This document shows positions 1-64,000 of a DNA stretch of 64,000 nucleotides, one piece after another. The stretch's first letter is position 1; every line of letters starts with the position of its first letter. The stretch covers positions 1,210,321-1,274,320 of the forward strand of contig CP031964.1 of NCBI GenBank assembly GCA_003443635.1. The letters are read 5' to 3'. This DNA is from Flavobacteriaceae bacterium. GTDB lineage: Bacteria; Bacteroidota; Bacteroidia; Flavobacteriales; Flavobacteriaceae. The translations under genes and the position numbers were made by a program. Below the pieces are notes generated by a model, which searched no databases, was not told the DNA's origin, and was given only the letters and a program-made list of their open reading frames with translations.

Positions 1-305
1 TTCCACAATTTTGGTGAGTAAACAAACAATTGCATAAATAAACGGATTGACCAAAAACAGGCTAATCCTAATATTATTCTTTTACCTATATTCTTTTCAA
101 TCAAGTCGTTAGTTGAGGTTACAAACAATAAACCCATTAATAATACAGATAAAGCAATAAAAAAAGTATGTATTTGCATCATTTGCCTGTTAATTAAGCT
201 CAATGTTCTTAATTCTTTTTGCCAATTAAAATATTTTGGAAAGGCTATATGGATTAATGCTAATAGCATTAGCGTTATACCTATTATGTGTAAATGAATA
301 GTCAT
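1..305 (-). CDS. small integral membrane protein, 3' end outside the window
   Basis: The leftward reading frame opens with ATG at 305-303 and stays open for about 101 codons to the window edge. It starts MTIHLHIIGITLMLL and has at least three hydrophobic stretches (about residues 3-18, 45-63 and 78-95), with conserved-looking loops such as HIAFPKYFNW. The start overlaps the stop of the methyltransferase gene by one base (TAATG), which points to translational coupling and the same transcript. I do not recognise the family. It looks like the last known member of the GbsR-headed cluster. The C-terminus is not visible. Confidence 0.7.
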   Translation of the reverse strand, partial: MTIHLHIIGITLMLLALIHIAFPKYFNWQKELRTLSLINRQMMQIHTFFIALSVLLMGLLFVTSTNDLIEKNIGKRIILGLACFWSIRLFMQLFVYSPKLW

Positions 306-1075
306 TATTTATTATAATTAAAAATTGACATAAATGGAGTGAACTTTGCTTCATTATCTAATTTAAAACCTGCATTTTTAAATACTCTTTTCCATATTTT
401 TTTTGAGAAGAAATGAGTAAATCCTACCGAGAAAGCTAAGAAGTTAGGGCAATCTCGTAAATGCTCTACCATGATTACTTTTCCTGAAAATTTTAAAACC
501 CTATTACATTCTTTTAAGAAGATTGTTTTCTCATTATTAGAGCGTATTTCATGAATCGCTGATAATAAGAAAATAAAATCAACAGATTGATCTTCAAGAG
601 GAATTCTATTAGTACTAATAGTTTCTGTATTTGGATAGGTAATACTTACTTTTCTTGCTCTTTTTATAGCAGGTTCTGTGTGCTTAATTTTATCATAAAA
701 ATCAAATACTTTTAAATCTGATTTTGGAAATTTATCTTTTATGATGAAGCTTGTTTCATCAAAACCAGCATTAATATTAACAATCTTAATATTTGCTGCA
801 TCTTTTAGATGTAATTTATTTAACCATTCAAATTTATAATACTTTGAAAAATCATATACATAGGCTGAAACTATTAAAGGCGCTAAAAAGCCATAAATAA
901 AAATTGCTATTAAAAACCATTTAATACTATTGTCCCATATAAATTGAGTTGTAATAATTATAGCTAAAACAATTATCCCAATAATGTAGAAATGCCTGTT
1001 GAAGCTTAATATATTTAATACTCCTTGAAACTTTTTTCGTGTTATTTCCATGTATCTATTTTTCCTTTTTTCCAT
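305..1075 (-). CDS. membrane-anchored class I SAM-dependent methyltransferase-like protein
   Basis: This 256-residue protein has two predicted membrane helices near the N-terminus (about residues 25-45 and 50-72), followed by a methyltransferase-type Rossmann domain. The segments IKIVNINAGFDETS (motif I position), PLEDQSVDFIFLLSAIHEIR (post-motif II) and NRVLKFSGKVIMVEH (motif III) follow the UbiE/Methyltransf_11 pattern. Motif I is unusual because the normal DxGxGxG is replaced by NAGFDET, so SAM binding may be altered or lost. Its start lies 34 bases inside the DUF2071 gene and its stop overlaps the next start, so the cluster is tightly coupled. The substrate is unknown; the neighbours suggest a membrane or lipid role, but that is inference. 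Confidence 0.72.
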   Translation of the reverse strand: MEKRKNRYMEITRKKFQGVLNILSFNRHFYIIGIIVLAIIITTQFIWDNSIKWFLIAIFIYGFLAPLIVSAYVYDFSKYYKFEWLNKLHLKDAANIKIVNINAGFDETSFIIKDKFPKSDLKVFDFYDKIKHTEPAIKRARKVSITYPNTETISTNRIPLEDQSVDFIFLLSAIHEIRSNNEKTIFLKECNRVLKFSGKVIMVEHLRDCPNFLAFSVGFTHFFSKKIWKRVFKNAGFKLDNEAKFTPFMSIFNYNK

Positions 1076-1773
1076 TGATATGGTATATTCTCTATAATGA
1101 ATGCATTTGCTAGTTTTAAATTATTCAATTTAAAATCCCTCATAAAATCGAAACTATATTGGATAATATTAATAGGTTTTGGATTCCAGTTTTTTCTTAC
1201 TCCTTCAATAATTAAAACTTCTTTTTTCTGTTCTTGAGAGGCAAAAGTAAATGGTAATGGACCTGCAAATCTCCTCGCTTGTTTCCAATCAGAAAAAGGA
1301 GAACCTATAGGAAGATTTATATTACTTCTGTTTTTATCAATTACTATTTTAAAATTTGATTTATTAGATTTTATAGTTTGATTTTTTTCATTATTTATTT
1401 GTTTAATATCTGTAGTTGAATAATTATAATGAGTAAACGTGTTGCCCATTAATTCCATTAATTTGCTATCTGTTTGAGATTTTAATATATATAATCCTCT
1501 TAGTCTTTTCCCTGAACTAGTTTTGTACCTTACGAAAACACGATAGCCTATTAAGAAAAAATCACTACCAATAAATTTAGGAAATCCTTTTGGTCGAAGG
1601 TGTTTCGTTTGTACCATGGCTACAGCTAAAAATGCCCATTTATCATTTAATGTATCTAACTCTAAGCACTCGGGAATTTTATGTATTAATTTTTCTTTAG
1701 GTAAAGCAAACGTCAATACTGTTGAACTCTTAAAAAATGCTTCTACTGGAAATGGATGATTTTTAAGCGACAT
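1042..1773 (-). CDS. DUF2071 family protein (acetoacetate-decarboxylase-like fold)
   Basis: The 243-residue product begins MSLKNHPFPVEAFFKSSTVL and contains the features of DUF2071/COG2071: an N-terminal PVEAFF-type strand, WAFLAVAMVQTKHLRPKGFP, and a central FFLIGYRVFVRY segment leading into RGLYILKSQTD. The family has a fold related to acetoacetate decarboxylase, but its biochemical function is unknown. It has no signal peptide or membrane helix. Only two bases separate its start from the DoxX-like stop, and its 3' end overlaps the methyltransferase gene by 34 bases. It is therefore a middle gene of the leftward GbsR-linked operon. Family assignment is fairly secure; the role is not known. 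Confidence 0.8.
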   Translation of the reverse strand: MSLKNHPFPVEAFFKSSTVLTFALPKEKLIHKIPECLELDTLNDKWAFLAVAMVQTKHLRPKGFPKFIGSDFFLIGYRVFVRYKTSSGKRLRGLYILKSQTDSKLMELMGNTFTHYNYSTTDIKQINNEKNQTIKSNKSNFKIVIDKNRSNINLPIGSPFSDWKQARRFAGPLPFTFASQEQKKEVLIIEGVRKNWNPKPINIIQYSFDFMRDFKLNNLKLANAFIIENIPYQWKKGKIDTWK

Positions 1774-1775
1774 AA

Positions 1776-2141
1776 TTAGTTTTTCATTTTATTAAGTTTG
1801 AATTCATTTAAATAAACTATTAAAATGAACATTAGTGCAAACATTACGTTAAACCTGCCCCAAAGCAATAATTCAGGCACATATATTAATTCAATTATAT
1901 TCATTGATAGTATTAGTATTATTTGCATGATGGTATTTATTTTCGATTTATATTTTGACAAAATCCATAAGGACATTAAAATTTCTAGTATACCGATAAT
2001 GAATGTAAATTCTTTTGAATATTCACTTTCTAAAATTTTACTTACAATTTCTTGATGCCTTGGAACTAAGTTTAAAACTTTACAAAAAAGACCATTGATT
2101 AGCCACACTGATGAAATTAATATGTTTAATGTTTTATTCAT
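1776..2141 (-). CDS. DoxX-like four-helix membrane protein
   Basis: This 121-residue protein has four hydrophobic helices and the DoxX-like layout: an N-terminal helix with NGLFCKVLNLVPRHQEIV, then FIIGILEILMSLWIL, then two closing helices. The first-helix loop with VPRHQ is typical of the small DoxX_3-type proteins of Flavobacteriaceae. It is the first gene after the GbsR-type regulator, and a perfect inverted repeat lies 16 bases upstream of its start. It probably sits in the cytoplasmic membrane; no enzymatic activity can be read from it. Confidence 0.75.
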   Translation of the reverse strand: MNKTLNILISSVWLINGLFCKVLNLVPRHQEIVSKILESEYSKEFTFIIGILEILMSLWILSKYKSKINTIMQIILILSMNIIELIYVPELLLWGRFNVMFALMFILIVYLNEFKLNKMKN

Positions 2142-2157
2142 TTGTTTTTTATTTTTA

Positions 2158-2181
2158 AACTTTCAGTAATTTTTGAAAGTT
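2158..2181. promoter_or_regulatory. candidate GbsR-type operator 1 (upstream of the DoxX-like gene)
   Basis: The site is a perfect inverted repeat, AACTTTCA then eight bases then TGAAAGTT. It lies between the regulator's stop (2197) and the DoxX-like start (2141). Twenty-one of its 24 bases match the second site at 2729-2752, upstream of the regulator gene. Repetition of the same dyad at these two places is strong circumstantial evidence for an operator of the encoded regulator. No TAnnTTTG box is obvious for a separate promoter here, only the weaker TAACTTTC inside the site itself on the minus strand. Confidence 0.65.
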
Positions 2182-2196
2182 AAAATTCAAATTTTT

Positions 2197-2703
2197 TTAC
2201 TTTTTAATTAGTTTTGTAAAATTAGACAATAACCAATGTTCGTCTGCTTTTATAGCTTTATCCAAAATATTGTCTACAGTTGTGGTAACTGATGATAAAT
2301 CATTCATTACTTTTTTAAAAACCTTAGCATCATTTGAATCGTCATTAACTCCTTCTTGTAATTCGTTTAAAATTTTTATAACAGGCTCTATTTCACGTTT
2401 TTTTCGCTCTTTTGTAATCTGTTTAAATAACTCCCAGATATCTTTATCTGCAACAAAAAACTCTTTACGTTCTCCTACTACAAATTCTTTATTTACTATT
2501 CCCCAGTCAATTAATGCACGAACATTCATGTTTACATTACCACGAGAAATTTTTAAAGTTTCCATAATATCTTCAGCAGATAAAGGTTGAGTAGACACTA
2601 ATAATAATGCGTGGACTTGGGCCATAGTTTTATTAATACCCCAATTAGTAGCTAAACTCCCCCAAGTTTGTATATACTTTATTTTTGCGTTTTCCAATTT
2701 CAT
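2197..2703 (-). CDS. GbsR/MarR family transcriptional regulator
   Basis: The 168-residue protein starts MKLENAKIKYIQTWGSLATNWGINKTMAQVHALLLVS, the typical N-terminus of the GbsR branch of MarR regulators. The winged helix follows (about residues 35-90: SAEDIMETLKISRGNVNMNVRALIDWG, then the wing VNKEFVVGERKEFF). The C-terminal helices would form the dimer. In GbsR proteins the ligand controls DNA binding; no ligand can be deduced here. It is the first gene of a leftward cluster. A TATATTTG box lies 5-12 bases before its ATG, so the mRNA leader must be very short, and the dyad at 2729-2752 covers the region just upstream of that box. This arrangement suggests autorepression. Confidence 0.88.
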   Translation of the reverse strand: MKLENAKIKYIQTWGSLATNWGINKTMAQVHALLLVSTQPLSAEDIMETLKISRGNVNMNVRALIDWGIVNKEFVVGERKEFFVADKDIWELFKQITKERKKREIEPVIKILNELQEGVNDDSNDAKVFKKVMNDLSSVTTTVDNILDKAIKADEHWLLSNFTKLIKK

Positions 2704-2707
2704 GTGA

Positions 2708-2715
2708 CAAATATA
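2708..2715 (-). promoter_or_regulatory. -7 promoter box of the GbsR-type regulator (TATATTTG)
   Basis: On the minus strand the sequence reads TATATTTG, an exact match to the Bacteroidota -7 consensus TAnnTTTG, ending four bases before the ATG at 2703. Transcription would start at or just before the start codon, giving a leaderless or nearly leaderless mRNA. The palindrome at 2729-2752 occupies the -33 region, a good position for repression. Confidence 0.55.
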
Positions 2716-2728
2716 TAAATATTTTTTA

Positions 2729-2752
2729 AACTTTCAGAAATTATTGAAAATT
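2729..2752. promoter_or_regulatory. candidate GbsR-type operator 2 (autoregulatory)
   Basis: The dyad reads AACTTTCA, eight bases, TGAAAATT, an inverted repeat with one mismatch. It lies 26 bases upstream of the regulator's ATG and overlaps the expected -33 region of the TATATTTG promoter. It matches the site at 2158-2181 at 21 of 24 positions. Confidence 0.65.
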
Positions 2753-2884
2753 AAATAAAAATCATAATATGAATTACATTAACAATTCTAGCTTTTATGG
2801 TTTTTTTAACTGTTAAAATTTTATCATTTATCATTCTGTCTTGCATATTAATTCTAATTTCATCAATGACCAACTAATACTATT

Positions 2885-3628
2885 ATGAAGATTAAAGTCA
2901 CACTATTTTTTACCATAATCCCCTTAATCATACTTTCTCAAGAAATTTCTGGTAAAATCTACGATGATAAAGCTGTTGTTTCTGGAGTTAAAATCACCAA
3001 TATCACTCAAAATAAGATAACTTATACAGATGAAAACGGTGATTTTAAAATAGTAGGAGCGCTTAATGATTCTATCCACTTTTATTCTTTATTTCACAAA
3101 GAACAAATTATAAAAATTACAAAAGGACATTTAAAAGAAGTGTTTGTAGTTGAGTTAAAAAAAATAACAAATAATTTAGATGAAGTTCTTTTAAACAAAG
3201 TTTTAGAGAAAGAATTTAATCAAGAGAATCATTCAACTAATTTTGATGGACAAATACAAGAAGATATAAAACAACGACCTTATTTATACCAACCTCCCCC
3301 AAGTGGTAATGCAGACATTCTTGCAATAGTTGGTTTAGTAGCAAAGCTTTTTAAAAGTAAAAAACCAAAAAAAGAACCTTTGATACCTATAGGCTATGAA
3401 GCCTTTAAAACATTGTTTGCTACAAGTGATTTTTTTACTGAGAGTTTGTTAAAACACCAATTGCACATCTCAGATGAAAATAAATACTCATTTTTTGGTT
3501 ATTGCTCTGAACGAGGTATAGATTCAAAACTATTATCTAAAAATAAAAGAATACTCTTATTGGAAGAACTAGTAAAATCAAGTAATGAATTCTTAATAGT
3601 AATGGAAAAAAATAAAAAAAGAGAATAG
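2885..3628 (+). CDS. secreted protein with N-terminal carboxypeptidase-D regulatory-like domain
   Basis: The 247-residue product has a Sec signal peptide (MKIKVTLFFTIIPLIILSQ) and then a CarboxypepD_reg-like beta domain: EISGKIYDDKAVVSGVKITN, YTDENGDFKI and DSIHFYSLFHKEQIIKI. This is the common Bacteroidota module found at the start of TonB-dependent receptors and in free-standing proteins. The C-terminal half (about residues 105-247) has no family I recognise. It contains FKSKKPKKEPLIPIGYEAFK and looks like the accessory region of the flavobacterial stand-alone versions. The protein is probably periplasmic. It is convergent with the SIMPL-domain gene and shares a bidirectional terminator with it. 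Confidence 0.72.
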   Translation: MKIKVTLFFTIIPLIILSQEISGKIYDDKAVVSGVKITNITQNKITYTDENGDFKIVGALNDSIHFYSLFHKEQIIKITKGHLKEVFVVELKKITNNLDEVLLNKVLEKEFNQENHSTNFDGQIQEDIKQRPYLYQPPPSGNADILAIVGLVAKLFKSKKPKKEPLIPIGYEAFKTLFATSDFFTESLLKHQLHISDENKYSFFGYCSERGIDSKLLSKNKRILLLEELVKSSNEFLIVMEKNKKRE

Positions 3629-3650
3629 TTTTGTTGTATAACTATTCTCT
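3620..3650. terminator. bidirectional terminator between convergent genes
   Basis: The arms AGAGAATAGTT and AACTATTCTCT form a perfect 11-bp stem with a nine-base loop. The left arm includes the stop codon of the rightward gene. A-rich sequence on the left and T-rich sequence on the right allow it to serve both this gene and the leftward gene ending at 3662. Confidence 0.75.
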
Positions 3651-3661
3651 TTACTATTTCT

Positions 3662-4363
3662 TTATTCAATACTAAATTTGATGCCTATAGTAGATTGAAT
3701 TTTAATTTTTTGAAACTCTATATCTATTGGCTGATTAATGCTACCGTTAACTACGAATTCATTTAATTCATAACCTTTGTTTCTTGCTAAATATTGGTTA
3801 TTATTATAGTTACTTAAATCAGAAATATGAATAGCTCTGCCTAGTTTTTGATTTAGAGGTTTAAGCAACATTTCTGCTTGTGTTTTTGCTTTAATAATAG
3901 CTTTTTGTTTAAGCTCTAGTTTTAATTCTTCAATTTTTGAAAATTCAGTTTTAATTAAATTTATATTTGAAATTTCGATAGATTCCAAACCAACTATTAC
4001 TTTTCCAGCAGTTAGTGCATCATATACAATTAGAGTATATGCTTTGTTTTTTAAAACGTCTTTCTTTTTCAGGAAGTAACGCTTAAAATTACTAGCTGCA
4101 TCAGAAAGGAATAATTGCTCTTTTGTGTCAATTCCTAATGATTTTAATTTAATGTTCATTTTTTGTTCTAACTCTTCTACAGCTATTTTTCCTTTTGTGT
4201 CTTTTTCTGTAATGAGGATAGATAAATAGATTTTATCAGGGACAACCAAAGTGTCAACTGAAGCGTTAGTCTCTAAATAAGGTTGGTCAATAAAATTTTT
4301 TGTTTGCGAATACCCTGAAATTGTTATTAATAACAGAAATATAATAAGTGTTACTTTTTTCAT
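3662..4363 (-). CDS. SIMPL domain (DUF541) secreted protein
   Basis: The 233-residue product carries a signal peptide (MKKVTLIIFLLLITISGYSQ) followed by a SIMPL/DUF541 domain: an initial strand with DTLVVPDKIYLSILITEKDTKGKIAVEEL, a central YTLIVYDALTAGKVIVGLES segment, and a helix rich in Lys and Glu with KAKTQAEMLLKPLNQKLG. SIMPL proteins are periplasmic or membrane-linked and of unsettled function (BP26/OMP28 and YggE relatives). A leftward TATTTTTG box lies at 4402-4409, some 40 bases upstream of the ATG. It is a single-gene unit ending at the shared terminator at 3620-3650. Confidence 0.85.
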   Translation of the reverse strand: MKKVTLIIFLLLITISGYSQTKNFIDQPYLETNASVDTLVVPDKIYLSILITEKDTKGKIAVEELEQKMNIKLKSLGIDTKEQLFLSDAASNFKRYFLKKKDVLKNKAYTLIVYDALTAGKVIVGLESIEISNINLIKTEFSKIEELKLELKQKAIIKAKTQAEMLLKPLNQKLGRAIHISDLSNYNNNQYLARNKGYELNEFVVNGSINQPIDIEFQKIKIQSTIGIKFSIE

Positions 4364-4665
4364 TTGAATATAATTTTTTGTTTTATGTCTTTTATAGATT
4401 ACAAAAATAAAGCCATTTTAATGTTCACGACTTTAGTAACTAGTAAAGTACAGTTTTGAATGAGTGAAAATACTCTTTCAGTTAGGATTCTATGTTTTAT
4501 AAAAGTATTTGTAGTTAGAAAATTATTGAAAAATAAGATTGAATACTCCGTTTATCTAATAATTGCGATTAAACTAAAAATGTATATTTTAATGATTTAA
4601 TAGACTAATACAATCGTTATTTTCGTTATCTTTATATGAGTGTTTAATCATAAAAAGATACAATT
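4364..4665. other. intergenic region of about 300 bases between the SIMPL gene and the Cys-rich microprotein
   Basis: This AT-rich spacer separates two divergent genes. I see a leftward TATTTTTG box (4402-4409) and a rightward TATCTTTA box (4627-4634). Between them there is no open frame of note, no clear hairpin and no repeat. The long distance between the two boxes leaves about 200 bases unexplained. Confidence 0.5.
4627..4634 (+). promoter_or_regulatory. -7 promoter box of the Cys-rich microprotein gene (TATCTTTA)
   Basis: TATCTTTA matches seven of eight positions of TAnnTTTG and lies 31 bases before the ATG at 4666. The same octamer is found before several other genes in this window (22683, 29638, 42055), which supports its use as a promoter element here. 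No clear -33 TTTG is present. Confidence 0.45.
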
Positions 4666-4767
4666 ATGAAAACTATGAGATGTACTTGCGATTGTGTAAA
4701 TTGTATAAATGAAGATTGTAAAAACTGTATTTGTGAACAATGTAGTTGTTCGGGGTGTAGGGTGTAA
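4666..4767 (+). CDS. 33-residue cysteine-rich microprotein, metallothionein-like
   Basis: The frame runs from ATG to TAA and encodes 33 residues, ten of them Cys. Their spacing is C-x-C-x-C-x2-C-x4-C-x2-C-x-C-x2-C-x-C-x2-C, so CxCxxC occurs three times (for example CDCVNC and CICEQC). There are no aromatic residues, as in metallothioneins. A TATCTTTA box 31 bases upstream and a perfect 15-bp-stem terminator 31 bases downstream make it a self-contained transcription unit. That isolation and the low chance of ten regularly spaced Cys codons argue that it is real. It does not match the SmtA/BmtA family, which is longer and has a GATA-like zinc finger. Binding of Zn, Cu or Cd is inference from composition. 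No nearby metal-responsive regulator is visible. Confidence 0.72.
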   Translation: MKTMRCTCDCVNCINEDCKNCICEQCSCSGCRV

Positions 4768-4798
4768 TTATTTAATATTTAAAATTGATGATAAATAT

Positions 4799-4832
4799 AA
4801 AAAGCTGAAAAGAGAAATCTTTTCAGCTTTTT
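4799..4832 (+). terminator. strong intrinsic terminator after the Cys-rich microprotein gene
   Basis: A perfect 15-bp stem (left arm AAAAAGCTGAAAAGA, right arm TCTTTTCAGCTTTTT) closes on a GAAA tetraloop. It ends in a T run on the plus strand and an equivalent run on the minus strand, so it can also serve the leftward gene ending at 4855. Confidence 0.88.
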
Positions 4833-4854
4833 ATGATATTAGAAAGTTATTATA

Positions 4855-5259
4855 TTATAATTGAGTTAAAGAATTTATATAATTACAATGTATTGCTTGA
4901 AGCTTTTTCAATTCTTTTTTAAGTATGCCAATAAATTCTTTTCCATGAATTTTTGCTTGTTCTAGATCTTTGCAATCTTGCTGTAATTTGTCTATAGAAT
5001 AGCGAATAGATTTTGCGAATTTTAATTTTAAACTCGCATTTTTTTCGTTTTCTGTTTCTACGATCTTTGGAACTAAACTTAATGAATTCATTACTAGGCG
5101 ATCTGCATAAATATCAACATCTTTATTTGACTTGTGTAAAGATAATACATCTTTATCATCAGTAATATAATCTACAATACGTCGAGACAAATGAAATACC
5201 TCCATCGATTTTCGATAAATACCTAACTGATTTAAATGTAATTTCTGTTGTTCTTGCAT
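4855..5259 (-). CDS. small helical protein, possibly of the four-helix-bundle (S23-like) group
   Basis: I start this protein at ATG 5259 (MQEQQKLHLNQLGIYRKS), giving 134 residues. A frame-extending TTG at 5280 lies inside a TAATTTTG promoter box and is unlikely to be translated. The sequence is strongly helical with no membrane segment. The stretches QLGIYRKSMEVFHLSRRIVDYI, ADRLVMNSLSLVPKIVE and FAKSIRYSIDKLQQDCKDL recall four-helix-bundle proteins related to the 23S rRNA intervening-sequence (S23) family, in which helices start with a K-x-F/V-x-L pattern. That resemblance is modest. The function is unknown, and it shares a terminator region with the Cys-rich microprotein. Confidence 0.6.
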   Translation of the reverse strand: MQEQQKLHLNQLGIYRKSMEVFHLSRRIVDYITDDKDVLSLHKSNKDVDIYADRLVMNSLSLVPKIVETENEKNASLKLKFAKSIRYSIDKLQQDCKDLEQAKIHGKEFIGILKKELKKLQAIHCNYINSLTQL

Positions 5260-5277
5260 TTCTGTTATGTAGATATA

Positions 5278-5285
5278 CAAAATTA
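5278..5285 (-). promoter_or_regulatory. -7 promoter box (TAATTTTG) that decides the start at 5259
   Basis: Minus-strand TAATTTTG is an exact TAnnTTTG match, ending 18 bases before the ATG at 5259. The alternative in-frame TTG (5280-5278) is the last three bases of the box, so translation from it would need a transcript starting further upstream. Confidence 0.55.
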
Positions 5286-5376
5286 AGAGCTAAACAATTT
5301 TATTATATTTAATATTTAAAGTTTTTTAATATATTTGATTTAATAATTAATGTATTTGTGTGAAAAATGTTAAATA

Positions 5377-5817
5377 ATGAAAATAGATATTGTTAATTGG
5401 AAAATACTAGAATCTCTACAACAAAACTCAAGATTATCTAATACAGAAATTGCACGTAAAGTAGGGATTAGTTCACCAGCTGTTGCAGAACGTATTCGTA
5501 AATTAGAAGATGCCGAAATTATTGAAGGCTATTATACACGAGTTTCTTATTTTGAAACAGGTAAACAACTGAAAGCTATAATTAGTGTACGTGCTTTTAT
5601 GGGGAGGTTAAAACCTTTTTTAGAAAAAGTTGTTACTTTTCAAGAAGTTGTGAATTGTTATCGTATTACTGGTAATGAAAACATTGTAATGGAAGTTGTT
5701 TTGAAAAATCAAAAACATCTCGAACAATTTATTGATGAATTAATTACTTATGGAGAAACTAAAACACAAATAGTATTATCCGAAGTGGTAAAAAACAACC
5801 CAATAAGACCTAATTAA
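5377..5817 (+). CDS. Lrp/AsnC family transcriptional regulator
   Basis: The 146-residue protein starts MKIDIVNWKILESLQQNSRLSNTEIARKVGISSPAVAERIRKLEDAEIIEGY, a textbook AsnC-type helix-turn-helix (about residues 5-55). It continues with the ligand-binding RAM/AsnC_trans_reg domain (KAIISVRAFMGRLKPFLEKVV, VNCYRITGNENIVMEVV). Such proteins are dimeric to octameric regulators of amino acid metabolism or transport. The ligand cannot be told from the sequence. It is monocistronic and convergent with the DoxX gene ten bases away. A TATATTTG box at 5330-5337 is a plausible promoter, giving a leader of about 30 bases. Confidence 0.92.
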   Translation: MKIDIVNWKILESLQQNSRLSNTEIARKVGISSPAVAERIRKLEDAEIIEGYYTRVSYFETGKQLKAIISVRAFMGRLKPFLEKVVTFQEVVNCYRITGNENIVMEVVLKNQKHLEQFIDELITYGETKTQIVLSEVVKNNPIRPN

Positions 5818-5827
5818 TTTTTAATTC

Positions 5828-6196
5828 TCAATTGCCTTTACGTTTTAATTCCATAAATCGGAGATAGACTATACTAAAAAGTAATATCAAGGTTACTAAA
5901 GCAAACCCTGGACTTCCTATTCCTGTTGTTAGATGTGTAAAGATGGCACCAGTCATTATGCAAATTAATAGTAAAGCTGCGTATAATGACGCTTTAGGAA
6001 TAAGTAATAATATACCGCCAATGAGCTCTAAAATTCCGATACAATAAACAAACCATTCAGAGAAACCCCAAGCTGCAAAACGTTTAATCATTGAAGCGCT
6101 TGCTATAATTTTTGGGTACCCAGAAGTTATAAATAAAATCGAAATCACAACAATTAATATCCATTTAAGGATTAACAATAATTTATTCATAAACAT
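5828..6196 (-). CDS. DoxX family membrane protein
   Basis: The 122-residue protein has four transmembrane helices and the DoxX signature: ILFITSGYPKIIASASMIKRFAAWGFSEWF, followed by GILELIGGILLLIPKASLYAALLL and a final helix near FALVTLILLFSIVYL. The FxxxGxxK pattern of the first helix and the ELxGGxLL of the second are characteristic. DoxX proteins are often terminal-oxidase or membrane redox accessory proteins, but many are uncharacterised. It is the second DoxX-type protein in the window and only distantly similar to the one at 1776-2141. It stands alone, leftward, downstream of the LytTR gene but separated from it by about 100 bases. Confidence 0.85.
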   Translation of the reverse strand: MFMNKLLLILKWILIVVISILFITSGYPKIIASASMIKRFAAWGFSEWFVYCIGILELIGGILLLIPKASLYAALLLICIMTGAIFTHLTTGIGSPGFALVTLILLFSIVYLRFMELKRKGN

Positions 6197-6295
6197 TTAT
6201 ATTTTGAAGTATCATCAAATGTATTGAATAAGATTTTTTAATATTATTTGTTAAATGTTTTAGGGAGAAATAACACTTATTAGGGATAAATAGAA

Positions 6296-7126
6296 CTACT
6301 TAAGTGTCATACAAGAAAATTCTTTATAATATTTTCGGGATACGGGAATTTCTCGATTAGCAGTTTCTATTAAAATGCTCATTTTTTTTGAATTCCCCTT
6401 AACCTTTGTAATGTATTTCTTGTTTACAATAAAAGATTGATGGCATTGTAGAATATTATGATTTGCTAATTGATGAGCCAATTTACCCATTGTAGTACGA
6501 ATAAGCTTTTTCTTTAAAACTAAATGATCGTAAGAATAATAAAGTGCTGCATAATTATCTTCACATTCTATATAATAAATATATGAAGAATGCATGGTCA
6601 AAACTTCTTTGCCTTTATTTGTGGTTTTTAAAAATATTTGGTGTGGATCTTTTGCTGGGTATAATTGTTTTACTGTATATGAAATTAATGCAATTAACGG
6701 TAACACTATAAGTAATGCTAACTGAATATTTAAATAAAAAATCCTCCAATTAAAACCAATAATGTTATAATATCCAGATAAGACAAAAATAGATAAACAA
6801 ACAAAACTGATAGATGTAATATGAAATATTAACCAACCAATAACAGGTTTTGTGTTGGAGAAGTTAATTTTTAAAATTTTAACGAACATATTTTTGACAA
6901 ACGTTTCGTTAAAAAGTAAAATTGTAAAAATACCTAATGAATAGATAAACATTAATAGTAAAAAAGAAGTATCATGAAGAGCAAACCTAATTCCAAAAGG
7001 TTTTATTAATACTATAATTAAAAACACACCAATACTTATTCCTAAACTAAAAATAGATTTTTGATGAAAAGTTTCTAATTGTAGATTATTTAAATGAATT
7101 TTTTTTATATCAAGACTCCTAAGCAT
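6296..7126 (-). CDS. membrane-bound LytTR family DNA-binding regulator
   Basis: The 276-residue protein has four predicted membrane helices in the first 165 residues (for example FSLGISIGVFLIIVLI and IQLALLIVLPLIALISYTV). A LytTR DNA-binding domain fills residues about 170-270: KGKEVLTMHSSYIYYIECEDNYAALYY, KKLIRTTMGKLAHQL, LQCHQSFIVNKKYI and IPVSRKYYKEF. The receiver domain of classical LytR/AlgR regulators is replaced by the membrane part, a common Bacteroidota design. Here the signal is presumably sensed in the membrane. It lies upstream of nothing obviously co-transcribed. The amidohydrolase gene starting behind it ends 44 bases before its start, so read-through is possible. Confidence 0.87.
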   Translation of the reverse strand: MLRSLDIKKIHLNNLQLETFHQKSIFSLGISIGVFLIIVLIKPFGIRFALHDTSFLLLMFIYSLGIFTILLFNETFVKNMFVKILKINFSNTKPVIGWLIFHITSISFVCLSIFVLSGYYNIIGFNWRIFYLNIQLALLIVLPLIALISYTVKQLYPAKDPHQIFLKTTNKGKEVLTMHSSYIYYIECEDNYAALYYSYDHLVLKKKLIRTTMGKLAHQLANHNILQCHQSFIVNKKYITKVKGNSKKMSILIETANREIPVSRKYYKEFSCMTLK

Positions 7127-7169
7127 TTTTTTGTAAAAAAAAATCTATATAGCCTTAAAGGTAGTAATT

Positions 7170-8753
7170 TTAATCTTTAACTCCGGGTTGTTTTAATTTC
7201 CAATTAGTTTTTGCTTTCTCTACATCAACCATTGCTTTTACATCTGCTAAAAGGCGTTTTGCATCATAAACAACACCATCTTTAATAGTGTACTTTACAC
7301 CACCAACACGAACAACTTCATTATCCTCAGTTAGCTTAATGGCTCCTGTACCATATAATACTTTTAAGTTAACCAGAGGATTTTCTTCTACAATTACAAA
7401 ATCGGCTAATTTTCCTATTTGTATAGATCCTATTTTATCATCCATTCCTAAAGCTTCAGCGCCATTAAATGTTGCAGCTTTAATAACTTCTAATGGATGA
7501 AAACCAGCTTCACGTAATAATTCTAATTCTCTAATATATGCAAAGCCATATAATTGATAAATAAACCCAGAATCTGACCCCGTTGTTACTCGACCGCCTC
7601 TGTTTTTATATTCGTTAATAAAAGTCATCCATAATTGAAAATTTTGTTTCCACTGTACTTCCTGTTCGGTTCCCCAATAATGCCAATACGATCCATGTGA
7701 TATTTTACTAGGTTCATAAAATTTCCAAAGAGAAGGTAAAGTGTAATCTTCATGCCATTCTGCACGACGAGCACGTTGTAAATCACGACTGGCTTCATAA
7801 ATGTTAAAAGTAGGGTCAAGAGTAAAATCTAATTCCAATAATTCATTCATTACATTATTCCAATGCTTAGAATACGGTTTTGCAGCTTGATTCCATAATT
7901 TACCTGCTTCTTCAAAACGATGTTGTTCATTTTGATAATTATAATCTAACGGATAATGTTGGATTGTTTTATCTTCAAATAAAGCTTCTGGTAAACCATA
8001 CCAATGTTCCATAGAAGTTAATCCAGCTCTGGCTGAATGTAATACATTCCACCTTGCTACACTTAATTGAGCGTGATGACTAGCCGATTTTAAGCCTAAT
8101 TTATTATTCTCATCTAAAGCAGCTTCCATAATGTCAGGTTCAGCTCCAAAAAACTTAATGCCATCAGCTCCTTGTTTTGCATTAGCACGTACCCACTCTC
8201 TTGCCATTTCAGGAGTGGTAATTGGTGCATCATTAAGTGGATTAAAATTTGGGCTGGATTGTCCAAATCTTGTAAAGGTAACAATACGAGGAGCTACAAT
8301 TTTATGCGAATCACTTTTCTTCTTCATATCTACAGACCAGTTTAAACCACGACCACCAACTTCCCTAATTGTAGTTACTCCATGTGCCATCCATAATTTA
8401 AATACATATTCCCAATCAGCACCTTGACCTGTACCACCTATGTGAGCGTGCATATCGATAAATCCTGGAAGTACATACATGCCTGAAGCATCTAATTCTT
8501 TGCCTCCTTTTTTTAATTTTGGCCGCTCAGATTCATTAATTTTTACGCCTGGATATCCCACAACTTGTATATTTACAATTTTATTGTTTTCTACAACAAT
8601 ATCAACAGGGCCGCGAGGAGGTGCTCCATCTCCATTTATAAGAGTTACGCCTCTAATAATGAGTTGTGAATATGGCCCTTCTCCTAGATAATTATCTTGA
8701 GCTAAACCTTGTAAACTAAAAATAATGCTGAAAAGTAAAATAATATGTTTCAT
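7170..8753 (-). CDS. secreted amidohydrolase family protein
   Basis: The 527-residue product has a signal peptide (MKHIILLFSIIFSLQGLAQ) and an amidohydrolase TIM-barrel. The HxH metal motif is in GFIDMHAHIGG. The later metal ligands are probably the His of KSASHHAQLS and of TSMEHWYG, and the Asp of TTGSDSGF. DGIKFFGA carries a lysine at the place where some family members have a carboxylated Lys. The end carries the usual composite beta domain (GSIQIGKLADFVIVEENPL). The substrate could be a peptide-like or imidazolone-like compound; the sequence does not decide. It follows the M14 peptidase gene by ten bases in the same direction, so the pair probably forms an operon for peptide degradation in the periplasm. 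Confidence 0.87.
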   Translation of the reverse strand: MKHIILLFSIIFSLQGLAQDNYLGEGPYSQLIIRGVTLINGDGAPPRGPVDIVVENNKIVNIQVVGYPGVKINESERPKLKKGGKELDASGMYVLPGFIDMHAHIGGTGQGADWEYVFKLWMAHGVTTIREVGGRGLNWSVDMKKKSDSHKIVAPRIVTFTRFGQSSPNFNPLNDAPITTPEMAREWVRANAKQGADGIKFFGAEPDIMEAALDENNKLGLKSASHHAQLSVARWNVLHSARAGLTSMEHWYGLPEALFEDKTIQHYPLDYNYQNEQHRFEEAGKLWNQAAKPYSKHWNNVMNELLELDFTLDPTFNIYEASRDLQRARRAEWHEDYTLPSLWKFYEPSKISHGSYWHYWGTEQEVQWKQNFQLWMTFINEYKNRGGRVTTGSDSGFIYQLYGFAYIRELELLREAGFHPLEVIKAATFNGAEALGMDDKIGSIQIGKLADFVIVEENPLVNLKVLYGTGAIKLTEDNEVVRVGGVKYTIKDGVVYDAKRLLADVKAMVDVEKAKTNWKLKQPGVKD

Positions 8754-8763
8754 TGTGACAGAT

Positions 8764-11298
8764 TTAATTACTAGGAATATTAATATTACTGCCTAAAAAT
8801 AAAGCATTTAAAAACAGACGATTTGTACCATACCATGACCCTCTAAAATTTGGATTATCTGCAAACATCACTGCTCGTCCGCGACCTATAGGGCTTACAA
8901 TTAACGACGCTGATGGTTTTAGAAGATTTTCTAAATTATTAGTAGAGATATAACCATCTATATGTGGGTCTTTGGTATATTTTGCAACTGTGGAATATTT
9001 GTTTTTACTTGGTGCTAAGAACACCAAATTATTTTTATAAACTGGGAGATTAGATGATCGATATCCAAATGCGAGAGGATGTGTTACATCTAAATCGACG
9101 TTAAATATAGCTCCACCTAAACGTTCTCGTCCAATATTTTCTGATGCGTCTACATAAGGTTTTCTTGTTACTGTTTTAGTTGAATCTTTTGCTTTTTTAG
9201 TTAAAGTTTCGTTTACTAATTTTTGGTTAATTAGCCAACTAGAAGCATTAGCTATAGTAATTAGTGTATTGCCTTTAGTAACCCAATTTTTTAATCGTTC
9301 TAACTGAGTCTTATTTAAGTTATATCTTCCAGATACCATAACTAAAGAATTATAGTTATCTAAATCTGCAAACCTAAAATTTTGCATTCTAATTTTAGTA
9401 ATTGGCATATGTAAGCGTGTATCTAGTAAATGCCATACTTCTCCGGCTTCATAAGAGTTTACACCTTCACCAATTAAAAGAGCTGCTTTAGGTTGTTCTA
9501 AAGTGACAAAGTTTCGACTACCTAAATCAATTCCCTTTACACTTAAACCTGAATCTACTCCATAAACAGGAATATTAAATTTTTCTTGAGCTTCTTTTAC
9601 AATTGTATAAACTTCATCAATAGATTTTGACTGTCTACTCACAGGAATCAACAAGCTTCCATAGTTTAAACTTTTGATACCATTTTTAGATTTAATTGAA
9701 AATGGTTTAAAGGCAGATGAAACAATAAGCCCTTCAGATTGCATATAATATAAAGCTCCTGATGTGTTATAATCATCCCAATCGGCTACATAGGCATACT
9801 CTGATTTTTGAACTCTAGAGACTCTAAATAAGTTATCTGTAGATGTGATTTCTTCTTCTAGATTAGAAGATTTAGTTAAACCTTTATATTTTATATTATA
9901 AAAGTTTGCAACGCTCCAAGCTGATGCATCATAAAACACACTATCTCTATATTTACTGTACGTTTCAAACATAGTTTGAACCATACGTTGTTGTGGTTGT
10001 TTTAATGGTACTACGTATTTTTCACCTTTCTTATATACTTTTATTCTGTGTATTAAAAGCTTATCAATAAAAGCTTTTGTTCTGTTTTTATCAAATTCAT
10101 CACTAAACTCATATGCAGAAATCCCGCTTTTAGGATTTTGTTTTATAGCAGATTTAAAGAAGTTTTGTTGGTACTGTCTTAACCTTGCTTTGTTTTCAAC
10201 GGCGGCTTTAACAGTTGTAACACTTGATGTATATTGATTTCTGATAGTAAACGGAAAAGAAATGGTTCCAAAATCTGTGTCTTGAAGATGCCCTCTGGAA
10301 CTCGCTTGCTCAAATAATAAAGCTAAAGCTCCTTGTAAATCTGGATAAGATGACCCGTACCCTGGATATGTACCATCGTAAGCCTCTTTTGTAAAATAGA
10401 ATGAACCAATATTATCTAAAGCATCAGAATAATAGCCAGCAAACAAATTGTTTAAATCTTCATAATTCTCTTTTGGCATTATAGGATCTTGAGAACCAAT
10501 AGGCTTCATAGGTTCAAAAAAGTAAGTACTATTAGTACCCATTTCATGAAAATCTGTCACTACATTAGGATACCAATCATGATACCAATTTAATTTCCCT
10601 CTACTTTCAGGATTAATAGCTAATAACCAATCACGATTTAAATCAAACCAAAAATGATTTGTTCTACCACGAGGCCAAGCTTCATTATGTTCAGCATCAA
10701 CATTATCTGAGACTAAAGGATTAGACTTATACTGATTTGCCCATTGTGTATGACGATCTCTACCATCGGGATTAATCGTGGGATCTATAAATACAATTGA
10801 GTTTTCGATATAGCTTTTTATTTCTGGATTATCTGATGCCACTAAAGTATAAGCCATTAGTAAAGAAGCTTCTGTACTTGAAGGTTCGTTACCATGTACG
10901 TTATATCCTAATTGAATAAAGATAGGGACGTCGTTGTAATTTGTAGGAGATGCATTTGTATTTGTAAATGCTAAATGTTGCGCTTTTAAAGTTTCTAAAT
11001 TATTAATATTCTCAGGAGTAGAAACAGTTAACATTACTAATCTACGGTGCTCGTGAGTTTTTCCATAATCTGCTATAGTTGCTCGATCTGATAATTCGGC
11101 GAGCTTTGTTAAATATGCAACAACTTGATCGTACCTTGTATGCTGTTCACCTATACCATAACCTAAAAAGGCTTCAGGAGATGGAATATTAGGGTTAAAA
11201 GGCCCTTTGTTTTTTAAAAAGTACTCTTGTGCAGATGCCGATATTACCATAATTACAGAAGTAATTACAGCGATAAATAACTGTTTCGTTAGTGTCAT
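8764..11298 (-). CDS. secreted M14 family zinc carboxypeptidase
   Basis: The 844-residue protein has a signal peptide (MTLTKQLFIAVITSVIMVISASAQ) and an M14 catalytic domain. The zinc ligands are H and E of QLGYNVHGNEPSS (about residues 135-138) and the His of VVTDFHEMGTNSTYFF. The catalytic Glu is probably that of LLFEQASSRG. DPTINPDGRDRH and HFWFDLNRDWL are typical of this branch of large Bacteroidota M14 peptidases. The C-terminal 400 residues include a glutamine-amidotransferase-like region (PKAALLIGEGVNSYEAGEVWHLLD and SLVMVSGRYNLNKTQLERLKNWV) that may be non-catalytic. It is the promoter-proximal gene of a two-gene unit with the amidohydrolase. Confidence 0.9.
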   Translation of the reverse strand: MTLTKQLFIAVITSVIMVISASAQEYFLKNKGPFNPNIPSPEAFLGYGIGEQHTRYDQVVAYLTKLAELSDRATIADYGKTHEHRRLVMLTVSTPENINNLETLKAQHLAFTNTNASPTNYNDVPIFIQLGYNVHGNEPSSTEASLLMAYTLVASDNPEIKSYIENSIVFIDPTINPDGRDRHTQWANQYKSNPLVSDNVDAEHNEAWPRGRTNHFWFDLNRDWLLAINPESRGKLNWYHDWYPNVVTDFHEMGTNSTYFFEPMKPIGSQDPIMPKENYEDLNNLFAGYYSDALDNIGSFYFTKEAYDGTYPGYGSSYPDLQGALALLFEQASSRGHLQDTDFGTISFPFTIRNQYTSSVTTVKAAVENKARLRQYQQNFFKSAIKQNPKSGISAYEFSDEFDKNRTKAFIDKLLIHRIKVYKKGEKYVVPLKQPQQRMVQTMFETYSKYRDSVFYDASAWSVANFYNIKYKGLTKSSNLEEEITSTDNLFRVSRVQKSEYAYVADWDDYNTSGALYYMQSEGLIVSSAFKPFSIKSKNGIKSLNYGSLLIPVSRQSKSIDEVYTIVKEAQEKFNIPVYGVDSGLSVKGIDLGSRNFVTLEQPKAALLIGEGVNSYEAGEVWHLLDTRLHMPITKIRMQNFRFADLDNYNSLVMVSGRYNLNKTQLERLKNWVTKGNTLITIANASSWLINQKLVNETLTKKAKDSTKTVTRKPYVDASENIGRERLGGAIFNVDLDVTHPLAFGYRSSNLPVYKNNLVFLAPSKNKYSTVAKYTKDPHIDGYISTNNLENLLKPSASLIVSPIGRGRAVMFADNPNFRGSWYGTNRLFLNALFLGSNINIPSN

Positions 11299-11359
11299 AG
11301 AATTGATTTTGATATGATCTCAGAAAAATTAAGGTCGATAAAAATAGTGATTTATGAGG

Positions 11360-12121
11360 TTACTTTATAATAAGATGCGGTACATTTTCTAGATTCCAAT
11401 CAATAACTAATCCGCCAGCTAAACTTTGTGCGATATCTTTTCCGTATAGATGTTCGGCTAAATATAAGGCGGCTTCAAAACTCTTAGCGCCTCCTGCTGA
11501 AGTAATATATTTTCCATCGTGAACAAATAATACATCTTTTCTGATATCGAGTTCTGGAAACATGTCACGCATTTTGTCTATATCGCTAGGGAAAGTTGTT
11601 GAAACGGAATTATTTAATAAGCCAGCTTTAGCAAGTACAAAAGCGCCATCACAATGAGAGGTCATAAATTTTGCTGTTTTATCAACCTCTTTTACAAAAT
11701 TAATCATTGCTTCATCTTCCAAGTCAGTATCTAAATGGTGTTCTGCACTGGGAATAACAAGAATGTCAATTTTTGGTAATTCGTCTTTTAAATAATTAAA
11801 ATCGGGTAGAAGACGCATCCCTTCAAAAGTCGTTATTGGATGATTAGTATTAGCAACCGTAAATACATTCATTGCTTTAATATTATCTCTAAAAATAGTA
11901 TGCTGAAAGATATCGTATGGTGCTGTGAGTTCTGTATTATATACACCCTCCATTATTAAAAATGCAACATTATAACGGTTAGGTTCTAATTTAGGAAAGA
12001 CTTTATTCTCTTCTATTAATTTGTCATTCTGAACTTGATTCAGAACCTCAGTTTCTTTTTTTTTAGAAGAATTACAACTAAAAAGAAATGAGATGGAGAT
12101 AAGATAAATTAGATTTTTCAT
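11360..12121 (-). CDS. DJ-1/PfpI family lipoprotein
   Basis: The 253-residue protein has a lipoprotein signal peptide (MKNLIYLISISFLFSC, lipobox LFSC) and a DJ-1/PfpI (class I glutamine amidotransferase-like) domain. YNVAFLIMEGVYNTELTAPYDIFQ starts the domain, and KFMTSHCDGAFVLAKAGLLN carries the nucleophile-elbow Cys. Transport to the periplasm is unusual for DJ-1 proteins but known in Flavobacteriaceae. Residues about 24-34 (VLNQVQNDKL) are encoded by a REP-like palindromic repeat inserted in the linker after the lipobox. The enzymatic role, if any, is not evident. The gene stands alone, leftward. Confidence 0.85.
   Translation of the reverse strand: MKNLIYLISISFLFSCNSSKKKETEVLNQVQNDKLIEENKVFPKLEPNRYNVAFLIMEGVYNTELTAPYDIFQHTIFRDNIKAMNVFTVANTNHPITTFEGMRLLPDFNYLKDELPKIDILVIPSAEHHLDTDLEDEAMINFVKEVDKTAKFMTSHCDGAFVLAKAGLLNNSVSTTFPSDIDKMRDMFPELDIRKDVLFVHDGKYITSAGGAKSFEAALYLAEHLYGKDIAQSLAGGLVIDWNLENVPHLIIK
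12021..12050. repeat. REP-like repeat inside the DJ-1 lipoprotein gene
   Basis: The segment TTGTCATTCTGAACTTGATT followed by CAGAACCTCA contains the dyad TTCTGAAC..TTCAGAA. It resembles the TCATTCTGAAC-TTG-TTTCAGAATC repeat that I recall as scattered, usually between genes, through many Flavobacteriaceae genomes. Here it is in frame, encoding the linker residues LNQVQND. Only one copy is visible in this window, so its repeat status rests on memory of the family and not on copies seen here. Confidence 0.5.
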
Positions 12122-12130
12122 TTGTTGAAA

Positions 12131-12341
12131 TTAATTGATTCGCCAAGGTGGATTTTTTCGATACTTCCCAGCTTTATATAAAATAATTTTATTTCTATCT
12201 AAATCATAAAAATGTGCTTCTCTCTACAACCATGATTTGTCTTCTGGAAGTTGTGTAAATATAATTCCTTTTTCCTGAAGTGTTCTAACTATGTCACCTA
12301 GATTATCATCTTCAAAATAAATAGTAATGTCATCTCTACAT
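12131..12341 (-). pseudogene. truncated VOC (glyoxalase-like) protein gene with an internal stop
   Basis: Leftward translation gives DDITIYFEDDNLGDIVRTL, then EKGIIFTQLPEDKSWL, a TAG stop (12226-12224), and then REAHFYDLDRNKIILYKAGK ending NPPWRIN. This is the C-terminal half of a VOC-superfamily protein, where a Trp is normally found between the SW-x and REA-x-x-x-D-P-D/R-G/N segments. The TAG is one base from TGG. The N-terminal half is missing: upstream, in-frame stops appear at once and the MFS gene begins. The fragment is therefore a decayed gene, and the junction with the MFS 3' end (12342) probably marks an old deletion. Confidence 0.8.
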
Positions 12342-13544
12342 TCATTTTTTAGTTATTATATAACGTTTTAATATAAATAGTAAAAACGCAGAAAGCATAG
12401 CTAATACAGTTATGATATACCATGTATTATCAAAACCAAATTTATTGGTCATTTGCATACCTGCATTATGTCCAAAAATATGACCTACAGAAAATGCCAT
12501 AGAATATAAGGCCATATATTCACCTTGGTTTCCTTTTTTTGCACGCTCTACAGCAAACGCATTCGAAAAAGGTAATGCAATCATTTCTCCTATGGTCATT
12601 AAAAACATTCCAATAATTAATATTCCAGACCAAGATGTAAAGTTTAATACAATTAAACTAGCTCCTGTCAATATCGCTCCAAACACCATTAAACTTAGTT
12701 TAGTATAACGCGTATTTTCTAGCCATTTTATAAGTGGCATTTCAAATATGAAAATAAACAATCCATTTGCACCTAAAAGCAGCCCTATTTCAAATTCACT
12801 TAGAGTATGTGCTTCTCTATAATATATTGGAACTGTCGAAAAGTATTGTAAAAACACAATTCCAAAAAGAATCATTGCACTTAAGAATATTAAAAATACA
12901 CGATCAGCATAGGCTGATTTTGGGTTTTTAGTTTTTACTTCATCTACAACTCTTGCTTTTTTAGGATTCAATACATTTATTAATAAAAAACAAGCAGCTA
13001 TGCATGTAATACCATCTACCCAGAAAAGCCCACCATAGCTTATAGCAGTAATTATTAATCCACCTAAGGCTGGCCCAGCAGAAAATCCTAAATTTATAGC
13101 TAAACGAATTAAAGTAACTGAACGTGTTTTGTTTTTAGGCTTGCTGTATGCGCTTAATGCTACAAACATTGCTGGTCTAAACATATCTGCGATTAACATC
13201 GTAATAAAAACACCAGCACAAAGCGATAAAAAAGTATTTAAATATTGTAGACCAATAAATAAAAACCCAGTAGTAAATAAACTGTAAATCATTACTTTAT
13301 AATAACCAATTTTATCAGTTAATTTTCCGCCTAACCAAGAACCTCCAACAGATCCAACTCCAAAAGCAGTCATGATCCAACCAATATTTGGTAAAGAAAA
13401 CTGTAAATCTTCTTTAAGATAGAGAGATAAAAAAGGAATGACCATTGTACCTGCTCTGTTAATGAGTGTAATAAGTGCTAGCCACCAAACTTCTCTGGAG
13501 AGGCCTTTAAAAGTGTTAATGTAATTGTTAAATAAAGTTTTCAT
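12342..13544 (-). CDS. MFS transporter
   Basis: The 400-residue protein has about twelve predicted helices and the MFS loop 2-3 motif, here GGSWLGGKLTDKIGYYKVMIYS (GxLaDriGrk pattern). WLALITLINRAGTMVIPFLSLYL starts the first helix. The second half contains FEIGLLLGANGLFIFIFEMPL. The overall order resembles drug/sugar efflux permeases of the YdhP/multidrug type (MFS_1). The substrate is unknown. The gene is preceded by an unusual leader with a strong hairpin (13570-13599). Its stop abuts a broken VOC gene, so its present 3' context is recent. Confidence 0.88.
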   Translation of the reverse strand: MKTLFNNYINTFKGLSREVWWLALITLINRAGTMVIPFLSLYLKEDLQFSLPNIGWIMTAFGVGSVGGSWLGGKLTDKIGYYKVMIYSLFTTGFLFIGLQYLNTFLSLCAGVFITMLIADMFRPAMFVALSAYSKPKNKTRSVTLIRLAINLGFSAGPALGGLIITAISYGGLFWVDGITCIAACFLLINVLNPKKARVVDEVKTKNPKSAYADRVFLIFLSAMILFGIVFLQYFSTVPIYYREAHTLSEFEIGLLLGANGLFIFIFEMPLIKWLENTRYTKLSLMVFGAILTGASLIVLNFTSWSGILIIGMFLMTIGEMIALPFSNAFAVERAKKGNQGEYMALYSMAFSVGHIFGHNAGMQMTNKFGFDNTWYIITVLAMLSAFLLFILKRYIITKK

Positions 13545-13569
13545 TTTTTGTTGGTTATGGTATAAAGTA

Positions 13570-13599
13570 AAAAAGTCCAGCTATTTAGCTGGACTTTTT
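13570..13599. terminator. terminator-like hairpin in the leader of the MFS gene
   Basis: The arms AAAAAGTCCAGCTA and TAGCTGGACTTTTT form a perfect 14-bp stem with T runs on both strands. No gene ends here: the MFS gene starts leftward at 13544 and the DUF1684 gene rightward near 13772. On the leftward transcript the segment AGCTGGA also occurs upstream (13646-13652) and could pair with the first arm, so the hairpin may be the terminator of an attenuator. It could also be the end of an unannotated short transcript. Confidence 0.6.
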
Positions 13600-13718
13600 A
13601 TATTGTAATATCTTATAGTTATATCACCTAAATATATAAGTTATCCAGCTCCTAATTAAAGAAGACCAAGGTTGCTTATAAATAGTGACAAAATTCATTT
13701 TAGATTATTTTAATGCAT

Positions 13719-13726
13719 CAAAGCTA
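13719..13726 (-). promoter_or_regulatory. candidate leftward -7 box (TAGCTTTG) for a long MFS leader
   Basis: Minus-strand TAGCTTTG is an exact consensus -7 box. A transcript from it would have a leader of about 165 bases before the MFS ATG and would include the hairpin at 13570-13599 and the possible competing segment around 13646-13652. No good -33 element is visible, so this is tentative. Confidence 0.35.
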
Positions 13727-13746
13727 TGGAAAAAAATCTTATGTTG

Positions 13747-13754
13747 TATTTTTG
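13747..13754 (+). promoter_or_regulatory. -7 box (TATTTTTG) of the DUF1684 lipoprotein gene
   Basis: TATTTTTG is an exact TAnnTTTG match that lies 12-18 bases before the two candidate ATG codons (13766 and 13772). It makes translation from the far-upstream GTG at 13685 unlikely. Confidence 0.5.
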
Positions 13755-13771
13755 AAAATGAAAAAATGAGA

Positions 13772-14374
13772 ATGAAACAAATAATTTATCTTTTTTTAAT
13801 ACTCTTTATTTCTGGTTGTGGACCGGAAAAACGCCCCATTCAGGGAGAAACGGAATACCAACGTAAAGTAAATGCCGATTTTAAAGATGCTTCTAAATCG
13901 CCTTTAAAAAAGAAAGATAGGGAGAATTTTACAGGATTAGATTTTTTTAAGTTTGATGAATCTTATATAATTTCGGCTCAATTAGAACGAACTCCTAATA
14001 CTGAGTTTTTTGAAATGCCAACAACCACAGGCGAAATATCTCGAGAACGTGTTTATGGAATTTTAAAGTTTGAATTAAAAGGAAAAGTATACCAACTTGA
14101 AGTTTATCAAGGTGAAGAATTAATGGCTACTGAAGGGTTTGAAGATTATTTATTTTTACCATTTATAGACGATACTAATGGAGAAACTACATATGGAGGT
14201 GGCCGTTATATTGAATTGAGGGTTCCAGATGGTGATATTATAGAAATTGATTTTAATAAGGCTTATAACCCTTATTGTGCTTATAACGAAAAGTTTTCTT
14301 GCCCTATTGTACCAAGAGTTAATTATTTGCCTCTAAAGATTGAAGCAGGGATAAAAGCTTTTAAGAAGAGTTAA
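13772..14374 (+). CDS. DUF1684 domain lipoprotein
   Basis: I start at ATG 13772 (MKQIIYLFLILFISGCG), which gives a clean lipoprotein signal peptide and 200 residues; ATG 13766 (MRMKQ) is equally possible. A GTG at 13685 would add a non-signal extension upstream of the promoter box and is rejected. The mature part is a DUF1684 domain: YGILKFELKGKVYQLEVYQ, LFLPFIDDTNGETTYGGGRYIEL and the signature IDFNKAYNPYCAYNEKFSCP. DUF1684 proteins have no known activity. Its TAA overlaps the CrcB stop codon within a shared TTAA. Confidence 0.85.
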   Translation: MKQIIYLFLILFISGCGPEKRPIQGETEYQRKVNADFKDASKSPLKKKDRENFTGLDFFKFDESYIISAQLERTPNTEFFEMPTTTGEISRERVYGILKFELKGKVYQLEVYQGEELMATEGFEDYLFLPFIDDTNGETTYGGGRYIELRVPDGDIIEIDFNKAYNPYCAYNEKFSCPIVPRVNYLPLKIEAGIKAFKKS

Positions 14375-14742
14375 ATGCTTTTTGCTAAAAATAATCCTAA
14401 GAATACTGCTAAAAAAGCAACGACAAAACTACCAATAGTATAGAAAGCAAAATTGGTAAAATCTCCATTTTTTAAAAATACATGATTTTCATATGCAAAA
14501 GTAGAAAACGTAGTGAAACCACCACAGAAACCAGTTGCTAGAAGTAAGGTTTGATTTTGTGATAAAGTTTCGTTTTTTGCTGCAAAACCTAAGATAATTC
14601 CAATAATAAGGCTTCCTAAAATATTTGCAGTAAACGTACCCCAGGGAATTCCTGTTTCTGTACTATTTAAATATTTTCCAATAATATAACGTAGTGTACT
14701 GCCAAAACCACCACCTATAAAAACAAGTAAAAGTTGTTTCAT
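14371..14742 (-). CDS. crcB: fluoride efflux channel CrcB/Fluc
   Basis: The 123-residue protein has four membrane helices and the CrcB signatures GGGFGSTLRYIIGKYL, GIPWGTFTANILGSLIIG and ATGFCGGFTTFSTFAYEN. The Asn of the TANxxG helix and the Phe-rich GGFTTFS break are the residues that line the fluoride path in Fluc channels. Fluc works as an antiparallel dimer in the cytoplasmic membrane. I looked for a fluoride (crcB) riboswitch in 14743-14839 and found no matching motif. The gene appears to be transcribed alone, convergent with DUF1684. Confidence 0.93.
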   Translation of the reverse strand: MKQLLLVFIGGGFGSTLRYIIGKYLNSTETGIPWGTFTANILGSLIIGIILGFAAKNETLSQNQTLLLATGFCGGFTTFSTFAYENHVFLKNGDFTNFAFYTIGSFVVAFLAVFLGLFLAKSI

Positions 14743-14839
14743 CTGTTTAAATAATATTGTTTTTATCTATCAGATGTAATTCGTTATTAAACATCTCGAA
14801 TGATGAAAACTTAATCATTATGACTCATTTCATAAAAGC

Positions 14840-15865
14840 CTATTCTTTGATTGGTATATAAATTTCGGTCAACCAATCTGCTGGATTTGGATATTGCCCT
14901 GGGTCATTAGCATATACTTCAAAAGGCTTTATAGCATCATTTATAACTAAATTATTTCTCTCTATATATGTATATACTTCTTGCCAAGCTATACCTAAGT
15001 TATTGTAATTTCCTTTAAAAGTAGCCTTCAAAGCTTTTGTTTTTGGAATATAACCACATAGTATTTGGTTATCTCCTTCAATAGTGATTTTTTCTTTTAC
15101 AGGAATGGCATTACTCATAATAACATTACCATTTTCTAAATCATTCTCTAAATAAATAGTAAATGGACCTCCACTAGGTAATATTTGCTTATCAGTCATG
15201 TAGCTTACTAAATGTCCATATTGTTCACCCATAAGTTCACTTATGTTTGCAGCAGAGGCAGATGTGGTTTTATATAAATGAAACCCGCCACCATATTCTG
15301 TTGTTCCATTAATTTCAACACTATATTTTTTTGTGCTTTCAACAACAATACTATCCAGCTTTTCGAGGCCTCGTTCAAAATTTGGCCCAATCATTTTGTC
15401 AAAACCACCAGAAAAAGCAGCAAAAGCTTTAAGTATAAATGGAACTTTATCTGATGTCATTTTCCAAATCACTTTAGTACTATTGTTATCAGAAGGTTCA
15501 AAAAACCAATTCACTTTTGAAGGTTCAAAATCGTCAAACTGCATTTCTTGTTCTATAGATACATTAGGGGTTGTCGATAAAATTTTCATTTTGCCAGTTC
15601 CATCTTTATCCATCCAAGAAAAAGAACCTCCTATTCCTGCTGTTTGATCAGAATAACTAAATGTAGTTGTTGGATCTTTCTCTTTCCAAGAAGACCAATC
15701 CTCCCAATTTTTAAAATCAATAACATTACTGTATACAACTGCAGGAGCAACATTTATAGTACGTGAACGTGTAACCTCGTAACTATTAGGTTGTACTGAA
15801 ATATAAATTGCAGTACCAATAATTAGAATTAAAAGAAAGAAAAATATGTATTTTAAAGACTTCAT
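14840..15865 (-). CDS. SRPBCC domain plus GyrI-like effector-binding domain protein
   Basis: The 341-residue protein has an N-terminal membrane helix (YIFFFLLILIIGTAIYISV). An SRPBCC/polyketide-cyclase-type domain (about residues 30-170) follows: RSRTINVAPAVVYSNVIDFKNWEDWSSW and GIGGSFSWMDKDGTGKMKI. Next comes a GyrI-like/AraC effector-binding domain (about 180-340) with GGFHLYKTTSASAANISELMGEQY and LVINDAIKPFEVYANDPG. Both domain types bind hydrophobic or aromatic small molecules. The combination is common in Bacteroidota and uncharacterised. It is probably anchored to the inner membrane with the domains in the periplasm. It is monocistronic. Confidence 0.85.
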   Translation of the reverse strand: MKSLKYIFFFLLILIIGTAIYISVQPNSYEVTRSRTINVAPAVVYSNVIDFKNWEDWSSWKEKDPTTTFSYSDQTAGIGGSFSWMDKDGTGKMKILSTTPNVSIEQEMQFDDFEPSKVNWFFEPSDNNSTKVIWKMTSDKVPFILKAFAAFSGGFDKMIGPNFERGLEKLDSIVVESTKKYSVEINGTTEYGGGFHLYKTTSASAANISELMGEQYGHLVSYMTDKQILPSGGPFTIYLENDLENGNVIMSNAIPVKEKITIEGDNQILCGYIPKTKALKATFKGNYNNLGIAWQEVYTYIERNNLVINDAIKPFEVYANDPGQYPNPADWLTEIYIPIKE

Positions 15866-15973
15866 AATTGATAGGGAATTATATCAAATATAATCAATTT
15901 ATGATTTACGTCTTATTCCAATACAATAATTTAAGATAGAGCGAATGAAAAAACTTTTTAAATAGTATGTTTA

Positions 15974-16060
15974 TTAAACACGCCTCTTTTTGTTAACACT
16001 TAGTATTAGCAAAATGAAATTTAGTATTATAAGTGCAGATATGATAATTAGTAATGTCAT
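15974..16060 (-). CDS. possible 28-residue single-helix membrane peptide
   Basis: The frame starts MTLLIIISALIILNFILLIL and ends SVNKKRRV. A single hydrophobic helix is followed by a basic tail, which fits a positive-inside small membrane protein. It lies alone between a terminator and the SRPBCC gene. There is no consensus TAnnTTTG before it, and short hydrophobic frames arise easily in AT-rich DNA, so this is tentative. The clustered KKRR end is what makes it look non-random. Confidence 0.35.
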   Translation of the reverse strand: MTLLIIISALIILNFILLILSVNKKRRV

Positions 16061-16141
16061 TTTATAGCTATTTAATATATAACAGTTAAGTATGCAATTT
16101 TCCTACCCAGCAGTTATTTTTAAATGAAAATCTTACCCAAT

Positions 16142-16176
16142 AAAAAACCCTCATTAATTAATGAGGGCTTTAAAAT
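16142..16176 (-). terminator. intrinsic terminator of the beta-barrel gene
   Basis: A perfect 20-base palindrome (CCCTCATTAATTAATGAGGG, 16148-16167) is followed on the minus strand by a run of six T. It lies about 60 bases downstream of the leftward gene ending at 16226. Confidence 0.8.
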
Positions 16177-16225
16177 AGCTGGATTTTTAATTAACTCTCA
16201 TAATTGATTAATAGCGTTTTGCCAG

Positions 16226-17155
16226 TTATTTGTTTGTTGGCTCATTTTGCTTAGTTTCTGAAATAGAGAAACCAATATTTATACCTACTCCTAACCAAGG
16301 TTTTCGATCAAATATCCAATTTACTTCTCTATCACTATTACCTAGATGATCCCAACCGTACTGTAAACCTAAATTAACACTTTTAGTAAAATGAATAACA
16401 AGTCCTCCCGAAATACTAAATGCACTAGCTGTTCGATTATCTTCTCCAATTAAATCACTATTTTCAGGATTTAAACTTACTGTAGCCAAGCCTATACCTA
16501 AAGTTGGTTCAATTAACCATTTATCATCAAGTTTTCTACTTATTCTAATTTGCCCTCCAATATTCATTCCTAAGTTTACATTTTGTTCAAAATCAAATTC
16601 ATCTCCAAATCTTAATTTAAAGGGAACTGTAAAAAAACCTGCTCTAACACCTTTAAAACGTTTATAATAATCATATCGAGTTGTGTAGTTATTAAAATCT
16701 TCAATAGATAACTCATGAGTTTTTATATCTGTTGTATCAATATCAATATTGAATATTTCTTGTAATTCTTTGTTAAAATTATTCAAGTTTGATTTAAAAG
16801 AACTTTCCTCTACTATATTTATGTTTTTAGAAAATAAATTATTAATACTATCTGTCATTAATTTTATTGAATTCTGACTTGAGGAAAGTATTGAATCTAA
16901 CTTATCTTTTTTAGTTACATAATAATATCTATTATTCAAAGGCTTAGTATTTGAATCTGTACCAACAAACTTGTAATAAATAAATTTTACAATACTATCA
17001 TCAACTTTAATAACTTTTATTTTATGACCAGGTTTAAATTGGATAGATTTCTTACTATTATAAACTGGTCCAGCAAACTTATAGTTTGTACCAACTTCTT
17101 GAGAATAGCTTAATAAGCATTTAAATATAAAAAAAATTAAAAGTAGCTTTTTCAT
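16226..17155 (-). CDS. outer-membrane beta-barrel protein, unrecognised family
   Basis: The 309-residue protein has a signal peptide (MKKLLLIFFIFKCLLSYSQ). An N-terminal region of about 60 residues looks like a small beta domain (FKPGHKIKVIKVDDSIVKFIYYKFV). A polar helical middle follows (DKLDSILSSSQNSIKLMTDSINNLF), then a C-terminal barrel-like region with alternating strands (LGMNIGGQIRISRKLDDKWLIEPTLGIGLATVSLN, FSISGGLVIHFTKSVNLGLQYGWDHLG, WLGVGINIGFSI). The barrel part resembles opacity-type outer-membrane proteins. It lies 70 bases after the response regulator gene in the same direction and could be a target or member of that module. Confidence 0.65.
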   Translation of the reverse strand: MKKLLLIFFIFKCLLSYSQEVGTNYKFAGPVYNSKKSIQFKPGHKIKVIKVDDSIVKFIYYKFVGTDSNTKPLNNRYYYVTKKDKLDSILSSSQNSIKLMTDSINNLFSKNINIVEESSFKSNLNNFNKELQEIFNIDIDTTDIKTHELSIEDFNNYTTRYDYYKRFKGVRAGFFTVPFKLRFGDEFDFEQNVNLGMNIGGQIRISRKLDDKWLIEPTLGIGLATVSLNPENSDLIGEDNRTASAFSISGGLVIHFTKSVNLGLQYGWDHLGNSDREVNWIFDRKPWLGVGINIGFSISETKQNEPTNK

Positions 17156-17225
17156 AATTACTGGTTTTAGTTATTCAAACCTAGTAATTATGAAAAAGTG
17201 AAGGAATACCTAATTCAAGGTATAT

Positions 17226-17846
17226 TTAAAATTGGTATTTTTTTTCTAAAGCATAACGCATTAATTCACCTTTGCCTTGAAGCCCTAGAATACGGATCAT
17301 ATTTTTACGGTGTGTATCTACCGTATAAACACCTATAAACAATTCGTCAGCAATTTCACGAGACGTTTTGCCTTGAGCGATGAGGTTTAGAATTTCTATT
17401 TGACGTTTAGTCAACACCCCTTTTTTCTTTATGTTACCATTAGATTTAGTATCTACATTAATATTAGAGTCAAAATAAGTATCGCCTTTATATACAGATC
17501 TAACAGCGTTTAATACTTCACTTAATGGGGAATTTTTAAGGATATACCCGTTAGCTCCTGCACCCAACATTTGTTGTATGGCATCTTCTTGATCAAACAT
17601 GGTAAAGGCTAATACTTTAATTTCAGGATGTTCTTTTTTAATGATTTTTGTAGCAGCAATACCATCTAGTTTTGGCATACGGATATCTGTAATGACCACA
17701 CTTACATGTTTCTTTTTAATAATATCTAGTAAACCCTCACCATTATTAGCTGTACCTACAATACTAATATCCTCTTCGTATTCTAGTAAGAGTTTGATAC
17801 CATCTATAAGTGATTGATGGTCTTCGGCGATGGCTAGTCGTATCAT
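17226..17846 (-). CDS. LuxR-type (NarL/FixJ) response regulator
   Basis: The 206-residue protein has a receiver domain (MIRLAIAEDHQSLIDGIKLLL; phosphoacceptor Asp in VVITDIRMPKLDG, about residue 55; conserved Thr/Lys region near LAFTMFDQEDAIQQML and GYILKNS). The C-terminal LuxR helix-turn-helix is LTKRQIEILNLIAQGKTSREIADELFIGVYTVDTHRKNMIRIL. It is encoded with its kinase: the kinase stop and its start overlap by four bases, so they are translationally coupled. The target genes are unknown; the neighbouring barrel gene is one candidate. Confidence 0.93.
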   Translation of the reverse strand: MIRLAIAEDHQSLIDGIKLLLEYEEDISIVGTANNGEGLLDIIKKKHVSVVITDIRMPKLDGIAATKIIKKEHPEIKVLAFTMFDQEDAIQQMLGAGANGYILKNSPLSEVLNAVRSVYKGDTYFDSNINVDTKSNGNIKKKGVLTKRQIEILNLIAQGKTSREIADELFIGVYTVDTHRKNMIRILGLQGKGELMRYALEKKYQF

Positions 17847-19729
17847 ACAGGTAAATCTATAATTATAGTTGTTCCTTTATTAGGTTCAGACTCTATGGTT
17901 AATGTACCTTCCAAATGTTCAACGCGTTTGTCAATACTACTAATACCCATACCTTTTTTAGATTTTGTAATTTGAGAGGGATTGAACCCTTTACCATTAT
18001 CTTCGACCATAATATTTAAAGTGCTATTATGATTAGTCAAGTGTATAGTAGTTTCAGTAGCTTCAGCATGTTTAATAACATTAGTAATTAACTCTTGTAT
18101 AATTCTAAAAATAGTGAGCTCTAAGCTGTTTTCTAAACGATGTTCTAAGCTATGATCTACGACATCGATCTGTATTTTATTAGATGCAGAAACTTTTTTA
18201 GCCATTTGTTGTACGGCTTTTAATAAGCCTTGTTTCGCAATAACGCCTGAGTTTTTAGCATGTGCCACAGTTCGTACTTTTTGATACGCTTCTTCTATAA
18301 GTGTATTGGTTTTATCAAATAAATCTGGTGACTCGTTATCTTGTAAAGCATTAAAATGGAGTTTTACATTGGCCATTAAGCCACCTAAATCATCATGCAA
18401 ATCATTAGCAATACGCTGTCGTTCTTTTTCCTGACCTTCTATCATGGCATCAATGGCCGTGAGTTCTTGTTCTTTTAAAACGCTTGCTAATTTTTGAGAT
18501 TCTAAAACTTTTTCTTGCTCAGCAAGTTTTTGTTTGCGTTTTGTGTTTTTTTGGATTAAAAAGGCTATTATAGAAATAAATATAATTATTAATGTAGAAC
18601 CAATCCACAGATTTTTATTTCTACGCTCTGTCTTTTCAATATTATTTTCTAATTGAATATTTTCTTTTTCTTTTTCACTTACCTCATATTTAGTTTGTAA
18701 TTCTGCTATATTTTTACTTTCATTAATTTTGCTAATGCTATCACTATAAGTTTTATGAAGTTCTAAATAATGCAATGTAGAATCAATTTCTCCCTCTTCT
18801 TTATATATATAATACAAATCTTTATATAAATTATTTGTGATATGTAATTTTCTTGAAGGTAAATCCTTTTTTAGGCTATCTAATTTATATAACCATTCTT
18901 TCGTCTTCTTTAAATTATTTTCGTATAAATATGTTCTTGAAATATTGTAAATATTTGTGGCTTGCAATAATATATTATTTGGGCAAGCACATATTTTAAT
19001 CGCTTTTGTGTAATAATATCTAGCTGAATCTTGTATTCTATTATATTCGGCATAAATTAACCCTTTGTGTAAAAGAGCATTAATTAACATGACTTTATTA
19101 TTAGTTTTATTAGAAAGACGGATGTTTTGCTCAAACTCTTTTAAAGCTTTTTCACCATTTCCATTATAGTGATAATGTTTTCCCAGTGTATTATGGTAAC
19201 TATTGGAGAAATAATCATTCTTTAATGAATCTTTGATTTTTGTATAAACCTCAATCCAATCTTCAATTTTTTCTTTATATTTATTTTCGCTATATATTAG
19301 TAGCACTCTTTGGTAGAGTAGATTAATATAATAAGGATCTATTTTAATTCTAGATATATTTTTTGCATCAAAGTAATTTTCTAATGCTTTACCATAATCT
19401 TTATTCACTTCATGTAAATACCCTTTCCATAAATAATATTGGAATAATTGATTTTTAGGAGTTTTATTATTAAATAATTTTTGAGCTTTGTTTAGCCAAA
19501 ATAAAGCAGAATCTTTTTCAAAGTTAATTGCGTAAGTTTTTCCAATAAAAATTGAATAATGAATCTTTGAGCTATCTTTTTTATATTGTTTTAATATAAT
19601 CTGCTTTGCAGGTTTATATTTCATATTCAAAAACTTGCTTTCGGCTAAATCATATATGGAATCATTTTTTTGTAACGCGTAGTTATTAAATGTAAGGAGT
19701 AATGAAATAAATAAAATAATAAATCTCAA
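17843..19729 (-). CDS. TPR-containing sensor histidine kinase (HisKA_3 type)
   Basis: The 628-residue protein starts at a TTG (MRFIILFISLLLTFNNYALQ, a signal peptide). A periplasmic tetratricopeptide region covers about residues 25-330 (FWLNKAQKLF, GKHYHYNGNGEKALKEFEQNI). A coiled coil, one membrane helix (LWIGSTLIIIFISIIAFLI) and another coiled coil follow. The HisKA_3 phosphorylation site is RQRIANDLHDDLGGLMANV, with the His at about residue 445. The HATPase_c domain has N box LITNVIKHAEAT and DNGKGF. It is a NarX/DesK-type kinase paired with the response regulator at 17226. The TPR sensor probably reads protein-protein contacts in the periplasm. Confidence 0.9.
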   Translation of the reverse strand: MRFIILFISLLLTFNNYALQKNDSIYDLAESKFLNMKYKPAKQIILKQYKKDSSKIHYSIFIGKTYAINFEKDSALFWLNKAQKLFNNKTPKNQLFQYYLWKGYLHEVNKDYGKALENYFDAKNISRIKIDPYYINLLYQRVLLIYSENKYKEKIEDWIEVYTKIKDSLKNDYFSNSYHNTLGKHYHYNGNGEKALKEFEQNIRLSNKTNNKVMLINALLHKGLIYAEYNRIQDSARYYYTKAIKICACPNNILLQATNIYNISRTYLYENNLKKTKEWLYKLDSLKKDLPSRKLHITNNLYKDLYYIYKEEGEIDSTLHYLELHKTYSDSISKINESKNIAELQTKYEVSEKEKENIQLENNIEKTERRNKNLWIGSTLIIIFISIIAFLIQKNTKRKQKLAEQEKVLESQKLASVLKEQELTAIDAMIEGQEKERQRIANDLHDDLGGLMANVKLHFNALQDNESPDLFDKTNTLIEEAYQKVRTVAHAKNSGVIAKQGLLKAVQQMAKKVSASNKIQIDVVDHSLEHRLENSLELTIFRIIQELITNVIKHAEATETTIHLTNHNSTLNIMVEDNGKGFNPSQITKSKKGMGISSIDKRVEHLEGTLTIESEPNKGTTIIIDLPV

Positions 19730-19793
19730 CTAATGGGTTATTTAAATGATTAGTGTTAAAGATATGAAAGTATTTTTAACACTAATCATATAA

Positions 19794-20291
19794 TTAATTG
19801 CCTCCTCCTGGTGGAATTGTACAACTGTCACCAGATTCAACAGTTTGTTCTTGTTTTTGCTTTTCCAATACTTCTTTTCCTCTACAGGGGATAGATCGCA
19901 GTTTACCGTCAGAATTATATTTGAACCTAGGGGTTTTATCATCAAAAAGAGGGTAATTTTCCAATTCACAATTACCTTCACTATTAGGTTCTCCAACGTT
20001 TTTAACTTTAACTTGGATTAATTCTAGATTTTCAATAGGAATATCTTTCATAATAAAGTTAAAAAATTTAAACATATCTTTTTCAGAACCTTCTTTGTAT
20101 TCTAATTCAAATGTGATTATCGTAATTCTATTATTCAAATTTTTATGCATTTTAACGCTTGCCTTATAAGGATCTTCTTTTGATTTAACAGGAATGGTAA
20201 TTCTTAAATCGAAAAATTTTCTAGGATCTTCATGAGGCATTGTATAAGCCGTCTCATGTTGTGGTTGAAGATAAAATGGTCCATCATTCAT
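19794..20291 (-). CDS. uncharacterised cytoplasmic protein, 165 residues
   Basis: The protein starts MNDGPFYLQPQHETAYTMPH with no signal peptide or membrane helix. A central alpha/beta part (FDLRITIPVKSKEDPYKASV, RITIITFELEYKEGSEKDMFKFFNFIM, LELIQVKVKNVGEPNS) looks like a folded domain. The C-terminus is polar and ends GDSCTIPPGGGN, so it is glycine/proline rich and possibly flexible. I do not recognise the family. It lies between a small membrane protein gene and the histidine kinase gene, all leftward, with gaps of 78 and 64 bases, which suggests a shared transcript. Confidence 0.6.
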   Translation of the reverse strand: MNDGPFYLQPQHETAYTMPHEDPRKFFDLRITIPVKSKEDPYKASVKMHKNLNNRITIITFELEYKEGSEKDMFKFFNFIMKDIPIENLELIQVKVKNVGEPNSEGNCELENYPLFDDKTPRFKYNSDGKLRSIPCRGKEVLEKQKQEQTVESGDSCTIPPGGGN

Positions 20292-20345
20292 AATTAAAGG
20301 ATTTTATAGTTATTTATTAGTATTTAATTTATGTTTATAAATATG

Positions 20346-20400
20346 TTTGGTGTATTTGTTTAATCCTTTTTATATTAAAGGATTAAACAAATACACCAAA
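20346..20400. repeat. perfect 24-bp inverted repeat across the 3' end of a small membrane protein gene
   Basis: The left arm (20346-20369, beginning TTTGGTGTATTTG) and the right arm (20377-20400, ending AAACAAATACACCAAA) are exact reverse complements, separated by seven bases (TTATATT). The right arm encodes the last residues, LVYLFNP, of the gene ending at 20370. The loop holds its stop codon, and the left arm is an inverted copy of its coding sequence in the 3' untranslated region. There is no T run after it on the minus strand, so it is not a standard intrinsic terminator. Confidence 0.9.
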
Positions 20401-20711
20401 ACAAAAACTGCGATGGCTCCAGAAGTGCTAATAGTTGGTTCTTTTTCTAAAAGAGACATATTATTAGATTCTTCATTACCATTTGCATTAGTACGCATCA
20501 GTTGATCACCATTAGGCTTATGGTTTAAAGAAATCATACCAGGAATTGAGATGCTTATCGAAGCAGCAGCAAGTGCTGTAAGTACACGATAAAACCAAAA
20601 GTGTGGATCATTTTCAAAATTAAGATCCATTTTTCGAGTAATAATCATAATTACTGCAAAAGCAATAATGCCAAATAAAAACATAGTGACAGGTGAGATT
20701 AATTTTTTCAT
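20370..20711 (-). CDS. small membrane protein with three helices, unrecognised family
   Basis: The 113-residue protein has helices at about residues 6-24 (MFLFGIIAFAVIMII), 40-60 (FYRVLTALAAASISISIPGMI) and 97-113 (GAIAVFVLVYLFNPLI), with a polar loop between the last two. The FYRVLTALAAA..IPG..GAIAVFVLVYLFNP arrangement seems familiar from membrane modules joined to diverse sensor or effector domains in bacteria, but I cannot name the family. It is the first gene of a leftward run that leads to the two-component system. Its 3' end is half of a perfect hairpin. Confidence 0.65.
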   Translation of the reverse strand: MKKLISPVTMFLFGIIAFAVIMIITRKMDLNFENDPHFWFYRVLTALAAASISISIPGMISLNHKPNGDQLMRTNANGNEESNNMSLLEKEPTISTSGAIAVFVLVYLFNPLI

Positions 20712-20850
20712 TATAATGATGGTTAAAGATTAATTAACAATGCAAATATGTTATAATGCACTACTTGAAAACATACCCATTACTAGGTAAATTCATGCCT
20801 TTAAGATAAGAAAAAGATTAATATATCAGAAAATTCGGATAAATGAAGAA

Positions 20851-21036
20851 TTATCCAAGTACAAATTTAATCGCCACAATCATCCCTAAGAAAGCGATAA
20901 AAGCCAATAAAACCCATAAACTTCCTTTGTAATAACGGCGATGTAATTTTAGATCTTTTCGATACACAAAAATCATTAAAATTATAAATACGATAGCAAA
21001 AATTATCCCGAATATTATTTGTCCTTTACTAAACAT
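20851..21036 (-). CDS. small two-helix membrane protein
   Basis: The 61-residue protein starts MFSKGQIIFGIIFAIVFIILM and has two hydrophobic helices joined by a basic loop (VYRKDLKLHRRYYKGSLW). This is a regular arrangement with the loop in the cytoplasm. It resembles short conserved proteins of unknown function found in many Flavobacteriaceae. It is preceded by 87 bases that also serve the divergent pyrophosphohydrolase gene. The next leftward gene begins about 140 bases on, so co-transcription with it is uncertain. Confidence 0.65.
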   Translation of the reverse strand: MFSKGQIIFGIIFAIVFIILMIFVYRKDLKLHRRYYKGSLWVLLAFIAFLGMIVAIKFVLG

Positions 21037-21123
21037 ATTTATGTATTTTTAAACTCGATTTTTAGCAATCCAAAAATAACAATAATATGTAGTATTGGAT
21101 TTATAAATAATAAATAAATATAA

Positions 21124-21510
21124 ATGAAAAACAAAATAGAAGCAGTAAAAGCATTTCATACTGCATTTAAAATAGGACATAGAGAAACTCCAAAAGCAGA
21201 TTTAGGCATTGATAAAAACACATTGCGTTTTAACTTAATGAAAGAAGAAAATGAAGAATATTTTGAAGCCGCGAATGCTAATGATTTGGTTGAAGTGGCA
21301 GATGCACTAGGAGATATGTTATACATATTATGTGGTACAATTATAGAACATGGAATGCAACACAAAATAGAAGAAGTGTTTAATGAGATCCAACGTAGTA
21401 ATATGAGCAAATTAGGAGCTGATGGGCAACCTATTTATCGCGAAGATGGTAAAGTACTTAAAGGACCAGATTACTTTAAGCCAAATATTAAAACCATATT
21501 AGAGTCATAA
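21124..21510 (+). CDS. MazG-like nucleoside triphosphate pyrophosphohydrolase
   Basis: The 128-residue protein has the all-alpha NTP pyrophosphatase signature: EENEEYFEAANANDLVEVADALGDMLYI gives the EExxE and ExxD metal ligands. The opening FHTAFKIGHRETPKADL and closing GPDYFKPNIKTIL belong to the HisE-like/phosphoribosyl-ATP diphosphatase-like subgroup. The family hydrolyses NTPs to NMPs and pyrophosphate, often for nucleotide-pool cleaning. It is monocistronic and ends in a strong terminator shared with the convergent ilvE gene. Confidence 0.87.
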   Translation: MKNKIEAVKAFHTAFKIGHRETPKADLGIDKNTLRFNLMKEENEEYFEAANANDLVEVADALGDMLYILCGTIIEHGMQHKIEEVFNEIQRSNMSKLGADGQPIYREDGKVLKGPDYFKPNIKTILES

Positions 21511-21540
21511 AAAAAGAGAAGCATTTGCTTCTCTTTTTTT
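21509..21540. terminator. bidirectional terminator between the pyrophosphohydrolase and ilvE genes
   Basis: The arms AAAAAAGAGAAGCA and TGCTTCTCTTTTTT form a perfect stem of at least 14 bp closed by a TT, with T runs on both strands. The genes ending at 21510 and 21542 converge on it. Confidence 0.88.
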
Positions 21541-21541
21541 G

Positions 21542-22609
21542 TTAAATTTTATATCTCCAATTATGAGAATCGACATCAATATTGTATTGAATGTTTAAAA
21601 GTTTTTCTTTAAGCATATCTGCATAAGAATGTTCTTGTTTTGGTAATTCAAAAATTTCTTTACCGTGTTTGAAAGCAGAAATTGGACTGATTACTGCAGC
21701 AGTACCAGCACCAAACATTTCTTTTAATTCTCCATTTCTGGCAGCTTCTTTAATTTCGTTAACGCTTACACGTCTTACTTCAACTTTTATGTTATTGTCT
21801 TTAGCAATTTGTATCACACTTTTACGAGTAACACCATCTAAAATACGATCATTATTAGGTGCCGTTAATAGAGTATTTCCAACTCTAAAAAATACGTTCA
21901 TTGTACCTGCTTCTTCTAAATATTCGTGAGTACTAGCATCTGTCCAAACTACTTGTTGATATCCTTCTTTATTTGCCAATGCAGTTGGATAAAATTGCGA
22001 AGCATAATTACCAGCTGCTTTTGCGAAACCAACACCACCATCGGCAGAGCGACTGTATTTTTGTGCGAATAAAACTCTAACATCTCCTTTATAATAGGAG
22101 CTTGCAGGAGAACAAATAATCATAAATTTATATACTTGAGCTGGAGCTGCAGATAAAGCAGGTTCTGTCGCAATAACAAACGGACGTAAATAAAGTGAAT
22201 TTCCAATCCCTTTTTTAATCCAATCACGCTCTAAGTCTATAAGTTTGTTTAAACCTTCAAAAAAGATACCTTCAGGTAATTCAGGCATTGCTAAACGAAC
22301 AGCAGACTTATTTAATCTTTTAAAATTCTCGTCAGGACGAAATAACCAAATACCATCATTATCATCTCTATAAGCTTTCATTCCTTCAAAAATTGCTTGA
22401 CCATAATGAAATACACGAGCAGCAGGACTTAAAGTTAAAGGGTGATATGGTGATATTTTAAGATTTTTCCATTCTCCATCAACATAATCACATTCAAACA
22501 TATGATCTGTAAAAAGTTCTCCAAACCCTAAATTATTGAAATCAATAGTATCGATTTTTGAAGATGAAACCTCTTGAATGTCTGTGATATGCCTAGAATT
22601 ATTGCTCAT
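21542..22609 (-). CDS. ilvE: branched-chain amino acid aminotransferase
   Basis: The 355-residue protein is a class IV aminotransferase of the long bacterial IlvE/BCAT type. ARVFHYGQAIFEGMKAYR, GNSLYLRPFVIATE and YSRSADGGVGFAKAAGNYAS are family segments; the last carries the PLP lysine. EYLEEAGTMNVFF and DGVTRKSVIQIAKD complete the PLP site. It transfers amino groups between glutamate and the keto acids of Leu, Ile and Val. It is monocistronic, with a TAGCTTTG promoter box at 22630-22637. Confidence 0.95.
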   Translation of the reverse strand: MSNNSRHITDIQEVSSSKIDTIDFNNLGFGELFTDHMFECDYVDGEWKNLKISPYHPLTLSPAARVFHYGQAIFEGMKAYRDDNDGIWLFRPDENFKRLNKSAVRLAMPELPEGIFFEGLNKLIDLERDWIKKGIGNSLYLRPFVIATEPALSAAPAQVYKFMIICSPASSYYKGDVRVLFAQKYSRSADGGVGFAKAAGNYASQFYPTALANKEGYQQVVWTDASTHEYLEEAGTMNVFFRVGNTLLTAPNNDRILDGVTRKSVIQIAKDNNIKVEVRRVSVNEIKEAARNGELKEMFGAGTAAVISPISAFKHGKEIFELPKQEHSYADMLKEKLLNIQYNIDVDSHNWRYKI

Positions 22610-22629
22610 TGCTGTATTTTAATTTTTTG

Positions 22630-22637
22630 CAAAGCTA
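22630..22637 (-). promoter_or_regulatory. -7 promoter box of ilvE (TAGCTTTG)
   Basis: Minus-strand TAGCTTTG matches TAnnTTTG exactly and ends 20 bases before the ATG at 22609. A TTTTTG sits 16 bases further upstream, somewhat closer than the usual -33 spacing. Confidence 0.6.
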
Positions 22638-22682
22638 AGAAATTAAACCCTTTCAAAAATCCAATGTTTTCTTAAAAAAGAA

Positions 22683-22690
22683 TATCTTTA
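22683..22690 (+). promoter_or_regulatory. -7 promoter box of the DUF4920 gene (TATCTTTA)
   Basis: The octamer ends on the A of an in-frame ATG at 22690, which is therefore a poor start. The lipoprotein ATG at 22717 lies 26 bases downstream of the box. Confidence 0.45.
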
Positions 22691-22716
22691 TGACTCATAA
22701 TTTTAATATAATTAAT

Positions 22717-23196
22717 ATGACACGAGCTATATTTTTAATGCTAACAGTCTGCCTGTTAGTTTCATGTAATAAAAAAGTTAATGAAAGCACAGATTCTAAA
22801 TATTTAGCTTTTGGAAATAAAATAAATTTAGAATCTGCGATCTCTATAAATGAAATGAAACAAAAATATTCTGAACTTCAATTAGGAGATACTATATATA
22901 CTAAAACCACTGGAGTTATTAAAGATGTATGTTCTGCTAAAGGATGTTGGATGACCATAGATATTGGTAATGATGAAGAGATTATGGTAAAGTTTAAAGA
23001 CTATGGTTTTTTTATGCCTTTAGATGCAAAAGGCGAAGTCACTATTAATGGTAAAGCTTTTGTAAATGAAGTCTCTATTGATGAATTACAGCATTATGCT
23101 AAAGATTCAGGTAAAAGTGAAGAGGAGATTCAAACGATTTCTAAATCAAAAAAAGTATTTTCATTTGAAGCAGATGGAGTATTGTTAAAACAATAG
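22717..23196 (+). CDS. DUF4920 domain lipoprotein
   Basis: Starting at ATG 22717 gives MTRAIFLMLTVCLLVSCNKK, a clear lipoprotein signal (lipobox LVSC), and 159 residues. The ATG at 22690 would add nine non-signal residues and overlaps the promoter box. The mature part contains the DUF4920 pattern: YLAFGNKINLESAISINEMKQK, TTGVIKDVCSAKGCWMTIDIG and MVKFKDYGFFMPLDAKG. The VCxxxGCWM motif, with two Cys, suggests a redox or metal site, as in OB-fold DUF4920 proteins. Only one base separates its stop from the mnmD start, so the two probably form an operon. Confidence 0.85.
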   Translation: MTRAIFLMLTVCLLVSCNKKVNESTDSKYLAFGNKINLESAISINEMKQKYSELQLGDTIYTKTTGVIKDVCSAKGCWMTIDIGNDEEIMVKFKDYGFFMPLDAKGEVTINGKAFVNEVSIDELQHYAKDSGKSEEEIQTISKSKKVFSFEADGVLLKQ

Positions 23197-23197
23197 T

Positions 23198-23872
23198 TTG
23201 AAACGAAATATAATAACAACATCAGATGGATCTAAAACCATTCAGATAGAAGAATGGGATGAGCAATATCATTCTAAACATGGTGCGATACAAGAAGCAA
23301 ATCATGTGTTTATAAAACACGGACTATCGTATTACTCTGAAAATATTTTAGAATTAAATAAGGATATTTCAATTTTAGAAATTGGATTTGGCACTGGTCT
23401 TAATGCGTTTATAACTTTATTAAAAAGTGAGAATTTAAATGTAAATTATGTAGGAGTAGAAGCCTACCCTATATCTAAAGAAGAAACTAAAGCACTTAAT
23501 TATGCAGAATTAATTTCTTTTGAAAATTTAGAAATATTTAAAAAACTTCATGATTCAAGTTGGGAAGTACAAAATAACATCACTTCAAATTTTAAATTAA
23601 CCAAACGGAAACAATTTTTTTCTGATATTAAGGATAAAGATAAGTTTAATATCATTTATTTTGATGCTTTTGGGGCCAGAGTACAGCCAGAACTCTGGAC
23701 TGAAGAAATTTTTAAGATAATGTATGAAGCACTCAAGTTGAAAGGAGTTTTAGTGACATATTCAGCAAAAGGAAGTGTAAGACGTGCTATGCAAAGCGTG
23801 GGGTTTACAGTCGAGAAATTAGAAGGCCCTCCTGGAAAAAGAGAAATGTTACGCGCTCAAAAAGAAGCGTAA
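23198..23872 (+). CDS. mnmD: tRNA 5-methylaminomethyl-2-thiouridine methyltransferase MnmD
   Basis: The 224-residue protein starts at a TTG (MKRNIITTSDGSKTIQIEEWDEQYHSKHGAI) and is a stand-alone MnmD, equivalent to the N-terminal half of E. coli MnmC. The SAM motif is ILEIGFGTGLNAFITL. The catalytic region is NIIYFDAFGARVQPELWTEEIF, and the end is YSAKGSVRRAMQSVGFTVEKL..GPPGKREML. It methylates nm5-s2U34 of tRNA to mnm5s2U34. A TTG start fits because the conserved domain begins immediately. It lies one base after the DUF4920 gene. Confidence 0.92.
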   Translation: MKRNIITTSDGSKTIQIEEWDEQYHSKHGAIQEANHVFIKHGLSYYSENILELNKDISILEIGFGTGLNAFITLLKSENLNVNYVGVEAYPISKEETKALNYAELISFENLEIFKKLHDSSWEVQNNITSNFKLTKRKQFFSDIKDKDKFNIIYFDAFGARVQPELWTEEIFKIMYEALKLKGVLVTYSAKGSVRRAMQSVGFTVEKLEGPPGKREMLRAQKEA

Positions 23873-23909
23873 CATTAGAGTTTTCTTAAATACTTGGAGT
23901 TACTAAAAT

Positions 23910-24812
23910 ATGAAAATACTTATAACAGGAGCAACAGGCTTAATAGGGTCAGAAATTATACAGCAATGTCATAAAACTAATATTGGTGTACATTATTTAA
24001 CGACGCGTAAACAAAAACTTCAATCAGAAGTAAATTCCAAAGGGTTTTACTGGAATCCAAAAAATAAAGAAATCGATATAACTTGTTTTGAGGGAGTTGA
24101 TGTAATTATAAACTTAGCAGGCTCTACAATTGCTAAACGTTGGACCAAAACTTATAAAAAAGAAATCCTTGACAGTAGGGTTAATGGACTTGAGTTATTA
24201 AAGCACACCATTCAACAAAATAGAATTAAAATAAAACAACTTATTTCTGCAAGTGCAATAGGTATTTACCCAGATTCGTTAACTAATATTTATACCGAAG
24301 ACTATCCAGAGTGCTCTAAAAGCTTTTTAGGACAAGTTGTTGAGCAATGGGAACGTGCAGCAGATACTTTTTCAGAATTAGATATTGTCGTTTCTAAGAT
24401 TAGAATAGGCTTGGTGTTAGCTTCGAACAAAGGAGCATTGCCTAAAATTGTACTACCTATAAAAATTGGACTAGGATCAGCTTTTGGAAATGGAAAGCAA
24501 TGGCAATCATGGATTCATGTATCCGATTTAGCAAACTTGTTTTTACATGTTTTACACTATGAATTGGAAGGAGTTTATAATGGAGTTGCTCCAGAAGCAA
24601 TAACTAACTCTGAAATGACAAAAACCATCGCCAAAACCTTAAAAAAGCCATTGTTACTACCTAATACCCCTAAAGTTATAATGAAATTAATATTAGGAGA
24701 AATGCACATTTTGTTGTTTGAAAGTCAAAAAATTAACTCTAATAAAATTGAGGGAAAAGGTTTTGTTTTTGAATATAAAACTTTAGAAAATGCTTTAGAA
24801 AATTTACTTTAA
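23910..24812 (+). CDS. TIGR01777 family NAD-dependent epimerase/oxidoreductase
   Basis: The 300-residue protein has an N-terminal Rossmann motif MKILITGATGLIGSEI, then FEGVDVIINLAGSTIAKRWTKTYKKEI, LISASAIGIY and the SDR39U1-type GSAFGNGKQWQSWIHVSDLANLFLHVL. This places it in the TIGR01777/YfcH family, extended SDRs with a C-terminal DUF1731 region (KVIMKLILGEMHILLFESQKI). The substrate is unknown. It is 37 bases after mnmD and may share its transcript. The last nine bases overlap the convergent anti-sigma factor gene. Confidence 0.9.
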   Translation: MKILITGATGLIGSEIIQQCHKTNIGVHYLTTRKQKLQSEVNSKGFYWNPKNKEIDITCFEGVDVIINLAGSTIAKRWTKTYKKEILDSRVNGLELLKHTIQQNRIKIKQLISASAIGIYPDSLTNIYTEDYPECSKSFLGQVVEQWERAADTFSELDIVVSKIRIGLVLASNKGALPKIVLPIKIGLGSAFGNGKQWQSWIHVSDLANLFLHVLHYELEGVYNGVAPEAITNSEMTKTIAKTLKKPLLLPNTPKVIMKLILGEMHILLFESQKINSNKIEGKGFVFEYKTLENALENLL

Positions 24813-25586
24813 ATATACATTAGTTATTAGTTGTGATACTGTAGGGTGATCATTTCCACCTGCAGGTTCAATAGTGATATTTAAAGATTCTGCATTTTCA
24901 ATATAAGTCATGGCTAGCATTTTATTCTCTTTATTTATAATTCCCATATCAATCATTTCGCCATCAACATCTGCCCACATTTGATAATCCTTAGAGTTAT
25001 CTAATTTTGGTAATCTTTCAGTGTTAATAATCACAGATTTATTTTTATGATTTACATAACTTATCACAGTAGTTTTAGGTGATTTTTCGTTTCCTTTAAG
25101 TATATATTTCTCTGAGTCTGGGCTATTAATTATGTAATACCATTTGTTAACTTCTGCTAGGTTGTTATTGGTGTTTTCAATATTATCGTTTAGCTTTAAA
25201 TTATCTTCTTGTACTATTTTTAATTCATTTTTTAATTCGCTCAATTGAGACGCTAACCAAATAGAACCTAATAACAAAAATGCAGCGATACTGGCAGCAA
25301 TTTTAAAATATAACTGAAAACCATTTGATTTTTTATTAGAAACTGTTTTAGAATTTGTATTTGAAGTAATGGAAGTTAATAATTTCTCTTTTATTAAAGA
25401 AGGAGGTGTAATAGTGTTTTCAAAAGCTAAGGTTTCAAAATCGGATTCAAGTTTTTCAAAATATGTTTTTAATTCAGTATCAGAATTTAAAACCTGATCA
25501 ACCTGTAATTGTTCTGATGCGCTTAGCTCTCCTAACAAATACTGCTCTAGTATTGCGTTTTCTAATATCGTTTTCTTATCCATCAT
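24804..25586 (-). CDS. anti-sigma factor with RskA-like C-terminal domain
   Basis: The 260-residue protein has a cytoplasmic anti-sigma region (ENAILEQYLLGELSASEQLQVDQVL, about residues 8-70), one membrane helix (LYFKIAASIAAFLLLGSIWL, about 90-110) and a periplasmic domain. The latter contains KDYQMWADVDGEMIDMGIINKEN and SLNITIEPAGGNDHPTV, the RskA/anti-sigma-K pattern. A short coiled coil follows the helix. Its start overlaps the sigma factor's stop (ATGA), so the pair is coupled. Regulated proteolysis of RskA-type anti-sigma factors releases the sigma factor in other bacteria; that is extrapolation here. Confidence 0.9.
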   Translation of the reverse strand: MMDKKTILENAILEQYLLGELSASEQLQVDQVLNSDTELKTYFEKLESDFETLAFENTITPPSLIKEKLLTSITSNTNSKTVSNKKSNGFQLYFKIAASIAAFLLLGSIWLASQLSELKNELKIVQEDNLKLNDNIENTNNNLAEVNKWYYIINSPDSEKYILKGNEKSPKTTVISYVNHKNKSVIINTERLPKLDNSKDYQMWADVDGEMIDMGIINKENKMLAMTYIENAESLNITIEPAGGNDHPTVSQLITNVYLK

Positions 25587-26140
25587 CTTACAACTTCTAT
25601 TAAAGCTAATAAAAAAGCTAATGTTTTTGAATATAAGCTTTGCAATTTTTTTAAAGCTTGTTTTATATATGATTTAAAAGTACCTAAAGGTACTTCCATT
25701 TCTATATGTGCTTCTCGATGTGTCAATCCATTAAAATATACTAATTCAAGTGCTCTTTGATGATGCTTTTCCAGAAGTTTTATGGAACCGTTAAGCTTTA
25801 AATATTCTGAATCTATATTAATTTCATTTTCTTTATTAGTATATACACTTAAATCCTCATTTTGGATGAGTTCTTGAGGCTTTCTTAAAAAATTTAATGT
25901 TTTGTTTTTAGCAATACGATATGCCCAAGTATAAAAACGTCCTTTATCTGGATTATATTGATAAGATTTATCCCAGATTGTCATAAATGTTTCTTGTAAT
26001 AAATCTTGAGCCTGAGCTTCATCTTTACACATTCTTAAAATAACACCATATATAGCACCAGAATATTTATCGTATAACTGAGATAAAGCTAACTCTTTCT
26101 TTGCTTGTAATTGTATTATAAGTGCCTTATCGCTATTCAT
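25583..26140 (-). CDS. ECF sigma-70 family RNA polymerase sigma factor
   Basis: The 185-residue protein has sigma region 2 (LSQLYDKYSGAIYGVILRMC, AQDLLQETFMTIWDKSYQYNPDKGRFYTWAYRIAKNKTLNFLRK) and region 4 (KLLEKHHQRALELVYFNGLTHREAHIEMEVPLGTFKSYIKQALKKLQ). It is the ECF SigK-like type, which pairs with RskA anti-sigma factors. Its stop overlaps the anti-sigma start. The divergent gene 130 bases away encodes a secreted fasciclin-domain protein, a combination that recurs in Bacteroidota and suggests that the fasciclin gene is a target. Confidence 0.93.
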   Translation of the reverse strand: MNSDKALIIQLQAKKELALSQLYDKYSGAIYGVILRMCKDEAQAQDLLQETFMTIWDKSYQYNPDKGRFYTWAYRIAKNKTLNFLRKPQELIQNEDLSVYTNKENEINIDSEYLKLNGSIKLLEKHHQRALELVYFNGLTHREAHIEMEVPLGTFKSYIKQALKKLQSLYSKTLAFLLALIEVVR

Positions 26141-26271
26141 TAAAATGTTAAAAGTTTCTCAAATTTATAAAAAAAACAAACACTGCTCATCCAAAAGATA
26201 AAAACCTGTGTAGATAATATTGAAAGCGCTAAACAAATTAGTTGCTGTGTAAAAAATTAAACAAACAAATC

Positions 26272-26784
26272 ATGAAAAAAGTATTATTTATTTTAACAAC
26301 AGTAGTAATGTTAATATTTAGTCAGAGAACATCTGCTCAAAAGACAATTGTAGATATAGCGGTAGGGAATGAAAATTTCTCAACCTTAGTTACTGCTCTA
26401 AAAGCAGCAGATTTAGTAAGTGCTTTACAAAGTGACGGGCCATTTACAGTGTTTGCTCCTGTAAATAGTGCATTTGCAAAAATAGATTCTAATACTCTAG
26501 AATCATTATTAAAGACAGAAAACAAAAAGATATTGTCAAATGTTTTAACGTATCATGTAATATCCGGACAATTAAAAGCAAAAGATGTTATTACTGCTCT
26601 AAAAAAAGGAAAAGGAAAAGTAGAAGTCAAGATGTTAAATGGTCAAGAATTAACTGTAGTACAGAAGAATGGGAAAATATTGCTAAAAGACCAAAATGGA
26701 AATTATAGTGAAATTATTAAAACTGATATAGCTGGCTCTAATGGAGTGATACATATTATTGATACTGTAGTTATGCCTAAATAA
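26272..26784 (+). CDS. secreted fasciclin (FAS1) domain protein
   Basis: I start at ATG 26272 (MKKVLFILTTVVMLIFSQRTSAQ), which gives a proper signal peptide and 170 residues; the longer frame from TTG 26242 spoils it. The rest is one FAS1 domain: NFSTLVTALKAADLVSALQSDGPFTVFAPVNSAF and VLTYHVISGQLKAKDVI, then SNGVIHIIDTVVMPK. FAS1 domains mediate adhesion or oligomerisation. It lies divergently beside the sigma/anti-sigma pair. A strong terminator follows at 26836-26858. Confidence 0.9.
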   Translation: MKKVLFILTTVVMLIFSQRTSAQKTIVDIAVGNENFSTLVTALKAADLVSALQSDGPFTVFAPVNSAFAKIDSNTLESLLKTENKKILSNVLTYHVISGQLKAKDVITALKKGKGKVEVKMLNGQELTVVQKNGKILLKDQNGNYSEIIKTDIAGSNGVIHIIDTVVMPK

Positions 26785-26835
26785 ATTTATGGATTGACTA
26801 ATAGTTGGTTAGTAGCAAAATTGCTATGAAAAAAG

Positions 26836-26858
26836 CCTCACTAATTTAATTAGTGAGG
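26836..26858. terminator. bidirectional terminator between fasciclin and YceI genes
   Basis: The arms CCTCACTAATT and AATTAGTGAGG form a perfect 11-bp stem with a one-base centre, flanked by A-rich sequence on the left and T-rich on the right. The genes ending at 26784 and 26886 converge here. Confidence 0.85.
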
Positions 26859-26885
26859 TTTTACTTTTTTTATTAAATAATAAAA

Positions 26886-27527
26886 TTATGCTTTTTTAGC
26901 AACAACATTAATTTTTAATTCTACTTCGTCGCTAATAAACTTATCTCCTAAATTATCGAAGAAAGATTTAGACCCATATCTTACATTCCACTTAGAGCGA
27001 TCAATAATAAAAGTTTCACTAGTAATAATAACAGTGTCTTCATTACTTTTTACTGTAATAGGAAAACTAATAGCGTTTGTTTTATCTTTTATTGTAAGAT
27101 TACCAATTAACATTGTTTTACCTGTTCTGTTATTGATTCCAGTAACTACAAATTTAGCATTAGGAAATTTTTCAATATCAAAAAAATCATCACTTTTTAA
27201 ATGCCCTTCTAAACGAGTGTTACCATCAGCATCTTTAAGAGATGACATGTCCATAGTAAAAGTTCCAGACGATATTGCATTACCTTCTGCCTTAAATGTA
27301 CCATTAGATAATTTAATAGTTCCGTTATGAGTACCAGTAGGTTTAGATCCTTTCCATTCAATAGAAGAAGCTGTAATATCTACAATGTATTCTGATGCAA
27401 ATTCATTTTCTACTAAAGCTTTAGCTTCTGTAGAGTTGTTTTCAATTTTGGTATCGCTGTTTTTAAAACTAACAATAGCAATAACTACTGTTGCAAACGC
27501 GAAAATATTTAAAACTTTCTTTTTCAT
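26886..27527 (-). CDS. YceI family periplasmic protein
   Basis: The 213-residue protein has a signal-anchor-like start (MKKKVLNIFAFATVVIAIVSF), then a YceI lipocalin-like beta-barrel: YIVDITASSIEWKGSKPTGTHNG, TFTMDMSSLKDADGNTRLEGHLKSDDFFDIEKFPNAKFVVT and FIIDRSKWNVRYGSKSFFDNLGDKFISDEVELKI. YceI proteins bind isoprenoid-type lipids in a central pocket. It is monocistronic, with a minus-strand TACTTTTG promoter box (27552-27559). Confidence 0.93.
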   Translation of the reverse strand: MKKKVLNIFAFATVVIAIVSFKNSDTKIENNSTEAKALVENEFASEYIVDITASSIEWKGSKPTGTHNGTIKLSNGTFKAEGNAISSGTFTMDMSSLKDADGNTRLEGHLKSDDFFDIEKFPNAKFVVTGINNRTGKTMLIGNLTIKDKTNAISFPITVKSNEDTVIITSETFIIDRSKWNVRYGSKSFFDNLGDKFISDEVELKINVVAKKA

Positions 27528-27551
27528 TTTATGTGTTCTTTAGTGTTAGAA

Positions 27552-27559
27552 CAAAAGTA
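27552..27559 (-). promoter_or_regulatory. -7 promoter box of the YceI gene (TACTTTTG)
   Basis: An exact TAnnTTTG match on the minus strand ends 24 bases before the ATG at 27527. Confidence 0.5.
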
Positions 27560-27610
27560 AAGATTTGTGAAATCGAGAATGTTAAAAAATAAATAAATTA
27601 TTTAATGACA

Positions 27611-27644
27611 TTTTGACATTTTAATAATAATGGCAGTACTTTTG
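27611..27644 (+). promoter_or_regulatory. promoter of the grpE-dnaJ operon
   Basis: A TTTTG at 27611-27615 and TACTTTTG at 27637-27644, 21 bases apart, form the best -33/-7 pair in the window. The region around the -33 element holds the direct repeat TGACATTT-TGACATTT. The grpE ATG follows 38 bases after the -7 box. No CIRCE element is visible. Confidence 0.7.
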
Positions 27645-27682
27645 CCAACTTTAATTTAAGAATAAATTACATAGAAATAGCA

Positions 27683-28222
27683 ATGAGCAAAAAAGCTAAA
27701 AAAGAAGATATAATTGAAGAGCAAATTGAAGTTCAACAGGAAGAAATACAACAAGAGGTTGAAGAGTTATCTGTAGAAGAACAACTTCAAGGAGAGTTAC
27801 AACAAGAAAAAGATAAGTTTTTACGTCTATTTGCAGAATTCGAAAACTATAAAAAACGTACAACAAAAGAACGTATAGAGTTATTTAAAACTGCAAGTCA
27901 GGATGTAATGATATCTTTATTGCCAATTTTGGATGATTTTGAACGTGCTTTAAATCATATAGAAGACGATAAAGAAGCTGAAGATTTACGAAAAGGAGTG
28001 ATGCTAATCTATCAGAAATTTTTATCTACTTTAAAAGCAAAGGGATTAGAAGTTGTAGAGGTGAAGTCAGGTGACGCATTTAATGCAGATAATCATGAAG
28101 CAGTTACTCAGATTCCAGCACCTAATGATGACATGAAAGGAAAGGTTATAGATGTTATTGAAAAAGGATATACTTTAGGTGAAAAAGTAATTCGCTTTCC
28201 AAAAGTGGTAATTGGTCAATAA
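27683..28222 (+). CDS. grpE: nucleotide exchange factor GrpE
   Basis: The 179-residue protein has a Gln/Glu-rich coiled-coil N-terminus (IEEQIEVQQEEIQQEVEEL), the long dimer helix with KFLRLFAEFENYKKRTTKERIEL, and the C-terminal beta domain (GDAFNADNHEAVTQIPA, YTLGEKVIRFPKVVIGQ). GrpE releases ADP from DnaK. It is the first gene of the grpE-dnaJ operon. dnaK is not in the window. Confidence 0.95.
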   Translation: MSKKAKKEDIIEEQIEVQQEEIQQEVEELSVEEQLQGELQQEKDKFLRLFAEFENYKKRTTKERIELFKTASQDVMISLLPILDDFERALNHIEDDKEAEDLRKGVMLIYQKFLSTLKAKGLEVVEVKSGDAFNADNHEAVTQIPAPNDDMKGKVIDVIEKGYTLGEKVIRFPKVVIGQ

Positions 28223-28280
28223 ATATAGAAGAATTTTAATTAGTAATTTATTTTATAAATAATTACAAAATAATATACCT

Positions 28281-29396
28281 GTGAAGGAAGATTTTTACGA
28301 AGTACTAGGAATAAATAAAGGAGCTACTCCTGCAGAAATAAAGAAAGCTTATCGAAAAATGGCTTTAAAGTATCATCCAGATAAAAATCCAGATGATAAA
28401 GCAGCAGAAGAGAAATTTAAAAAAGCAGCAGAAGCATATGAAGTTCTTAGTGATGAAAATAAAAAAGCACGCTACGACCAGTTTGGTCACCAAGCCTTTG
28501 AAGGCGGTGGTGGCTTTGGTGGTGGCGGTATGAATATGGATGACATATTTAGCCAATTTGGTGATATCTTTGGTGGTGGTTTTGGCGGTGGATTTAGTGG
28601 TTTTGGTGGCGGCGGCTCCAGACAGCGTATGGTAAAAGGTAGTAACTTACGTATTAGAGTAACACTTACGTTGGAAGAAATTGCTAATGGTGTTGAGAAA
28701 AAAATAAAAGTAAAACGAAAAAAACAAGCTGCAGATACTACTTATAAAACATGCTCAACTTGTAATGGTAGCGGTCAGGTTACAAGAATAACAAATACTA
28801 TTTTAGGAAGAATGCAGACAGCTTCACCTTGTAATACTTGTGGTGGTGCTGGACAAATGATAGATAAAAAACCAGCAAATGCTGATGCGCATGGATTGAT
28901 TCAGGCTGAAGAAACAGTATCTATAAAAATCCCTGCAGGCGTTGTTGATGGGATGCAACTTAAAGTTTCCGGTAAAGGAAATGAAGCTCCGGGTAATGGA
29001 ATTTCTGGAGATTTACTAGTAGCTATTCAGGAAGAAGACCATCCAACATTACAGCGTGAAGGTGATAATTTACATTACGATTTGTACATAAGTGTTCCTG
29101 ATGCTATTTTGGGAGCTTCAAAAGAAATAGATGCAGTAACTGGCAAAGTTCGTATTAAAGTTGAAGCAGGTGTGCAATCAGGAAAAATTTTACGTTTACG
29201 AGGAAAAGGAATCCCAAGTGTTAATGGATATGGTCGTGGTGATTTGTTGGTGCATATTAACGTTTGGACACCAAAAACACTTAATAAAGAACAAAAACAA
29301 TTCTTTGAGAAAATGCAAAATGAAGAGCATTTTAATCCAAAACCTGAAAGTAGCGATAAATCGTTTTTTGAGAAGGTTAAAGATATGTTTTCTTAA
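28281..29396 (+). CDS. dnaJ: chaperone DnaJ
   Basis: The 371-residue protein starts at a GTG ([26 protein letters not shown]) with the J domain, in which HPD is at YHPDKNP. A Gly/Phe-rich linker follows (residues about 75-110). The cysteine-rich region has only two CxxCxGxG repeats (CSTCNGSG and CNTCGGAG) instead of four, as I remember for flavobacterial DnaJ. It therefore has one zinc site, not two. The C-terminal substrate domain follows ([26 protein letters not shown]). It works with DnaK and GrpE. It is co-transcribed with grpE across 58 bases. Confidence 0.95.
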
Positions 29397-29498
29397 AGAA
29401 AGACTAAATTCATCGGTTTTATTTCCTTAAAAGCTTAATGATATGTTATATTATTAGATATCTCTAATAAATTTTAATTATAGTATCATAAAAAATAG

Positions 29499-29590
29499 TA
29501 TCTTTGAAGACGTTGCTAGCTTTGTTAGCAACAATTTTTCTTTTTCATAGCAATTTTTCCCATCCTTAAATTTTAAGGGTGGGTTTTGTT
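29499..29590 (+). ncRNA. candidate small RNA or leader downstream of dnaJ
   Basis: An exact -7 box (TATCTTTG, 29499-29506) is followed within six bases by a hairpin (GTTGCTA/TAGCAAC, 29512-29532) with a T-rich tail. A second hairpin follows (CCCATCCTT/AAGGGTGGG, 29559-29583, one G-T pair), with a T run. This could be an RNA of about 75 bases with a terminator. It could also be two successive terminators of the grpE-dnaJ operon, the simpler reading. No -33 element is evident. Confidence 0.35.
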
Positions 29591-29637
29591 TTTATAGCAA
29601 TTACCAATAAAAGACTTTTTATTGCTGTAACATTTAA

Positions 29638-29645
29638 TATCTTTA
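29638..29645 (+). promoter_or_regulatory. -7 promoter box of the ABC transporter operon (TATCTTTA)
   Basis: TATCTTTA lies 25 bases before the ATG at 29671, a normal distance for a short leader. The same octamer recurs before other genes in the window. Confidence 0.45.
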
Positions 29646-29670
29646 CCACACTTATACAAAAAACTATTAA

Positions 29671-30597
29671 ATGAACAACTTATTGGTTGCTGAAGCAGTC
29701 TCTAAAAATTTTGGAAATTTTAGAGCGCTGAATGACGTTTCAATTACAGTTCCTGAAGGAAGTATATTTGGACTCTTAGGCCCTAATGGAGCTGGAAAAA
29801 CAACACTTATTAGAATTATTAATCAAATTACAATGCCAGATACAGGCAAAGTATTTTTAGATAATTCACCATTACAAGCACATCATATTAAAGATATTGG
29901 ATACCTACCTGAAGAACGTGGACTTTATAAGTCTATGAAAGTAGGGGAGCAAGCACTGTATTTAGCACAATTAAAAGGTTTGTCTAAAGCTGAAGCTAAA
30001 AAGCGTCTTAAATATTGGTTCGAAAAATTTGAAATTGAAGATTGGTGGGGGAAAAAGATTCAAGAACTATCAAAAGGGATGGCTCAAAAAATACAATTTA
30101 TTGTAACAGTACTCCATCAACCTAAATTATTAATCTTTGATGAACCTTTTTCTGGTTTCGATCCAATAAATGCTAATTTGATTAAAGATGAGATATTGCA
30201 ATTGAGAGATGAAGGTGCTACGGTCATTTTTTCTACACATCGTATGGAATCTGTTGAAGAGTTATGTGATCATATTGCACTTATACATCAATCTAATAAA
30301 GTGTTAGATGGTAAATTGGTAGATATTAAAAGAGAATATAAAACTAATGCGTTCGAAGTTGGATTAGTTACGGAGAATGAGAATAAATTAAGAGAAGTTA
30401 TAGAAGGGAAATTTGAAGTATCTCCAGCAGATTTCAAATCATTAAATAATGATTTAAAATTAAACATAAAACTTAAAACTGGTGAAACTTCTAATGATTT
30501 ACTGTCATTTTTAACTCAAAAGGCGGAAGTAAATCATTTTAATGAATTAATACCTACTGTAAACGACATCTTTATTCAAACCGTTAAAAACAACTAA
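29671..30597 (+). CDS. ABC transporter ATP-binding protein (NatA type)
   Basis: The 308-residue protein has Walker A GLLGPNGAGKTT (about residues 34-45), signature LSKGMAQKIQ and Walker B LLIFDEPFSGFDP, with the switch His in FSTHRM. The C-terminal 90 residues form the DUF4162-type extension found in NatA-like exporters. It pairs with the ABC-2 permease that overlaps its stop codon by one base. The transported substrate is unknown; NatAB exports sodium in Bacillus. It is the first gene of a five-gene operon ending with PPK2. Confidence 0.9.
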   Translation: MNNLLVAEAVSKNFGNFRALNDVSITVPEGSIFGLLGPNGAGKTTLIRIINQITMPDTGKVFLDNSPLQAHHIKDIGYLPEERGLYKSMKVGEQALYLAQLKGLSKAEAKKRLKYWFEKFEIEDWWGKKIQELSKGMAQKIQFIVTVLHQPKLLIFDEPFSGFDPINANLIKDEILQLRDEGATVIFSTHRMESVEELCDHIALIHQSNKVLDGKLVDIKREYKTNAFEVGLVTENENKLREVIEGKFEVSPADFKSLNNDLKLNIKLKTGETSNDLLSFLTQKAEVNHFNELIPTVNDIFIQTVKNN

Positions 30598-31913
30598 TGA
30601 TGAATCATTTAAAACTAATCATAAAGCGAGAGTATTTAACGAAAGTAAAAAATAAGTCATTCATTATTATGACGTTTTTAAGCCCTATAATAATGATAGT
30701 TTTGCTATCTGTTGTGGGCTATTTATCGCAACTAAATAATAATAAAGAACGTACAATTTCTATTTTAGATGAATCGGGTTTAGTTAGTACAATCTTTAAA
30801 GATACAGAGAACATTACATATAATGTTTTATCTAATGAGAGTTTAGATGAAGCTAAAAAAATGGTTCAAGAAAAAGAAGAATATGGGTTGTTACATATAT
30901 CGCCTACAACTGATGCTGATAAAGTAGCAGAAAAGATTAAATTTTACTCTAAAGATACACCTTCACTCTCTTTGATTTCTAATTTAGAAAATAAATTAGA
31001 AAAGAGATTAACCGACTTAAAGTTAGAGCAAGGTGGTGTAGATGTGAGCATGATCGAAGCTTCCAAAACATCGGTTAATATTGCTCAAGAAAGTTATGAG
31101 GGACAAAAAACTTCTAAAGTAGATAATATTGTAAAACTTGCATTTGGAGGTATTGCAGGATATTTATTATTTATGTTCATCATCATATATGGTAATATGA
31201 TTATGCGAAGTGTAATTGAAGAAAAAACAAGTAGAATTATTGAAGTGATTATTTCTTCTGTTAAACCTATTCAATTAATGATGGGAAAGATTATAGGAAC
31301 ATCTTTAGCTGGAATTACACAATTTGTAATATGGGTAGTTTTAGGGGGCATACTATTGGCTGTTGTTTCTGCAGTTTTTGGAATAAATTTAGCAGAAGTT
31401 CAGACACCACAGCAAGAATTAGTTAATCAAGCAGTTAATTCATCAGAAATGCAGCTTATAGCTCAAAATATGATAACATCTATATCTAATCTTCCGCTGT
31501 TAAATTTAATTATAGCGTTTTTGTTTTTCTTTATCGGAGGTTACTTATTGTATAGTTCACTTTATGCAGCTATTGGAGCCGCGGTAGATAACGAAACAGA
31601 TTCACAGCAATTTATGATGCCAATATTGATACCATTAATTTTAGGAGTATATGTTGGTATATTTACAGTTATTGAAGATCCTCATGGAACAGTATCAACA
31701 ATATTCTCGTTTATACCTTTTACCTCACCTGTGGTAATGTTAATGCGTATACCGTTTGGAGTTCCAATATGGCAACAATTAGTTTCGTTTGCATTACTTG
31801 TAGGAACATTTATGTTTACTGTTTGGTTTGCAGCAAAAATTTATCGTGTAGGGATATTAATGTATGGTAAAAAAGTAAGCTATAAAGAATTGTTTAAATG
31901 GTTGAAATATTAA
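30597..31913 (+). CDS. ABC-2 type permease (NatB-like)
   Basis: The 438-residue protein has an N-terminal helix (SFIIMTFLSPIIMIVLLSVVGYL) and a large extracytoplasmic domain (about residues 50-190). Five further helices follow at the C-terminus (for example IAGYLLFMFIIIYGNMIM and LIIAFLFFFIGGYLLYSSLYAAIGA). The cytoplasmic EEKTSRIIEVIISSVKPIQLMMGKIIG between helices is the NatB/ABC2_membrane_3 signature. Two ATG codons in tandem (30597 and 30600) are both possible starts. It forms a transporter with the ATPase before it. Confidence 0.9.
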   Translation: MMNHLKLIIKREYLTKVKNKSFIIMTFLSPIIMIVLLSVVGYLSQLNNNKERTISILDESGLVSTIFKDTENITYNVLSNESLDEAKKMVQEKEEYGLLHISPTTDADKVAEKIKFYSKDTPSLSLISNLENKLEKRLTDLKLEQGGVDVSMIEASKTSVNIAQESYEGQKTSKVDNIVKLAFGGIAGYLLFMFIIIYGNMIMRSVIEEKTSRIIEVIISSVKPIQLMMGKIIGTSLAGITQFVIWVVLGGILLAVVSAVFGINLAEVQTPQQELVNQAVNSSEMQLIAQNMITSISNLPLLNLIIAFLFFFIGGYLLYSSLYAAIGAAVDNETDSQQFMMPILIPLILGVYVGIFTVIEDPHGTVSTIFSFIPFTSPVVMLMRIPFGVPIWQQLVSFALLVGTFMFTVWFAAKIYRVGILMYGKKVSYKELFKWLKY

Positions 31914-31914
31914 T

Positions 31915-32790
31915 ATGACTCAAGGTTTAGATAAAATAAGTGATACAATAACAGAAAGCTCAGCTTGGATGAAATTTGTTGACTTTTTGAATACGCCTTT
32001 ATATAAAGGCGATAACATTGAAATAAAAATAAAGACTGTAATCTTACTTACAATAACTTTATTAGTCACACATATTGTATTACGCTCTATCAGAATCTTA
32101 GCTACTAAAAAGCTTCAGGAAAATGACAAAAACCGTTTTAAAACTGTATTTACATTTTTAAAATATATTATTTTTTCTGTAGTAATTATTTCAACTTTAG
32201 ATAGTTCAGGAGTAAAAATTACGGCACTCTTAGCTGCATCTACAGCATTATTTGTTGGTATTGGTTTGGGAATGCAAAAGTTATTTCAGGATATTATTTC
32301 TGGAGTGTTTATTTTGTTGGATAAAACAGTTACAGTTAACGATATTATTGAAATAGATAAAAAAGTAGGTAAAGTAACCGAAGTTAATTTAAGAACTACC
32401 AAAGCAATTACTAATGATGATAAAATTTTAGTAATACCCAATCATAAATTTTTAAATGAAACCCTATATAATTGGACTCAGAATAATGTTACAACAAGAG
32501 AGTTTGTAAGTGTGGGAGTTGCTTATGGCACAGATGTTGATTTCGTGAAAGCGTTATTATTAGGTATTGCAGTACAAGAAAAAGCTATATTAAATGAACC
32601 AGAGCCAAATGTGTTTTTTGAAGATTTTGGAGAAAGTTCGTTAAATTTTAGATTGTATTTTTATATTTCTGATAGCTTTAACGTTCCGTTAATTAAAAGT
32701 GATTTACGTTATAAAATATATAATACTTTTAAAGAAAATAATATTGAAATTCCATTTCCACAGAGAGATGTACATTTATATAATAAATAA
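31915..32790 (+). CDS. MscS family mechanosensitive channel
   Basis: The 291-residue protein has three membrane helices; the pore helix is TALLAASTALFVGIGLGMQKLFQDIISGVFILLD. The MscS beta domain follows with VNDIIEIDKKVGKVTEVNLRTTKAI and the C-terminal alpha/beta domain with PEPNVFFEDFGESSLNFRLYFYI. MscS channels open at high membrane tension to release osmolytes. It starts one base after the permease stop, so it belongs to the same transcript as the transporter, and 15 bases separate it from the regulator gene. Confidence 0.92.
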   Translation: MTQGLDKISDTITESSAWMKFVDFLNTPLYKGDNIEIKIKTVILLTITLLVTHIVLRSIRILATKKLQENDKNRFKTVFTFLKYIIFSVVIISTLDSSGVKITALLAASTALFVGIGLGMQKLFQDIISGVFILLDKTVTVNDIIEIDKKVGKVTEVNLRTTKAITNDDKILVIPNHKFLNETLYNWTQNNVTTREFVSVGVAYGTDVDFVKALLLGIAVQEKAILNEPEPNVFFEDFGESSLNFRLYFYISDSFNVPLIKSDLRYKIYNTFKENNIEIPFPQRDVHLYNK

Positions 32791-32805
32791 ATTAGAAGAT
32801 AGAGG

Positions 32806-33969
32806 ATGTCAAAAATATTAGTGATAGAAGATGAATCGGCAATTAGAAGAGTATTAGTTAAAATACTTTCTGAAGAAAATGATACTTATGAATTAGATGA
32901 AGCTGAAGATGGTTTAGTTGGTATTGATAAGATTAAAAAAGACGATTTCGATTTAGTGCTTTGTGATATAAAAATGCCTAAAATGGATGGTGTAGAAGTT
33001 CTAGAAGCTGTAAAAAAAATAAAACCAGAAATACCTATGATAATGATATCTGGGCATGGTGATTTAGATACAGCTGTAAACACAATGCGTTTAGGAGCAT
33101 TTGATTATATATCGAAACCACCAGATTTAAATAGGTTATTAAATACTGTAAGAAATGCGTTAGACAGAAAAGAACTTGTTGTAGAAAATAAACTTTTAAA
33201 GAAAAGAGTTAGTAAAAACTATGAAATGATTGGAGATAGTAAATCTATTTCCCAGATAAAAGAAATTATAGATAAAGTAGCTCCTACAGATGCAAGAGTG
33301 TTAATTACAGGACCTAATGGAACAGGTAAAGAATTAGTAGCACATTGGTTACATCAAAAAAGTGAACGCTCTAAAGGAGCAATGATAGAGGTAAATTGTG
33401 CTGCTATACCAAGTGAGTTAATTGAAAGTGAATTATTTGGCCATGTAAAAGGAGCTTTTACTTCGGCAAATAAAGATAGAGCAGGGAAATTTGAAGCAGC
33501 AAATGGAGGGACTATTTTTCTTGATGAAATAGGAGATATGAGTCTTTCTGCTCAGGCAAAAGTATTACGGGCATTACAAGAAAGTCGTATACAGCGTGTT
33601 GGTAGTGATAAAGATATTAAAGTGAATGTTAGAGTTGTAGCCGCAACAAATAAAAATTTACAAAAAGAAATTAAAGAAGGAAGATTTAGAGAAGATTTAT
33701 ATCATAGGCTTGCAGTAATTTTAATTAAGGTACCAGCATTAAATGATAGACGTGAAGATATTCCTTTATTAATTAATTATTTTGCTTCTAAAATTGCTAA
33801 TGAACAAGGAACCATCCAAAAAACATTTTCTACAAAAGCTACTAAATTACTTCAAGAATATGATTGGACAGGTAATATTAGAGAGTTACGTAATGTTGTA
33901 GAACGATTAATTATTTTAGGAGAAAAAGAAGTTAGTGAAACAGACGTAAAATTGTTTGCTTCTAAATAA
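32806..33969 (+). CDS. NtrC-like response regulator without a DNA-binding domain
   Basis: The 387-residue protein has a receiver domain (MSKILVIEDESAIRRVLVKIL; Asp in LVLCDIKMPKMDG) and a sigma-54-interaction AAA+ domain. The Walker A is ITGPNGTGKELVAHWLH, the Walker B is GGTIFLDEIGDM, and the R-finger region is RFREDLYHRLAVILIKVPAL. The sigma-54 contact loop reads GAFTSA instead of GAFTGA. The protein ends about 15 residues after the AAA+ domain (LREL..VERLIILGEKEVSETDVKLFASK), so the usual C-terminal Fis-type helix-turn-helix is missing. It may act on sigma-54 holoenzyme without binding DNA. It is the fourth gene of the operon. Confidence 0.9.
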   Translation: MSKILVIEDESAIRRVLVKILSEENDTYELDEAEDGLVGIDKIKKDDFDLVLCDIKMPKMDGVEVLEAVKKIKPEIPMIMISGHGDLDTAVNTMRLGAFDYISKPPDLNRLLNTVRNALDRKELVVENKLLKKRVSKNYEMIGDSKSISQIKEIIDKVAPTDARVLITGPNGTGKELVAHWLHQKSERSKGAMIEVNCAAIPSELIESELFGHVKGAFTSANKDRAGKFEAANGGTIFLDEIGDMSLSAQAKVLRALQESRIQRVGSDKDIKVNVRVVAATNKNLQKEIKEGRFREDLYHRLAVILIKVPALNDRREDIPLLINYFASKIANEQGTIQKTFSTKATKLLQEYDWTGNIRELRNVVERLIILGEKEVSETDVKLFASK

Positions 33970-33984
33970 ATTATTTAATCTATT

Positions 33985-34863
33985 ATGAGAGAAGTTGATA
34001 TTGACCAATTTAAAGTAACTAATCCAATTGTTTTAGAAAGAGAATCAACAGTTTTTGATTTAAAAGTTGAAGAAGAGATTGTTGAAAAAGAACTTAAAAA
34101 AGTTAGAAAAAAACTCGGAAAATTACAAGATACACTTTATGCTCATGGTAAATATGCAGTTTTAATTTGTATACAAGGGATGGATACTGCTGGAAAAGAT
34201 AGTATGATTCGAGAAGTGTTTAAAGATTTTAATACAAGGGGAATTATAGTACATAGTTTTAAAGTTCCAACAGAATTAGAACTTAAACACGATTTTATTT
34301 GGCGTCACTATATTGCACTTCCATCACGTGGGAAATTTGGAGTGTTTAATAGAACACATTATGAAAATGTTTTAGTAACAAGAGTACATCCAGAATATAT
34401 TTTGAGTGAGAATTTGCCAAATGTTAACTCTACAAAAGATATAAATGATGTATTTTGGAATAGGCGTTTTGATCAAATAAATAATTTCGAAAAACACATT
34501 GCAGAGAATGGGACAATCATTTTTAAATTCTTTTTAAACCTATCTAAAGAAGAACAAAAAAATCGTTTACTACGTCGTTTAGAAAAACAAGAAAAGAATT
34601 GGAAATTCTCACCTGGAGATTTAAAAGAACGAAAATTATGGGATGAGTATCAATTTTGTTATGAAGATGCTATAAATAGAACATCAAAAGCACATGCACC
34701 TTGGTTTGCAATTCCTGCAGATAATAAACCTACAGCAAGATATATTGTTGCTAGAATTATATATGATACTTTAAAAAAGTATACAGATATAAAAGAGCCA
34801 GAATTAGACGATGAAATTAAAAATAACATTGAATTGTATAGACAACAACTCAATAATGAGTAA
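33985..34863 (+). CDS. polyphosphate kinase 2 family protein
   Basis: The 292-residue protein is a PPK2-type polyphosphate:nucleotide phosphotransferase. Walker A is CIQGMDTAGKDSMIREVF (about residues 62-79). The lid and catalytic regions are HDFIWRHYIALPSRGKFGVFNRTHYENVLVTRVHP and FFLNLSKEEQKNRLLRRLEKQEKNWKFSPGDLKER. Members use polyphosphate to phosphorylate nucleoside mono- or diphosphates; the subclass is not decided here. It is the last gene of the operon and is followed by a terminator. Confidence 0.93.
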   Translation: MREVDIDQFKVTNPIVLERESTVFDLKVEEEIVEKELKKVRKKLGKLQDTLYAHGKYAVLICIQGMDTAGKDSMIREVFKDFNTRGIIVHSFKVPTELELKHDFIWRHYIALPSRGKFGVFNRTHYENVLVTRVHPEYILSENLPNVNSTKDINDVFWNRRFDQINNFEKHIAENGTIIFKFFLNLSKEEQKNRLLRRLEKQEKNWKFSPGDLKERKLWDEYQFCYEDAINRTSKAHAPWFAIPADNKPTARYIVARIIYDTLKKYTDIKEPELDDEIKNNIELYRQQLNNE

Positions 34864-34868
34864 TCCTG

Positions 34869-34892
34869 AAATCCAGTTTTAAACTGGATTTT
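34869..34892 (+). terminator. intrinsic terminator of the ABC-MscS-NtrC-PPK2 operon
   Basis: The arms AATCCAGTTT and AAACTGGATT form a stem of ten pairs around a one-base centre, followed by a T run. It lies a few bases after the PPK2 stop. Confidence 0.85.
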
Positions 34893-34958
34893 TTTATAAT
34901 TAATTATTAGATTATAAACGCTAAGAAGTAGTATATTTAGCCTTTTAAAATTACTATA

Positions 34959-36329
34959 ATGAAATATTTTATTTTTCTACTAGCACTATCTTTAACAGTG
35001 CCAACATTTTCACAAACTGATGCCGAAAATATTAAAAAGATTTATGATAACTCTCTTAGCAATGGAAAAAGCTACGAATGGTTAGATTATTTATCTAATG
35101 GTATTGGAGGGCGATTGTCAGGGTCTGAAAATGCAGAAAGAGCAGTACAATGGACCAAAGCTGAAATGGATAAACTAGGTTTTGATAAAGTATGGTTGCA
35201 ACCTGTAATGGTTCCAAAATGGGTAAGAGGAAATCCTGAAGAAGCACATATAGAAACTATTGATGGTAAAGCTATAAAAGTAAATATTTGCGCTCTTGGA
35301 GGCTCTGTGTCTACACCTGTTTCTGGCTTAAAAGCAGAAGTGATTGAAGTGCAAGGTCTAGAAGAATTAGAAACTCTAGGTAGAGAAAATTTAGAAGGTA
35401 AAATTGTGTTTTTTAACCGTCCATTAGACCCAACATTAATTAATACATTTAGTGCTTATGGAGGTGCAGTAGACCAACGTGGAAATGGAGCAAGAGAAGC
35501 TAGTAAATATGGAGCAGTTGGTGCAATTGTGCGCTCTATGAATTTGCGTTTGGACGATTTTCCTCATACAGGCGGTATCCGTTACGGAGACCAACCATTA
35601 AATGAGCGTATTCCTTCAGCAGCAATAAGTACAAATGATGCAGAGTTGCTAAGTGAGATGTTAAAAGAAGATAAGAAAATAAAATTCTATTTTAAACAAA
35701 ATTGTGAACAGTTAGAAGATGTATTATCTCATAATGTGATTGGAGAAATTACAGGAAGCGAATTTCCAGATGAATATATTGTAGTAGGAGGACACTTGGA
35801 TTCTTGGGATTTGGGAGATGGATCTCATGACGATGGTGCAGGGTGTATGCAGTCTATGGATGTGATAAGATTACTAACAGCATCTGGGATAAAACCAAAA
35901 CGTAGTATTAGAGTAGTGCTATTTATGAATGAGGAAAATGGACTTCGTGGAGGAACAGAATATGCTAGAGTAGCTAAAGAAAAAGGAGAGAATCATATTT
36001 TTGCTTTAGAGAGTGACTCAGGAGGATTTACACCTAGAGGATTTATATTTGACTCTAACGATACAAGTTTTAATAAAGTGCTAAGTTGGAAGTCATTATT
36101 TAGACCTTATTTAATTCATTTTTTTGAACAGGGAGGGAGTGGTGCTGATATTGGACCTCTTAAATCTAATACAACAGTTTTAGCTGGATTGAGACCAGAT
36201 TCACAACGTTATTTTGATTACCACCATACTTCTATCGATAAATTTGATGCAATTAATAAGCGTGAGTTAGAACTAGGAGCTGCAACAATGGCATCATTAA
36301 TTTATTTGGTAGACAAATATGGGTTTTAG
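34959..36329 (+). CDS. secreted M28 family zinc peptidase
   Basis: The 456-residue protein has a signal peptide (MKYFIFLLALSLTVPTFSQ) and resembles plasma glutamate carboxypeptidase-like (M28) enzymes. A PA domain is inserted (SGLKAEVIEVQGLEEL, GREASKYGAVGAIVRSMNL). The zinc ligands are the His of VVVGGHLDSWD, the Asp of SHDDGAG, the Glu pair of MNEENGLRGG, and the later D/H of ESDSGG and YHHTSIDKFD. It probably hydrolyses dipeptides in the periplasm. It is monocistronic or shares a transcript with the DinB-like gene 31 bases on. Confidence 0.93.
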   Translation: MKYFIFLLALSLTVPTFSQTDAENIKKIYDNSLSNGKSYEWLDYLSNGIGGRLSGSENAERAVQWTKAEMDKLGFDKVWLQPVMVPKWVRGNPEEAHIETIDGKAIKVNICALGGSVSTPVSGLKAEVIEVQGLEELETLGRENLEGKIVFFNRPLDPTLINTFSAYGGAVDQRGNGAREASKYGAVGAIVRSMNLRLDDFPHTGGIRYGDQPLNERIPSAAISTNDAELLSEMLKEDKKIKFYFKQNCEQLEDVLSHNVIGEITGSEFPDEYIVVGGHLDSWDLGDGSHDDGAGCMQSMDVIRLLTASGIKPKRSIRVVLFMNEENGLRGGTEYARVAKEKGENHIFALESDSGGFTPRGFIFDSNDTSFNKVLSWKSLFRPYLIHFFEQGGSGADIGPLKSNTTVLAGLRPDSQRYFDYHHTSIDKFDAINKRELELGAATMASLIYLVDKYGF

Positions 36330-36360
36330 TCATTTTTAATAAAGTACAGTTTTAGTAATA

Positions 36361-36891
36361 ATGATTTCTACACAAGAAAATAATAGATTGCCTTATTATG
36401 AAATTCCTGAATATTCAGAAGTTTATAATGCTGGCACAGTAGCTGCAAGAATGATTGATGGCTTAGGATTTCGTTATTATTGGGCAACAGAAGGGCTAGT
36501 TGAAAAGGATTTGAAATTTAAAATTAGTATTGATGCTCGTTCTGCAGATGAAACATTGGATCATATATTAAATTTATCCAGATACACTTTAAATGCTGCA
36601 TTAAAACAAACCAATGAAGGTGGAACTTATCTGAAAATGTCATTTTTAGAAACGCGAAAGAAAACTTTAGAAAATTTAAAAACGGCTGCAGATATTTTAA
36701 GAAAAAACTCAGATCTTTCCGAAAATGAATTGGAATTTAATGAACAATCTAAATATCCATTTTGGAATGTAATTAATGGACCTATTGCAGACGCCATTTG
36801 GCATTGCGGACAAATAGTAGCTTCAAGACGTGCTTCAGGAAATCCTATAAATTCGAAGGTAAGCGTGTTATCAGGTAAAATTGTAATTTAA
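36361..36891 (+). CDS. DinB-like four-helix metal-binding protein
   Basis: The 176-residue protein contains helices with the DinB/YfiT pattern: LDHILNLSRYTLNAALK carries the first His, and NGPIADAIWHCGQIVASRRASGNPI the HxxH-like metal region (here WHCGQ). The first Tyr-rich part, MIDGLGFRYYWATEGLVEKDLKF, belongs to a flavobacterial subgroup. DinB-type proteins are thiol transferases or unknown. Its stop codon overlaps that of the convergent transglutaminase-like gene (shared TTAA at 36888-36891). Confidence 0.75.
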   Translation: MISTQENNRLPYYEIPEYSEVYNAGTVAARMIDGLGFRYYWATEGLVEKDLKFKISIDARSADETLDHILNLSRYTLNAALKQTNEGGTYLKMSFLETRKKTLENLKTAADILRKNSDLSENELEFNEQSKYPFWNVINGPIADAIWHCGQIVASRRASGNPINSKVSVLSGKIVI

Positions 36892-37862
36892 TCTATTGTA
36901 TTTACTTTAAAACTAACTATGGGGTAGGATTTATAGAATAAAGTGAGATTAGAGTTTTCCTTTTTAGGGGATTTAATTTTTGCCCTGTAGGTGCTATCAT
37001 ATTGTTCTATAATTTCAAGTTTACTTGCATGCTTATCACCTGTATATGTATAAGAATATTCTTTGTCTTTATTGTTAATTTTATCAAAGTTAATTATCAC
37101 ATGTTTGGTTTTTTTTGAAACTTTTAATACTCCTTTCATGTCAGTTAATTTAAAATTAGAAACAAAATAATTAGGATGCAGAAAAGGTTTTGAAAAGAAC
37201 TGTTTTTTAGATATATAATTAGATGTTAATTGCCACTTAGAGTTTGCAGGAAAGTGGCTAGTGATTAACTCATCTGGATCAGTAAAAAAATAATAATTAT
37301 AAAAATCTTTTAAGAATTTTTTGTTTTTGAGGCTTAAATATGTGTTTGCCCAAGTTGCATCTATAAACTTCCATTTATTATTAATTTTAACAGCATTCCA
37401 AGCATGATTTTTAAATGATTTTTTTGCACCTATGTCATTAATATCTGCTTTTGCATAACCAATAATTACTTCAGATTCAATATTTAATAAATCGCATAGT
37501 TTTTGAAACGTAAGAGAGAAACCATAACAATTTGCTCGTTTTTTTGAAATAGTTTCTTCAATTTGTTTTGCCTCTTTATTTTTTTGTTTACGTTCCCTAT
37601 CATATTCAGAAAAATACATTTCAATACTGGAGTTTACTATAGTGCTTTTATCAGTATAATAATTAATATTATATGCAAGCCAACTGTAAATAGCTCTAAC
37701 TTTTTCCTCATCAGAATCAAAATCATTGCTTATTCTTTGACTTAAAATATTTAAATTTATATAGCTTGGATATTCTCTGACTTTAGAATCAATTTTTTGA
37801 TATTCCTGAGAAAATACCAGGAATGGCAATAGCATTAATATTAAAATTGTTGTTTTTCTCAT
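36888..37862 (-). CDS. secreted transglutaminase-like cysteine protease-fold protein
   Basis: I start at ATG 37862 (MRKTTILILMLLPFLVFSQ), a clean signal peptide, giving 324 residues; the extended frame from TTG 37880 is rejected. The transglutaminase core has the Cys in KKRANCYGFSLTFQKLCD, the His in FKNHAWNAVKINNKWKFIDATW, and the Asp in that same segment, so a full Cys-His-Asp triad is present. The C-terminal region is beta-rich. Such proteins are periplasmic peptidases or transglutaminases; the substrate is unknown. It is monocistronic. Confidence 0.85.
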   Translation of the reverse strand: MRKTTILILMLLPFLVFSQEYQKIDSKVREYPSYINLNILSQRISNDFDSDEEKVRAIYSWLAYNINYYTDKSTIVNSSIEMYFSEYDRERKQKNKEAKQIEETISKKRANCYGFSLTFQKLCDLLNIESEVIIGYAKADINDIGAKKSFKNHAWNAVKINNKWKFIDATWANTYLSLKNKKFLKDFYNYYFFTDPDELITSHFPANSKWQLTSNYISKKQFFSKPFLHPNYFVSNFKLTDMKGVLKVSKKTKHVIINFDKINNKDKEYSYTYTGDKHASKLEIIEQYDSTYRAKIKSPKKENSNLTLFYKSYPIVSFKVNTID

Positions 37863-37981
37863 TGTAGATAAAGCTATCAAAAATTATTCCATTAAATTAT
37901 TGATTTTTGAGCATATTTTTAGAAAATAGATTTATTATTTTTTCCTTAACTTTATATTCAAACCAACTAAAAGCACAAAAA

Positions 37982-38347
37982 ATGATCGATTTAATTTTTA
38001 CTATTGCGAACCTATCGGGCGGAATTTTATTAGGATTAGCTACTTTAGATAAATGGGATGGGGAAAAAGATTTTTTTAATAAAATTGCAGGTGTATTAGC
38101 ACCTTTTCAAACTATAATAGGAGGAGCACTAGTTATTGCGGGATTTTTAAATATATTTAGAGGAGGAAGTATTAATTTGTTAATGAATATTTTAAGCTTA
38201 CTTGGTGGGTTTTTATTATTAACTCATGTTTTAGGAAAAGCTCCTGCTTTTAAAGAAGCATTACAAAAACTATCAACTAAATTAATGCCTTTTAAAGCGA
38301 TTATAGGTATTGCATTACTGGTTATAGGTGTATTGCGTATTTTTTAA
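37982..38347 (+). CDS. four-helix membrane protein, unrecognised family
   Basis: The frame from ATG 37982 gives 121 residues (MIDLIFTIANLSGGILLGLATLDKWDG). An upstream TTG (37907) adds 25 residues that look like untranslated DNA and lie near a TAACTTTA box (37953-37960), so it is not used. Hydrophobic helices alternate with short Gly-rich loops (FQTIIGGALVIAGFLNIFRGG and FKAIIGIALLVIGVLRIF), and the first and second halves resemble each other, suggesting an internal duplication. It could be a small transporter or a membrane-organising protein. The DUF1801 gene follows five bases downstream. Confidence 0.7.
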   Translation: MIDLIFTIANLSGGILLGLATLDKWDGEKDFFNKIAGVLAPFQTIIGGALVIAGFLNIFRGGSINLLMNILSLLGGFLLLTHVLGKAPAFKEALQKLSTKLMPFKAIIGIALLVIGVLRIF

Positions 38348-38352
38348 TACAT

Positions 38353-38709
38353 GTGAATCCTGCCGAAAATTATATACTCAATCAGCCAGAGCCATATTGC
38401 ACTATCATAATGCAATTGCAAATTATTATAGAGAGAACGTTACCTGAAGCTGAGCTATTGTTCAAATGGAAAGTACCTTTTTATTATATAGATAAAAGAC
38501 CTTTATGCTATCTTAATCATACAAAAGATTATGTTGATTTAGGATTTTGGAATTCATCACACTTAACTACTCATCTTGAATACTTAATAAGTGCAGATCG
38601 AAAAAAAATAAAATCGTTACGATACAAATCTGTTCGAGACATTAATAATAACGTTTTAACAGAAATTTTACAAAATGCGTATTTAGTAAGAAATAAAAAA
38701 TTCTGGTAA
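38353..38709 (+). CDS. DUF1801 domain protein (YdhG-like)
   Basis: The 118-residue protein starts at a GTG (MNPAENYILNQPEPYCTIIMQLQIIIERTLPEAELLFKWKVPFYYIDKRPLCYLN). The ILNQPEP start, the helix ERTLPEAE, the KWKVPFYY strand and VDLGFWNS are typical of DUF1801, a small alpha/beta fold of unknown function related to iron-binding YdhG/frataxin-like proteins. It is probably co-transcribed with the membrane protein before it. It is convergent with the CDGSH gene four bases away. Confidence 0.85.
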   Translation: MNPAENYILNQPEPYCTIIMQLQIIIERTLPEAELLFKWKVPFYYIDKRPLCYLNHTKDYVDLGFWNSSHLTTHLEYLISADRKKIKSLRYKSVRDINNNVLTEILQNAYLVRNKKFW

Positions 38710-38713
38710 ATGA

Positions 38714-38950
38714 TTAATTATGAGATCCATCGCAATATGGTGGGTTTTTAGTTTGCTTACAAGTACATAAATAAGCTTCTGTAGTTTCTATAGCGTCAAA
38801 TGTCATGGGTGGAGTAGCATTTTTAGCTCTATGTTCTCCATTGCAAAACGGTTGATTTTCGCTATGCCCACATGTACACCAAGAATATTTTTTTCCAGCT
38901 TCTAATTCACATTTAATAGGAGAATCTCCTCCTCTTACATTATTATTCAT
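38714..38950 (-). CDS. double CDGSH iron-sulfur protein
   Basis: The 78-residue protein contains two CDGSH motifs: CTCGHSENQPFCNGEH (about residues 25-40) and CTCKQTKNPPYCDGSH (about 62-77). Each supplies the C-x-C-x2-[ST]-x3-P-x-C-[DN]-G-x-H ligands for a 2Fe-2S cluster with three Cys and one His. Tandem CDGSH proteins are found in bacteria as electron-transfer or cluster-transfer proteins. It is monocistronic and ends almost at the stop codon of the DUF1801 gene. Confidence 0.92.
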   Translation of the reverse strand: MNNNVRGGDSPIKCELEAGKKYSWCTCGHSENQPFCNGEHRAKNATPPMTFDAIETTEAYLCTCKQTKNPPYCDGSHN

Positions 38951-39033
38951 ATTTAATTTACTTAAATGATTTTAAGTAAAATTATGATTTTTAAAATAAG
39001 CTAATTATAATTAATATGTTAAACTTTTAAAAT

Positions 39034-39855
39034 TTAATTTAGATTAGTAATTGTTTTTCTAATACGAACTAAATTGTTGAGTAAACCTTCGAGGTATTGT
39101 AGATCTAGCATATTTGCACCATCACTTTTTGCATTTGCAGGATCAAAATGTGTTTCAATAAATAAACCATCTACATAATTTACTACACCAGCTCTAGCTA
39201 TAGTTTCAATCATATCTGGTCGGCCTCCAGTAACGCCACTGGTTTGATTTGGTTGTTGTAAAGAATGTGTGACATCTAAAATAGTTGGAGCATATTGTCG
39301 CATAGTAGGAATACCTCTAAAATCAACAATCATATCTTGATAACCAAACATAGTGCCTCTATCTGTAATCCATGCTTTTTCGTTTCCAGCATCTTTTACT
39401 TTCTGTACAGCATGTTTCATGGCTTCAGGGCTCATAAATTGCCCTTTTTTTAAATTTACTACTTTACCTGTTTTTGCAGCAGCAACTACAAGATCAGTTT
39501 GACGTACTAAAAATGCTGGAATTTGTAAAACATCAACATACTCAGCAGCTTTTTTAGCATCAGAAACTTCATGAATATCGGTCACTGTTGGAACGTTAAA
39601 CGTTTCTGAAACTTTTTTGAGTATTTTTAAAGCTTTTTCATCTCCAATACCCGTAAAGCTATCAATTCTACTACGATTAGCTTTTTTAAAGCTTCCTTTA
39701 AAAATATATGGAATTTTAAGATCATTTGTAATGGCTATAACTTTTTCAGCAATACGTAATGCCATATCTTCATTTTCGATAGCACAAGGCCCAGCTAGTA
39801 AGAAGAAATTATTAGAATCTATATGTTTTAATTTGGGTACTAAATTAAGTTGCAT
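39034..39855 (-). CDS. kdsA: 3-deoxy-8-phosphooctulonate synthase
   Basis: The 273-residue protein starts with FLLAGPCAIENEDMALRIAEKV, contains IPYIFKGSFKKANRSRIDSFTGIG, VPTVTDIHEVSDA, DVLQIPAFLVRQTDL and LKKGQFMSPEAMKHAVQKV, and ends with ARAGVVNYVDGLFIETHFDPANAKSDG. These are class I KDO-8-P synthase motifs; GPCAIE and ETHxDP bind phosphoenolpyruvate and the metal. It condenses arabinose-5-phosphate with PEP, for lipopolysaccharide core. It is monocistronic, with TAACTTTG as promoter box (39875-39882). Confidence 0.95.
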   Translation of the reverse strand: MQLNLVPKLKHIDSNNFFLLAGPCAIENEDMALRIAEKVIAITNDLKIPYIFKGSFKKANRSRIDSFTGIGDEKALKILKKVSETFNVPTVTDIHEVSDAKKAAEYVDVLQIPAFLVRQTDLVVAAAKTGKVVNLKKGQFMSPEAMKHAVQKVKDAGNEKAWITDRGTMFGYQDMIVDFRGIPTMRQYAPTILDVTHSLQQPNQTSGVTGGRPDMIETIARAGVVNYVDGLFIETHFDPANAKSDGANMLDLQYLEGLLNNLVRIRKTITNLN

Positions 39856-39874
39856 TTGTTCTGTATTTATAGCG

Positions 39875-39882
39875 CAAAGTTA
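39875..39882 (-). promoter_or_regulatory. -7 promoter box of kdsA (TAACTTTG)
   Basis: An exact TAnnTTTG match on the minus strand, ending 19 bases before the ATG at 39855. Confidence 0.6.
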
Positions 39883-40122
39883 CATAAAATATATGCGTTT
39901 AAATTTAAATTATTATTGAGGTCAATAAAGAAATACTTTAAAAAAGCATTTAAATTAATGTCAAGTCATTTTACAAAATGTAATCTTGTTTAGAGTTTAA
40001 TTTCAGTTTCAAAAAAATACAATACTAAACAATAAATAACATGACTTAAATAGCTGACAACCATTATGTTTTAAAGAAGCTTAAAAGAATGATTAAAAAT
40101 CTAATCTTAATAAAATAAGACG

Positions 40123-40130
40123 TACCTTTG
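40123..40130 (+). promoter_or_regulatory. -7 promoter box of typA (TACCTTTG)
   Basis: An exact TAnnTTTG match, 24 bases before the ATG at 40155. Flavobacterial housekeeping genes commonly have this TACCTTTG form with a purine-rich leader after it. Confidence 0.6.
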
Positions 40131-40154
40131 CACGCTTAAAATAAAAGTGTCACT

Positions 40155-41954
40155 ATGACTAATATTAAAAATATTGCAATCATTGCTCACGTCGATCATG
40201 GTAAAACAACTTTGGTAGATAAAATTATGTATCACTGTCAGTTATTTCGTGAAAACGAAAATACAGGAGATTTAATTTTAGATAATAACGATTTAGAGCG
40301 AGAACGTGGAATTACAATTACATCTAAGAATGTATCTGTAATATATAAAGACACAAAAATTAATATTATTGATACTCCTGGTCACGCCGATTTTGGTGGA
40401 GAAGTTGAGCGAGTACTTAATATGGCAGATGGTGTTTTATTATTAGTAGACGCTTTTGAAGGCCCAATGCCACAAACACGTTTTGTATTACAAAAAGCTA
40501 TAGATCTTGGTTTAAAACCTTGTGTGGTAGTTAATAAAGTAGATAAAGAAAATTGTACCCCAGAAGAAGTACATGAAAAAGTTTTTGATTTAATGTTTGA
40601 GCTTGGTGCTGAAGAGTGGCAGTTAGATTTTCCAACAGTTTATGGTTCTGCAAAGAATAATTGGATGAGTGAAGATTGGAAAAACCAAACTGAAAATATA
40701 GAGCCGTTATTAGATATGGTAATAGAGCATATTCCTGCTCCTACAATACCAGAAGGAAATACACAAATGTTAATCACATCATTAGATTTCTCTTCATTTA
40801 CTGGACGTATTGCAATTGGACGTTTAACTCGTGGCGAACTTAAAGTTGGACAAAACATCACTTTAGTAAAAAGAGATGGGAGTATTGTAAAAAATAAAAT
40901 TAAAGAACTTCATATTTTTGAAGGGTTAGGACGTAAGAAAGTTGAAGAAGTACAAACAGGAGATATTTGTGCAATTGTTGGTTTAGAAGGATTTGAAATT
41001 GGAGATACAGTTGCAGATTTTGAAGCCCCACAAGGTTTAAAAACAATTGCTATTGATGAACCAACAATGAGTATGTTATTTACGATAAACGATTCCCCTT
41101 TCTTTGGTAAAGATGGAAAATTTGTAACATCTCGCCATATAAAAGATCGTTTGACCAAAGAGCTTGAAAAGAATTTAGCATTAAGAGTTGAAGAAACTAA
41201 TAGTGCTGATAAATTTATGGTTTTTGGTCGTGGAGTATTGCATTTATCTGTTTTAATAGAAACAATGCGTCGTGAAGGGTATGAATTACAGATTGGCCAA
41301 CCTCAAGTAATTATAAAAGAAATTGATGGGGTTAAGTGTGAACCTGTAGAAGAAATGACTATAGATTTACCAGAGCATGTATCTGGTAAAGCGATAGAAA
41401 TGGTAACGCTTCGTAAAGGAGAAATGCTAAGTATGGAAGCTAAAGGTGAGCGTATGGTATGTGAGTTTATAGTACCTTCTCGTGGTATTATAGGCTTACG
41501 TAATCAATTACTAACAGCAACAGCTGGAGAAGCAATAATGGCACATCGATTTAAAGAATATCAACCTCTAAAAGGAGGTATTCCTGAACGTCAAAACGGT
41601 AGTTTAGTTTCTATGGAAAAAGGAACAGCAATTCCCTATTCTATAGATAAATTACAAGATAGAGGTAAGTTTTTTGTAGATCCAGGTGAAGATATTTACG
41701 AAGGTCAAGTTATTGGAGAAAACTCTCGTGGAGATGACATGACGGTAAACATTACTAAAACTAAAAAATTAAGTAATGTACGTTCTTCTGGGGCTGACGA
41801 TAAAGCGAAGATTGTCCCTGCAATTAAATTTTCGTTAGAAGAAGCTTTAGAATACATTCAAAAAGATGAATATGTAGAAGTTACACCTAACCATTTACGT
41901 TTACGTAAAATTTATCTAACAGAAGTAGAACGTAAACGCAATAAGATTATTTAA
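40155..41954 (+). CDS. typA: ribosome-associated GTPase TypA/BipA
   Basis: The 599-residue protein starts IAIIAHVDHGKTTLVDKIMY (G1). It continues with ERERGITITSKN (G2), IIDTPGHADFGGEVER (G3) and VVNKVDK (G4). Domains II, III and V plus the TypA-specific C-terminal domain follow (SNVRSSGADDKAKIVPAIKFSLEEALEYIQKDEYVEVTP). TypA is a translational GTPase needed for ribosome assembly and cold or stress growth. It is monocistronic, with a terminator at 41982-42013. Confidence 0.96.
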   Translation: MTNIKNIAIIAHVDHGKTTLVDKIMYHCQLFRENENTGDLILDNNDLERERGITITSKNVSVIYKDTKINIIDTPGHADFGGEVERVLNMADGVLLLVDAFEGPMPQTRFVLQKAIDLGLKPCVVVNKVDKENCTPEEVHEKVFDLMFELGAEEWQLDFPTVYGSAKNNWMSEDWKNQTENIEPLLDMVIEHIPAPTIPEGNTQMLITSLDFSSFTGRIAIGRLTRGELKVGQNITLVKRDGSIVKNKIKELHIFEGLGRKKVEEVQTGDICAIVGLEGFEIGDTVADFEAPQGLKTIAIDEPTMSMLFTINDSPFFGKDGKFVTSRHIKDRLTKELEKNLALRVEETNSADKFMVFGRGVLHLSVLIETMRREGYELQIGQPQVIIKEIDGVKCEPVEEMTIDLPEHVSGKAIEMVTLRKGEMLSMEAKGERMVCEFIVPSRGIIGLRNQLLTATAGEAIMAHRFKEYQPLKGGIPERQNGSLVSMEKGTAIPYSIDKLQDRGKFFVDPGEDIYEGQVIGENSRGDDMTVNITKTKKLSNVRSSGADDKAKIVPAIKFSLEEALEYIQKDEYVEVTPNHLRLRKIYLTEVERKRNKII

Positions 41955-41981
41955 TACTACTAATTAAATATCAATATATTT

Positions 41982-42013
41982 AAAAGAGGGATTCTGTATA
42001 GAATTCCTCTTTT
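41982..42013 (+). terminator. intrinsic terminator of typA
   Basis: The outer arms AAAAGAGG and CCTCTTTT, with inner pairs of GATTC and GAATT around a GTAT-containing loop, form a long imperfect stem, followed by T-rich sequence (CTTTTG). Confidence 0.75.
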
Positions 42014-42065
42014 CTTTTGAATAAAAAGTATTATTTTCACAAGGTTAACCACAATATCTTTAGAT

Positions 42066-43826
42066 ATTTTTTTAATAGAAAAATATAGTACTCGCCGACC
42101 ACTCTTATTAGTTGTTATATTAATTTTATTCTACCAACTACTTATATCTTTTCAAGGGTTTGATGTCTGTGACGAAGGGTTTTCTCTTACATTTTATCAG
42201 CAATTTTTTAATGCTCCAGAAACTGTTGAATACAATTTTGTTTATTGGTTATCGGGATTAATTGGAGGCTTATGGTACAAGTTGTTTGAAGGAGGAGTGC
42301 TATGGTTTAGAGTTTTAGCAGCCATAATTAATACAATTACATTTATAATTTCTTATAAAATACTTTCTAGATATATTAATAAATATTATGTGTTAATCGC
42401 ATTACTAATGGTATTAATCGTTAATGATTTTGGGTACTTAGTTTTTTATCATAATCATCTAACAGGGCTTTTAGTTGTTACTTCTATATGGTTTTTAATT
42501 AAAGGTTTAACAGAAAATAAGATGTTGTTTTTAGGCATTTCAGGTTTTGTTTGTGCTGTTAATGTTTTTTCTAGATTACCAAACCTTTCTCTTTTTATAT
42601 TAATAGTATGTATTCCGTTTTATTATTATTTAAAAAAAGAGCCTGTAGTAAAAAGTATTAAATTAATGCTGTATTATGCTTTAGGCATTGTATTAGGATT
42701 ACTATTTATGATTCTTTTATTATTAAGCTTAGGGCATCTTGATATTATGAAGCAAGCAATTTTAGGTATTGCAGATAGTGCTAAAACAATTAGTAGTAAT
42801 CATAATTTTTTAAGTGTAATTACTGAATATATTTTGAGCTATAAACTAGCTGTAAAGTCAATAATTAAATTATTATTATTAAGTGCTCTAATATTTTATA
42901 TCACAAACAAATTAAAAGCGAATAAAATTTTTATTAACCTTTTTATTATCGTTTCGATAATAATGTTCTCTTTTCTATTAAAATTTAATAATGTATTTAT
43001 ATTATATGGACTTCTTTTAATTGGTACTATTGGTTCATTATTATCAAACTATTATAGTACAGAGGTTAAACTTATTTCATTATGTGCTTTAATAATAGCT
43101 GTTTTTTTACCATTGGGAAGTGATAGAGGTATTGCAAATGGTGGTTATATGAGTATTTGGCTGTCTGTTCCTATATTTTTTCATTTTATATCTCAACAAA
43201 AAGAAAGAATCATAACATTCAAAATATTTGATCAAAGACAATTATTATCAATTAACAGAAAATTTATAAAATTATGGAGTGTGATTTTTATCACATCTTA
43301 TTTTATAGTTAAATTAAGTCATATTTCTCAAGAAGCTTATTTTGATAAAGGAAATCGTTTTAAAAAAACGAGCATAGTTAATAATGATTTAACAAAAGGT
43401 GTTTATACAACTGCTCATCGCGCAAAAATTATCAATAGCCTTTTACCTAATATTGATAAATATGTAAAACAAGGTGATTATTTATTGGCTTATGATAATA
43501 TACCTATGATTCATTTTCTAACAAAAACGAAACCCTATATGTATAACCCTTGGGTTTGGGTATATGATGGTTACTCATTTGAAAAAAATATGAAAAGAGC
43601 AGAAGCTGAAATACCTGCTTTACCAATAATTCTTCAGCAAAAATTTGAAACTATAGTAGAGTTTTCTCTTCCTGATGTAAATTATATGAGTGAATTAAAA
43701 GAAAACAGTTATAGATATAATAAGCAAAGGATGAAAGCTATGAATGATTTTATTAAAAGGAATGAATATAAAATCGTCTGGAGTAATGAATATTTTAATA
43801 TTTATAAAACAAATAAAGGAAGTTAA
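42066..43826 (+). CDS. GT39/GT-C-like membrane glycosyltransferase, non-standard start
   Basis: The frame is open from 42021, but the first standard start is a TTG at 42282, which would cut off the most conserved part. The upstream part encodes the first helix (RRPLLLVVILILFYQLLISF), the catalytic first loop GFDVCDEGFSLTFYQQFF and YNFVYWLSGLIGGLWYKLF. These are hallmarks of GT-C (GT39/PMT-like) transferases with Asp/Glu in loop 1. I place the start at ATT 42066 (586 residues); ATA 42075 is an alternative. At least eight membrane helices follow, then a soluble C-terminal domain. It probably transfers sugars from a lipid carrier at the periplasmic side. It opens the glycan island. Confidence 0.75.
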   Translation: MFLIEKYSTRRPLLLVVILILFYQLLISFQGFDVCDEGFSLTFYQQFFNAPETVEYNFVYWLSGLIGGLWYKLFEGGVLWFRVLAAIINTITFIISYKILSRYINKYYVLIALLMVLIVNDFGYLVFYHNHLTGLLVVTSIWFLIKGLTENKMLFLGISGFVCAVNVFSRLPNLSLFILIVCIPFYYYLKKEPVVKSIKLMLYYALGIVLGLLFMILLLLSLGHLDIMKQAILGIADSAKTISSNHNFLSVITEYILSYKLAVKSIIKLLLLSALIFYITNKLKANKIFINLFIIVSIIMFSFLLKFNNVFILYGLLLIGTIGSLLSNYYSTEVKLISLCALIIAVFLPLGSDRGIANGGYMSIWLSVPIFFHFISQQKERIITFKIFDQRQLLSINRKFIKLWSVIFITSYFIVKLSHISQEAYFDKGNRFKKTSIVNNDLTKGVYTTAHRAKIINSLLPNIDKYVKQGDYLLAYDNIPMIHFLTKTKPYMYNPWVWVYDGYSFEKNMKRAEAEIPALPIILQQKFETIVEFSLPDVNYMSELKENSYRYNKQRMKAMNDFIKRNEYKIVWSNEYFNIYKTNKGS

Positions 43827-43891
43827 TTATCAAAAAAACAAACTCTACCTTTAGTGGAAAATGATAATGACCTTAATGAATACTCTAATTT

Positions 43892-44836
43892 ATGGAAAAA
43901 GAAAAAGATATTTCAGTTATTATTCCAATTTATAATGAGCAAAATAATATTTTGGAAATTTATAAAAGATTAATTGCTACAATCAATAATTTCACTGATA
44001 GCTATGAATTAATTTTTATAAATGACGGTAGTACAGATAATTCGTTTAATGAATTAATTAAACTATCAGAGATTGATGAAAAAGTGTTCTATATTAATTT
44101 TAGCAGAAACTTTGGACATCAGATAGCAATATCTGCTGGGTTAGAATTTTGTATTGGTAATGCAGTTATTATTATTGATGGTGATTTGCAAGATCCACCA
44201 GAATTAATTTCGGAATTGTATGAAGAATATAAAGAAGGATTTGATGTTGTATATGCTAAGAGAGAAACTAGAAAAGGAGAAACTTTCTTGAAAAAAATAA
44301 GTTCGAAATTATTTTATAGAGTTTTAGAGAAAATTACTTCATTTAAAATTCCATTAGATACTGGGGACTTTAGACTTTTAGATAAGAAAGTAGTTAGGGC
44401 GTTAAACAAAATGCCCGAACAAAATAAGTTTTTAAGAGCACAAGTTGCTTGGTTAGGATTTAAACAATCACAAGTGTTATTTAAACGTGAGAGTCGTAAC
44501 TCAGGTAAATCTGGATATTCATATAATCAAATGTTTAAATTGGCCTTAGATGCAATAACAGGGTTTTCAAATAAACCTCTTTTGCTAGTGAGCAAATTAG
44601 GGTTCATTATCTCATTTTTTTCGTTTTTAGTTATTATATATGCGATTTTTTCGCATTTTATATTAAAAGAAACTATAACAGGGTGGACGTCCCTAATTAT
44701 TAGCTCGATGTTTATTGGAGGAATTCAGTTATTATCAATAGGGATCATAGGAGAATATATAAGTAGAATAAATACAAATGTAAAAGACAGACCTCTTTAT
44801 ATTATTGATAAAACAAATATTAAATTAGACAGTTAG
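43892..44836 (+). CDS. glycosyltransferase family 2, dolichyl-phosphate-mannose synthase-like, with two C-terminal helices
   Basis: The 314-residue protein starts DISVIIPIYNEQNNILEIYKRL and has FINDGSTDNSFNELI and IIDGDLQDPPELISELY, in which the DGDLQD metal site is typical of DPM1/GtrB-type transferases. RNSGKSGYSYNQMFKLALDAITGFSNKPL leads into two membrane helices (FIISFFSFLVIIYAIF and SLIISSMFIGGIQLLSIGIIG). GtrB-type enzymes make the undecaprenyl-phosphate-linked sugar that a GT-C enzyme then uses, so it may supply the GT39-like protein just upstream. It is 65 bases after that gene. Confidence 0.9.
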   Translation: MEKEKDISVIIPIYNEQNNILEIYKRLIATINNFTDSYELIFINDGSTDNSFNELIKLSEIDEKVFYINFSRNFGHQIAISAGLEFCIGNAVIIIDGDLQDPPELISELYEEYKEGFDVVYAKRETRKGETFLKKISSKLFYRVLEKITSFKIPLDTGDFRLLDKKVVRALNKMPEQNKFLRAQVAWLGFKQSQVLFKRESRNSGKSGYSYNQMFKLALDAITGFSNKPLLLVSKLGFIISFFSFLVIIYAIFSHFILKETITGWTSLIISSMFIGGIQLLSIGIIGEYISRINTNVKDRPLYIIDKTNIKLDS

Positions 44837-44851
44837 AATACATTAAATAAT

Positions 44852-45862
44852 TTGTATTTTACAACTATAAAATCACAATTCTCTGATCTTATTTTTACAA
44901 TAAAAGCATACACAGAAAATTATAAAGAAATCTGGAATGAATTCGTAGCTATTTCTAAAAATGCTACATTTTTGTTTTATAGAGATTTTATGGAATACCA
45001 TCAAGATAAGTTTGAAGATGCTTCAATGTTGATATTTAAAAATGAAAAACTTATAGCATTGTTTCCAGCTCATAAAATTAATGACAAATTATATTCACAT
45101 CAAGGATTAACTTATGGTGGACTTCTTCTAACGAACGAAATAAAACTTAAAAATGTTTTAGAGGGGTTTAAATCTCTTTTAGAGAGTTTAAATTCTCAAG
45201 GCATAGATATTATAGAGTTAAAACAAATCCCAACTATTTATTATAAAAATCCTAGTGATGAATTACAATATCTAATGTTTTTATTAAATGCCAAGTTAAT
45301 TAGAAGAGATACTCTTTCTGTAGTTAGTTTAAAGAATAATAAAAAGTTTTCTAAAGATAGAATCCAAGGAATTAAACGCGCTCAAAACTATAATTTAGAA
45401 ATAAAAGAAGTGCAAACATTTGATGATTTCTGGAATAAGATTCTTATTCCTAATTTAAAACAGAAACATGCGATAACTCCTGTGCACAGTTTGGAAGAAA
45501 TAACATTACTAAAAGAACAATTTCCTAATAATATAAGACAGTTTAACGTCTATAACAACGATAAAATTGTTGCTGGAACAACTATATTTGAAACTGATAC
45601 TGTAGCGCATTCACAATATATATCTGCCAATAACGAAAAAAACATTTTAGGAAGTTTGGATACTTTACACTCTTATTTAATAAAGGAAGTTTTTGTGCAT
45701 AAATTGTATTTTGATTTTGGTGTTTCTAATGAAAATAAAGGGAGAAATATTAATGAAGGTCTTCAATATTGGAAAGAAGGATTTAATGCTCAAACTATAA
45801 CTCAAGACTTTTATGAAATAGAAACTAAAAATAGTATACACCTAAATTCTGTGATGCTATGA
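44852..45862 (+). CDS. GNAT/FemAB-like N-acyltransferase
   Basis: The 336-residue protein starts at a TTG 15 bases after the GT2 stop ([15 protein letters not shown]). A FemAB-type double-GNAT arrangement is suggested by [39 protein letters not shown] in the first half and by [29 protein letters not shown] with [29 protein letters not shown] in the second. Such proteins often add amino acids or acyl groups to amino sugars or peptides. Placed directly before a DegT aminotransferase, it could acylate the new amino group. Its stop overlaps the aminotransferase start (ATGA). Confidence 0.78.
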
Positions 45863-46962
45863 TAAAATTTCTTGACTTAAAACAAGTAAATGCTCGTTTT
45901 CAAACTCAATTTGAAGAAGAGTATCTAACATTTTTAAATTCAGGTAATTATATTTTAGGAGAAAATGTATCTGCTTTTGAGATAAATTTTGCATCATTTT
46001 GTGATACAAAATATTGTATAGGCGTAGGTAATGGCTTGGATGCACTTACGCTTATTTTTAGAGGATATATTGAATTAGGTAGAATGAAGGTAGGAGATGA
46101 AGTTATTATACCGGCAAACACCTACATAGCTTCTATTCTAGCAGTTATTAATTCAGGATTAACACCAGTTTTTGTTGAGCCTAGCATAGAAACATTTAAT
46201 ATTTCTATAGAAAATATAGAAGAGAGAATAACATCTAAAACAAAAGCTATATTGATGGTACATTTATATGGGCAATTAGCCGATATGTTACCTGTTGTGA
46301 CAATAGCTAAGACTCATAATATAATTGTAATAGAAGATGCTGCACAAGCACATGGGGCCAAAACAACTGAAGGAATCAGATCAGGGAGCTTAGGAGATGC
46401 TGCAGGCTTTAGTTTTTACCCTACCAAAAACTTAGGAGCGCTAGGAGATGCTGGAGCTATTACTACAAACAATGACGATTTAGCCTCTGTAATATATAAA
46501 TTACGAAATTATGGTTCGGTGATTAAAAATAATAATGATCTTATTGGATATAACTCTAGGTTAGATGAGATACAAGCTTTGTTTTTAAATATTAAATTAA
46601 AGTTTTTAGAATCAGATAATTTAGAAAGAATCGCTATTGCAAAACAATATATTGCCAGGATTAAGTCAAGTAAAATTAAATTGCCATTCTTTTCGAATGA
46701 GCAAGATCATGTTTTTCATCAATTTGTGATTAGAGTAGATGGTAATCGAAAGCATTTTATGGAGTATTTAGATTCTAAAACCATAGAAACGTCAGTACAT
46801 TATCCTATACCACCACATCAGCAAAATGCATTGATAGCATATAAAAATTTAAACCTCCCCATAACAGAGAAAATTCATCAAACTGTTGTAAGTTTACCAA
46901 TTTACCCTACAATGGATCTTGAACAAGTAAATGAAGTTATTGATCAAATAAATGCGTATTAA
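45859..46962 (+). CDS. DegT/DnrJ/EryC1/StrS family sugar aminotransferase
   Basis: The 367-residue protein starts [34 protein letters not shown] and contains [37 protein letters not shown], the PLP Asp in [12 protein letters not shown], and the PLP Lys in [20 protein letters not shown], then [14 protein letters not shown]. With the FdtA-type isomerase at 50067 it fits the 3-aminotransferase step (FdtB-like) that makes dTDP-3-amino-3,6-dideoxyhexose, but other DegT substrates are possible. It is co-transcribed with the acyltransferase and the flippase. Confidence 0.92.
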
Positions 46963-48282
46963 TTGAAAAAGATAATAAAGTATATAAACGATAATGTTTT
47001 AATAAAAGTTGCTTCGTTAAATTCAGCTTCAGTAGTAACTAAAATCATCACAGGTTTCTTAACATCTAAAGCCATTGCTGTTTTTATAGGAGCAGAAGGT
47101 CTAGCACTTATAGGTAATTTACGTAATTTTTTAAGTTCCATACAATCGGTTGCTATACTTGGATTTTATAATGGAGCTGTAAAATACATTGCCGAATTTA
47201 AAAATGATGTAGTTGAACTGAGTAAAACCATTTCAACTATTTTTTATTTAGGACTTGTTTCTACAGTGCTAATTTCATTATTATGTTATTTCAATGCAAC
47301 TTCTATTAATGATATTGTTTTTTCTAGTGAAAACAACTACACATATGTTATAAAAATAATGGCAATAGCACTGCCATTATATTCAGTAAATATGTTTGTG
47401 TTTTCTATATTAAATGGATTTTCTAAATATAAAAATTTAATTATTATAAATATAATTGGTCAAGTACTTGGCCTTTGTATTACGTTACTTTTAATCTATC
47501 AACAGAAATTAGATGGCGCTTTAATATCAGTAGTAATAGCAGAATCCATTATCTTTTTAATTACACTAGTTAGTATATTAAATAGGCGTAGCCTAGTACC
47601 ATTGTTAAAGCTAAAACATATTAATTTTAATATGATTAAAAAAATGAGTTCATATTCTATTATGGCTTTGTTCTCAGCTATAGTTCTACCTCTTGTGATT
47701 TTAGCGATACGCTCGTATATTATTGATACTATAGGAATTAAAGAAGCAGGGTTTTGGGAAGCAATGACCAGAATTTCTAAGTATTATTTATTGTTTATCA
47801 GCTCTTTAATGACTTTGTATATACTACCTCGTTTTTCGGAAATTGATAGTAAAAAAGAATTTAGAAAAGAAGTATTTAATTTTTATAAAACAATAGTTCC
47901 TGTTTTCGGACTCGCATTAATAGTAATTTACCTGTTAAGATCATTTATAATTCCTGCTGTATTTTCGAGTGAATTTAAACCTGTTGAAGATTTGTTTTTA
48001 TGGCAGCTTTTAGGTGATTTTATTAAAGTGCTATCTATTGTAATTGCTTATCAATTCCTAGCAAAAAAAATGTTTTGGCATTATATAATCACAGAAGCTT
48101 TTTCTGTAATTATACTTTACTTAACAAGCATATACTTTATAGATCTATATGGAGTTAAAGGCGCAACAATAGCGCATTGTGTAACTTATATTTTGTATTA
48201 TATTGTTATTCTGTTAATATTTAGTAGTTCTCTTTTTGGAGTAATTTCTGAAGAGCCAAACGAACTTCTTGAGGATGAATAA
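46963..48282 (+). CDS. O-antigen translocase (Wzx-like flippase)
   Basis: The 439-residue protein starts at a TTG directly after the aminotransferase stop (MKKIIKYINDNVLIKVASLNSASVVTKIITGFLTSKAIAVFIGAEGLALIG). It has about twelve helices and the WzxE/RffX-like N-terminus with GNLRNFLSSIQSVAILGFYNGAVKYIAEF. It probably flips undecaprenyl-linked repeat units across the inner membrane. It belongs to the polysaccharide-synthase (MVF/PST) superfamily. It ends convergently three bases from the leftward GT2 gene. Confidence 0.92.
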   Translation: MKKIIKYINDNVLIKVASLNSASVVTKIITGFLTSKAIAVFIGAEGLALIGNLRNFLSSIQSVAILGFYNGAVKYIAEFKNDVVELSKTISTIFYLGLVSTVLISLLCYFNATSINDIVFSSENNYTYVIKIMAIALPLYSVNMFVFSILNGFSKYKNLIIINIIGQVLGLCITLLLIYQQKLDGALISVVIAESIIFLITLVSILNRRSLVPLLKLKHINFNMIKKMSSYSIMALFSAIVLPLVILAIRSYIIDTIGIKEAGFWEAMTRISKYYLLFISSLMTLYILPRFSEIDSKKEFRKEVFNFYKTIVPVFGLALIVIYLLRSFIIPAVFSSEFKPVEDLFLWQLLGDFIKVLSIVIAYQFLAKKMFWHYIITEAFSVIILYLTSIYFIDLYGVKGATIAHCVTYILYYIVILLIFSSSLFGVISEEPNELLEDE

Positions 48283-48284
48283 TT

Positions 48285-49169
48285 TTATTTGAAAATAATT
48301 TTTGATTTTATTTTTAGTAATAAATATAAAAATTGAAAAAGAGCTATTGCATTTTTGTTCTTTATTGCAAGACGTAATTCGTAACCTATTCTATTAATAA
48401 GGGCCTTATATTCTTCACTATTTTTATTAAGTTTAAAAGCTTTCTGACAAGAAATATAAGTTGATTTTTCTAAGCTAACCCCACTTTTTTTGTAAAAATT
48501 GGAGCTTAAAGAGTTTTTCAAAATTCTTTTTTTTACTAGTACTTTATCTGTATAGTCATAATTAAATAATCTAGATGATCTAAACCAAAAATCAAGATCT
48601 TCGTAAAGTAAATTTTCATCATAACCTTCTAATTTATTAAAGACATCTTTTTTGATCAACATTGAAGGAGCGCTTATAAAATAACCATAAAGTAAATGTT
48701 TATATACATTACCTGTATAAGGTTTTTTTTTAGCATGGCCTGTTTTAGTAATAGGATACATATATTTTATATGACCCCCTTGATCGTTAATAAATTCAAG
48801 ATTAGAAAAAACTACTCCTAAATTTTTATGGGATGAAGATGCAAACGTTTCTACCCCTGATTTTATAAAATCAGGAAGAAGTATATCGTCAGCAGCAAAA
48901 TCAACAATAAAATTACCTTTTGCTAATTTTAAAGCATTGTTAAAAGATTTGGTGTTTCCTAAATTGTTTTTGTTTTGGATGAATATTGCTGAATTGTTTA
49001 TAGTCCATTTTTTTATTAATGATGCAGTATTATCTGTGCTTGCATCATCAACAATTATAATTTCGATAGCATCATAATTTTGTTTTGAGATAGAATTTAA
49101 TGCTTCAATTACATATTTCTCATGATTATAACTTAAACATATTACTGTTACTAAAGGAGATTCAGACAT
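48285..49169 (-). CDS. glycosyltransferase family 2
   Basis: The 294-residue protein starts LVTVICLSYNHEKYVIEALNSISKQNYDAIEIIIVDDASTDNTASLI, a GT2 GT-A fold. FIVDFAADDILLPDFI takes the DXD position (ADD), and the YDENLLYEDLDFWFRSSR region holds the ED acceptor motif. No membrane helix is predicted. Donor and acceptor sugars cannot be deduced. It is leftward, convergent with the flippase and divergent from the next glycosyltransferase gene. Confidence 0.92.
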   Translation of the reverse strand: MSESPLVTVICLSYNHEKYVIEALNSISKQNYDAIEIIIVDDASTDNTASLIKKWTINNSAIFIQNKNNLGNTKSFNNALKLAKGNFIVDFAADDILLPDFIKSGVETFASSSHKNLGVVFSNLEFINDQGGHIKYMYPITKTGHAKKKPYTGNVYKHLLYGYFISAPSMLIKKDVFNKLEGYDENLLYEDLDFWFRSSRLFNYDYTDKVLVKKRILKNSLSSNFYKKSGVSLEKSTYISCQKAFKLNKNSEEYKALINRIGYELRLAIKNKNAIALFQFLYLLLKIKSKIIFK

Positions 49170-49243
49170 TAACTTTTATGTTTACCTTTACAACAAATGT
49201 AAAGAATGAGAAAGTATTTTACAGTATCAAAAACGAATTGATT

Positions 49244-50077
49244 ATGAAATTGAGTTTTGAGATTTTACTCTCTACAATGTTTAAAACAGATTTGTCATTT
49301 TTGAAAAAGGTTTTTGTTCATGAGCATTTTTCGAATTTTAATATTTTAATAATAAATCAAACAGATGAAGAAAAAATATTGATATCTGATTATGAAAATG
49401 TTAGAGTTATAAATTCTTTAGAAAGAGGCTCGCCAGCGAGTAGGAATTTAGCAATAAAAAATGCAACTGGAGATATTTGCCTTATGGCTGATGACGATAT
49501 TGTTTATCAACCAAATTTAAAAGAAACAATTCTTGAAGCTTATAATCAAAATAGTGATATGGATATGATCTCTTTTGAAGCTATTGATGAAAATGGAAAG
49601 TTATATGCAAATTACTATCCTGAAGGTAATCACGATAAAATATCTCTAAAAGAAATTTATACTTGGGTGATTACATTTAGAAGAGAAGTTTTTAATCATT
49701 ATCATATATATTTTAATCATTTTTTTGGGGTAGGATCTGTATTTAAAGGAGAAACAGAGTATGTTTTTTTGCGTAATGCTTTTGATAAAAATTTAAAAAT
49801 GTATCACATATCTAAAATAATAGTAATGCATCCCTATGAAAGCTCAGGGAGAAAAATGGGAGGAGATGAAGCAATTTATGCTAGGTCAGCATTAACACAG
49901 CGTTTTCACGGTAATTTAAGCTATTTTTGGTTGATAAAATATTTGTTTTTCGTCTGGAGAAATAATTATATTAACCTCAAACAAATACCATTAAAGTTTA
50001 AAATAGGCCTTAAAGGGATTTCAAAATATAAAGAATTGAAAAAAACAGGAGAAATAGATAAAATATATGTTAATTAA
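49244..50077 (+). CDS. glycosyltransferase family A protein (GT2-like)
   Basis: I start at ATG 49244 (MKLSFEILLSTMFKTDLSFLKKVFV), giving 277 residues; earlier starts at 49100 and 49178 run into the promoter region of the divergent gene and add no family-like sequence. The GT-A features are NILIINQTDEEKILIS, NSLERGSPASRNLAIKNATGDICLMADDDIVYQ (ADDD as the metal motif) and FGVGSVFKGETEYVFLRNAF. It is therefore a GT2-type enzyme with an abbreviated N-terminus. It overlaps the fdtA-like gene by 11 bases. Confidence 0.85.
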   Translation: MKLSFEILLSTMFKTDLSFLKKVFVHEHFSNFNILIINQTDEEKILISDYENVRVINSLERGSPASRNLAIKNATGDICLMADDDIVYQPNLKETILEAYNQNSDMDMISFEAIDENGKLYANYYPEGNHDKISLKEIYTWVITFRREVFNHYHIYFNHFFGVGSVFKGETEYVFLRNAFDKNLKMYHISKIIVMHPYESSGRKMGGDEAIYARSALTQRFHGNLSYFWLIKYLFFVWRNNYINLKQIPLKFKIGLKGISKYKELKKTGEIDKIYVN

Positions 50078-50462
50078 ACTAATAGATATTCCACAGGTTC
50101 ATGAAGAAAGAGGGATGTTATCGGTAATAGATAAAACAATTATTTCTTTTGATATTAAACGAATCTATTATCTCTATGATATTCCAAGTAATGCATATAG
50201 AGGTGGCCATGCTCATAAAGTGCAAGAATCCTTACTTGTTGCTTTAAGTGGTAGTTTTGAAGTTATTTTGGATGATGGAATTTCTAAAGAACGGATCATG
50301 CTAAATAAACCCAATAAGGGATTATTTATTCCTACTGGAGTTTGGAGAGAAATCGATAATTTTTCTTCTGGAGCAGTATGCTTAGTATTAGCTTCAAATG
50401 AGTTTGATGAAAATGAATATATAAGAGATTATGACGAATTTATAGCTTTAAAAAGAGGATAA
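50067..50462 (+). CDS. fdtA: FdtA/QdtA-type sugar 3,4-ketoisomerase (WxcM-like cupin)
   Basis: The 131-residue protein is a WxcM/FdtA cupin: LIDIPQVHEERGMLSVID, RIYYLYDIPSNAYRGGHAHKVQESLLVALSGSFEVILDDG, GLFIPTGVWREIDNFSSGAVCLVLAS and EYIRDYDEF. In this family the HAH pair (RGGHAHK) is catalytic, and the enzyme isomerises dTDP-4-keto-6-deoxyglucose to the 3-keto form. The direction (Fuc or Qui type) cannot be told. It supports the reading that the island makes a 3-amino-3,6-dideoxy sugar. RmlA and RmlB are not in the window. Its end overlaps the next leftward gene by 15 bases. Confidence 0.9.
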   Translation: MLIKLIDIPQVHEERGMLSVIDKTIISFDIKRIYYLYDIPSNAYRGGHAHKVQESLLVALSGSFEVILDDGISKERIMLNKPNKGLFIPTGVWREIDNFSSGAVCLVLASNEFDENEYIRDYDEFIALKRG

Positions 50463-51386
50463 GTAAATGTTGTTTTTTAATAAAATAAACTGCATTTTTT
50501 TTAAAGCATTAAGAAATAATTTCGGAGTGCTTAATAATACCTGTTGTTTTATATTGAGATTTGAGTAATCAATATGTTTAATAACGTTTTTAAAATGCTC
50601 ATAGTTACCAGTCATTTTTAAATTTATAGCTAGAGAAGATCTATTTAAATCAAGATACTTCTTCAAACTTTTATTTTCTTCTTCCTCTATTTTAAATTGA
50701 TTTAGAGCTTTTAAAAACTCTATGTTTTTATCTTTAAACGAAAGATGATTTGACGTATTATCTATTACTTTTATAGCAGTAATTTTTGATGAAAAAACTA
50801 CTTTTTCTTTTAATGAAATTTTAATCCAAAGCTCTGTATCCTCGCCAGATTCAAGCGAGGTATTAAAACCATTATATAATTTTAATATCTTTTTAGGAAT
50901 AGCTATTGCTGAGGTCCAAACTACCCCATCTATGATACTACTATTAAAATAATCTTTTACAACCCCAAAATGATTGTCATTTAGATTGTTGAATTTAGCT
51001 TTTACAATTTTTTTGCTGAAAAATGATTTTTCATATGCTGTTGCGTATAAACCACAATGAGGATAGTTATCAATTAAAGATTTTAGATTTATAAGATGAT
51101 CAGGATACCATAAATCATCAGCATCTAAAAATACAATATAATTAGCTTTAGCATTACTTATGCCAAGGTTTCTGGCACTAGATACTCCTTTGTTTTTTGT
51201 GTGTATTATATTTAACCTATTGTCTTTAAAACTTGTTACTATTTTAATACTATTGTCTGTAGAGCCGTCATTAATTATAATAACCTCGAAATCAATAAAA
51301 GTTTGATTAAAAACACTTTTTAAAGTATTTTTAATATGATTGCCCTTATTATATAAAGGAATTATTATTGAGAAAAAAGGAATCAT
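50448..51386 (-). CDS. glycosyltransferase family 2
   Basis: The 312-residue protein starts FFSIIIPLYNKGNHIKNTLKSVFNQTFIDFEVIIINDGSTDNSIKIV and has ARNLGISNAKANYIVFLDADDLWYPDHL (DADD metal site) and ESGEDTELWIKISLKEK. This is the WaaE/EpsE-like GT2 type. Donor and acceptor are unknown. It overlaps the FdtA-type gene by 15 bases at its 3' end and the next GT2 gene by four bases at its 5' end. Confidence 0.92.
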   Translation of the reverse strand: MIPFFSIIIPLYNKGNHIKNTLKSVFNQTFIDFEVIIINDGSTDNSIKIVTSFKDNRLNIIHTKNKGVSSARNLGISNAKANYIVFLDADDLWYPDHLINLKSLIDNYPHCGLYATAYEKSFFSKKIVKAKFNNLNDNHFGVVKDYFNSSIIDGVVWTSAIAIPKKILKLYNGFNTSLESGEDTELWIKISLKEKVVFSSKITAIKVIDNTSNHLSFKDKNIEFLKALNQFKIEEEENKSLKKYLDLNRSSLAINLKMTGNYEHFKNVIKHIDYSNLNIKQQVLLSTPKLFLNALKKMQFILLKNNIYLSSF

Positions 51387-52264
51387 TTCTTATTCATTAA
51401 TAAACAAAAATACCCTAATCTATAAAAATCATATAGTAGGATTGAGGGATACGATGAGTTAAAATTTATTTTTAATATAGATTTACTTAAAACAAAACAA
51501 TAAGCTATAAACCTATCTGTTTTTATTTTTTTTAATGAGTAAAAAGTTTTAGAAATTCTAGATTTGTCTTTATCTAATTTATTTGTTTTAATTAATTCAA
51601 TTAAATTCTCTATTGCATTTTCTGTTTTTTTTAAAAATGTATTAGTATTATCGTCTGCATTATGAATCACAGGATTATTAATATATGTTATATCGATTCC
51701 TTGTTTCGTTAATGCGTCGAAAAATAAAACATCTTCATAACCATATTTTTTTATAGATTCATCAAATAAATTATTCATAAAAAAATCTTTTTGAATTAAA
51801 AAATTTGAAGAACAAATAGAAGGTGCTTTTTTATGGTTTTTATATAAATTGCTTTCTCTTAGTTTAGTATACAACCATCTAAGCCTATAATGTTTTTTTG
51901 GTTTCTTTTTAAGACAAGTCATTCCTCCAATAACAACACTTTTATTAAATAGTTTGGAGTATTTTAAAATAAAATTTTCACTTTCAGGAAATGTTCCTGA
52001 ATCTATAAATAGTAAAAGATCATATTGAGCATTTATGGCCAATAAATTTCTTATAGCACTCCTGCCTATATTAGTATTAAATGCTTTAAAAGTACAATTT
52101 GAGATATTGTTTATAGCTTCATTTTTTTTATTTAAATGAGATAAAGAGCCATCATCATATACAATAATTTCAAAAGATAGTTTGTTATTTAATAATTGCT
52201 TATAAATTTCATTTACTAGATTAGTTGCATTAAAATTATAAGTAGGAATTAAAACTGAAACCAT
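51383..52264 (-). CDS. glycosyltransferase family 2
   Basis: The 293-residue protein starts MVSVLIPTYNFNATNLVNEIYKQL and has the GT2 segments FEIIVYDDGSLSHLNKKNEA, RSAIRNLLAINAQYDLLLFIDSGTFPES and FDESIKKYGYEDVLFFDALTK. The DXD position is modified (IDSGT), seen in some GT2 subfamilies. It is translationally coupled to the GT2 gene downstream (start overlaps stop by four bases). It is the first leftward gene after FtsE, though separated from it by 60 bases. Confidence 0.9.
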   Translation of the reverse strand: MVSVLIPTYNFNATNLVNEIYKQLLNNKLSFEIIVYDDGSLSHLNKKNEAINNISNCTFKAFNTNIGRSAIRNLLAINAQYDLLLFIDSGTFPESENFILKYSKLFNKSVVIGGMTCLKKKPKKHYRLRWLYTKLRESNLYKNHKKAPSICSSNFLIQKDFFMNNLFDESIKKYGYEDVLFFDALTKQGIDITYINNPVIHNADDNTNTFLKKTENAIENLIELIKTNKLDKDKSRISKTFYSLKKIKTDRFIAYCFVLSKSILKINFNSSYPSILLYDFYRLGYFCLLMNKK

Positions 52265-52324
52265 AAACTAAATAATAATTATAAAATTAATATACAGATA
52301 ATTAATTTTATGAGAAGCTTTTTT

Positions 52325-53008
52325 TTAGTTCTTTCTCTGAACAACTTCATAAACTTTATTATCATCACATTTTAAAGTTTTACTGGGATATTTTAAAAGT
52401 AATGCATAGTCATGAGTAGCCATTAAAATAGTATTTCCTTTTTTATTAAGATCTTGTAATACTTCCATAACCTCAATACTTGTTTGTGGATCAAGGTTTC
52501 CGGTAGGCTCATCAGCAAGAATTAATTCAGGATTGTTTAAAAGAGCTCTGGCAATGGCAATACGTTGCTGTTCTCCTCCAGACAATTCATAAGGGAATTT
52601 AAACCCTTTAGATTTCATTGCAACCTTATTAAGTACTTCTTCAATCCTGTTTGAGATTTCCTCTTTAAGTTTCCATCCTGTTGCTTTTAAAACAAACTCT
52701 AAATTATCGTTTACAGTTCTGTCGTTTAAAAGTTTAAAATCTTGAAATACTACTCCAAGTTTACGTCTTAAAAAAGGAATATCGTTTTCTTTCAATCCAT
52801 TCAAGTTAAAATTTACAATAGAACCTTCTCCTTTAGTAAGCGATAAATCACCATAAAGTGTTTTCATAAAACTACTTTTTCCAGTACCCGTTTTTCCAAT
52901 AAGATATACGAAATCTCCTTTTTCCATCTCGAGGTTTACATCAGAGAGTACTAAACTATCTCCTTGAAAAATAGAAACATCTTTTAATTGTAAAACAGTT
53001 TCAGACAT
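52325..53008 (-). CDS. ftsE: cell division ATP-binding protein FtsE
   Basis: The 227-residue protein is an ABC ATPase with Walker [20 protein letters not shown], signature [37 protein letters not shown] and the switch His in ATHDYALL. YxxKTGxGKSS and [13 protein letters not shown] are the FtsE form. FtsE works with FtsX at the septum to activate cell-wall hydrolases. ftsX is not adjacent, which is common in Bacteroidota. It lies between the glycan island and a divergent TPR gene. Confidence 0.93.
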
Positions 53009-53182
53009 AATTATTATAGTAGTTATCGTTTGTGTAAATGTATCATTTTAGCTTAACTTTTAAAAATTGATTTTAGTGTATTTCTGTAGTATTATAAATC
53101 AATAATTTATACGGTTTTAAACATTTAATAACTCGGTTTATAATTATAACAAAAAACCAACGTTATAAAATTGATATTAAAT

Positions 53183-53190
53183 TATCTTTG
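53183..53190 (+). promoter_or_regulatory. -7 promoter box of the TPR protein gene (TATCTTTG)
   Basis: An exact TAnnTTTG match, 23 bases before the ATG at 53214. No -33 element at the right distance was recognised. Confidence 0.5.
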
Positions 53191-53213
53191 ATTCACATTA
53201 AAAAACGATAGTA

Positions 53214-56200
53214 ATGATTAAAAAAATAGTATTCGTTTTTGCATTTATAATAGGATGCAATCTCAATATTTTAGCACAACAATCAGCAACTTATACCAGT
53301 GAATGGGTAGATTACCAAAAAGCATTATCGCTATATAATAGTAAGCAATATTTAGCAGCTCAATCTTTATTTTATAAAATAGGGAGTACGGCAAAAGACG
53401 AAGTCGTAAAATCAGATTGTGCTTATTATGTTGCCAATTCTGCTGTGAGATTAAATCAACAGAACGCAGATGACCTTGTTTTAAATTTTGTTGAAGAATA
53501 TCCTACGAGTACAAAACGAAATACAGCGTTTGTAGATGTTGGAGATTATTATTTTGAAAATTCTAGTTATTCTAGAGCTAGAAAATGGTATGATAAAGTA
53601 GAAGAAGAATCTTTGCCCAGAAAAGAACGTGAAAAATTTGACTTTAATTATGGATATAGTTTTTATGCTACAAAAAATAACAGGAGTGCCAAAAAATATT
53701 TATCTCGAGTAGAAAACTCGCAAAAATATGGTTCACAAGCAAAGTACTATATTGGTTTTATGGCATATGAAGGAGATGATTATGAGAAAGCTTCAGAGTA
53801 CTTTGATCAAGTAAGTGATAATGAAAAATACAAAGAGGATTTATCATACTACCAAGCCGATCTAAATTTTAAATTAGGAAATTTCGAAAAAGCTATAGAT
53901 CTGGCCAAAGCACAGTTAGAAACAAGTGATGAAAATGAAGTTTCAGAATTATCAAAAATTATAGGAGAAAGTTATTTTAACTTAAAGCAATATGCTGAAG
54001 CTATTCCATTTTTAACAGAATATAAAGGGCGTAGAGGAAGATGGAGTAATACAGATTTTTATCAATTAGGATATGCTTATTATAAACAAAATGATTTTGA
54101 AAATGCAATTTCAGAATTTAATAAAATTATAGATGGTAATAACTCTGTTGCACAAAATGCATACTACCATTTAGGAGAAAGTTATATTAATTTAGAAAAG
54201 AAACAAGAAGCATTAAACGCATTTCGTAATGCATCTCAAATGGACTTTGATTTAAAAATTCAAGAAGATGCTTGGTTAAATTACGCAAAAATTAGCTACG
54301 AAATAGGGAATCCATATCAATCTGTCCCACAAGTGTTAGCAGGATATTTAGATAAATACCCAAAGACTAGTTATAAAGAAGAGATTGAAACTTTACTAAT
54401 TGACTCTTATATTACTTCAAAAAACTATAAAGAAGCCTTAGTACTATTAGAAGGTAGAAATAGTTTTGAGAATAAAGTAGCATATCAAAAAGTAGCATTT
54501 TATCGTGGTATAGAACTGTATAATGAAAATCAATATTTAGAAGCAGAATCTTTTTTTGATAAATCATTAAAAGAACCGAGAGATGAAAAATATACTGCAA
54601 GAGCAACTTTTTGGAAAGCAGAAACAGATTATAATCTTACCGATTATGAAGATGCTTTAGTTGGATTTAAACAATTTCAAGGAAGTAGTAAAGCAGCTGT
54701 AACCAAAGAAATAGAAAATATTGATTATAACTTAGGTTATACTTATTTTAAGCAGAAAAACTATCCTAAAGCTACAGAGTATTTTAATAAATTTATTAAA
54801 AAAAATACTGGCGATAGAGTAAGGTTAAATGATGCTTATTTAAGATTAGGAGATGGTGAATTTGTATCTAGTAATTATAATCAAGCGATTAAAGCTTATG
54901 AAAGAGCAATTAGACTAAATGAAATAGAGCCAGATTATGCGTTCTTTCAAAAAGCATTAAGCTATGGATATTTAGGGAATGGAGGTAAAAAAATTAAGGA
55001 GCTAAATGATTTTATTCAGAAGTATACAAAATCAAAATTAAGAGATGATGCGTTATACGAGCTAGGTAACTCATATGTTAAGGATAACGAGATTGACAAA
55101 GCAATGCGAATGTATGATCAATTAAACTCAGAATATAGAGGAAGTTCATTCATATCAAAATCACTTTTGCGACAAGGCTTAGTGCATTATAATTCAGGAA
55201 ATAATGATTTAGCTTTAAATAAATTTAAAAATGTAGCTAACAAATATCCGGGTTCTCCAGAAGCCATTCAAGCTGTATCTACATCTCGATTAATTTACAT
55301 CGATTTAGGCCGTGTAAATGAATATGCTTCTTGGGTAAAAACTTTAGATTATGTAGACGTTAGTGATGCAGAACTAGATAATTCAGCTTATGAAGCAGCC
55401 GAGAGGCAATATTTAGCAGGTAATACAAATAAATCGATTAAACTGTTTAATGGTTACTTAAACGAATTTTCAAACGGATTACATGCTTTAAATTCCCATT
55501 TCTATTTAGCTCAATTATATTTCAAAGAAGATTTGCAAGAAAACGCTATGCCTCATTATAGTTATGTTGTAAATCAACCAAATGGAGAGTTTACAGAAAC
55601 AGCTTTAACACGTTTGGGAGAAATTCATTTAAATACAAAAGACTGGTTAACAGCCATTCCTATTTTAGAACGTTTAGAAATAGAAGCAGACTTACCACAA
55701 AGTGTAGTATTCGCACAATCTAATTTAATGAATGCACATTACCAATTAAATGCTTATGATTTAGCGGTTGATTATGCCGAGAAAGTACTTTCGAATTCTA
55801 GAATAGATAATAATGTAAAAAGTGATGCACAGATTATTATTGCACGTTCTGCAATTAAAACAAATGATGAAGATCGTGCTAAAATAGCCTATGCTCAAGT
55901 AGAGAAAATAGCATCAGGAGAATTAGCTGCAGAAGCGTTATACTTTAATGCTTATTTTAAAAATAAAGAGAATAACTATGCAGCTTCAAATACAGTAGTT
56001 CAAAAACTAGCGAAAAATTATTCGGGATATAAATATTATGGTGCAAAAGGCTTGATACTTATGGCTAAGAATTTTTACGAGTTAGAAGACGCTTATCAAG
56101 CAACCTATATCCTAGAAAGTGTTACTGAAAACTTTAAAGAGTTTAGTGATGTAGTAATAGAAGCTAAAGAAGAATTAAATCGAATCAAAACAGAAGAAGC

Positions 56201-56240
56201 CAAAACAAATTCATCAGTTGAAACAGACGATGGTAATTAA
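53214..56240 (+). CDS. large secreted TPR-repeat protein
   Basis: The 1008-residue protein has a signal peptide (MIKKIVFVFAFIIGCNLNILAQ) and at least fifteen tetratricopeptide-like repeats across its length (for example YHLGESYINLEKKQEALNAFRNA, LRLGDGEFVSSNYNQAIKAYERAI and YELGNSYVKDNEIDKAMRMYDQL). The repeats are of the YbgF/BamD-like periplasmic type, with Tyr-rich helices. It is probably a periplasmic scaffold for outer-membrane complexes. The outer-membrane barrel gene follows 43 bases downstream, so the two likely form an operon, and the pairing seems to be conserved among Flavobacteriaceae. FtsE is divergent. Confidence 0.85.
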   Translation: MIKKIVFVFAFIIGCNLNILAQQSATYTSEWVDYQKALSLYNSKQYLAAQSLFYKIGSTAKDEVVKSDCAYYVANSAVRLNQQNADDLVLNFVEEYPTSTKRNTAFVDVGDYYFENSSYSRARKWYDKVEEESLPRKEREKFDFNYGYSFYATKNNRSAKKYLSRVENSQKYGSQAKYYIGFMAYEGDDYEKASEYFDQVSDNEKYKEDLSYYQADLNFKLGNFEKAIDLAKAQLETSDENEVSELSKIIGESYFNLKQYAEAIPFLTEYKGRRGRWSNTDFYQLGYAYYKQNDFENAISEFNKIIDGNNSVAQNAYYHLGESYINLEKKQEALNAFRNASQMDFDLKIQEDAWLNYAKISYEIGNPYQSVPQVLAGYLDKYPKTSYKEEIETLLIDSYITSKNYKEALVLLEGRNSFENKVAYQKVAFYRGIELYNENQYLEAESFFDKSLKEPRDEKYTARATFWKAETDYNLTDYEDALVGFKQFQGSSKAAVTKEIENIDYNLGYTYFKQKNYPKATEYFNKFIKKNTGDRVRLNDAYLRLGDGEFVSSNYNQAIKAYERAIRLNEIEPDYAFFQKALSYGYLGNGGKKIKELNDFIQKYTKSKLRDDALYELGNSYVKDNEIDKAMRMYDQLNSEYRGSSFISKSLLRQGLVHYNSGNNDLALNKFKNVANKYPGSPEAIQAVSTSRLIYIDLGRVNEYASWVKTLDYVDVSDAELDNSAYEAAERQYLAGNTNKSIKLFNGYLNEFSNGLHALNSHFYLAQLYFKEDLQENAMPHYSYVVNQPNGEFTETALTRLGEIHLNTKDWLTAIPILERLEIEADLPQSVVFAQSNLMNAHYQLNAYDLAVDYAEKVLSNSRIDNNVKSDAQIIIARSAIKTNDEDRAKIAYAQVEKIASGELAAEALYFNAYFKNKENNYAASNTVVQKLAKNYSGYKYYGAKGLILMAKNFYELEDAYQATYILESVTENFKEFSDVVIEAKEELNRIKTEEAKTNSSVETDDGN

Positions 56241-56283
56241 TCATCTTTCCAGAAATCAAATCAAAAACAAACAAAAAACGAAT

Positions 56284-58026
56284 ATGTATAAATACATAAA
56301 ACGACTATCAATTTTAGTTATCGTATTGAATATAGTAACAACTTCTTTCTCTCAAGCTAAAAGACAAACTAAAGACACTATAAATACAGAAACTGTAAAT
56401 GTTGTAAAACCTTATACCCCTAAAATTTCTGATGCCTTTAAAGTAAAAGAAATTCCGTCATTAGATGATGATGTAACCGCTAGTAAAAAAGCAATTAAGT
56501 ATAATATATTTTCTATCCCAGTTGCTTCAATATTTACTCCAGCTAAAGCAAAAGCAGCACAAGTAGATAAAGCGAAAAAGGAAAAATTATTTGATAATTA
56601 TGCTTCTTTTGGTGTGGGCACATTTACCAGTGTATTAGGAGAAGTATACTTAAATAAGGAAATAAATAGAAATGAAAGTGTAGGAGGATATGTTAATCAC
56701 CATTCTTCTCAAGGAGGTGTAGAAGATGTATTTTTAGATAATGATTTTTCTGACACAAAATTGAATATTAATTATGCTAGAAAATCTAGAGATTTTGCTT
56801 GGAATATAGATGCAGGAGCTAGACATCAATCTTATAATTGGTATGGATTACCAGAAAACGTGTTTAATGAAACAGAGATAGCATCTATCGATCCACAACA
56901 TACTTTTTTTACTTTTGATTTTGGAGGAGAGTTGCAATTTGAAGATAAACTTATAAACTCTGGAAGTATTAGATTTAGACGCTTTGCAGATAATTCAGAT
57001 TCCGGAGAAAATCGTTTTGTAATGAAAACGAATATTGATATTCCTATTAATAGAGATGAGAGTTTAAACACTAATTTTAAAATTGATTATATCGATGGTA
57101 CTTTCGATAGAAGCTTTTTAGCATTGCAAGAAGTTAATTATGGTAATTTTACAGCAAATGTTAATTCTAGCTATCAAATTATACAAGACGACTTAACGGT
57201 TAATTTAGGAGCTTCAATTTCATACTTAAACGATAGTGAATCTGGAGATAATGATTTCTTTATTTATCCAAAAATAACAGCATCCTATAGATTAGTTGAT
57301 GAGATTTTAATTGCTTACGGAGGAGTAGAAGGAGAGTTAATTCAAAATTCATACTACGATTTTGCAAACGAGAATTTATTTGTGTCTCCAACACTATTTA
57401 TAAGGCCTACAGATCAGCAATATAATGGATATATTGGGTTAAAAGGAAAACTATCTAATACAACAAGTTATAACGTTAGAGGAAATTATTACTCTGAAAA
57501 TAATAAGGCTCTGTTTTTAGCAAATCCAGCATTGATTGGAGCAGTCGAAGATTTCCAATTTGGAAACTCTTTTGGTGTTGTATATGATGATATTACAACA
57601 TTTAGTGTGTTTGGTGAAATTAATGTTGATGTAAATAGAAATTTTAGTTTAGGAATTAAAGCAGAATATTTTACCTACAATACAGATGATCAGGAAGAAG
57701 CTTGGAATTTACCAGATTTTAAAGCGTCATTGTTTTTAGATTATCAAATTGATGAACATTGGTTTGCAGGAGCTAATCTATTTTATACTGGAGAACGTTT
57801 TGATCAAAGTTTTGTTACAGGACCATTAATTAATAGTGTACCAGTAACAACTGTATTAGAAAGCTTTTTTGATGCTAATGCACATTTAGGATATCGCATT
57901 AATAGTCAATGGTCTGTTTATGCTAAAGCAAATAATCTTGCAAACCAAGAGTATGATCGTTGGTTAAATTTTCCAGTACAAGGCATTCAGTTTTTAGCAG
58001 GAACCACATATAAATTTGATTTTTGA
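56284..58026 (+). CDS. outer-membrane beta-barrel protein (TonB-receptor-like)
   Basis: I start at ATG 56284 (MYKYIKRLSILVIVLNIVTTSFSQ), which gives a proper signal peptide and 580 residues; a TTG 66 bases upstream, inside the TPR gene, is rejected. The mature start (DTINTETVNVVKPYTPKISDAFKVKEIP) is polar. About twenty amphipathic strands follow (for example NESVGGYVNHHSSQGG, FTVNVNS-like segments, and YISGTTYKFDF-like end) and the protein ends in the aromatic FDF expected for outer-membrane insertion. A plug domain is not evident, so it resembles only the barrel of TonB-dependent receptors. Confidence 0.8.
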   Translation: MYKYIKRLSILVIVLNIVTTSFSQAKRQTKDTINTETVNVVKPYTPKISDAFKVKEIPSLDDDVTASKKAIKYNIFSIPVASIFTPAKAKAAQVDKAKKEKLFDNYASFGVGTFTSVLGEVYLNKEINRNESVGGYVNHHSSQGGVEDVFLDNDFSDTKLNINYARKSRDFAWNIDAGARHQSYNWYGLPENVFNETEIASIDPQHTFFTFDFGGELQFEDKLINSGSIRFRRFADNSDSGENRFVMKTNIDIPINRDESLNTNFKIDYIDGTFDRSFLALQEVNYGNFTANVNSSYQIIQDDLTVNLGASISYLNDSESGDNDFFIYPKITASYRLVDEILIAYGGVEGELIQNSYYDFANENLFVSPTLFIRPTDQQYNGYIGLKGKLSNTTSYNVRGNYYSENNKALFLANPALIGAVEDFQFGNSFGVVYDDITTFSVFGEINVDVNRNFSLGIKAEYFTYNTDDQEEAWNLPDFKASLFLDYQIDEHWFAGANLFYTGERFDQSFVTGPLINSVPVTTVLESFFDANAHLGYRINSQWSVYAKANNLANQEYDRWLNFPVQGIQFLAGTTYKFDF

Positions 58027-58107
58027 TAGTTAGTAAGCTTGTAATTTTATTTTTTATTTCTCGACTTAGTAAACTCAAAATGAATACTAACAAGAAATAA
58101 ATAAGAA

Positions 58108-58557
58108 ATGAAAAAATCAATATTAATAATAGCATTACTAATAAGTTTTGTGTCTATAGCACAGCAAAAAGATTATTATTTAGACAAAGGATTTATAGCA
58201 GAAGGTTATGATGTAACAGAATATTTTAATAATAAAACTGTAGAAGGAAAAAAGAACTTTGTAACAAGTTATGATGGTGCTAAATATAAATTTTCATCTC
58301 AAGCTAATTTAGATAAATTTAAAGCAAATCCTAATAAGTATGTTCCTCAATATGGCGGATATTGCGCTTATGCGTTAGCAACTAATGGTAAAAAAGTAGA
58401 TGCAGATCCAGAAACTTTTGAAATAAGAAATGGTAAACTATATATGTTCTATAATTCTTGGGGAACGAATACTTTTAAAAAATGGAAAAATGAAGGCCCT
58501 GAAAAATTGCGTCCTAAAGCTGATATTAATTGGGAAAAAGTGAAATTTAAAAGCTAA
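58108..58557 (+). CDS. secreted YHS domain protein
   Basis: The 149-residue protein has a signal peptide (MKKSILIIALLISFVSIAQQ) and a YHS domain, here GYDVTEYFNNKTVEGKKNFVTSYDGAKYKFSSQANLDKFKANPNKYVPQYGGYCAYA. The YHS motif itself is not literal; the Cys of GGYCAYA is the family's conserved metal-ligand position. YHS domains bind metals (heavy-metal ATPases, monooxygenases). It is monocistronic, followed by a terminator. Confidence 0.88.
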   Translation: MKKSILIIALLISFVSIAQQKDYYLDKGFIAEGYDVTEYFNNKTVEGKKNFVTSYDGAKYKFSSQANLDKFKANPNKYVPQYGGYCAYALATNGKKVDADPETFEIRNGKLYMFYNSWGTNTFKKWKNEGPEKLRPKADINWEKVKFKS

Positions 58558-58582
58558 TATAATTTCCTTTTTTAATTATATG

Positions 58583-58615
58583 AAACGGTATACTAATTTA
58601 GTTTACCGTTTTTTT
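58583..58615 (+). terminator. intrinsic terminator of the YHS gene
   Basis: The arms AACGGTA and TACCGTT, extended by ACT/AGT with one mismatch between, form a stem around AATTT, followed by a run of eight T. Confidence 0.8.
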
Positions 58616-58679
58616 TACGCCTTATTTTTTCATTAAAAGTAAATTACTTTTTCAGTATTTTTACGTCTTAAACTTTTTT

Positions 58680-60296
58680 ATGATGAAAAAAATAACGTTC
58701 CTTTTACTTGTTATGATTATTGTTAGTTGTTCTACAAAAGAACAAGTAGATTTAATTGTAACTAATGCTAATGTTTATACTGTAAATTCTAATTTTGATA
58801 GCGCAGAAGCTTTTGCTGTTGTTGACGGCAGATTTGTTGCTGTTGGATCAACAACAGATATTCAATCAAAGTATCAATCTGAAAATACAGTTGATGCTGA
58901 AGGACAAACTATTGTACCAGGACTTATCGATGCGCATTGCCACTTTTTAAGATTAGGGCAAGGGCAACAAGCCGTGGATTTGGTAGGGACTAAAAGCTTT
59001 GAAGAAGTAGTACAGCGTGTTATCGATTTTCAGAATGAAAATAAATTAAATTTTATAACTGGTGGAGGTTGGGATCAAAACGATTGGGAAAATAAAACTT
59101 ACCCCAATAAAAAATTATTAGACGGCTTATTTCCTAATACGCCTATTGCATTAACTCGTGTAGATGGTCATGCAATACTTTGTAATCAAGCGGCCTTAGA
59201 TTTAGGTAATGTAACAGCTAATAGTAAGATTGATGGTGGAGAGGTTATTGTCGAAGATGGAATCCCTACTGGAGTTTTAATTGATAATGCTGGGGATTTA
59301 GTTCAAAACTATTGGCCTAAACCAACACGAGATGAAACTGTAAAAGCTTTGCTAGCAGCACAAGATATTTGTTTCGATATGGGTTTAACAACGGTAGATG
59401 ATGCAGGTTTAGGAATTGAAGAAATTGAAATTATTGATAGCCTTCAACAAGCAGGGGCTTTGAATATGAGAGTTTACGCCATGGTGTCGACCACTAAAGA
59501 AAATTTAGATTACTATTTAAATAAAGGTATTGTAAAAACTGAAAAATTAAATGTGCGTTCGTTTAAGTTTTATGCAGATGGAGCTTTAGGGTCAAGAGGA
59601 GCTATGCTAAGATCAGAATATAGTGATCAACCAGGACATTTAGGTTTAATGGTAAACAGCTTAGAAAATTTTCAAGAAACGGCTGCACGTATTGCAAAAT
59701 CTAATTACCAAATGAATACACATGCGATTGGAGATTCTGCTAACCGATCGGTATTACAAACCTATCATAAATTATTAAAAGATACGCCAGGTCGTCGTTG
59801 GCGTGTAGAGCATGCGCAAGTAGTGTCTCCGGAAGATTTTGATTTATATAAAGATATTGTGCCGTCTATCCAACCAACACATGCAACGAGTGATATGTAT
59901 TGGGTAGAAGAACGTTTAGGTGCAGAACGTATGAAAAGTGCTTATGCGTTTAAAGATTTGTTAAATAAACATGGTAAAATCGCATTAGGGACAGATTTCC
60001 CTGTAGAACATGTAAGTCCGTTTTACACATTTCATGCAGCAGTAGCTAGGCAAGATCACGAACAATATCCTGAAGGAGGGTTTCAAATAGAAAATGCATT
60101 AAGCCGTGAAGAAGCTTTAAGAGGTATGACCGATTGGGCAGCTTATTCTAATTTTGAAGAAACTGAAAAAGGAAGTATAGAGCTTGGGAAATTTGCTGAT
60201 TTTATTATTTTAGATAAAAATATAATGGAAGTACCGCTAAAAGAAATTCCAAATATAAAAGTAAACCATACATATGTAGATGGAAAAGAACAATAA
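58680..60296 (+). CDS. YtcJ-like amidohydrolase lipoprotein
   Basis: The 538-residue protein starts MMKKITFLLLVMIIVSCSTKEQ, a lipoprotein signal (lipobox IVSC). It belongs to the amidohydrolase-3/YtcJ group: VDLIVTNANVYTVNSNFDSAEAFAV, HxH in GLIDAHCHFLRLG, TRVDGHAILCNQAALD, GALGSRGAMLRSEY, NTHAIGDSANRSVL (His ligand), RVEHAQV (His ligand) and GTDFPVEHVSPF (Asp ligand). The substrate is unknown. It is probably attached to a membrane in the periplasm. It is monocistronic and followed by a terminator. Confidence 0.92.
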   Translation: MMKKITFLLLVMIIVSCSTKEQVDLIVTNANVYTVNSNFDSAEAFAVVDGRFVAVGSTTDIQSKYQSENTVDAEGQTIVPGLIDAHCHFLRLGQGQQAVDLVGTKSFEEVVQRVIDFQNENKLNFITGGGWDQNDWENKTYPNKKLLDGLFPNTPIALTRVDGHAILCNQAALDLGNVTANSKIDGGEVIVEDGIPTGVLIDNAGDLVQNYWPKPTRDETVKALLAAQDICFDMGLTTVDDAGLGIEEIEIIDSLQQAGALNMRVYAMVSTTKENLDYYLNKGIVKTEKLNVRSFKFYADGALGSRGAMLRSEYSDQPGHLGLMVNSLENFQETAARIAKSNYQMNTHAIGDSANRSVLQTYHKLLKDTPGRRWRVEHAQVVSPEDFDLYKDIVPSIQPTHATSDMYWVEERLGAERMKSAYAFKDLLNKHGKIALGTDFPVEHVSPFYTFHAAVARQDHEQYPEGGFQIENALSREEALRGMTDWAAYSNFEETEKGSIELGKFADFIILDKNIMEVPLKEIPNIKVNHTYVDGKEQ

Positions 60297-60330
60297 AATT
60301 GTTTTATACTTTATAAAAATCTAATAAATG

Positions 60331-60361
60331 AAACCTGATATGCTTATCATATATCAGGTTT
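60331..60361 (+). terminator. intrinsic terminator of the YtcJ-like amidohydrolase gene
   Basis: The arms AAACCTGATAT and ATATCAGGTTT form a perfect 11-bp stem with a nine-base loop, followed by TTATT. Confidence 0.8.
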
Positions 60362-60366
60362 TATTG

Positions 60367-60500
60367 TTAAAATGATCTTGCTAAATAATCGTAATGTTCA
60401 CCCCCTAATACAAGTTCTCATTGTAAACCAACGCTACTACAAACTGCTTTTTAAAAGTGTTAAAATCGAGATATAACCATTTTAAAGGTATTTCTTTCCT
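60367..60500 (-). pseudogene. remnant of a methyltransferase gene 3' end
   Basis: Leftward translation gives AVCSSVGLQ, a TGA stop (60420-60418), then ELVLGGEHYDYLARSF and a TAA at 60369. This copies the C-terminus of the methyltransferase at 62563-63258 (ACSSVGLQCELVLEGEHYDYLARLC), with about nine in ten bases identical by eye over the best 65. Upstream, a two-base insertion (GCTTTTTAAAAGTG against GCTTTTAATGTG) adds a frameshift, and similarity ends near 60500. TGA replaces a Cys TGT. The fragment is non-functional. Confidence 0.85.
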
Positions 60501-60568
60501 ATCTTCATATTTTTTAAACCTAAAGACTTTTATAATTACTTTAGTAGGATTTCTAAATAATTTATTAA

Positions 60569-62479
60569 TTATATACAATTAGCAGTTATTTCATTTACAT
60601 CATTACACCCTATAGCATTATTACTGATAGCGGTAGATTTTCCTTGTTCAATATGATTACATATTAAAGGCAAAGAACACGTGCTTAGTATTGGATTTCT
60701 AACTAATGTGATAAATTGATTGACACCAGCTATATTTCTTAACCCATCGATATTAGTTAAGGAATTGTTGTCATCTCTAATTGTGATATTTTCTAAGCTA
60801 GATGTTAAATTAACTAATGCATCTAAATTTTGTAAAGAAGAATTTCGTATTAATGATAATGATCCACCGATAAAAGTTAAATTTTGAAAATTGTTTAAAT
60901 TAACTATATCGCTACCAGTTATATTAAGACTTTCTTCAATTCTATTAAGATTGTTAAAACCTGAAATATTAGATGGTCTTGGGTTAAAACTTAAAGAAAG
61001 CCCTCCTCTTATTACTTCTAAATTTTCAAATCCACTTATTGTGATTTGAGAATCTGTTTGAAAAGCAGTGTCGAAAAAAATCAAATTTTGATTGATTTCT
61101 ATCAAATTTTCAAATCCAGATATGCTTGTTAATGATCCATTGTTTATTATTGATAACTCTCCTAAATTTGCTAATGAATTAAATCCTGATATTTCTTCTA
61201 AATTATTATTTTGATTAAACTCTAAGGTTCCACCAATAGATATTAAATTCTCCAACCCAGATGTGTTTATAAGCCCTGGATTATTTAATACTCTAAAATC
61301 TCCAATAACAGTTTCTAGGGAACTTAAACCATTAAAATTTGTTAGAGAGCTATTGCTAATATTATTGCCTCCAGCATTATTACTAGAAAAAATATTTATT
61401 CTATTGATAATTTTAACATTGGATAGAAAATTTAAATTAATTATATTTTCCATTCCAATAATTGATAGTAATCCGTTAATAGATTCTAAATTCATAAATG
61501 CATTATCCATAGAAACTATAGGTATATCAGCTAAAGACAGTAAATTTAAAAAAGGTAATGAGTTGAAACCTGTAATATTTGTTAAAGATATATTACTGCT
61601 GATATCTATTCCTTCAATAGTACTCAATGAATTAAACCCTTCAATTGATATCAAGGATGGGTTGACATTAACTTGTAATAATCCATTTACTTGTTCTAAA
61701 GAATTAAATTCAGGTATTGCTGTCAGATTATCATTCGCAGTAAAAGATAAAGATATAGTTTCATTCTCTATACGCTTCAAGTTCTCAAATCCTTCTACTT
61801 CAGTAAGTAAAGGATTGTTAGATATATTAATTGCTCCTTGAACTGTGTTTAATTGATTAAATCCATTGATTATATTTAAGTCATTTCTATCAAAATTAAT
61901 ATCTCCTAAAACAGCATTTAAATTGTTAAAACCGTTTAAGCTACTATAATTATTTCTTTCAAATATGAAATCTCCATTTATATTAATTAAATTGTTAAAT
62001 CCAGTTAACCCTTGATTATTTTCATTATTGTTTAAAATAAAGTTACCGCCTACATCTTCTAACAATTCAAATGAATTTGAAATATCAATAGTTGAACGAC
62101 TAACCTCTAAATCTCCACCAATAGAGATTAAATTATTAAATCCACTTAATAGACCTAATTGATTTTCCTCTAAAGAAATAAATAAATTTCCAGTTATTTC
62201 ATTTACATTCTGAAATATAGTATTTGTATAATTTACGTTTGAAGTTAAATCAATAATAATAGATCCGTTAATAGTAGAACAGCCACCAAACATCCTAATG
62301 AAATTAGTCACATCGTTATCACTAGATATTCTAAGAGTTTGATTATTAAAATCATTGCAGCTTAAAACAGGTACTGGAGGTTCTTCAATGATAGAGTCAT
62401 CAATAGAGTCATCTGAAGAAGAGCAACTATAAAGAAATATTAAAATTATTGAGATTAAAAAGAGTTTTTTATAATTCAT
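60569..62479 (-). CDS. surface lipoprotein with tandem receptor L-domain-like repeats
   Basis: The 636-residue protein starts MNYKKLFLISIILIFLYSCSSSDDS. Cys followed by SSSDD fits a lipoprotein with the acidic surface-export signal of Bacteroidota. A long run of repeats of about 22-25 residues follows, each with an L-domain (EGFR-like) core such as LTGFNNLININGDFIFERN and ISGFNSLANLGELSIINNG. The C-terminus has four Cys in STCSLPLICNHIEQGKSTAISNNAIGCNDVNEITANC, a frequent flavobacterial ending for this type. It is probably an outer-surface binding protein. It is flanked by two copies of the same methyltransferase end. Confidence 0.88.
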   Translation of the reverse strand: MNYKKLFLISIILIFLYSCSSSDDSIDDSIIEEPPVPVLSCNDFNNQTLRISSDNDVTNFIRMFGGCSTINGSIIIDLTSNVNYTNTIFQNVNEITGNLFISLEENQLGLLSGFNNLISIGGDLEVSRSTIDISNSFELLEDVGGNFILNNNENNQGLTGFNNLININGDFIFERNNYSSLNGFNNLNAVLGDINFDRNDLNIINGFNQLNTVQGAINISNNPLLTEVEGFENLKRIENETISLSFTANDNLTAIPEFNSLEQVNGLLQVNVNPSLISIEGFNSLSTIEGIDISSNISLTNITGFNSLPFLNLLSLADIPIVSMDNAFMNLESINGLLSIIGMENIINLNFLSNVKIINRINIFSSNNAGGNNISNSSLTNFNGLSSLETVIGDFRVLNNPGLINTSGLENLISIGGTLEFNQNNNLEEISGFNSLANLGELSIINNGSLTSISGFENLIEINQNLIFFDTAFQTDSQITISGFENLEVIRGGLSLSFNPRPSNISGFNNLNRIEESLNITGSDIVNLNNFQNLTFIGGSLSLIRNSSLQNLDALVNLTSSLENITIRDDNNSLTNIDGLRNIAGVNQFITLVRNPILSTCSLPLICNHIEQGKSTAISNNAIGCNDVNEITANCI

Positions 62480-62562
62480 AATTGATTCAAATAATTTGTC
62501 ATTGTAAATAACTTAAATTAATAATTAAAATCCTACAAAAAGTTAATAATGAAAATCTTTAA

Positions 62563-63258
62563 TTAGCATAACCTCGCCAAATAGTCGTAATGCTCACCCT
62601 CTAATACAAGTTCACATTGTAAACCAACGCTACTACAAGCTGCTTTTAATGTGTTAAAATCGAGATATAACCACTTTAAAGGTATTTCTTTTTCACTTTT
62701 ATAACTCAAAAAATAATCAAGCTCACCATAATAATTAGAATTAGCATCAAACCAGTATCCACCATCTTCATCTTCATACATATATTTAATATCGCTAGAA
62801 TCTATTAAAATTTGCCCATTAGGTTTGAGTAAACTTTTTAAATGTTTTAAATAGTTTGGAACTAAAAACAATTCTTGAAAAATACCAGTGCCGTTCATAA
62901 GTAATAAGATGGTGTCAAAAGTTTCAACTTCCTTTAATACATTTTTTACTTCAGTATTAATAACTCCTCTTTGTTTACAGACATCAATAGCGCCTTTAGA
63001 AATATCGATTGCTTTAACTAATAGCTTTTTGCTTTGTAAATAGAGACTATGGCTCCCGCTTCCACAGCCTACATCTAACACAGCTCCTTTGGATAATTGA
63101 AGTGCTTTTTGTTCTAATTTAGGCATTTCATCATAGCTTCTAAATAGATAAGGAATAGGTAATACATCATCATCAGAAATGTTAGTAGAAGTGATGAGGT
63201 CTTCTGTATAGTTTTTGTTCTGATAATCTAATAAAGCTTGTCCAAATAAATCTTTCAT
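62563..63258 (-). CDS. class I SAM-dependent methyltransferase
   Basis: The 231-residue protein has motif I GAVLDVGCGSGSHSLYLQSKK (about residues 58-78), then KAIDISKGAIDVCKQRG, FDTILLLMNGTGIFQEL and LKPNGQILIDSSD. DVGCGSG and the other motifs are intact. It belongs to the Methyltransf_25/11 type found beside Cys-cluster proteins; the substrate is unknown. The start (63258) is 56 bases from the divergent YkgJ-like gene. Its 3' 130 bases are duplicated, in decayed form, at 60367-60500. Confidence 0.9.
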   Translation of the reverse strand: MKDLFGQALLDYQNKNYTEDLITSTNISDDDVLPIPYLFRSYDEMPKLEQKALQLSKGAVLDVGCGSGSHSLYLQSKKLLVKAIDISKGAIDVCKQRGVINTEVKNVLKEVETFDTILLLMNGTGIFQELFLVPNYLKHLKSLLKPNGQILIDSSDIKYMYEDEDGGYWFDANSNYYGELDYFLSYKSEKEIPLKWLYLDFNTLKAACSSVGLQCELVLEGEHYDYLARLC

Positions 63259-63314
63259 CGATTTTGTTATTCTGCATTAGATACAGAATCTATTTTAATT
63301 AGTAGTTTTACAAC

Positions 63315-63809
63315 ATGCAAGACATTATAAATAATCTGCCAAAGCTCGCCAAAGATAAGCATAAGGAAAACAAAACTTTTTTTACAAAGCTTAAAAAAAA
63401 GCCACCAAAGCAATTGGATTATATAATGCAAGAATTGCACGAAACTGAGTTTGAAAACACAGATTGTTTGCAATGTGCTAATTGTTGTAAAACCACTGGA
63501 CCATTATTTACTGATAAAGATATTGATCGTATTTCTAAACACTTTAAGCAAAAACCACAACAGTTTATTGAGCAATATTTACGTATAGATGAAGATAACG
63601 ATTATGTATTGCAAAATGTGCCTTGTACATTTTTGGGAACAGATAATTATTGCTCTATTTATGAAGTACGCCCTAAAGCATGTCGTGAGTTTCCGCATAC
63701 GGACAGAAAGAAATTTCAGCAAATATCTCATCTTACTTTAAAAAATGTTGAGATGTGCCCAGCGGCTTATAATATCGTTGAGGAGATGAAGAAAAGAATT
63801 AAAATCTAA
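63315..63809 (+). CDS. YkgJ family cysteine-cluster protein
   Basis: The 164-residue protein has the YkgJ zinc/iron-cluster pattern: CLQCANCCKTTGPLFTDKDIDRIS with Cys at C-x2-C-x2-CC, then NVPCTFLGTDNYCSIYEVRPKACREFPHTD and a final Cys in VEMCPAAYNIVEEM. The fold is the UPF0153 domain, thought to bind a metal or iron-sulfur cluster. The preceding basic helix (KHKENKTFFTKLKKKPPKQLD) is a typical flavobacterial addition. It is divergent from the methyltransferase gene. Confidence 0.9.
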   Translation: MQDIINNLPKLAKDKHKENKTFFTKLKKKPPKQLDYIMQELHETEFENTDCLQCANCCKTTGPLFTDKDIDRISKHFKQKPQQFIEQYLRIDEDNDYVLQNVPCTFLGTDNYCSIYEVRPKACREFPHTDRKKFQQISHLTLKNVEMCPAAYNIVEEMKKRIKI

Positions 63810-63842
63810 ATTCTTTTTATCTTTAACTAAACAAATTTATTA

Positions 63843-64000
63843 ATGTTGGAAAGCTTACTGAACTATTTTGAAACCATTCCTTCGCTGCATCGAAGTCTTA
63901 TTTTAATTGGCGGAATCACATTATTTTGGATTTTAGAAGGCATATTACCACTATTTAGGTTTAAGTATAAAAAATGGAAACATGCCATTCCTAATATATT
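63843..64000 (+). CDS. sterol desaturase family protein, 5' end only
   Basis: The frame opens at ATG 63843 with MLESLLNYFETIPSLHRSLI and continues GGITLFWILEGILPLFRFKYKKWKHAIPN to the window edge (about 52 codons). A first hydrophobic helix (SLILIGGITLFWILEGILPLF) and a basic RFKYKKWKH loop are typical of the start of the sterol desaturase/fatty-acid hydroxylase family. The histidine boxes that would prove it are outside the window. It is in the same direction as the YkgJ gene, 33 bases on, and probably co-transcribed. Confidence 0.65.
   Translation, partial: MLESLLNYFETIPSLHRSLILIGGITLFWILEGILPLFRFKYKKWKHAIPNI

Follow-up and report, generated by a model that had tools for sequence, protein, structure and literature searches.

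A family of tiny cysteine-rich peptides encoded together with a SigZ-like ECF sigma factor in Flavobacteriaceae, and a solitary member that appears to have outlived its regulator

We report that the short gene at positions 4666–4767 (+ strand) of the window, by which we mean the whole 64-kb stretch of flavobacterial DNA that was analysed, is a real, conserved, small protein-coding gene. Judged from sequence, its product is a member of a family that had not been named before, made up of tiny, Cys-packed and probably metal-binding proteins. The family as a whole is best explained if these proteins are metallothionein-like effectors of a metal-responsive SigZ-like circuit, which we regard as likely. 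In the genome of the window the sigma factor gene and its promoter have been lost; what remains is the peptide gene with its ten core Cys residues and the hairpin behind it.

The frame 4666–4767 (stop codon included) translates into MKTMRCTCDCVNCINEDCKNCICEQCSCSGCRV, a metallothionein-like peptide of 33 aa having 10 Cys, no His and no aromatic residue. The order of the Cys residues is exactly as stated in the initial annotation, with the core C-x-C-x-C-x2-C-x4-C-x2-C-x-C-x2-C-x-C-x2-C complete, and the CxCxxC motif, which had been counted three times, is seen at CDCVNC, CICEQC and CSCSGC. This is the only ORF of 25–60 aa with ≥8 Cys in the window, and none was found in 100 versions of it simulated with a first-order Markov model (maximum 7 Cys), which rules out a chance ORF. 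The box TATCTTTA (4627–4634, + strand), a possible housekeeping −7 element having one mismatch to TAnnTTTG, is present where it had been reported, but it is weak as a promoter because nine copies occur on the + strand of the 64-kb window and the copy at 4627 does not have a TTG −33 partner. The adjoining gene (3662–4363, − strand) weakly matches an 'oxidative stress defense protein' (NF008299); its position as a neighbour is not kept in relatives.

We ran the Cys-spacing pattern over 397 Flavobacteriaceae genomes and translated the matches. Family members, with the spacing CxCxCx2Cx4Cx2CxCx2CxCx2CxC, were found in at least 69 of these genomes. The 73 distinct loci of the family have a fixed Cys spacing, in frames that start ∼5 residues ahead of the first Cys and stop right behind the last one. 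The window peptide has the Cys core spacing and the fixed start and stop by which the family is defined; it ends in CRV, where the family has CNC, and the usual 11th Cys is replaced. Subfamily A peptides are ∼33 aa long with 11 Cys (MKNxxCTCNCxxCKxGxCxNCTCENCTCxNCNC), and those of subfamily B have 37 aa and 14 Cys, for example MNNCKCTKCECSKCNCVNCLENNCSCTKCDCTKCECC. Conserved Cys with variable residues in between, which the initial annotation had looked to as support for a genuine family, were seen across the members, although the ten core Cys are constant in part because the search pattern required them. The 11th Cys lies outside this pattern, and 62 of the 64 subfamily A members have it; its retention thus speaks independently for a coding gene and for Cys residues under selection. 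TGT and TGC alternate freely, and each Cys column contains both codons. Many other pattern matches, outside the family, were discarded as TGT/TGC microsatellites or poly-Cys translations.

A homologous frame in relatives, on which the earlier proposal had been made to depend, is thus present in many genomes, but the congener G001 was found to have no copy in a direct search. Likewise, the frame is intact in nearly all the relatives, but disrupted by a frameshift in one of about 70. Taken together, the empty congener and the frameshift indicate that loss does occur. The frameshifted gene (G211, L323:1446-1640) runs out of frame past the third Cys, and the promoter and sigZ are still present there.

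Direct search of 60 relatives yielded one clear homologue (47% identity, G003). By the pattern scan of GTDB contigs, the family is found in Gelidibacter, Tenacibaculum, Polaribacter, Leptobacterium and Oceanihabitans, as well as in Winogradskyella, Lutibacter, Olleya, Bizionia, Seonamhaeicola and others. HMM searches of class-, order- and phylum-wide samples gave no match outside Flavobacteriaceae; MAG contigs labelled Cytophagales and Saprospiraceae do carry family members. On a contig labelled Deltaproteobacteria (L148) there is a gene for a longer protein rich in His and Cys, two stretches of which resemble the 10-Cys core. Profile searches of Pfam, NCBIfam and PDB with the peptide gave no match; in Pfam, the window peptide had none up to E 10 and 16 family members had none up to E 1, in searches that are weakened for Cys-rich peptides by the composition filters of HMMER.

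The neighbours of the 73 family members were grouped by ORF clustering. In 57 of the 73 loci the next gene, on the same strand and usually 40–80 bp away, falls into a single protein cluster, which is a SigZ-like ECF sigma factor. With the sigma protein as query, tblastn recovered six more peptide–sigZ operons, which the ORF filter had passed over or which run off the end of the locus. Since the peptide genes of this family share an operon of two genes with this factor, the 'own transcription unit' described in the initial annotation is not native, and the solitary unit in the window is a derived state. The best NCBIfam models for the partner are SigZ NF007215 (E 1.8e-49, full length) and TIGR02959 (E 7.9e-45); its scores are under the curated cut-offs (168.2 against 212 bits and 152.7 against 168.65 bits, respectively), and we therefore call it SigZ-like. 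A structure model predicts an ECF fold. Five Cys residues of the partner are invariant in 56–57 of 57 sequences, one located in the linker between sigma2 and sigma4 and the others forming CC and CxxC at the C-terminus; the linker element is C in subfamily A and CC in subfamily B. We know of no function assigned to SigZ. In the literature searched, we found no description of SigZ coupled to a Cys-rich peptide, and nothing relevant on SigZ with arsenic or with cysteine.

The peptide–sigZ operons are preceded by an ECF promoter, TGCATCTTT-N13-NGTCTA, the last base of which is A, T or C. The distance from its −10 part to the ATG downstream is ∼32 bases, and the spacer is 13 bases in every case scored (61 promoters by the strict pattern; L164, L176, L191 and L195, each off by one base, by eye). 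This promoter is present in all the 63 operons having sigZ. Two more loci with the promoter, L074 and L139, stop short of the position of sigZ. Both the promoter and sigZ are absent from all eight solitary copies of the peptide gene (the window, L056, L109, L114, L131, L152, L168 and L187), and the co-occurrence of the two is significant by Fisher's test with p about 1e-10, uncorrected for relatedness. In most genomes the motif occurs as a single copy, at the peptide–sigZ operon, and it is natural to suppose that the operon is transcribed by the sigma factor it encodes. Matches at L297, L298, L302-L304, L306, L310, L314, L315, L318 and L333 were taken as chance because there was no sigZ nearby and no sensible gene behind them.

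The other genes under this promoter class point to its role. CDF cation exporter genes in two genomes (G106 and G154) have the motif starting 45–51 bases before the ATG; the products are ZitB-like (Pfam Cation_efflux, E 1e-48 and 4e-45), and both the genomes also carry the peptide–sigZ operon. The active sigma factor would transcribe its own operon from TGCATCTTT-N13-NGTCTA and, in some species, the CDF exporter as well. A DUF3703 gene with its own SigZ-type promoter lies just upstream of a peptide–sigZ operon (L320:1472-1850); the end of a DUF3703-like gene also seems to precede the operon at L059, L072 and L127. Sister SigZ-like factors, which have no accompanying Cys-rich peptide gene, are each encoded directly upstream of a promoter of the same type that usually ends in GTCTT. 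Behind these promoters we found an arsenite methyltransferase (ArsM, 336 bits, cut-off 263) and ArsI/CadI (110.6 bits, just under the cut-off of 116), together with a flavoprotein, DUF2703-like and PhzF-like proteins and very short peptides. The sister loci (L237, L294, L296, L299, L300, L305, L309, L311, L312, L316 and L322), with the promoter form TGCRTCTTT-N14-GTCTT, thus constitute an apparent arsenic-type regulon. At L305 and L237, short conserved peptides (MESKKYKNSISSSKSIYKTYSSKLTSCRRSSGGPFGAYRRFC and a relative), for which no Pfam match was found, are encoded downstream of the sigma gene under the arsenic-type promoter. The presence of CDF exporters, ArsM and ArsI/CadI assigns this class of promoter to the detoxification of metals and metalloids. 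In the sister factors, two Cys separated by ∼20 residues lie at the C-terminus and region 2 often contains CC, so that the Cys layout of a sigma factor may set the metal.

Some SigZ genes elsewhere have thiol and electrophile genes around them, which would fit a peptide that is a thiol-redox buffer, or a copper or iron–sulfur carrier, instead of a metal store. Genes for thioredoxin, NAD(P)H oxidoreductase and DoxX are found near a SigZ-like gene on an Arenibacter plasmid, which heads a thioredoxin–permease–oxidoreductase cluster, a Vibrio SigZ gene lies near a glutathione S-transferase gene, and a flavoprotein distantly like YpdA is under the promoter class in two genomes. We nevertheless regard such a role as very unlikely, since the clearest genes under the promoter class are those for the cation exporters, the arsenite methyltransferase and ArsI/CadI, and since CxCxxC repeats devoid of other conserved residues would be more expected of thiolate clusters than of a CxxC redox site. 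The new bacterial metallothionein put forward in the initial annotation is accordingly retained as a metallothionein-like effector, in keeping with the detoxification genes, but without a match to any metallothionein profile. The peptide would chelate thiophilic metal ions in the cytoplasm through its Cys thiolates, most likely those of the Zn/Cd class and possibly Cu(I) or As(III).

A hairpin is found 3′ of the peptide gene in nearly all the peptide–sigZ operons. We scored the folding of the first 90 bases past the peptide stop at 58 loci including the window, and obtained z < −2 in 50 and z < −3 in 39 of them; the stems are mostly 10–19 bp and differ in sequence. The window has a perfect, terminator-like hairpin with an 18-bp stem and a GAAA loop at the matching position (4796–4835, + strand; z = −7.2). 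The terminator noted there earlier with a stem of 15 bp is thus a perfect hairpin with a longer stem, but it is the counterpart of the operon's intercistronic hairpin. In the operon, this element probably trims transcription, and it could in this way make the peptide outnumber the sigma factor.

The near-strict pairing with sigZ, the single and apparently autoregulated promoter that is often the genome's only copy, and the usual co-transcription of ECF genes with the genes of their regulators would also fit a peptide that is chiefly a regulator. Such a peptide would hand metal to the five-Cys SigZ-like factor or withhold it, in a metal-buffering, anti-sigma-like manner, and detoxification would be left to other genes. 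We consider this unlikely: eight copies of the peptide gene persist without sigZ, the sister SigZ factors do without the peptide, and the placement of the hairpin would favour an excess of peptide over sigma factor. A two-part metal switch is a related and also rather doubtful possibility, in which the peptide would be both the main product and a negative feedback that removes metal from the five Cys residues in the SigZ-like factor, and metal specificity would be set by how the Cys residues of the sigma factor are arranged (Zn/Cd class for the five-Cys form and As(III) for the sister form).

The metallothionein-like reading was compared with known systems. The peptide resembles SmtA/BmtA (PF02069), PflQ2MT and MymT in being short and Cys-rich with CxC and CxxC motifs, and cytoplasmic metal chelation is expected of it as of them. 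SmtB, a repressor, is linked to SmtA-type metallothioneins. The present family, in contrast, is tied to an ECF sigma factor and not to a repressor, and differs from SmtA/BmtA further in having no PF02069 match, a length of 33–37 aa, about one third Cys and no conserved His. SmtA, TvMT and PflQ2MT bind 3–4 Zn (PMC10612145). The general sequence features of metallothioneins, namely small size, very high Cys content, CxC and CxxC motifs and few or no aromatic residues, are all found in the peptide. The peptide was also compared with the short copper metallothioneins of fungi and with the alpha domain of vertebrates. The peptide has the size of one such domain, and by analogy 11 Cys would suit an M4Cys11 cluster; its Cys spacing, however, differs from theirs and homology is undetectable. 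The likeness to eukaryotic metallothioneins suggested in the initial annotation was not borne out by any profile search. In the literature searched, no metallothionein was found from Bacteroidota, flavobacteria included.

CorE and CorE2 (ECF44 and ECF238) of Myxococcus xanthus are metal-dependent ECF sigma factors without an anti-sigma factor. Both depend on Cys residues of the linker and of a Cys-rich extension at the C-terminus, and the metals to which CorE2 responds are Cd and Zn (PMC8999054). The SigZ-like partner similarly has Cys in the sigma2–sigma4 linker and at the C-terminus, and no anti-sigma factor. However, its linker carries one Cys (subfamily A) or CC (subfamily B) and not the CXC of ECF44 and ECF238; its tail is short with CC and CxxC, its gene context is different and it is paired with a metallothionein-like peptide. 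We therefore use the likeness to CorE as a working principle, with no claim of group membership. The five-Cys SigZ-like factor probably senses metal directly, much as CorE and CorE2 do.

In the window, the two genes that follow sigZ in many relatives are in place. These are the convergent gene for a conserved small protein that is next to sigZ in relatives and forms the right-hand synteny marker (4855–5280, − strand), and a gene for an Lrp/AsnC-family regulator as the second marker (5377–5817, + strand). The place of the SigZ-like gene, about 540 bp in relatives, is occupied by 87 bp (4768–4854). The genome of the window was found to have no SigZ orthologue (the best ECF match, with 32% identity and E 1.2e-12, is a generic ECF) and no copy of the family promoter. 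The congener G001 has the Lrp gene and the convergent gene, and the peptide gene is absent. With the sigma gene and the promoter gone, the peptide gene and the hairpin are left in the window's genome as an orphan unit. The typical sigZ and ECF promoter are likewise missing at the seven other solitary copies, and the eight are found in about seven genomic settings. The persistence of solitary copies elsewhere indicates that the peptide can be kept without its sigma factor. One of these genes, in a Cytophagales MAG (L109), is followed after 38 bp by a gene, in the same orientation, for a superoxide dismutase-like protein.

The window copy may be a working orphan, expressed today, or an early relic. 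Besides sigZ and the ECF promoter, it has lost the 11th Cys and a Gly that is kept in 60 of the 64 members. As to selection, which the initial annotation had made a test of its proposal, the ten core Cys are complete, but substitution outside the Cys columns looks nearly neutral (pN 0.52, pS 0.56). These losses, the near-neutral substitution and the congener without a copy would be expected of a decaying relic with no present function, a view compatible with a metallothionein-like family. Against it, the frame, the ten core Cys and the perfect 18-bp hairpin are intact in spite of the divergence, and the Cys core is also kept in other solitary copies. We regard the relic as a tentative possibility, less probable than its opposite.

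The analysis has yielded a peptide family defined by sequence, its partner sigma factor, a promoter of fixed spacing and a likely regulon, comprising metal export and, at the sister loci, arsenic methylation. Culturable genera, such as Winogradskyella, Polaribacter, Tenacibaculum and Olleya, allow its function, metal and mechanism to be studied side by side. If the two-part switch were true, the regulon would be readable from the promoter grammar across Bacteroidota. The window itself would represent a case of an effector outliving its regulator.
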